Source: Solirubrobacteraceae bacterium (GTDB lineage Bacteria > Actinomycetota > Thermoleophilia > Solirubrobacterales > Solirubrobacteraceae). From it: a stretch of DNA of 32,228 bases. Numbering within the stretch: the first letter of the stretch is position 1; each line of letters begins with the position of its first letter. Of the stretch, positions 1-32,228 are shown piece by piece. The stretch lies in the NCBI GenBank assembly GCA_030447505.1, contig JAUJOT010000008.1, forward strand, positions 182,772 to 214,999. The letters run 5' to 3'. The notes under the pieces are model-generated. The model was not told the DNA's origin and made no database searches. It was given only the letters and a program-made list of their open reading frames with translations. Made by a program: the position numbers and the translations under genes.

Positions 1-54
1 GCAGAACATCTCCGCCAGATCGTGTCGCGCGCGCGTGCGCGCAGGGTGCACCAT
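1..54 (-). CDS. Possible 5' end of a partial gene leaving the window
   Basis: An ATG at 54 opens a frame that runs off the left edge (18 residues, reading ...RARHDLAEMFC). It lies 42 nt after the stop of the small membrane protein at 97-198 and in the same direction, so it could be the next gene of that run. No Shine-Dalgarno sequence is visible before the ATG. The fragment is too short to assign a family and could be chance. Confidence 0.22.
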   Translation of the reverse strand, partial: MVHPARTRARHDLAEMFC

Positions 55-96
55 GCACGCCAGCAGCGCCGTGCAGCCGTCGACGGGATTTTGCTG

Positions 97-198
97 TCAG
101 AGCTCGATGACGCCGAGGACGAGCAGCAACAGCAGCGTCCCGACGAGCGACACGAGGATCGAGCCACCGCAGCCGAGGCGGTTTGAGAAGAAGAACAT
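97..198 (-). CDS. 33-aa single-pass membrane microprotein
   Basis: The frame begins MFFFSNRLGCGGS and continues as an unbroken hydrophobic helix (about residues 13-31) ending VIEL. The ATG overlaps the stop of the preceding small ORF (TGATG), which suggests translational coupling. A longer frame exists upstream, but its extra residues are Arg-rich and look non-coding. The start pattern of aromatic residues, SNR and a Cys-Gly is the sort seen in tiny actinobacterial membrane proteins of unknown role; I recall that only loosely. It could be a membrane regulator or a subunit of a larger complex. Its Cys is of interest because an MNIO gene lies about 0.9 kb upstream. Confidence 0.5.
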   Translation of the reverse strand: MFFFSNRLGCGGSILVSLVGTLLLLLVLGVIEL

Positions 199-335
199 CA
201 CCGGGCGGCGCGCCAGATCAGGCGCAACGCGAGCATCGGCGCGCTCGCGATCGCGAGCGAGAGTGGCAGGCAGCAGCCGCAACCTTGTACGCGAACGTTG
301 CTGCGGCGTCGCCTCTGACGGGAACCCAGGCGCAT
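198..335 (-). CDS. 45-aa Cys-rich small membrane protein
   Basis: The ATG at 335 starts a basic N-terminus (RQRRRR), followed by GCGCCLPLSLAIASAP, a short hydrophobic helix and a basic tail (LIWRAAR). Three cysteines lie within four positions (C-G-C-C). The stop codon overlaps the start of the 33-aa membrane protein, so the two are probably translated together. A short CGCCLPL-type motif before a membrane helix suggests a membrane-anchored Cys cluster, but I do not recognise a named family. An upstream in-frame ATG at 389 would add Arg-rich residues and is less likely. Confidence 0.45.
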   Translation of the reverse strand: MRLGSRQRRRRSNVRVQGCGCCLPLSLAIASAPMLALRLIWRAAR

Positions 336-373
336 CTGCCGCGGGCTACCCCGCACGTGGCGGCGGCAGTCGG

Positions 374-445
374 CGAGCCGGCGAGCCACAGGAGGCGAAA
401 GTCGCGGTGGCGCAGGACGCGCAGGAGCTGTCGCAGGCCGGGCAT
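374..445 (-). pseudogene. Relic of the N-terminus of an MFS transporter gene
   Basis: Starting at ATG 445 the frame reads MPGLRQLLRVLRHRDFRLLW followed by LAGS. This is the typical opening of a major facilitator superfamily exporter (RxRDFRxLWLA, then the first membrane helix). After LAGS the frame turns to Pro/Thr/Ala and Arg-rich sequence with no membrane helix, so only about 24 residues of the family are left. The rest seems lost by deletion at about 373, immediately before the Cys-rich small ORF. The match is short, so chance similarity is possible. Confidence 0.4.
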
Positions 446-471
446 GGCCAGCTCAGCGTGGCACGCGACGG

Positions 472-568
472 GGCTACGGCGCGGGAGGATTTGAACCCGC
501 GATCACGGCGCCGTGCCAGGGGTCGAGCTCGCTCGTCGCCGGCACGATGGCGTCATCGTCCCGTAGCC
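472..568 (-). other. tRNA-like inverted-repeat relic
   Basis: Read on the minus strand the segment begins GGCTACG and ends CGTAGCC (perfect 7-bp closing stem, 562-568 with 472-478). Before the 3' arm lies a T-arm-like hairpin, GCGGG-TTCAAAT-CCT-CCCGC, which is a normal tRNA T arm plus three extra bases. A CACGG/CCGTG stem precedes it, but with a two-base loop where an anticodon loop should be. The D arm is not canonical and no CCA is encoded. It is therefore not callable as a functional tRNA; it may be a decayed tRNA or chance. Confidence 0.2.
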
Positions 569-602
569 GGTCCAGGTCGCGACGCGCCCGACCCGTTTCG
601 TC

Positions 603-1079
603 TCAGCGCGGGCGCCGGCCGCCGCTCGGCACGCTGCGGTGCACCGGCCGCAGCCATGGCAGCCGCGCGACCACGAGCAGCCGCGGGCGCGGCCGGCGCA
701 GCCACGCCGCGCCGATGAACAGGCCGCGCCGCCGCAGCGCCACGCGCGCCAGCAGCAGCTCCGCGCGCGCGTCGTCCGTGAGCGTCCTGTGTGGCCCGAG
801 CGATCGCGCGAACGCCAGTCCGTCCCGCAGCGCGTCGCCGCACGCCGGCGCGCCGACGCTGCGCGCGAACGCGTCAAAGCGCGCGTCGAACGTCTCGCCG
901 AGGTGCAGCGCGAGCGCGGGCCACGCGTGCGCGACGCTGCGCCCCCGCTTGCGCCGCAGCGCGCGCCCGGCCGCGTCGGCCTGCGCGGCGTCGAACCCCG
1001 GCGGTTGGACGCCGCGCAGGAGCGCGTCGAGCAGCTGCGCCTGCCGCGCGGCGTAGGCCTCGCGGTCAGGCGCGGACAC
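603..1079 (-). CDS. MNIO partner protein (HvfC/MbnC-like role; SCO6045-like)
   Basis: A GTG start at 1079 overlaps the end of the MNIO gene by 14 nt and is preceded by GGGGAAG, so the two are translationally coupled. The 158-aa product is mainly helical and soluble: an N-terminal helix pair (residues ~5-45), a KRGRSVAHAWPALALHLGETFDARFDAF-type stretch and a C-terminal basic region. No membrane segment or Cys cluster is seen. MNIO enzymes usually work with a small partner that recruits the substrate (MbnC, TglI, HvfC/DUF2063). In actinobacteria the gene next to DUF692 is a short protein of the SCO6045 type, and length, position and character fit that. Assignment is mostly by context. Confidence 0.6.
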   Translation of the reverse strand: MSAPDREAYAARQAQLLDALLRGVQPPGFDAAQADAAGRALRRKRGRSVAHAWPALALHLGETFDARFDAFARSVGAPACGDALRDGLAFARSLGPHRTLTDDARAELLLARVALRRRGLFIGAAWLRRPRPRLLVVARLPWLRPVHRSVPSGGRRPR

Positions 1080-1908
1080 GGTGCTCGCTTCCCCAGCGCG
1101 CGGCGTCGGCGATCGCGCGCAGCTCGGCGACGAGCTCGGCCGCGGGCGGGAAGTCGTCGTCGCGCTCGAGCAGCACGCCGGGCGCGCCGGTGAGCGAGAA
1201 CAGCTCCTCGACGAGGTGCAGCACGCCCGGCACGACGGGATCGGCGTGGGTGTCGTGGTAGACGCCGTCGCGCAACCTGCCGCCGCCGACGTGCACGTAC
1301 GCGATCCGGTCCAGCGGAAGGCGCACGAGCGCCTCGAGCGCGTCGTAGCCGTGGTTGTGGGCGTTGGCGTAGAGGTTTGAGATATCGAGCAGCAGCGGCG
1401 CGCCCGTGCGCTCGATCAGCTCTGAGACGAACGTCGCCTCGTCCATCTCCGCGCCCGGCCACTGCACGAGCGCCGCGACATGCTCGAGCGCGAGCGGCAC
1501 GGGCAGCGCGTCCTGCGCGATCGCGACGTTCTCGCTGAGGATCTCGAGCGCCGCGCGCGTACGCGGGACCGGCAGCAGGTGGCCGGACTCGCGCCCGGCG
1601 GCGCGCACGAACGCGATGTGCTCGCTGACGAGCGGCGCGCGCACGCGCCCCGCGACCGACGCCAGGTGCGCCAGCCGCTTGCCGTCCGGCCGCTCGGCGC
1701 CGCCGAGCGACAGGCTCACGCCGTGCGGCACGACCTGCAGGCCGCGCTGCATCGCCGCGGTGACTCCGGGCGGCAGCTCGTGCGCGCCGATCGCCTCCGC
1801 GATGACCTCGATGAAGCCCAGGCCGCCGGCGCGCGCGATCGCGCCGTCGAGCTGCGGGCGCCAGCCGATGCCCTGTCCGAGCTGCCAGGTCACGTCTCTC
1901 GTGCTCAT
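1066..1908 (-). CDS. MNIO (DUF692) multinuclear non-heme iron oxygenase
   Basis: A 280-aa TIM-barrel protein of the family containing MbnB, TglH and HvfB, which oxidise cysteine residues in peptides using two or three irons. Expected signatures are present: GQGIGWR (11-17), FIEVIAE (E34, E38), VPHG (H62), VSEHIAF (E96, H97), LALEHV (E142), LLLDISNLYAN (D175, N178), YVHVGG (H206), DTHADPV (D219, H221) and LLERD (E248). The usual ENxS-type motif reads EHVA here, with His instead of Asn at 143. I chose ATG 1908 because GGAGG lies 6 nt before it. The ATG at 1914, overlapping the upstream stop (ATGA), would add two residues. It sits between a Cys-tailed membrane protein and a small partner gene in one operon. 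Confidence 0.93.
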   Translation of the reverse strand: MSTRDVTWQLGQGIGWRPQLDGAIARAGGLGFIEVIAEAIGAHELPPGVTAAMQRGLQVVPHGVSLSLGGAERPDGKRLAHLASVAGRVRAPLVSEHIAFVRAAGRESGHLLPVPRTRAALEILSENVAIAQDALPVPLALEHVAALVQWPGAEMDEATFVSELIERTGAPLLLDISNLYANAHNHGYDALEALVRLPLDRIAYVHVGGGRLRDGVYHDTHADPVVPGVLHLVEELFSLTGAPGVLLERDDDFPPAAELVAELRAIADAARWGSEHRVRA

Positions 1909-1910
1909 CG

Positions 1911-2825
1911 TCATCCTCCGCCGCCGCCGCCGCCGCATCCGCCGCCGCCGCCGCCGCAGCCGGCGCCGCTGCTGCCCGAGCTGCAGCCGCCGCCGGCGCT
2001 GCAACTGCCGCCGCCGCCGCCCCGCCAGCCCGCGCCGGAATCCCCCTCGCGCGGGACGCCCAGGGCCGACGCGATCGCCGGGTCCGCGACCCACAGCGCG
2101 GCGCCGCCGAACAGCGCGGTCGTCATCGCGCTCTCGCCCATGCCGGGATGCCGACGCAGGTCGTCGCGCTCGGCGCGGGTGCGCGTGAGGAGCGCGCGCC
2201 CGCGGTTCGTCGGCAGCGGCCGGTGCCGGAAGAGCCGGAAGGTGGCGAACACGACGACGAGCACCATCGCCAGGAGCCAGCCGAGCGTCGGGTCGTCGCT
2301 CGCTGGCGACAGGATCGCCGCGATCCCGACCGCTGCCAGCAGGCCACCGACGAGCCAGAGCCGCCGCAACCGCGACGCCTGCTGCTCGTCGAGCAGCAGC
2401 CCGACCTCGGTGAGCCGCGCGGTCATCGACCGCACCGCCTCGCTCTGCGCGACGTCGGCGCGCAGCGCGGGCGCGGTGATCGCCGGTTGCCGGCGGATCG
2501 TCGCGAGCACCTCGCGCGCGAGCGGGTCGGCCGTCGGGTCGAGCGCCCCGGCGGCCTTCAACCCGCCGTCGCTCGCGTCGACGGTGATCAGTCCGTCGCG
2601 GTGCAGCTGTGCCACCGCGCTCGTGATCGCGAGCTGCGGCCCGCCGCCGAGCATCGCGAGCTGGTAGAGCCCGAGCTCGGGCAGCGGATCCTTCGTGTGC
2701 TCCTTCTGCCCGATCGCGCGCTGCCACTGCCACCGTATCCCGATCGCGACGACGGCGCAGAGCACGCCGTAGCCGATCAGCAACTGCGTGCTGGTGATTG
2801 CCGACGTGATCGCTGTCGTGAGCAT
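1911..2825 (-). CDS. TIGR04222-type membrane protein with Gly/Cys-rich tail
   Basis: A 304-aa protein. It has an N-terminal membrane helix (LLIGYGVLCAVVAIGIRW, ~15-34), then a cytoplasmic region with PLPELGLYQLAMLGGGPQLA and a winged-helix-like AVAQLHRDGLI segment. Two membrane helices follow (about LWLVGGLLAAVGIAAILS and LGWLLAMVLVVVFATF), then a GRALLTRTRAERDDLR region. From about residue 263 the protein becomes a Gly/Ser/Cys tail with cysteines at 275, 281, 290 and 297, ending in seven glycines. This layout matches TIGR04222 ('near uncomplex') proteins. ATG 2825 was chosen because GGAGG lies 6 nt upstream; ATG 2831 is the alternative. It is the first gene of the MNIO operon, and its tail is a candidate MNIO substrate. 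Confidence 0.85.
   Translation of the reverse strand: MLTTAITSAITSTQLLIGYGVLCAVVAIGIRWQWQRAIGQKEHTKDPLPELGLYQLAMLGGGPQLAITSAVAQLHRDGLITVDASDGGLKAAGALDPTADPLAREVLATIRRQPAITAPALRADVAQSEAVRSMTARLTEVGLLLDEQQASRLRRLWLVGGLLAAVGIAAILSPASDDPTLGWLLAMVLVVVFATFRLFRHRPLPTNRGRALLTRTRAERDDLRRHPGMGESAMTTALFGGAALWVADPAIASALGVPREGDSGAGWRGGGGGSCSAGGGCSSGSSGAGCGGGGGGCGGGGGGG
1914..2039 (-). repeat. Low-complexity Gly/Cys tail coding segment
   Basis: This segment encodes the last 42 residues of the TIGR04222 protein in runs of GGC and GGA codons broken by TGC (Cys) and AGC/TCG (Ser). Two G5-6 blocks are each followed by a Cys, giving CGGGGGGCGGGGGGG at the end. All four cysteines use TGC. The DNA is a near-perfect trinucleotide repeat and so could change length by slippage. 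The spacing of Cys among Gly resembles MNIO peptide substrates more than a structural domain. Confidence 0.8.
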
Positions 2826-3090
2826 CGTCATCCTCCAGGTCCGATCGGGTTGCGTCGCAGAGGTCCGGGGATCGCGCCAGCTGCGTGCGTGTGGTCCTCC
2901 GTCGTCCTGCGTTCTGTCGGTGAAAAGGCGCTTCCTGTGAACGGGTGAACGCGGCGAAGGATGAGCAGCGCGCCGACCGATCTCTACGTGTCAGATCCCG
3001 CTCTGTCACGACCGCCCCGCGACGCCTCAGCCCGATCTTCCGTCACCCCGACGTTGATCCGACTTCGATCCGACGCTACGGTGGCCGACG
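2826..3090. other. Divergent intergenic region, 265 bp
   Basis: This gap lies between the start of the MNIO operon (minus) and the PLD-like gene (plus). It holds the ribosome binding site of the minus operon (GGAGG at 2832-2836 on the minus strand) and the plus-strand promoter listed separately. I see no RNA gene or other ORF with coding character. Confidence 0.6.
3054..3082 (+). promoter_or_regulatory. Promoter of the 3091-5378 operon
   Basis: TTGATC at 3054-3059 and TACGGT at 3077-3082 are separated by 17 nt, the ideal spacing for a housekeeping sigma factor. The -10 box ends 8 nt before the ATG at 3091, so transcription should begin at or next to the start codon and the mRNA would be leaderless. 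No Shine-Dalgarno sequence is present. Confidence 0.6.
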
Positions 3091-4161
3091 ATGAGCACGC
3101 GCTCCGGAGAGCTCGCCGACGAGCTCAAGCAGGTGATCCGGCTCGCGGCTCGCGATCCCGAAGCGCTCGAGGGCGCGCTGCCGGCGCTGTCTGCGCTGCA
3201 GCGTGTGTCCGCCGCCGGCGTACTCGACGAACCTTCGCGCGTGCACTTCATCCTGCATCGACTGATCCCGGAGTACCTCGACCGGCTGCCGGCCGGGCGC
3301 GACTGCCGCGCGATCCGCGAGCTGCTGACCTGGGAGGACGGGGACGGCGAGCCGCAGTCGCTGACGACGCGCTACCACAAGGCCGCGGCGCATCTCGTCA
3401 ACGCCGCCAGCGACTTCGGCCGCCGTCAGGAGCCGCGGCTGCTGGCAGAGTGCGCGCGGCGCTTCATCGCGCTCGACCACGAGGACCGGCTCGCTGCGGC
3501 GACACCGGGGGGGACAGCGCTCCCGCCCGCCCCGGCCGCTGCGCCGCCCGTGGCCGACGGCGACACGCTCGCCGGGATCGTGCAGGTCCACAGGAACCTT
3601 GACTACCACCTGCTCGTCGACCTGATGGCCGAGGCCGAGGAGATCGTCATCCTCAACACGTGGATACCGGAGTTGAACATCCTCGACGACGCGCTGGTCG
3701 ACGCGCTCGCGCGCGGCACCTACGTCTCGATCCTGATGCTCTATCCCGACTCCCAGATCGCGCAGCTGCGCAGCCAGGCGCTGCAGGGGGCGACGACGCA
3801 GGCGCGCCCGCGCGAGGACCGGGTGCGACCCGGTGTGCGCCACTGCCTCGAGGTGCTCGCCGCGATCGCTCGTACCGTCGACGACGACGGTCGCCGCCAC
3901 CTCCGCGTCAGGCTCTACCATTCGCTGCCGTCGATCTCCGTCTACGGCGTCGACGACCGCGCGTTCTTCAGCGTCTTCCTGCACGGTCAGCTCGCCGTCA
4001 AGTCTCCGCAGATCGAAGTCGAGGGGCAGGACTCGCTGATGGGCCGGCTCGTGTTCCGCGAGCTTGAGACGCTGTGGGAGACCGGGCAGGAATTCGAGGA
4101 CTTGGAGCAATGGGAGACGGAGCTGGAGGAGATGGGTCGGAGGTTCGGCGCCGCGTCGTGA
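3091..4161 (+). CDS. Two-domain protein with PLD-like/DUF5919-like C-terminus
   Basis: A 356-aa soluble protein. Residues ~1-130 are helical, including CRAIRELLTWEDG and LTTRYHKAAAHLVNAASDF; similar small helical domains head many actinobacterial signalling or conflict proteins. A Pro/Ala linker (~135-160) follows. Residues ~170-340 resemble the phospholipase-D-like fold: EEIVILNTWIPELNILDDAL, then GTYVSILMLYPDSQIAQLRS, HLRVRLYHSLPSISVYGVDD, and a closing SLMGRLVFRELETLWE helix. No HxKxxxxD catalytic motif is seen, as in DUF5919-type domains, so a binding or sensor role is likelier than a nuclease or lipase. The start follows a leaderless promoter, and the stop overlaps the next gene's GTG (GTGA). 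Confidence 0.55.
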   Translation: MSTRSGELADELKQVIRLAARDPEALEGALPALSALQRVSAAGVLDEPSRVHFILHRLIPEYLDRLPAGRDCRAIRELLTWEDGDGEPQSLTTRYHKAAAHLVNAASDFGRRQEPRLLAECARRFIALDHEDRLAAATPGGTALPPAPAAAPPVADGDTLAGIVQVHRNLDYHLLVDLMAEAEEIVILNTWIPELNILDDALVDALARGTYVSILMLYPDSQIAQLRSQALQGATTQARPREDRVRPGVRHCLEVLAAIARTVDDDGRRHLRVRLYHSLPSISVYGVDDRAFFSVFLHGQLAVKSPQIEVEGQDSLMGRLVFRELETLWETGQEFEDLEQWETELEEMGRRFGAAS

Positions 4162-4859
4162 GCGCAGACGACGCCGAGGGCGCGCTGCTGTCGCAGTTCA
4201 CGGCGCACCGCCTCTTCGTGGGGATCGAGCAGCTCGACGAGTCGGCGTTCATCGAGGTCCTGCTGCAGCGCCGCTTCCTGTCGCTGCTGTTTCCCGTCGT
4301 CTACGACATCGGCATCGACGGGCTCGCGGGCGAGACCGCGACCAGGCTCGTGCGGGAGATCCTGCGCGAGGAGTATCCGGACGCTTCGGGCGCGACGCCC
4401 TCGCACCGCGAGGACCTCGTCAGCGACCTGCTCGCGCTCGGCACGACGCGCGAGCGGATCGCGGGTGCGCGGCCGACCGCCGTCACGAGCGCGGTGATCG
4501 AGGAGACGCTCGCGCTCATCCTCGACGCGGCGGCGGCGCCCGGCGACGTCGCGGTGCTGACGCTCCTGCGCTTCTGGGGCGAGGTGCTCGTATCGGTCGA
4601 GTACGGCGAGTTCTGGCGCCGCATGGCGGGCGCGTTCGCGGGCGCCGGCGTGCCGTCGCGCTTCTACCACCCCCATCACCACCACGACGGCCGCGAGCCG
4701 CTGGCGGCGGCGTCGCATGCGTCGGCGACGCATTCGGGTCGCCTCGGCGCGTGCCTGGCGCAGCTGCTCGAGGGCGACGCTGGCGCTCTCGAGCAGTTCG
4801 GCGGTGTCGAGCGCGCGGTGCTGGCGGTGCGGATGCGCTTCTACGACCAGTTCGTCTGA
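4158..4859 (+). CDS. Heme-oxygenase-like helical protein, possible metal oxidase
   Basis: The GTG start overlaps the previous stop (GTGA), giving a 233-aa all-helical protein. Features include FIEVLLQRRFLSLLFPVVYDIG (~30-50), an EEYPD...SHREDLVSDLLALG stretch (~74-97) and FWGEVLVSVEYGEFW (~140-155). A His-rich segment (YHPHHHHDGREP, then SHASATHSGRLGACLAQLL) and a final helix follow. The pattern of acidic and His residues on helices, and a length near 230 aa, fit the iron-containing redox enzyme / TenA-like heme-oxygenase-like superfamily. The second metal-ligand set is not certain and the assignment is structural by eye. Its tight coupling to the PLD-like gene suggests a shared function. Confidence 0.45.
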   Translation: MSADDAEGALLSQFTAHRLFVGIEQLDESAFIEVLLQRRFLSLLFPVVYDIGIDGLAGETATRLVREILREEYPDASGATPSHREDLVSDLLALGTTRERIAGARPTAVTSAVIEETLALILDAAAAPGDVAVLTLLRFWGEVLVSVEYGEFWRRMAGAFAGAGVPSRFYHPHHHHDGREPLAAASHASATHSGRLGACLAQLLEGDAGALEQFGGVERAVLAVRMRFYDQFV

Positions 4860-4889
4860 GCGCCGCGGGTGCTGTCGGATCGGGATGCG

Positions 4890-5378
4890 ATGAGCAGGGG
4901 CGGGGTCAGGGCGGCCGTCGCGGTCTTCCTGGTCGGCCTGCTGTTCGTCTGGCTGATCCGGCCGATCGGCAACCCCTGCCCGGACGTCGACAAGCTCCCG
5001 AGCGGCAGCACGGGCTCGTCGGCGCCGTCGTTCGCGCCGCCGCTGACGCGCAGCTGCACGTACTCCACCCCCGACGGCACGCAGGCGCGCAGGCGCTACG
5101 TGCCGGCGATCGATCTCGTCGCGCTGCTGTTGTTGGCCGGCGTCGTCGGCGGCGCGATCGGCCTGGCCGGGCCGGGCGGACGCGAGCCGCGGCCCGAGCG
5201 GGCGGCGCGTCAGCCGCGGGCGACGCGCGCCGAGCCACCCCAGGCGCCAGCCGACGAGCAGCCGCCCGCGCCAGCCGGCGAGCAGCCGCAGCGCGAACGC
5301 GATGCCGCGCGGCGCGAGCGCGAGCGCGCCGAGCGCGAGCGGGCGCGCCAGGAACGGGAGGCCGGGCGGCGGGGCTGA
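4890..5378 (+). CDS. Two-helix membrane protein with charged C-terminal tail
   Basis: A 162-aa protein. Helix 1 (AAVAVFLVGLLFVWLI, ~8-23) is followed by an external loop of about 55 residues with three cysteines (NPCPD and two others near TRSC). Helix 2 is AIDLVALLLLAGVVGGAIGLA. A cytoplasmic Pro/Ala then Arg/Glu-rich tail (RERERAERERARQERE) probably forms a coiled coil. ATG 4890 gives the cleaner N-terminus; GTG 4869 would add seven polar residues. It begins about 30 nt after the heme-oxygenase-like gene and probably shares its transcript. I do not recognise the family. Confidence 0.6.
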   Translation: MSRGGVRAAVAVFLVGLLFVWLIRPIGNPCPDVDKLPSGSTGSSAPSFAPPLTRSCTYSTPDGTQARRRYVPAIDLVALLLLAGVVGGAIGLAGPGGREPRPERAARQPRATRAEPPQAPADEQPPAPAGEQPQRERDAARRERERAERERARQEREAGRRG

Positions 5379-5390
5379 ATCAGCGCGCGG

Positions 5391-5762
5391 TCAGCGCGCC
5401 CAGGGCACTTCGACGGAGTCCTCGTCGGGCGCGTCGCGGGCGACGACGTACTCCGCGGCCTGCGTCTCGGAGGGGTTCTCGAGCAGGTGCGTCTCACGCG
5501 GCGGAACGTAGACCATGTCGCCCGGCTCGAGCGCGAGCGCGTGTTCGAGCTCCTCGCCCCAGCGCACGTTCAGCTGCCCCGACAGCATGTAGACGGCCGA
5601 CTCGCAGTCGGCGTGGTAGTGCGGCCGCGACTGGGCGCCGGCCGGCACGCGGAACAGGCCCATGTAGATGTTCGCCGCGCCGGTCGTCGCCTGCGAGACC
5701 TCGGCGCCGCCGACGACGCCGCGCGGCACGAGATGGTCAGGACCGGGCTTGACGATCTGCAC
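5391..5762 (-). CDS. Single-domain cupin protein
   Basis: A 123-aa protein with one cupin beta-barrel. Motif 1 appears as HYHADCESAVYMLSGQLNV (two His and Glu as metal ligands) and motif 2 as LEPGDMVYVPPRETHLLEN with the last His. Such proteins bind a divalent metal and act as small dioxygenases, isomerases or sensors; the substrate cannot be told from sequence. The GTG at 5762 is preceded by TAGTCT with 7 nt between, so it is probably transcribed alone and leaderless. It converges on the 3091-5378 operon, with 12 nt between the stops. Confidence 0.85.
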   Translation of the reverse strand: MQIVKPGPDHLVPRGVVGGAEVSQATTGAANIYMGLFRVPAGAQSRPHYHADCESAVYMLSGQLNVRWGEELEHALALEPGDMVYVPPRETHLLENPSETQAAEYVVARDAPDEDSVEVPWAR

Positions 5763-5769
5763 GCCGCAA

Positions 5770-5775
5770 AGACTA
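5770..5775 (-). promoter_or_regulatory. -10 box of the cupin gene
   Basis: TAGTCT on the minus strand ends 7 nt before the GTG start at 5762. It is one of several TANNNT boxes at this distance in the window and implies a leaderless transcript. No convincing -35 was found. Confidence 0.4.
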
Positions 5776-5864
5776 CTCGCGGACCCGATTGTCGGAAAGC
5801 CGCTGAACGCGAACTCGACGTTCTGCGGTGCGCGTGTCCACTTCCCGTCGGTTGCAGGGCAAAG

Positions 5865-6692
5865 CTACGTCGTCATGCCGGTGAACTGACCGCCCGTGAC
5901 GTTCAGCGTCTGACCGTGGACGTAGTTCGACCACGGCGAGCAGAGGAAGAAGACCCCGCCGGCGGCCTCCTGCGGCGTGCCCGGTCGCCCCAGCGGGATG
6001 ACGTAGGACGCCACCCCGCGCAGCTGCTCGGGAATCCCGAGCTGGACCCTCTCGCCACCGATCTCGATCGTGTTGTCCTCGACCTTCGGCGCCGTCAGGC
6101 GCGTCTCGATGAAGCCAAAGGCGACGGCGTTGACGTTGATCTTGAACTGGCCCCACTCCTTGGCCAGCGTCTTCGTCAAGCCGACGACGGCTGCCTTGCC
6201 GGCGGCGTAGTTCGCCTGGCCGGCGTTGCCCATCGTGCCCGAGATCGAGGAGACGTTGACGATCTTGCGAAAGACCTCGAGGCCCTGCTCGCGCTCCTTC
6301 TTGGCCGGCTCGCGCAGGTGCGGCGCGGCGGCGCGGATGACGCGGAAGGGCACCACGGCGTGGATGTCGAGCATCCGCTGGAACGCGTCGTCGGTCATCT
6401 TGTGCAGCGCGCCGTCGATCGTGTAGCCGGCGTTGTTGACGATGATGTCGATCCTGCCCCACGCGTCGATCGCGGTCTTCACGAGCTGGTCGCAGGCGCC
6501 GGCGGCCGTCAGGTCGCCGCCGTAGACGACGGTCTCACCGGCGATCTCCGACGCGGTCTGCTCGGCGACGTCGCCGTCGAGGTCGTTGATGAGGACCTTC
6601 GCGCCGTGCTCGCAGAGCAGCTCTGCCGTCGCGCGGCCGATGCCCCGCGCCGAGCCGGTGACGATCGCGACCTTGTCGTCGAGGACTCCCAT
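5865..6692 (-). CDS. SDR family oxidoreductase (3-oxoacyl-ACP reductase-like)
   Basis: A 275-aa classical short-chain dehydrogenase. TGSARGIG (~11-18) is the nucleotide-binding loop, followed by NNAG. The catalytic set is in IVNVSSISG (Ser) and YAAGKAAVVGLTKTLA (Tyr, Lys). The Asp of INDLDG after strand 2 usually means NAD(H). A longer insert with REPAKKEREQGLEVFRKIVN before the catalytic Ser is typical of a FabG-like subgroup of actinobacteria that acts on hydroxyacyl-CoA-type substrates. ATG 6692 is preceded by AAGGAG with 8 nt spacing. The actual substrate is unknown. Confidence 0.88.
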   Translation of the reverse strand: MGVLDDKVAIVTGSARGIGRATAELLCEHGAKVLINDLDGDVAEQTASEIAGETVVYGGDLTAAGACDQLVKTAIDAWGRIDIIVNNAGYTIDGALHKMTDDAFQRMLDIHAVVPFRVIRAAAPHLREPAKKEREQGLEVFRKIVNVSSISGTMGNAGQANYAAGKAAVVGLTKTLAKEWGQFKINVNAVAFGFIETRLTAPKVEDNTIEIGGERVQLGIPEQLRGVASYVIPLGRPGTPQEAAGGVFFLCSPWSNYVHGQTLNVTGGQFTGMTT

Positions 6693-6725
6693 GCCATGCG
6701 CTCCTTGTCGTCGTTGCGGCCGCGC

Positions 6726-6731
6726 ACCATA
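6726..6731 (-). promoter_or_regulatory. -10 box of the minus-strand SDR gene
   Basis: TATGGT on the minus strand lies 33 nt before ATG 6692, leaving room for a short leader that contains AAGGAG. It sits in the 83-bp divergent region shared with the plus-strand SDR. Confidence 0.35.
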
Positions 6732-6762
6732 GTTGCGGCGCGTCGACGCTGAGACGACCACG

Positions 6763-6768
6763 TAGCCT
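6763..6768 (+). promoter_or_regulatory. -10 box of the plus-strand SDR gene
   Basis: TAGCCT ends 7 nt before the GTG start at 6776. No Shine-Dalgarno sequence is seen, in keeping with a leaderless message. Confidence 0.4.
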
Positions 6769-6775
6769 CCAGCGC

Positions 6776-7564
6776 GTGATCGCCCTCGTCACCGGCGCCT
6801 CGAGCGGGATCGGGGAGGCGACGGCGCGCCGGATCGCGCGCGAGCCGGATGCGCAGCTGATCCTCGTCGCACGCCGCGAGGATCGCCTGCGGGCGCTCGC
6901 CGCGGAGCTCGGGGGCGAGCCGCTGGTGATCGCCGCCGACCTGACGCAGCCCGACGCGCCGGCGCACGTCGCCGCCGCCGTCGAGACCTGGAGCGGGCGA
7001 CTGGACCTGCTCGTCAACAACGCCGGCGCGGCCTGGCGCGGGACGTTCGGCGAGGCCGGCTGGGAGAACGTGCGCCGCCACATGGAGCTGAACTTCGACG
7101 CCCAGGTGCGCCTGACGGAGGCGCTGCTGCCGCTCGTGCGCCGCAGCGCTCCGAGCGCGATCGTCAACGTCGCGAGCAGCGCCGCGCGGGTCAGCCGCGC
7201 GAGCTCGGGCGCCTACTCGGCAAGCAAGTTCGCGCTCGCCGGCTGGACCGACGCGCTGCACCTCGAGGAGCGAGAGCACGGCGTCCACGTCGGCATGGTG
7301 CTGCCGGGCTTCGTCGCGACGGAGGGCTTTCCGCAGCCCCAGCTCGTCGACAAGCGCCTCACGCGCTGGATCGTCTCGACGCCCGAGAAGGTCGCCGAGG
7401 CGATCATGGACGCCGGTCCCGGCCGCCGCGCCGAGCGCTACGTCCCCAAGCCGTACTGGCTCGGGGCGGCGGCGCGGATCGTGCTGCCCCGCGCGACGCG
7501 CAACGTCCTGCGCTCCGGCAGGCTCCCGCTCAGCCCGCCGACGAAGGACGACGCCGGGCGCTGA
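6776..7564 (+). CDS. SDR family NAD(P)-dependent oxidoreductase
   Basis: A 262-aa classical SDR. TGASSGIG begins at residue 6. ARREDRL after strand 2 (Arg residues) favours NADP(H). NNAG lies near 84-87, and the catalytic Ser/Tyr/Lys are in NVASSAARVSRASSGAYSAS followed by KFAL. VLPGFVATEG forms the substrate loop. The C-terminal ~40 residues (RYVPKPYWLGAAARIVLPRA) are basic and hydrophobic, as in SDRs acting on lipids or retinol-like compounds. The GTG start is fixed by the promoter box and by the motif beginning at residue 6. It is divergent from the other SDR and shares a terminator-like stem with the next gene. Confidence 0.88.
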   Translation: MIALVTGASSGIGEATARRIAREPDAQLILVARREDRLRALAAELGGEPLVIAADLTQPDAPAHVAAAVETWSGRLDLLVNNAGAAWRGTFGEAGWENVRRHMELNFDAQVRLTEALLPLVRRSAPSAIVNVASSAARVSRASSGAYSASKFALAGWTDALHLEEREHGVHVGMVLPGFVATEGFPQPQLVDKRLTRWIVSTPEKVAEAIMDAGPGRRAERYVPKPYWLGAAARIVLPRATRNVLRSGRLPLSPPTKDDAGR

Positions 7565-7609
7565 GCAGCGCTTCGAGGTCACCTCCCGCGACGTGCGTCA
7601 GCGCTGCTC
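7563..7609. terminator. Bidirectional terminator-like stem between convergent genes
   Basis: A perfect 10-bp inverted repeat (GAGCAGCGCT at 7563-7572, AGCGCTGCTC at 7600-7609) with a 27-nt loop contains the stop codons of both converging genes. There is no T tract, so it would act as a Rho-dependent or high-GC hairpin terminator in both directions, if at all. Confidence 0.45.
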
Positions 7610-8662
7610 GCGTTGGCCGGAGACCGCCATGATCGCTCGTGCGACGCTCGCCGCCAGCGCGTTCGGGCGCCGATCGTCGATCGTCACGCGAGACCGTCTC
7701 CCGCGCCGCAGGGGCAGGCTCGATCCGGCGCCGGCGCCGGCGCCGGCGCCGCGCCGCGTCGCGATGCGCAACGTGCGGGCCGTGCTGCGCGGCGCGGCCG
7801 TCCCGAGCGCCACGAGCAGGCGCCGCCCCTTCCGGCCCACCAACGCCGAGCGGATCGCGGCCCTGGTGCTGCGGCGCTGACGCTGGAGGCGAACATCCGC
7901 GAGATCCCCAGCGCGCAGTGGGCGGCTCGCGCGGGCGCTTTGGGCGTCGATCACCGACACGCGCGTGCCGGGCGCGTGGTTGACGGCCAGCCAGCTGCCC
8001 AGCGCGCGCAGCTCCCGGCGCAGCGACGTCGCGTCGTAGGTCCGATCGACGACGAGTGCGACCCGCACCCGCGGCACCTTCGCCGGAGCGGGCAGCAGGT
8101 CGGGCATCCCGACGCCCGGCAGCGACGGGGCGCCGGCGGCGCCGGCCGGTGCCGCCGGCGCCGGCTGGTCGCGGGCGCCGCGCGTGGCGCCGTCCTCGTC
8201 TGAGGGGCTCAGCAGGGCCAGCAGCGCGAGCGGCAGCAACAGCGCCAGCAGCCCAAGCAGGACGCGGCGTGGAAACGGCAGCCGCAGGCGACGCAGCGCC
8301 TGCACCAAGCGCCGGACCGCGTCGCGGGTCGCGGCGGACAGGCCGCGTACGCCGGCCGCCAGGTTGGCGAGCGACGCGGCGAGCGCGCGGGTCAGCGTCG
8401 GATCGCGCAGCAGCGCGTCGAGCTGCTGGAGCAGTAGCTGCCAGTTCGACAGCTCGTCGGCCGCGCGGGGTTCGGCCTCGGCCGTGACGTCCGGCTTCTG
8501 TGCGGGCGCTGTCGCGACGGCCGTTGGCGCGTCGTGCGCCGCGTGCGCGGGGCGCGTCGTGCGGCCCCCGGCTCTGGACGCGTCCACTCTGCTGCGGGCC
8601 GCGCCGGGCGCCCGCGGGCCCGAGCCCCTACGCGGACCCGAGGCCTGCCGCGGCGCGCTCAC
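7598..8662 (-). CDS. One-TM protein with vWA-like extracytoplasmic domain
   Basis: The GTG at 8662 overlaps the previous gene's stop (GTGA), giving 354 aa. Residues 1-75 are Pro/Ala/Arg-rich. A helical part follows (ELSNWQLLLQQLDALL...), with one strong membrane helix (VLLGLLALLLPLALLALL, ~165-182) and an Ala/Pro linker. A domain beginning VRVALVVDRTYDATSLRREL resembles a von Willebrand A fold (hydrophobic strand then Asp, later RVSVIDA and GRRLLVALGTAAP), but without a full metal site. The end is basic. A (CCGGCG)n repeat encodes GAGAGAGAG near the C-terminus. Third gene of an operon with a lipoprotein and a four-TM protein. The family is not recognised. Confidence 0.6.
   Translation of the reverse strand: MSAPRQASGPRRGSGPRAPGAARSRVDASRAGGRTTRPAHAAHDAPTAVATAPAQKPDVTAEAEPRAADELSNWQLLLQQLDALLRDPTLTRALAASLANLAAGVRGLSAATRDAVRRLVQALRRLRLPFPRRVLLGLLALLLPLALLALLSPSDEDGATRGARDQPAPAAPAGAAGAPSLPGVGMPDLLPAPAKVPRVRVALVVDRTYDATSLRRELRALGSWLAVNHAPGTRVSVIDAQSARASRPLRAGDLADVRLQRQRRSTRAAIRSALVGRKGRRLLVALGTAAPRSTARTLRIATRRGAGAGAGAGSSLPLRRGRRSRVTIDDRRPNALAASVARAIMAVSGQREQR
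7725..7750. repeat. (CCGGCG)n hexanucleotide repeat
   Basis: Four full copies of CCGGCG plus a partial one lie inside the gene at 7598-8662, encoding alternating Gly-Ala. Changes in copy number would keep the frame, so only linker length would vary. Confidence 0.85.
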
Positions 8663-10035
8663 TCCGGCAGGCTCTTCGGTGCCGCGAGGTTGCGGCCCAG
8701 CAGCTCTGCGATCAGCGCATCGACGTCGGCGAGCTTGTCGGGGACGGTCAGCCCCCCGCCGCGCGCGAGGTCGGCCTGCGCGTGATGCGCCTCGCCGACC
8801 TCCGGCATCCCATCCGAGGACGCCCGCGCGCGCGGACTCCACGTGCCGTAGAGGTGGGGGAACTCGTCCGCGCGGCGCAGGAACGCGACGTCCGGATGCA
8901 GCACCGCCTCCTGGTGCATCTGGCGCTTCGCGTTGGCCACGGTCGTGGCGATCTCCGCGCGCTGGGCGACGAGTGCTCCGACCTCCGCTGCGAGCTCTGA
9001 GCGGATCCGCTCGCGATGCTCGAGCGTGTCGGCGTCGCGGCGGCGCTGGCGTTCGCGCGCCTCGCGCGCCGGGTCGACGAGCAGGAAGGCAACGCCGATG
9101 CCGAGCAGGAACACCGAGGCCGACACGAGGAAGTACACGCCCGGCTCGCTGGCCGAAGGCTGGACGTTCTCGGTCAGGCGCTGGGCGGCGGCACCCCGTG
9201 CGCCCGCGGCCTGATTGGCCTGCTGGCGGGCTGCGGCGGCGTTGTTCGCAGTCGTGCGTGCGCTCTGCACGCCGTACCACAGGCCAAGGCCCGTGATGAT
9301 GACCGCGAGCGCGACGGCGTAGCGAGCGGCCCGCGGCACGTCGCGGTCCAGCAGCGGTCGGCGGCCGTCGACGTGCGGCTGTGGATCGCTCGTGTGCGCG
9401 AGGCGCAGGTTCTTGCCGACCGCCTTCTGGCCGACGGCGATCAGCAGGGCGATCACGATCGCCGACAGCGCGGGGGCGCCCTCCCGCAGCAGCACCGGAT
9501 CGCTCTCCCGAAAGCGCGCGAGCTCGCGGAAGCCGTCGTAGGCGAACAGCGCCTCGGCGATGCCGACGGCGAAGAACAGCGCCAGCAACCCGCCGCCGGC
9601 GGACATCCGGGCGGACAGACGCCCGCGCCTCGTCGCCGGCGGCGCGACCGGCGGCGCCTCGCCGGGCGGCGTCGAGACCTGCTCGGCGGCGGCGCTGGCG
9701 CGAATCAGGTCGTCGTCGAGCATGCGGACGCGGACGGCCCGCTCCATCAGCGGGCCGAGCCGCGCGCCGATCGCGTGGTCGGCGTGCTGAGCGATGCTCT
9801 CCGAGACGATCTTCCCGCGCACGCGGTCGGCGTCGTCGCGGGGATGGCCGGCGTCGGTGCGCCGCCCATCGGCCACGTCAGGGGCGGGTAGGGTCCCATC
9901 GGCGATCGGGCGCTCGGCGTCGGCCGGCGCCTCGGTCGGCTCTCCGACGGCGGGGATCGACAGCAGCGGAGGCGGCAGCGGGGGGAGGCCGCCGTTCGTC
10001 GTGTCGCCTGTGTTCATGCGGTGCTCCTCGCTCAT
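8659..10035 (-). CDS. Four-TM membrane protein with coiled coil
   Basis: A 458-aa protein. Residues 1-130 are Pro/Asp-rich and cytoplasmic. Membrane helices are near GGLLALFFAVGIAEALFAY, APALSAIVIALLIAVG, YAVALAVIITGLGLWYGV and GVYFLVSASVFLLGIGVAFL. Between helices 3 and 4 lies an external Ala/Gln/Asn-rich helix (AAARQQANQAAG). After helix 4 a long charged segment (REARERQRRRDADTLEHRER...) probably forms a coiled coil. ATG 10035 has GAGG 5 nt upstream; ATG 10017 has GAGGAG 6 nt upstream and is an equal alternative. It lies 8 nt after the lipoprotein gene and overlaps the next gene by 4 nt. Probably the membrane core of the complex; family unknown. Confidence 0.65.
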   Translation of the reverse strand: MSEEHRMNTGDTTNGGLPPLPPPLLSIPAVGEPTEAPADAERPIADGTLPAPDVADGRRTDAGHPRDDADRVRGKIVSESIAQHADHAIGARLGPLMERAVRVRMLDDDLIRASAAAEQVSTPPGEAPPVAPPATRRGRLSARMSAGGGLLALFFAVGIAEALFAYDGFRELARFRESDPVLLREGAPALSAIVIALLIAVGQKAVGKNLRLAHTSDPQPHVDGRRPLLDRDVPRAARYAVALAVIITGLGLWYGVQSARTTANNAAAARQQANQAAGARGAAAQRLTENVQPSASEPGVYFLVSASVFLLGIGVAFLLVDPAREARERQRRRDADTLEHRERIRSELAAEVGALVAQRAEIATTVANAKRQMHQEAVLHPDVAFLRRADEFPHLYGTWSPRARASSDGMPEVGEAHHAQADLARGGGLTVPDKLADVDALIAELLGRNLAAPKSLPE

Positions 10036-10042
10036 CGCCGCC

Positions 10043-10852
10043 TCATAGCTCGGTCGTCGTCGCGCAGTTCGTCGCGCCCGTCCGCTCGCAGGCCGTCATC
10101 CAGATCTGCACGAGATCGTCTGTGCGCCGCGCGCTCTGGTTGACGCGGTCGGGCAGCCGCCCGAGGCCGACGGCCTGCAGCACGTCGACGCCGTCGGCGC
10201 TGCCGAGCAGATCGCCCAGTTGCGCCGCGAGGGTCTCGGGAGCGTCGCCGGCCTCCAGGCGTCGGGCAAGCATCAGCTGATCGCTCGCCTGCACGCCGTC
10301 GGAGACCAGCGTCATCGCCTGGGCGCCGGATCGCTGCTTCAGCATCCGCAGTGCATTGCGCACCGCCCGGGCGATGTCGGACGAGCCTCCGCGCGCCAGC
10401 GCGCGTACGCGGGCGGTCAGCGCCTCGTCGTCCTGGTCGACGCCGAGCGCGCTGTCCAGCGTTTCCGCGAGCGCGCCGCGCAGGTCCTGCTCCAGTGCGC
10501 CTCGACGGGTCTCGCCGAGCTGCTCGAGCGTCGGCACGTCGTCGTCGTAGATGACCTCCACCGAGTTCGCGTCGCCGGCGAAGACGACCATCCGCAGGTG
10601 CCCCCCGGCGGTGATCGTGTGCTCGGCCGCTCGCAGCGCCGCCGAGCTCACGTCCTGCGCCAGCGCGCGGTCGTGAATCGCGCCGGTCGCATCGACCGCG
10701 ATCACCGAGCTCACGGGGCAGTCGCCGGGCGCCTGCACGCTTCCGGGCGTAGCACCGGCTGTCACAGCGCAGGGGGAGTCGCTGCCGCCACAGGCGGCGA
10801 GCGCGAGCGCGACGACGCCGAGCACGGCGAATCTGATCCGGCGGATTGTCAT
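10043..10852 (-). CDS. Lipoprotein with vWA-like domain
   Basis: A 269-aa protein with a lipoprotein signal: MTIRRIRFAVLGVVALALAA followed at once by the lipobox Cys (ALAAC, residue ~21) and GGSDS. The mature part begins VIAVDATGAIHDRAL, like strand 1 of a von Willebrand A domain, but with DATGA instead of the DxSxS metal motif. HLRMVVFAGDANSVEVIYDDD and AQAMTLVSDG (the usual late vWA strand ending in DG) follow. Two Cys near the end (ACERTGATNCATTTEL) may form a disulfide. It heads the three-gene minus operon. The protein is probably anchored on the outer face of the membrane and may present a ligand-binding domain to the two membrane partners. Confidence 0.65.
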   Translation of the reverse strand: MTIRRIRFAVLGVVALALAACGGSDSPCAVTAGATPGSVQAPGDCPVSSVIAVDATGAIHDRALAQDVSSAALRAAEHTITAGGHLRMVVFAGDANSVEVIYDDDVPTLEQLGETRRGALEQDLRGALAETLDSALGVDQDDEALTARVRALARGGSSDIARAVRNALRMLKQRSGAQAMTLVSDGVQASDQLMLARRLEAGDAPETLAAQLGDLLGSADGVDVLQAVGLGRLPDRVNQSARRTDDLVQIWMTACERTGATNCATTTEL

Positions 10853-10898
10853 GCGCGCGGGCAGCCCCTGGGGTCGGTCGAAGCGAATGCGAATGGTA

Positions 10899-10904
10899 GA
10901 TATA
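10899..10904 (-). promoter_or_regulatory. Possible -10 box of the lipoprotein operon
   Basis: TATATC on the minus strand lies in the only AT-rich stretch of this 152-bp divergent gap, about 47 nt before ATG 10852. No clear -35 is seen. Confidence 0.3.
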
Positions 10905-10992
10905 CGAGCACGCGCAGGTCACGGTTCGCGGCGCACGGCATGACCCAGCCGCGTCAGGCGCAAACCCTTTCCACCGGCGAGCGCGAGCGCAA

Positions 10993-10998
10993 TAGATT
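10993..10998 (+). promoter_or_regulatory. -10 box of the crotonase gene
   Basis: TAGATT ends 6 nt before the GTG start at 11005, implying a leaderless transcript. Confidence 0.4.
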
Positions 10999-11004
10999 GC
11001 GCGC

Positions 11005-11787
11005 GTGCCGTACGAGACGCTGGGCTACGAGGTCGCCGGGGCGATCGCCACGATCGCGCTCGACCAGCCCGAGACGCGCAACGCCCTCTCGGACGCGCTG
11101 CTCGACGAGCTGCTCGCGGCGCTCGAGATCGCCCGCGACGACGAGGCCGTGCGCTGCGTCGTGCTCAGCTCGACGCACGAGACGGTGTTCTCCGGCGGCG
11201 GCGACCTCGCGGGCTTCGCCGCCGACGTGCCGCTCGTGCACCGCCACGCGGCCAACGATCGCTTTCCGCGCCTGTTCACGCTGATCGGCGAGCTCGGCAA
11301 GCCCGTGCTCTGCGCGGCGCGCGGACACGTCCTCGCCGGCGCGCTCGGCCTGGCGCTCGCCTGCGACCTCGTGATCGCCGGGGAGCGCGCGACGTTCGGG
11401 ACGCCTGAGATCAACGTCGGCCTGTTTCCGTTCATGATCGCCGCGCTGGTCGCGCGCAACATCGGGCGCAAGAAGACGACCGAGCTGCTGCTGCTCGGCG
11501 AGCGCATCGACGCGCACGAGGCGCAGCGGCTGGGAATCGTCAACCGCGTCGTCGCGCCCGCCGAGTTCGACGCGGCGGTCGCCGACTGGGCGGCGCAGCT
11601 CGCGGCCAAGTCGCCGCTGCTGATGAAGCTCGGCAGGGACGCGCTCTTCGCGCAGCAGGACATGGCCTTCGCCGGCGCCCTGGAGTACCTGCGCGCGCAG
11701 CTCGCGCTCGCGCTGTCGACCGACGACGCCCGCGAGGGGATGGCGGCATTCCTCGAGCGCCGCGAGCCACGGTGGACCGGCAGGTAA
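11005..11787 (+). CDS. Enoyl-CoA hydratase/isomerase family protein
   Basis: A 260-aa crotonase-fold protein. It shows ETRNALSDALLDELLAALE near the N-terminus, the oxyanion-hole loop FSGGGDLAGFA (~65-75), GKPVLCAARGHVLAGALGLALACD (~95-120) and FGTPEINVGLFPF. The Glu of TPEI (E164 of rat crotonase) is kept, while the first catalytic Glu (E144, usually GGGxE) is Gly in GALGL. The enzyme may therefore be an isomerase, a lyase or a hydratase with altered chemistry. The C-terminal helices are typical. The stop overlaps the next gene by 16 nt, so it is co-translated with the arginase-family gene. Confidence 0.85.
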   Translation: MPYETLGYEVAGAIATIALDQPETRNALSDALLDELLAALEIARDDEAVRCVVLSSTHETVFSGGGDLAGFAADVPLVHRHAANDRFPRLFTLIGELGKPVLCAARGHVLAGALGLALACDLVIAGERATFGTPEINVGLFPFMIAALVARNIGRKKTTELLLLGERIDAHEAQRLGIVNRVVAPAEFDAAVADWAAQLAAKSPLLMKLGRDALFAQQDMAFAGALEYLRAQLALALSTDDAREGMAAFLERREPRWTGR

Positions 11788-12515
11788 CCGCGCTTCTGTG
11801 CCGCACCTCCGATCGCGGGCCGCAGGCCGCGCAGGGCACGCGCGAGCTGGCGGAGCTGATCGACGCGCGCGTCGTCGGCTCGCCCGGCGCGCCGCGCTCG
11901 TCCTCATGGGATGACGACCTGCGCGATTCGCGCGGCTGCCTGCTCGAGGCCGGCGGGCAGGTCGACGACGCGCTCGACGCCGGCCGGGCGCCGATCCTGC
12001 TCGCCGGCGAGTGCTCGATCAGCGTCGCGACGCTGCCCGTCGTCGTGCGCCACCACCCCGACGCCCGCGTGCTGTGGCTCGACGCGCACGCCGACTTCAA
12101 CACGCCCGCGACGACCGCCAGCGGCTACCTCGGCGGCATGTGCCTGGCGGGCGCCTGCGGGCTGTGGGACAGCGGCTTCGGCGCGGGCCTCGACCCGGCG
12201 CGCGTGATCATGCACGGCGTGCGCGAGCTCGACGCCGGCGAGCGCGTGGCGCTGGATCGCTGCGGCGTCTATCGGCTCGAACAGCCGGTCCAGCTCGAGG
12301 GCATGACGCTCTTCGTGCATGTCGACCTCGACGTTCTCGACCCCGACGTGCTTCCGGCGAGCTTCCCGGTGCCGGGCGGGATGTCCGCGCAGGCGCTGCG
12401 CGACCTCCTCGCCGCGGTCGTCGAGCTGGCGACGGTCGTCGGGGCGCAGATCACGTCGCCGGCGCCCGGCCATGGCGACGTCGCGGCCGCCGCGATCGCG
12501 CCGCTGCTGACCTGA
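11772..12515 (+). CDS. Arginase-family (ureohydrolase) protein, variant metal site
   Basis: A 247-aa protein with the ureohydrolase fold. WLDAHADFNTP (Asp, His, Asp metal ligands) and VHVDLDVLDPDVLPA (two Asp ligands) are intact. The first ligand motif, normally GGDHS, reads LAGECSIS, so Cys replaces the Mn-A His. The loop after DAHADFNTP keeps GGMCLAGACG where arginases have an HGMP-type loop. Substrates of the family are arginine, agmatine, formiminoglutamate or other guanidino/amidino compounds; none can be chosen here. The GTG start lies inside the end of the crotonase gene, so the pair may act in one catabolic route. Confidence 0.82.
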   Translation: MDRQVTALLCRTSDRGPQAAQGTRELAELIDARVVGSPGAPRSSSWDDDLRDSRGCLLEAGGQVDDALDAGRAPILLAGECSISVATLPVVVRHHPDARVLWLDAHADFNTPATTASGYLGGMCLAGACGLWDSGFGAGLDPARVIMHGVRELDAGERVALDRCGVYRLEQPVQLEGMTLFVHVDLDVLDPDVLPASFPVPGGMSAQALRDLLAAVVELATVVGAQITSPAPGHGDVAAAAIAPLLT

Positions 12516-12607
12516 CGAGTCGGCGCGCGCTGCCCGCCCGCCGGCGCTCGGGCGCGATCGGGGTCGCACGACGTGTATCTGAGCGGCCTGTTCGCGCTCT
12601 GTCTCAC

Positions 12608-13750
12608 ATGCACGCTTTCGCCCCCCGCAGATCGACCGAGACGCAGATCAGCGGCGCGATCACGCTCGGCTGGCGGATCGCAGTGCTCTACAGCCTGCGC
12701 GCCGACGAGCTGCCGACCTCGCCGCCCGACAACCTCCTGCCGATGCGTGGCAGCCTGCCCGCCGCCGAGCGGCTCGCGCTCGAGCTGCGCGCCGCGGCGG
12801 GCGATGCCGATCGACTCGGCGTGCCGCTCGAGTCCGGCGCGCTGGACGATCTGCTCGAGCTCGCGGCGCGCGCTGCGCAGTCCGATCAGGCCGAGACGCA
12901 GTTCCGCGATCGCATCCGCGCATGGCACGTCGAGCTCGAGACGATGCTGTGGGCCGACCACGAGGCGACCGGCAAGGCCTACGAGCTGGGCAGCTTCCTG
13001 TCGGACACGTCCAACCGCGTCGTGCTCGAGCTGCGCCGCGGCGAGCACGCGCGCACGCACGTCACGCGCGAGCTGCGCTGCGTCTTCGCGCGCGAGCGCG
13101 TCGAGCGCATCAAGCGCCTGCTCGACGATCTGCAGGCGCGGATCGATCCGGCGGCGGTGCGGATCGTCAAGCAGCACCTCGCGGCGTGGCAGCACGCGGT
13201 GCGCGATCGCACGCCGCGCGCCGCCACGCGCTCGGGCCTCGAGCCGCTCGACAGCCAGGTCGTCACGTGGTTTCAGCTGCTGACCGGCGACAAGGAGCCC
13301 GAGGCCTTCATCGGCCACGACGACCGCGCGCGCGTGCGCGGGACGATGCTCGGTCGGATCGCGCGGTCCTACCGCCGCAACTGGCTGGCGATCGCCTCGG
13401 CCGCGGCGGTCGCCGCCGGGGCGGTCGCGGCCCTCCTCCTGCTCAACCCCGATGGGACGGCGACGCTGAAGGTCCTCGCGGTCCTCAGCCCCTTCGCGGG
13501 CGCGCTCGGCGTGTCGCTCACATCGATCGGACTGACCGTTCGCAAGAGCCTCGACGCGCGCGCCGAGCTGCTGTGGAACACGGCCCTCGTGGAGGTCATC
13601 GCCGAGCGGACGCTGCGCGTCGAGGACCTGCTGAAGTCGCCCGTGCGGCCGCGGCGGCGCCTCGCGGCGCCGGTCTCCCGCCGCCGCTCGCACAGCGACA
13701 CGCCCGCCGCGGCGCAGCGCCGGAGCGGCGCCCCCGCAGACGCTCGCTGA
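12608..13750 (+). CDS. Membrane protein of unknown family with two C-terminal TM helices
   Basis: A 380-aa protein. Residues ~1-245 are soluble and strongly helical, with many Glu/Arg pairs (FRDRIRAWHVELETMLWADH, RVERIKRLLDDLQARI). Two membrane helices follow close together (NWLAIASAAAVAAGAVAALLLL, ~258-279, and VLAVLSPFAGALGVSLTSIGLTV, ~285-310), then a helix (DARAELLWNTALVEVIAERTL) and a basic tail (RPRRRLAAPVSRRRS). No catalytic motif is seen. ATG 12608 is the first ATG, and codons before it read like non-coding sequence. Topology suggests a cytoplasmic helical head with a hairpin membrane anchor. It is monocistronic, with a 92-nt gap upstream. Confidence 0.65.
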   Translation: MHAFAPRRSTETQISGAITLGWRIAVLYSLRADELPTSPPDNLLPMRGSLPAAERLALELRAAAGDADRLGVPLESGALDDLLELAARAAQSDQAETQFRDRIRAWHVELETMLWADHEATGKAYELGSFLSDTSNRVVLELRRGEHARTHVTRELRCVFARERVERIKRLLDDLQARIDPAAVRIVKQHLAAWQHAVRDRTPRAATRSGLEPLDSQVVTWFQLLTGDKEPEAFIGHDDRARVRGTMLGRIARSYRRNWLAIASAAAVAAGAVAALLLLNPDGTATLKVLAVLSPFAGALGVSLTSIGLTVRKSLDARAELLWNTALVEVIAERTLRVEDLLKSPVRPRRRLAAPVSRRRSHSDTPAAAQRRSGAPADAR

Positions 13751-13835
13751 CGCTGCGGCGGCCCGACCGCGGCGCGCGGCTCGGCGAGGGACAGCGCCGC
13801 GCTGATCGTCGGCAGCTCGCGCAGCCTGGCGTGCG

Positions 13836-14363
13836 TCAGCCGGTCGCGCGCAGCGCCGCCGGGCGCCGCAGCGTGAAGAACAGCTGCTCGGCTCCCCACA
13901 CGTGGCGCAGGCCTTGCATCTCGAAGCCGAGCTTCGCGAGCACGCGCTGCGAGCCCAGGTTCGCCTCGCGCGTGATCGCGACGACGCGGTCCAGACCGAG
14001 CGGGCCGAACGCCTCGGCGACGACGGCGGTCGCGGCCTCCGTCGCGTAGCCGCGCCCCCAGTAGGCCGAGCCGAACGCGTAGCCGAGCGCGACGTCGGGA
14101 CCGTCGGGGGCAAGCGGGAACAGTCCCGCCTCTCCGCACAGCAGGCCGCTCTCACGCTCGATCACGGGCCAGAACGAGTAGCCGGTCCGGTCCTGCTGGT
14201 TCATCGAGCGCTCGAGCGCGGCGCGCGTGCCCGGCAGGTCGCGCGGCCCGCCGAGCAGGCGCATCGCCGCCTCGTCGCTGTAGAGGACGTCGTGCAGCTG
14301 GTGCAGATCGTCGTCCTCGTAGGCGCGCAGCACGAGGCGCTCGGTGACGATCGGAAGCGGCAT
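13836..14363 (-). CDS. GNAT family N-acetyltransferase (RimJ/RimL-like)
   Basis: A 175-aa protein opening with TERLVLRAYEDDDL, the usual start of the RimJ/RimL group. VALGYAFGSAYWGRGYATEA is the acetyl-CoA-binding motif A (~95-114), and VVAITREANLGSQRVLAKLGFE is motif B (Asn-Ser/Arg-lock region). Such enzymes acetylate alpha-amino groups of proteins or small amines; the substrate is not predictable. A GGGGG stretch lies just before ATG 14363. It is divergent from the GT2 gene, with 68 nt between starts. Confidence 0.88.
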   Translation of the reverse strand: MPLPIVTERLVLRAYEDDDLHQLHDVLYSDEAAMRLLGGPRDLPGTRAALERSMNQQDRTGYSFWPVIERESGLLCGEAGLFPLAPDGPDVALGYAFGSAYWGRGYATEAATAVVAEAFGPLGLDRVVAITREANLGSQRVLAKLGFEMQGLRHVWGAEQLFFTLRRPAALRATG

Positions 14364-14417
14364 CGCCCCCGATGGTGACGGTTCCGATCGCGCGGCGGTC
14401 GCGTGCCGTCTGTGCGC

Positions 14418-14423
14418 TACGGT
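14418..14423 (+). promoter_or_regulatory. -10 box of the GT2 gene at 14432
   Basis: TACGGT ends 8 nt before ATG 14432, the same sequence and distance as at 3091. It supports the shorter of two possible starts and a leaderless message. Confidence 0.45.
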
Positions 14424-14431
14424 CCGCGCCG

Positions 14432-15343
14432 ATGCGGACCGGCGTGATCGTCCCCGTCCACGGCTGGCCGTCGCTGCTCGCCGAGACGCTCGACGGCATC
14501 CTCATGCAGGAGCCGCGGCCGGAGGTCGTGGTGGTCGTCGACGACGGGTCGCCGGAGCCGGTCGCGCTGCTCGCCGACCACGCGCCGCACTGCCGGCTCG
14601 TCCGCCACCCGCAGCGCCGGGGCCTGGCGTTCGCCCGCGCGACCGGGCTCGCGCAGCTCGAGGACACCGAGCTCGTCGCGTTCTGCGACGCCGACGACGC
14701 CTGGGAGCCCGGCAAGCACGCCGCCCAGCTGCGGGCGCTCGCCGCCCATCCCGACGCCGCGGCGTGCTTCGGCAGCGCTCGCATCGTCGGCCTCGACGGG
14801 CGTCCCACCGGCGAGCGCTGGGACGAGCTCGGCCCCGGCCGGCACGCTGCCGCCGACCTGCTGGCGTTGCTCTACGAGCGAAACCCGCTGTGCGTCTCGA
14901 GCGCGCTGCTGCGCCGAGCGGCCGTGATCGACGCGGGCGGCCTGGAGTACCCGCTGCCGCGCGCCGAGGACTGGGACCTGTGGCTGCGGCTGCTCGCGCG
15001 CGGGCACGCGTTCGTGATGGAGCCGCGCGCGCGGGTTCGCTACCGCCGCTCGCCGGGCGCGCTGTCGGGCGACATCGCCGGCCTGGCGGCCGCCCAGCTG
15101 CACGTGCACCGCACGCACGCCGCGCTCGTCGACGAGCCCGCTCGCCGGCGCGCCCAGGCGGCCGACCATGTCGCGCACGCGCGCGGGCTCGTGCGCCGGC
15201 GCGACTACGAAGCGGCGCGCAGCGAGCTGCGTCGCGCGTCGGAGCTGCGTCCGCTCGCTGCGCGCGAGCGCGCGCTCGCGACGCTCCTGACCGTTCCCGG
15301 GCTGCGCGTGGCGCTCGGGCGCCGCGACCCGTACCCGGGCTGA
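14432..15343 (+). CDS. Family 2 glycosyltransferase
   Basis: A 303-aa GT-A fold transferase. The N-terminal strand MRTGVIVPVHGW leads to VVVVDDGSPEPVALL (nucleotide binding), and VAFCDADDAWEPGKH carries the metal-binding DAD motif (~88-90). PRAEDWDLWLRLLARGH contains the ED/W acceptor motif with the likely catalytic acid. The ~80-residue C-terminal part is helical and Arg-rich. No membrane helix is present, so it works in the cytoplasm on a lipid- or peptide-linked sugar acceptor. A longer start at 14372 exists, but the promoter box and the family alignment favour 14432. It opens the glycan/lipid locus. Confidence 0.88.
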   Translation: MRTGVIVPVHGWPSLLAETLDGILMQEPRPEVVVVVDDGSPEPVALLADHAPHCRLVRHPQRRGLAFARATGLAQLEDTELVAFCDADDAWEPGKHAAQLRALAAHPDAAACFGSARIVGLDGRPTGERWDELGPGRHAAADLLALLYERNPLCVSSALLRRAAVIDAGGLEYPLPRAEDWDLWLRLLARGHAFVMEPRARVRYRRSPGALSGDIAGLAAAQLHVHRTHAALVDEPARRRAQAADHVAHARGLVRRRDYEAARSELRRASELRPLAARERALATLLTVPGLRVALGRRDPYPG

Positions 15344-15407
15344 CGGCGAGCGTAGCCGCGCGCAGCAGGAGCGCGCGCAGCCCCCGAGCAGGGTCTGTAG
15401 CGAGTTG

Positions 15408-15488
15408 ATGCGCAACCTGGGCAAGGACGTCGGGGCGTACAGCCAGAATGAGTACTACGAGATGGAGCTGGAAGGCAGCCCCGCCTAG
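15408..15488 (+). CDS. 26-aa Tyr/Glu-rich microprotein or gene fragment
   Basis: A short frame starting at ATG 15408 reads MRNLGKDVG, then AYSQNEYYEMELEGSPA and TAG. Its composition (three Tyr, four Glu, Asn and Gln) and lower GC differ sharply from the Arg/Ala-rich noise frames around it, which suggests real coding descent. The same frame is open upstream (SRVCSEL before the Met), so it could equally be the last piece of a deleted gene. No Shine-Dalgarno sequence is visible. It lies in the 167-bp gap between two convergent glycosyltransferase genes. I do not recognise the sequence. Confidence 0.35.
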   Translation: MRNLGKDVGAYSQNEYYEMELEGSPA

Positions 15489-15510
15489 GCGAGCGCGAAC
15501 ATCCGACCAC

Positions 15511-17640
15511 TCAGCTGCGCGCACCGTCGACGTTGGCGGCGCCACCCTCGTGCGTGCCGGCGCCGACAGGCGGCACGAGCACGCGCAGGCGCTCGCTCAG
15601 CGCGATCGTGCGCCACCCTGCCGCGATCGCCCAACCCTCGGCGGCCGTGTTCTGCCGGGCGATGTCGCTTCGGCCGACGACGAGCACGTCGTAGTGACCG
15701 CGCTCGAGCGCCGCTCGGAAGCTCGCCTCGTCGCCGTAGGGCGTGAGGAAGCCGTCGACGAACTCGCCGACGAACTCGACGTGGTTGTCGATCCGCGTCC
15801 CGAACGCCGGCCAGACGGGGGAGAGGTCGCCGAGCGACCAGTAGGTCGCGAAGGCGAGGCCGACGCGCTTGTCGCCGGGGGCGCTGCGCAGCAGCGCGTC
15901 GAGGCCGCGGTCGACGTTGGCGTAGCGGTCGTCGTTGATGCGGTCCTGCATCCGGTCGCCGGCGGCGAGCCCGACGAGCGCGGCCGCGAGCGCGGCGGCG
16001 ACGAGCACGACGCGGCGTTCGCGCAGCCGCCAGAGCAGCCACGCCGCGCCGGCCAGTGCGGCGAGTGCGATCGCGGCGGCGACGACGTCGCGCCCGCCGG
16101 TCACCTGATAGCCCTCGCGCGCGCCGTACAGCACACCGAGCGCGAGCGCGGCCTCGAGGGCACGCCCCGCGACGGCAGGCAGGCGTCCCGCCACCCACGC
16201 GAGGACCGGAAGGGCGAGCAGCAGCGACGGGATCGCGTAGCGCGTGTTGGCGTGGGCCAGCGAGGGGGTGTCGCGCAGGCCGAGCGCGGTCGCCGGCGTC
16301 ACCGTGTACAGCAGCGCGAGCGCGACGGCCCCGATCGCGAGCACGAGCACGCGCGGCTGCGCCAGGCGCCCGCCGCGCCGCGCGAGGACGAGCGCGGCGA
16401 CGACGCCGACCGCACAGACGAGCGGCGCGCTGCCGAGACCCTCGACAACCTTGATCGCGACCTTGGCCAGGACCTCGGGCTGGCCGGCGTAGTCGGCGAT
16501 CGAGAAGCCGACCTCGTCGCGGATGACGTCGCGCGGCGCCGAGAAGATCGTGACGCCGAACAGCTCGACGTCGAGCGGGAAGACCGGGTTGCCCGACAGC
16601 GCGAGGTTGCGCACGAGCCAGACGAGCATCCCGAGCAGCGCGAGGCCGCCGACGAGCGCGCCGTCGCGCAGCACCGCGGCGTCGAGCAGGCGCCGTGACC
16701 GCCCGGCGCGGCGCGCTGCCAGCGCCCGCGCCGCGACCCAGATCGCGACGACGACCGGCACCGAGCTGACGCCGTACCACTTCGTCCCGGCCGCGATCCC
16801 GAGCCCGACCCCGGCGAGGACGAGATCCGAGCGCCGGCCCGTGCGCGCGTGGCGCAGCAGGAAGAGGATCGCGCACGCGAACGTCGTCCACATGATCGGG
16901 TCCGGCAGGGCGCGGGGGATCGTGACGTAGCCGACGACCGGCAAGGACACGATCGCCGCCCCCGCGAGCACTGACGCCGCGTGCGACGCGCGCAGCTCGC
17001 GTGCGACGGCGAAGGTCGCGACCGCCGTCGTCACGAGGAAGAGCACGACCGGCAGCCGGACGAGGAAGTCGTTGTGCCAGGGCAGGATCGTGCTGAGCAG
17101 CACGACGTCGCCGTTGTTGGGGTAGTTGCCCTGTGCGAGCAGCGGCACGAACTGGTCGATCTGCCAGAGCGTGCCCTCCTGGATCCAGCGACCCACGCCG
17201 GGCAGGTGAAACGACGTCGGATCGTCGCCGATGACCTCGTCGCCGCCCCAGCGCGCGAGGTGGGCGAACGCCGCCGCCGCCGTGAAGCCGCCGGCCAGCG
17301 CGGCCAGCGCCCAGGAGAAGCGGCTGCTCGCCGGCGCCGGCTCGCGCGCGCGGCGGTCCACGGGCGCGACCGCTTCGCTCGTGGGCCTGACGAGCGCGGC
17401 GAGCCCCACCGCGAGCGCCGCGGCAGCGATCACGCCGGCGCGCGACAGGACGCCGAGCATCAGCGGGAGCAGGTGGACGGCGATCAGGATCGCGGTCCCG
17501 ATCACGACGCACGCGAGCCCTGTCTCGAGCGGATCGAGGTGGCGCAGGCGGCGGCGCACGACGAGCGCCGTCGCCGCGACAACCGCCGCGAGCATGACCG
17601 CGAAGAGCGCCGCGCCGGCGAGGAAGTCCTGCAGGGGCAT
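15511..17640 (-). CDS. GT-C-like multi-pass membrane glycosyltransferase
   Basis: A 709-aa protein with roughly 12-14 membrane helices. It begins MPLQDFLAGAALFAVMLAAV. After the third or fourth helix comes a large external loop with GGDEVIGDDPTSFHLPGVGR (paired acidic residues where GT-C enzymes hold their catalytic Asp) and GNYPNNGDVVL. The helical core contains TKWYGVSSVPVVVAIWVAAR and LVWLVRNLALSGNPVFP, as in ArnT/PMT-type enzymes. A C-terminal soluble domain (~590-709; DKRVGLAFATYWSLGDLSPV) ends the protein. It probably transfers a sugar from a polyprenyl-phosphate donor outside the membrane. ATG 17640 has a TACGCT box 11 nt upstream. Confidence 0.75.
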   Translation of the reverse strand: MPLQDFLAGAALFAVMLAAVVAATALVVRRRLRHLDPLETGLACVVIGTAILIAVHLLPLMLGVLSRAGVIAAAALAVGLAALVRPTSEAVAPVDRRAREPAPASSRFSWALAALAGGFTAAAAFAHLARWGGDEVIGDDPTSFHLPGVGRWIQEGTLWQIDQFVPLLAQGNYPNNGDVVLLSTILPWHNDFLVRLPVVLFLVTTAVATFAVARELRASHAASVLAGAAIVSLPVVGYVTIPRALPDPIMWTTFACAILFLLRHARTGRRSDLVLAGVGLGIAAGTKWYGVSSVPVVVAIWVAARALAARRAGRSRRLLDAAVLRDGALVGGLALLGMLVWLVRNLALSGNPVFPLDVELFGVTIFSAPRDVIRDEVGFSIADYAGQPEVLAKVAIKVVEGLGSAPLVCAVGVVAALVLARRGGRLAQPRVLVLAIGAVALALLYTVTPATALGLRDTPSLAHANTRYAIPSLLLALPVLAWVAGRLPAVAGRALEAALALGVLYGAREGYQVTGGRDVVAAAIALAALAGAAWLLWRLRERRVVLVAAALAAALVGLAAGDRMQDRINDDRYANVDRGLDALLRSAPGDKRVGLAFATYWSLGDLSPVWPAFGTRIDNHVEFVGEFVDGFLTPYGDEASFRAALERGHYDVLVVGRSDIARQNTAAEGWAIAAGWRTIALSERLRVLVPPVGAGTHEGGAANVDGARS

Positions 17641-17651
17641 CGAGGACGGGC

Positions 17652-17657
17652 AGCGTA
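17652..17657 (-). promoter_or_regulatory. -10 box of the GT-C-like gene
   Basis: TACGCT on the minus strand ends 11 nt before ATG 17640. The message would have a leader of only a few bases. Confidence 0.35.
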
Positions 17658-17744
17658 GCCCGAACCGGTCCCGTGACCTGCCGGCAGCTCGATCCGCGCT
17701 CGCCCAGCGCGGGCAGCGCCGCCAGCGCCCGCTGGCGGCGCTGC

Positions 17745-17750
17745 TACGCT
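17745..17750 (+). promoter_or_regulatory. -10 box of the methyltransferase pseudogene
   Basis: TACGCT ends 8 nt before ATG 17759. The promoter box has outlived the reading frame it served. Confidence 0.35.
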
Positions 17751-17758
17751 CGCGGCCG

Positions 17759-18250
17759 ATGGCGCGATCGACCCTTCTGCGGCTGCGCGGCAGGCAGCGC
17801 CCCCGTGCAAGGGCGACGCCGAGATGGCCTACTGGAGCGAGCGCGCCGTGCTGGAGGGGACGCTCGGCAACGCCCACTACGAGCGCGTCTTCACGACGCA
17901 GTTCGGCCGAGCGGACGCCGTTCGCGGACGCGTCGTTCGACGTCGTCGCGAGCCTCGACTCGCTCGCCCACGTCGACGACGTCGCCGCCGCCGTGGGCGA
18001 GATCACGCGCGTCGCGGCGCCGGGCGCAACCTCGCTGCTGACCGTCGAGGTCGGCCACGAGCCGACGGCGACGGAGCCGCACTCGCTCGGCTGGGACGTC
18101 GCCGAGGAGCTCGCCGGCTGGCAGCTGCAGTGGTCGGCGCGCAACCGGCTGCGTGGCGATCACGACATCTACGCGAGCATCGAGGAGGACCTCGCATACG
18201 CCGGCGGCGCCGGCCTGCTGCGCGCCCGCCTGCAGAGGACCGGGCCCTGA
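17759..18250 (+). pseudogene. Class I SAM-dependent methyltransferase, frameshifted and internally deleted
   Basis: Three in-order pieces of one methyltransferase lie in two frames. ATG 17759 opens MARSTLLRLRGRQR. At about 17,800 the sense moves to another frame (DAEMAYWSERAVLEGTLGNA, then HYERVFTTQFG). At about 17,912 it returns to the first frame (RTPFADASFDVVASLDSLAH, then EITRVAAPGATSLLTVEVGH...) and runs to TGA at 18250. The GxGxG SAM-binding motif that should lie between TTQFG and RTPFADASF is missing. About 50-60 codons are therefore gone, plus one small indel upstream. The product cannot bind SAM. It lies between two GT-C-like genes and was probably once a sugar or lipid O-methyltransferase. 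Confidence 0.75.
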
Positions 18251-18291
18251 GCGCGCGATCGTGGCGCGCGCCACCCCGCCGGTACTCGACA

Positions 18292-20334
18292 ATGCAGCCG
18301 ATGGACGTACAGACAGACGACCGCGCGCCCGCGCAGCTCGAGCAGCAGCGCGCCGAGCAGACGGCCGCGCCGCTGTCGGGCGGCGAGCCGGGCCCGCCCG
18401 GCGACGTGCCGCCGGGGCTGACGCGGCGATCGAACCGCGTCCTCGCCGCGGTCGCCCTGGCCACCGCCAGCATCTCCGCGATCGCCCTCGCGCGATATAC
18501 CGGCGTCGTCGGCAGGGGTGGGCTCGCGGACGTCGTGCGCGCCGGCGCGGCGACGGTGTTCGTCTTCGCGCTCGCCGGCTTCGGGCCGACGCGGCTGCTG
18601 CTGCCCGAGGGCCTGCGTCGCTTCGAGCTGCTGTGGGTGCTGCCGGTCGGGGCCGTCGCCGTGGCCCTCGAGCTGGCGGTCTTGTCCTACGCACGCGTAC
18701 CGTTCGACGTCGCGGTCGCGATCGTCTTGGCCGCCGGCGCTGCGCTCGCCGTCCTCGGCTGGCGCCGCGACCCCGGGCTGCGCAGCGCGCGCTCGGCAGC
18801 GGCCGGCGCGGCCTCCTGGCGTACCCTGCTCGTCCCGCTGTACATCGCGCTGCTGATCGCGATGATCGCGCTGTTGCCGATGTTCCGCTCCGGCTTTGCG
18901 ACGGTGATCGGCAACGGCTCGGACGCGCACCTGGCCGTCGGAACCGCGATGTTCCTGCAAGAGCACCATCCCGGCGCGGTCGCGATCGAGGAGCCGGTCG
19001 ACCACGTGCCGCTCGTCTGGCGCTCCAAGCCCCCGATCTACCTCGCCTTCGGCGCCGTCGCGAAGGTCGCCGGGATGCAGCCCTACGCCGTCATCGCGAC
19101 GCTGTCGGCGGTGCTGCTGGCGCTCGCCGCGCTCGGCTTCTGGCTGCTCGCGCGCGAGCTGCTCGGCGCGGGGGCCTGGGCGGCGGCGGCCGTGATGGCG
19201 CTGATCGGCCTCAACCGGATGGCGCTGTTCACCGCGATGCATCCGTACTTCAACCAGATCTGGGGCTTCATGGCGATGCCGTTCGCGATCGTGCTCGCCT
19301 GGCACGTCGTGCGCCGCGCAACGCTCGGCGGCTGGGTCCTGCTCGGGTCGTTCCTGGGGCTGCTGGCGTTCGCCTATCCGCTCGCGCTGCCGATCTCGCT
19401 GCTGTCGATCGCGGTCTTCGTGGCGTTCGATCGCAGGCGCCGCGGGCTGCGGCTCGTCGCGCTGCCACGCCTGCGCAGTCGCCGCGACCTGTTGTGGGTC
19501 GTGCCGCTGCTGGCGCTCCTGCTGTCGGTCCCGGTCAAGGGCGTCTTCGAGAAGGCCGGCTCGGTGCTGCACCTGCTCAACCACGGCGGCTCGCTTGCCA
19601 ACTGGGGCGGCGACCTGCCCGGCTTCATCCCCGAGCGCTACTTCCTCGGTCTCGGTGACGCCGAGCTGACAGCGGCGATCGCGCTCGCGCTGCTGATCAT
19701 CGGGCTCGTGCTCGGGCTGCTCCGGGCGCCGCGCGACGTCGGCTGGGGACTCGCCGTCGTGCTCGTCTTCGGCATCCTCGCAGCGCTCTTCTTCCGTCCG
19801 CGCGACTACGGCTGGTACTTCCACTTCAAGGCGCTCGCGTTCGTCGCGCCGATCGCCGTCGCGGTCGCCGCCGTCGGCCTCGCGCGCTTCAAGTGGCCCT
19901 GGGTGAGCGCGGTCGCGCTGATCGCGCTGATCGGCGCCGCCCGCACGAGCGCCGCCGACGAGATCGGGAAGACCTTCGACCAGCTGCCCAAGAGCCTGCT
20001 CGAGCTGCGCTCCGTCGAGGCGCGGCTGCCGCCCGACGCCTCGCTGCGGCTCGACATGCCCGCCGACGGACGGATGCTGTGGGCCGGGATCCTGCTCGCC
20101 GGGCAGCCGCTGTGCTCGCAGAAGCCCGTGATGGAGACGAGCTACCCGCACGTCGCGGTCTCGCGGGCGGCCGACTACGTGCTCGTCGACGACGACTGGC
20201 GCAAGCCGTTCGACGCCGTCGGCGGGCCGGTGATGACGCTCGAGCGCTATCAGGTGTTCCGCCTCAAGCCGGGGCTGCCGGGCGGCGAGCGCTGCTCGCA
20301 GCGGATGGTGCAGAACGTGAAGCGGCTGCAGTGA
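18292..20334 (+). CDS. Large multi-pass membrane protein, GT-C-like
   Basis: A 680-aa protein with about 12-14 membrane helices after a ~45-residue polar N-terminus (MQPMDVQTDD...). After the early helices a loop holds IGNGSDAHLAVGTAMFLQEH and KPPIYLAFGAVAKVAGMQPY, with acidic and His residues placed as in GT-C glycosyltransferases. A further external loop contains HLLNHGGSLANWGGDLPGF. The C-terminal ~120 residues are a soluble domain (KTFDQLPKSLLELRSVEARL ... YVLVDDDWRKPF). ATG 18301 is an alternative start. The stop overlaps the GTG of the SGNH gene, so both are coexpressed. Probably a polyprenyl-phosphate-sugar-dependent glycosyltransferase; a carrier role is possible. Confidence 0.65.
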   Translation: MQPMDVQTDDRAPAQLEQQRAEQTAAPLSGGEPGPPGDVPPGLTRRSNRVLAAVALATASISAIALARYTGVVGRGGLADVVRAGAATVFVFALAGFGPTRLLLPEGLRRFELLWVLPVGAVAVALELAVLSYARVPFDVAVAIVLAAGAALAVLGWRRDPGLRSARSAAAGAASWRTLLVPLYIALLIAMIALLPMFRSGFATVIGNGSDAHLAVGTAMFLQEHHPGAVAIEEPVDHVPLVWRSKPPIYLAFGAVAKVAGMQPYAVIATLSAVLLALAALGFWLLARELLGAGAWAAAAVMALIGLNRMALFTAMHPYFNQIWGFMAMPFAIVLAWHVVRRATLGGWVLLGSFLGLLAFAYPLALPISLLSIAVFVAFDRRRRGLRLVALPRLRSRRDLLWVVPLLALLLSVPVKGVFEKAGSVLHLLNHGGSLANWGGDLPGFIPERYFLGLGDAELTAAIALALLIIGLVLGLLRAPRDVGWGLAVVLVFGILAALFFRPRDYGWYFHFKALAFVAPIAVAVAAVGLARFKWPWVSAVALIALIGAARTSAADEIGKTFDQLPKSLLELRSVEARLPPDASLRLDMPADGRMLWAGILLAGQPLCSQKPVMETSYPHVAVSRAADYVLVDDDWRKPFDAVGGPVMTLERYQVFRLKPGLPGGERCSQRMVQNVKRLQ

Positions 20335-21608
20335 CGTCCGCTCGGCGCACTCCGCTGCTGCTCGCGTGCGCGGTCGCGGCGCTCGTGCTGGCGGCGCCGG
20401 CCTCGGCGCAGGAGCCGACGACGGCGTTCGCCGCGGACGCGAGCCGGCTCGGCGTCATCAGCCTCGTGTTCTGGGGCGCGCAGGGCGCCGAGGTGCAGTA
20501 CTTCGAGCGCGTCGGCGACAAGCTCGAGCCGCTCGGCAGGGCGAAGTCTGCAGCCGGCGCCGTGACGACGCTGAAGGACGCCACGACCTGGTCCTGCGAT
20601 CGCCTCGAGCGCCGCTTCGAGGCCCGCGTGAAGCTGCCCGACGGCAGCACGGCAACCGGCGAGTACGGCGTCCGCACGGCGTCGTGCGCGCAGCGCTTCA
20701 GGCTCGAGGCCCCCAAGCGCGCGTCGCCGAACGCAAGGACGCGCGTCCGGGTGATCGACCGCTGGAACATCGGCGGGATCCGCTCGAGGCTGTGCATCAC
20801 GCCGCCGAAGGGCGAACGCGCGTGCAGGACGCTCGCCTTCCCGCGCGCCGTCGCGCTCGCCACGCGCCGCTTCCGCGCTGCGAAGCGCGGTCGCTGGCGG
20901 GTGGAGCTGCGCGTGCGCAACCACCGCGTGCGCCGCTTCGTCGCCGTCGGCGGTGAGACGAAGGTCCGTGCCGTCACGCTGCCGACGGTGCTCGCCACCG
21001 GCGACTCGACGATGCAGGGCATCGACAGCTTCCTGGCGGACGAGCTCGTCGACGCCGCGACGCTGCGCAGCGACGTGCAGCTCGGCAGCGCGATCAGCCG
21101 CGGCAGCTTCTGGACGAGGCACGCGGCGTCGAAGACCAAGCGCCTGCGCCAGCGCGTCAGCGTGATCTCGATCGGTGCGGCCTTCGACGGCTTCCCGCTG
21201 CCGGGGCCGGGCGGCGAGAAGGTCGAGTGCTGCGACGAGCCCTGGGTGGTCCTGTACGGCGCGCGCGTGCGCACGATCATGCAGACGTACCTGCGCGGCG
21301 GGCGCGCGCGTGTGTTCTGGCTGACGCCGCCGCTGCCGCGTGACCCCGTGCGGCGCAAGATCACGAGCGCGATCACGACCGCGATCGAGCGTTCCGCGGT
21401 GGGCCTGGCGGGCGTGAAGGTCGTCCGCGTCGATCAGCTCTTCTCGCCTTCGGGCACCTACACGGAGGTCATCCGCTACCGCGGCCGCGACGTCCGCGTG
21501 CGCGACTCCGACGGCGTGCATCTCAACATCTCGGGGACGGCCATAATGGCCCAGCTGCTCGCGCCCGCGATCCGCAGGGCGATCGCGCAGACGAACCGCA
21601 AGCGCTGA
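20331..21608 (+). CDS. Exported SGNH-type hydrolase/acyltransferase
   Basis: The GTG at 20331 overlaps the preceding stop, giving 425 aa. A Sec signal peptide (RRTPLLLACAVAALVLAAPASAQ, cut near residue 28) is followed by a beta-rich domain of ~200 residues with paired Cys (TWSC, TASC, LC, AC). The SGNH domain starts at VLATGDSTMQG (block I with catalytic Ser, ~225). It continues with SAISRGSFW (Gly block) and RVFWLTPPLPRD, and ends with DSDGVHLNISG (Asp and His). Such domains outside the membrane add or remove acetyl or acyl groups on sugars (DUF459/AlgX-like). Coupling to a GT-C-like gene and closeness to a PKS make an acyl-glycan substrate attractive. Confidence 0.8.
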   Translation: MTSARRTPLLLACAVAALVLAAPASAQEPTTAFAADASRLGVISLVFWGAQGAEVQYFERVGDKLEPLGRAKSAAGAVTTLKDATTWSCDRLERRFEARVKLPDGSTATGEYGVRTASCAQRFRLEAPKRASPNARTRVRVIDRWNIGGIRSRLCITPPKGERACRTLAFPRAVALATRRFRAAKRGRWRVELRVRNHRVRRFVAVGGETKVRAVTLPTVLATGDSTMQGIDSFLADELVDAATLRSDVQLGSAISRGSFWTRHAASKTKRLRQRVSVISIGAAFDGFPLPGPGGEKVECCDEPWVVLYGARVRTIMQTYLRGGRARVFWLTPPLPRDPVRRKITSAITTAIERSAVGLAGVKVVRVDQLFSPSGTYTEVIRYRGRDVRVRDSDGVHLNISGTAIMAQLLAPAIRRAIAQTNRKR

Positions 21609-21629
21609 CAGCGAGCGTCCAGGGCTGGC

Positions 21630-21656
21630 GCGCGACCGTGAGACAATCGGTCGCGC
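21630..21656. promoter_or_regulatory. 9-bp inverted repeat before the PPTase-PKS operon
   Basis: GCGCGACCG (21630-21638) and CGGTCGCGC (21648-21656) form perfect arms around a 9-nt AT-richer centre (TGAGACAAT). It lies 21 nt after the SGNH stop and 4 nt before a GGAGG. It may be an operator for the downstream operon, a hairpin that sequesters the ribosome site, or a terminator lacking a T tract. Confidence 0.4.
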
Positions 21657-21669
21657 CTTGGAGGATCGA

Positions 21670-21708
21670 TTGCGAACAGACAACGAGCCTGCGGCGATGC
21701 GCCCGTGA
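21670..21708 (+). CDS. Possible 12-aa leader peptide
   Basis: GGAGG at 21660-21664 is followed 5 nt later by a TTG that opens a 12-codon frame (RTDNEPAAMRP after the start). Its TGA overlaps the GTG of the PPTase gene. It could couple ribosome loading to the PPTase, which has no good Shine-Dalgarno sequence of its own. Short enough to be chance. Confidence 0.22.
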   Translation: MRTDNEPAAMRP

Positions 21709-22327
21709 TCGAGCAGCTGGTGCCCGCGACCGTCGCGGCGGTCGCGACGCGCGCCGACCTCAGCAGCGAGCTGTTCGCGCAGGAGGCGCGCTCGCTGGGC
21801 TCGGCGGTGGACACGCGACGCCGTGAGTTCACGACCGGCCGCGCCTGTGCGCGGCACGCCCTCGCGCGCCTCGGGCTGCCGGCTGTCGCGGTCGGCAGCG
21901 GCCTGCACGGCGAGCCGCTGTGGCCGGCGGGCGTCGTCGGCAGCATCACGCATTGCGCGCGCTACCGCGCCTGCGCGGTCGCGCGCGCGCAGGACGTGCG
22001 GGCGATCGGGATCGACGCCGAGGTCGACGCGCCGCTGCCCGCGGGAGTCCTGGCGACCGTCGCGAGCTTCGACGAGCGGCGGGCGCTGGCGCAGCACGGC
22101 GCCGGCGCGTGCTGGGACCGCGTGCTCTTCAGCGCCAAGGAGGCCGTCTACAAGGCGTGGTTCGCGCTGACCGCGCGCGGCCTCGAGTTCGAGGACGTCG
22201 ACGTGCGGATCGATCCGGCCGGCGGGACGTTCGCGGCGCGGCTGCATGTCGACGGCCCTGTGCGCGCGCTGGACGGTCGCTGGGCCGTCTGTGACGGGAT
22301 CGTCGCGACGAGCGTCGTGGTGGGGCG

Positions 22328-22331
<4 letters not shown>
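21705..22331 (+). CDS. 4'-phosphopantetheinyl transferase (EntD/Sfp type)
   Basis: A 208-aa enzyme that moves the phosphopantetheine arm of CoA onto a carrier-protein Ser. Signatures are RRREFTTGRACARHAL (CoA binding), PLWPAGVVGSITHC (~70-84), IGIDAEVD (Mg2+-binding Asp and Glu, ~103-110) and FSAKEAVYKAWF (~140-151). The length and the WPxGxxGSxTHC form fit the EntD-like subgroup. The GTG start is the only suitable one in frame. Its stop overlaps the PKS start (ATGA), so it almost surely activates the two ACPs of that PKS. Confidence 0.93.
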
Positions 22332-31024
<8,693 letters not shown>

Positions 31025-32000
31025 CCGGCGTCAGCAGCGGCGGCGGCCCGCCCGGCAGGCCGAGCCCGCCCAGCACCCCGCGCAGCTCGCGCGGGTCCTC
31101 GCGGCGCACGAGGCACAGCGCGGCGGACGCGACGGCGTCGGCCAGCAGCGCCCCCGCCAGTCCCGCCCGCCGCGGGCGGCTCCAGTGCAGCGCCGCGTAG
31201 CGGCGCAGCGACGCGACCCACTCGGCGCGCATCCGCGCGGGATCGGCGCGCTGTGCGCGACGGACGCTCGTGCCGTAGCCGTGCGCGGCCGTCGCGGCCG
31301 GCACGATCTCGACGCCGCGCCCGGCGAGCTTCAGCCGCGCGCACAGGTCGCCGTCGTTGAAGAACAGCGGAAAGCGCTCGTCCAGCGGCGCCGGCCCGAG
31401 CTCGTCGCGGCGCGCCATGACGCACGCCGCGGCCGGACAGAACACGGCGACCGGCTCGCGCGGCGGGCCGCCGGCCCAGAGGTCCTCGTAGCGGCGCTTC
31501 GCTGCCGCGCGCCCGCCGCGCAGCCGGGCGTCGAGGCGCCGCCCGACGGTCGTGTAGGCCCACAGCACGCCGGCGAGGCCGACGTCCCGGCGCGCATGCA
31601 GCTGCGGCGCGCCGTCGGGATCGTGCAGCAGCGCGGCGGCGAGCGCGACCTGCGGACGCGCGGCGAGATGGTCGCGCAGCGCGCGGGCGCAGCCCGCGTC
31701 CATCACGCAGTCGGGGTTGAGGATCAGGACGTGCTCGCCCGTCGAGGCGGCGAACGCCGCGTTGACGGCGGCCGCAAAGCCACGGTTGGAGCCCATCTCG
31801 AGCAGCCGCACGCCGTCGGCCTCGCGCGCCTTGACGCGGGCGGCGGTGTCGTCGCGCGACGCGTTGTCGGCGACGACGATCTCGACCGTGAGCGCGTCGG
31901 CGGCCTGCGTCAGCGCCCCGTCGAGGCAGGCGGCGATCTCGTCGCCGTGCTCGTACGTGACGATCAGGACCGAGACGTCGGGGCGCCCGCGCACGCCATC

Positions 32001-32006
32001 AGCCTA
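32001..32006 (-). promoter_or_regulatory. -10 box of the GT2 gene at 31994
   Basis: TAGGCT on the minus strand ends 6 nt before the GTG start, fitting a leaderless transcript. Confidence 0.4.
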
Positions 32007-32020
32007 CGTCCACGCGGCAG

Positions 32021-32228
32021 CCGCGCGGCGGGGGGGGGCGGGGGGCGGGGGGCCCGCGCCCCCCCGGGGGCGGGGGCCCCGCGGCCCCGGGGGGGGGGGG
32101 GGCGCCGCCCCCGGCCCATCGGGACGCGCGACCCCCCGGGGCGCCGGCCCCCCCCCGCGCCCCCCCCCCCCCCGGGGCGGGGGGCGCCCGCGGGGGGGGG
32201 CGGGGGGTGGAAGGGCGGGGCCGGGGGG
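32021..32228. other. G/C homopolymer contig end, probably unreliable
   Basis: From about 32,021 to the end nearly every base is G or C, in runs of up to 12 identical bases, with no coding frame. The change from normal sequence is abrupt. This looks like low-quality reads at an assembly end and should not be interpreted biologically. Confidence 0.75.

Follow-up and report, generated by a model that had tools for sequence, protein, structure and literature searches.

A three-gene envelope operon of Solirubrobacteraceae with degenerate vWA-like domains and relatives among mobile-element genes

Two kinds of system already known lie closest to the operon described here, namely vWA envelope proteins and mobile-element modules. 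PF13814 is a relaxase family listed under the name MobC for integrative mobilisable elements (PMC5357655). The operon, three genes termed A, B and C in a window of 32,228 nucleotides (the whole stretch of DNA analysed), resembles the elements carrying PF13814 (Replic_Relax/MobC) in that A- and B-like genes belong to the common core of two of them (loci L074/L076 and L085), but differs in that neither the window operon nor its four congeneric copies are accompanied by a recognised transfer or integration gene and in being inherited vertically in its genus. With the vWA proteins (Pfam VWA, VWA_2) the operon has in common the MIDAS-like motif order of A and its MIDAS-complete relatives and, at the level of a model, the probable fold of C, whereas both A and C fall below the Pfam cut-off with no full DxSxS. 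The vWA pilus adhesins and integrin I domains (SpaC, RrgA, integrin beta I) are among the structural matches to C, with SpaC and integrin beta at the top of the VIA-align list; unlike these C has no metal site and aligns at Z 6-8 only, and no pilus or sortase gene was recognised near the window operon.

Gene layout and predicted products

The open reading frames and sequence of the window place A, B and C on the minus strand in tight linkage (Table 1), with 7 nt between A and B (10036-10042) and a 4-nt overlap between B and C (8659-8662, GTGA), the GTG start of C at 8662 overlapping the stop codon of B. The linkage and the overlap had been proposed in the initial annotation, which put the gap at 8 nt; its description of the products as a lipoprotein, a four-TM and a one-TM protein agrees with the lipobox of A and with the hydropathy profiles.

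Table 1. Features of the operon and its surroundings in the window.
Feature	Position	Strand	Description
Gene A	10043..10852	-	ATG start, 269 aa, lipobox LAAC; predicted lipoprotein with degenerate vWA-like domain
Gene B	8659..10035	-	ATG start, 458 aa, four-TM protein
Gene C	7598..8662	-	GTG start, 354 aa, one-TM protein, C-terminal vWA-like domain predicted outside
ATCTACCAT	10893..10901	-	9-mer upstream of A in all five operon genomes
Block absent from other genomes	7565..11004		between SDR gene (6776-7564) and enoyl-CoA hydratase gene (11005-11787)

The A protein has a single hydrophobic signal/TM segment, and its signal peptide and lipobox are those of a bacterial lipoprotein, with the lipobox Cys invariant in five congeners, such that A is predicted to be lipid-anchored. 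Its C-terminus carries the motif W-x3-C-x7-C. B has four TMs (146-164, 189-207, 240-258 and 302-320) between charged N- and C-terminal tails of about 140 aa each. C has one TM (134-152) with the basic PFPRR just before it and the acidic SPSDED just after it, which would place the N-terminus inside and the vWA-like domain outside, although the C-terminal domain is also net basic so that the charge argument is not decisive. Both tails of B are predicted to be cytoplasmic by the same type of argument.

The segments IAVDATGAI in A and VALVVDRTYDA in C, the latter C-terminal to the TM, had been proposed to open two vWA-like domains short of the full DxSxS site, and the motif alignments of A and C bear out both the segments and the shortfall. 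In the window A reads DATGA, GGSSD and SDG in that order, and across the five genomes DATGA or DATGP is followed by GG[ST]SD and then SDG, a partial metal site in which mainly the second Ser of DxSxS has been lost. In C, DxTYD is found in four of the five genomes, with one extra residue in G003, and the third motif has no Asp. Neither protein has a complete MIDAS (DxSxS, T, D). A matched Pfam VWA_2 at E 0.005 with 17.9 bits, below the cut-off of 27, while C had no match to VWA or VWA_2 at E <= 1. Searches of PDB sequences with A profiles gave no credible match, and AlphaFold, given 248 residues of A in an alignment of five sequences, produced a model that was unusable at pLDDT 36.6, so its fold is argued from motifs and homology; the motif order, together with homology to relatives that have a complete MIDAS (see below), supports A as a degenerate vWA domain.

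The fold of C was approached through an AF2 model of residues 182-354 (pLDDT 74.9, pTM 0.75). Foldseek returned 384 matches, none at E <= 1e-3, with TolB proteins as the best rows and the first vWA protein (CLCA1) at rank 22. VIA-align gave a best Z of 8.2, with rows at Z 6-8 being middling by the tool's own note and a Z under 8 liable to reflect a common arrangement. Of the best 50 rows, 22 refer by title to integrins, I domains or VWF/vWA domains, with most of the others (TFIIH p44/Ssl1 complexes, SpaC, RrgA, collagen VI, inter-alpha-inhibitor, MIC2) being what we take to be vWA proteins. Since vWA and integrin-I folds predominate so uniformly, we favour a vWA-like fold, and the ectodomain of C is probably a degenerate vWA domain. 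The earlier proposal of two such domains holds in part, for A by homology and probably for C by modelled fold. It is highly improbable that A is the only true vWA relative, with C a lineage-specific anchor and the three genes a plain envelope set that forms no defined complex. In favour of that view, C evolves faster than A and B (53-69% identity), has no profile match, reaches middling Z of 6-8 and has no significant Foldseek match; against it stand the B-C overlap, a gene order common to five genomes, the conserved core motifs of C and a VIA-align list in which vWA folds predominate.

Conservation and chromosomal location in the genus

Searches with A and B covered 61 genomes (the window's own and 60 relatives). 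A matched in seven, with five full-length matches that all lie within the genus, and B matched in the same five, while C was detected by tblastn in all four of the relatives that were fetched. The order A-B-C is the same and the reading frames are conserved across the five operon genomes, the window's own included. In the phylogenetic profile called for in the initial annotation, the three genes thus stay together in five of the seven congeners, which are Solirubrobacteraceae-type MAGs. No match to A or B was found in G004 (77% complete) or G005 (98% complete). The four operon-bearing relatives comprise three named Solirubrobacteraceae, a family of the class Thermoleophilia, and one named Actinomycetota.

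B is 77-85% identical in four congeners. NG86 estimates for three genome pairs put dN under dS in each of the three genes, the values for G000 against G003 being 0.106 and 0.417 for A, 0.093 and 0.394 for B and 0.246 and 0.443 for C. Across ten genome pairs the divergence of A and B tracks that of two reference genes (r = 0.93). The operon is thus inherited vertically in the genus and under purifying selection; tracking the reference genes with dN below dS, it looks long established there and maintained by selection, and the keeping of frames and order in four congeners with dN below dS takes it beyond chance.

Its chromosomal location is not constant. Genomes G001 and G002 have flanking genes in common to either side of the operon, and the flanks in G000, G003 and G006 are common to no other of the five, such that the five genomes represent four locations. 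No called gene of the window has a match among those called beside the operon in the four relatives. When window DNA from 4000 to 13760 was used as query against seven genomes, the SDR and enoyl-CoA hydratase flanks were found to adjoin in G002, G005 and G006, with 3, 42 and 92 nt respectively between the aligned pieces. The adjacency is also seen in the gene order of G002, where the SDR gene is cut by a contig end, and of G006; in G005, where genes were called in antisense frames, it rests on DNA alignment. G001 and G003 have other genes between the two flanks, and G004 is uninformative because its flank pieces are on separate contigs. Conversely, the site occupied by the operon in G003, between what we read as an ABC-ATPase-like and a NUDIX-like gene, is empty in the window's own genome, where the flanks adjoin with 36 nt between aligned pieces. 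The operon sits as a whole block at differing chromosomal places, two of the sites being reciprocally empty, and yet is inherited vertically.

Terminal repeats of at least 11 nt between the operon ends were absent in four of the five genomes, with one 13-nt direct match in G002, so that the ends give no hint of a transposon. The divergence that tracks the reference genes and the common location in G001 and G002 disfavour a recent horizontal spread within the genus. The called genes beside the five operons, mostly read by eye, included nothing recognisable as a relaxase, coupling protein or recombinase.

Relatives of A and B in mobile elements

A profile of A matched a protein in G162. When rebuilt from mature parts with the G162 protein added, the profile reached G119 and, weakly, a second G162 locus, and a broader profile confirmed the latter and found one locus in G078. 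The good relatives of A outside the genus thus number four loci in three genomes (G162 twice, G119 and G078) of another family of the class, and at all four the gene for an A-like protein is followed by that for a four-TM-type protein. Three of the four distant A relatives have a complete DxSxS (DLSAS, DVSIS, DGSES) with GTD and TDG, while that of G078 has DGTGS and no middle GTD motif; W-x3-C-x7-C near the C-terminus is common to all four. In hhalign the genus A and element A profiles matched with probability 97.8 (E 1.1e-12) and the B profiles weakly with probability 58 (E 1e-4), each E-value being that of one comparison. Three of the four element B proteins repeat the B layout of tail, two TMs, charged loop, two TMs and tail, and in G119 only three TMs rise above the hydropathy threshold. 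Window C matched none of the element C proteins by profile.

In a phylum sample of 346 genomes the only strong A match was in the window's own genome, with weak matches in G393 and G468. These two were set aside, as were other low-scoring A matches in G031, G034, G217, G219, G137, G273 and G677, low-scoring profile matches at the N-terminus (G010, G027, G155, G262) or centre (G217) of A, and N-terminal matches of 83-92 residues in G010 and G018; in one A search all matches but the window's own were discarded, most being of signal-peptide length. No A-like gene was seen around the G217 match, and none that was clear at the locus of a G158 match (L086, E 5.5e-7). Viral contigs held no relatives of element A, window A or window B, plasmids none of element A, element B or window B, and phages none of element A or window B. 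A literature search found nothing on these genes.

In three of the four relative loci a VirD4/TraG-type coupling protein lies beside the module, in one of them cut by the contig end (L073), and two of the four also carry a Replic_Relax/MobC relaxase and a large serine recombinase. These two, on G162 contig 49 (L076, L074) and in G078 (L085), have a common gene order apart from extra genes, notably between D and B in L074. The order begins with the large serine recombinase, a small gene that we read as HTH-like, a DNA methylase, the Replic_Relax protein and a TrwB/TraG-type coupling protein, and continues with a small ORF, D (a membrane protein of 56-60 aa), B and A. The methylase domain was scanned in L085 and deduced in L074 from 51% identity. 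Between the two loci the recombinases are 58% identical, the methylases 51%, the relaxases 39%, the coupling proteins 49% and B and A 44% each, such that A and B, about as diverged as the coupling protein and relaxase, behave as core genes of the module. Both loci can be read from their sequence as integrative mobilisable elements. No T4SS ATPase was seen among the part of the element genes that was scanned.

The other two loci, in G119 (L073) and on G162 contig 54 (L029), have a vWA gene with a full metal site between B and D. This gene sits after B, the same position as C in the window, and by hydropathy the one such protein tested, that of G119, has no TM. L073 ends in an apparent coupling protein start (prob 74, E 2.8e-5) and L029 is a 3.5-kb contig ending soon after D.

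These contexts bear on the possibility, real if the less probable, that A-B-C is a host envelope operon with a housekeeping or adhesive role, its locations being ordinary rearrangement, and that elements took A and B from hosts, leaving the element link uninformative on function. Vertical descent under purifying selection, the single location in the sister genomes G001 and G002 and the lack of recognised mobile genes beside the operon are in keeping with such a history, but all four good relatives outside the genus (three genomes) sit in a module with D, the coupling protein or its N-terminal part adjoins the module in three of the four, and the operon itself is confined to one genus among the 61 genomes.

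Beyond A, the elements carry cargo that includes, among others, type I restriction genes in L074 and a kinase in L085, and the L085 coupling protein matches PADLOC mad8 at 80.9 bits, which may only reflect its ATPase family. Together with a patchy presence among the seven congeners (five positive and two negative, one of the latter only 77% complete), a differing location and a compact operon, this would suit a small stand-alone defence or exclusion system blocking conjugative elements or phages at the envelope. We regard such a system as quite improbable, as the best PADLOC match for the window proteins is an unconvincing NsnC (E 0.003, 14.9 bits), the surroundings of the five operons showed no recognisable defence island, divergence tracks vertical descent and window B had no match in the phage, plasmid and viral collections. 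More widely, A, B and C gave no significant match in Pfam, PADLOC, PHROGs or NCBIfam. The earlier statement that no known system matches is in this sense right for the curated libraries, but only half right overall, since A and more weakly B are distantly related to genes that adjoin a coupling protein and, at two loci, also a relaxase and a recombinase.

A proposed envelope complex

The reading that we prefer, with slightly less than even confidence, is a domesticated envelope complex related to a mobile-element module, in which metal-free vWA domains meet outside the membrane and a contact- or exclusion-type role is likeliest. A, B and C would form one membrane complex, with A tethered by its lipid to the outside of the cytoplasmic membrane, where it would present a vWA-like domain that has lost the canonical metal site, B acting as a four-TM scaffold whose long cytoplasmic tails link the outside domains to the cytoplasm, and C spanning the membrane once, with a tail in the cytoplasm and a further vWA-like domain, also without a metal site, on the outside. 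These two domains would most likely bind each other or a shared external partner; a face-to-face pairing of A and C, as the initial annotation had suggested, is plausible as both domains are predicted to lie outside. A and B may derive from, or have a common ancestry with, envelope genes that accompany the coupling protein of an integrative mobilisable element, and their survival in the genus without DNA-transfer genes makes them look domesticated and kept by the host. This suggests that part of a DNA-transfer module became an ordinary cell-envelope complex, and the kinship of A and B with mobile-element envelope genes points to contact or exclusion at the cell surface as the likeliest remaining activity.

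Several observations count against this complex, namely the weak B match (prob 58), the failure of C to match the MIDAS-complete element C proteins by profile, the middling VIA-align Z and lack of a Foldseek match at E <= 1e-3 for C, the failed model of A, and the fact that no relaxase, coupling protein or recombinase was recognised beside the five operons.

A bolder version, which we consider unlikely, takes A-B-(C)-D to be the envelope component with which mobile elements of Thermoleophilia build a minimal, as yet undescribed apparatus for DNA transfer (or exclusion), its partners being a MobC-type relaxase and a VirD4-type coupling protein. The operon of the window would then be a domesticated descendant of it that no longer depends on metal and is kept by the host as a surface complex. 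Should the preferred reading given above be right, mobile-element envelope genes would have given rise to a stable host complex after loss of the DNA-handling genes and of the vWA metal site, and the small vWA/4-TM/1-TM set beside coupling proteins would be a candidate new DNA-transfer part in Actinomycetota.

In the window the 9-mer ATCTACCAT upstream of A occurs only once, with 0 occurrences expected in shuffles, and is possibly part of the operon's own promoter.

Biosynthetic and membrane-protein-like genes in the window

The gene encoding an MbnB/TglH/ChrH-type RiPP-modifying enzyme (Pfam E 1.8e-77) adjoins one gene that had no match in the Pfam scan and another that is membrane-protein-like, and the three are a possible RiPP locus. 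A 4'-phosphopantetheinyl transferase gene lies immediately 5' of the type I PKS gene, with a 4-nt overlap. The 380-aa membrane-protein-like gene, with an arginase-family gene upstream, likewise had no match in the Pfam scan.

Coordinates of the features
Feature	Location	Strand
MbnB/TglH/ChrH-type gene	window 1066-1914	-
Its neighbours	window 603-1079 and 1911-2831	
Membrane-protein-like gene, 380 aa	window 12608-13750	+
Type I PKS gene, 2898 aa	window 21705-31024	+
Element cargo	L074 8720-16000; L085 11338-18909	

Element cargo and a possible repeat in G003

In the two related integrative mobilisable elements the cargo includes type I restriction genes (L074) and a protein kinase, a phosphorylase-like gene and a HATPase-like gene (L085), possibly representing defence cargo.

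In the congeneric genome G003, a sequence of ~170 nt (locus L014, about 5867-6036) occurs at more than 30 places among the matches listed, with one partial match among those listed in the window's own genome, and may be a lineage-specific repeat.
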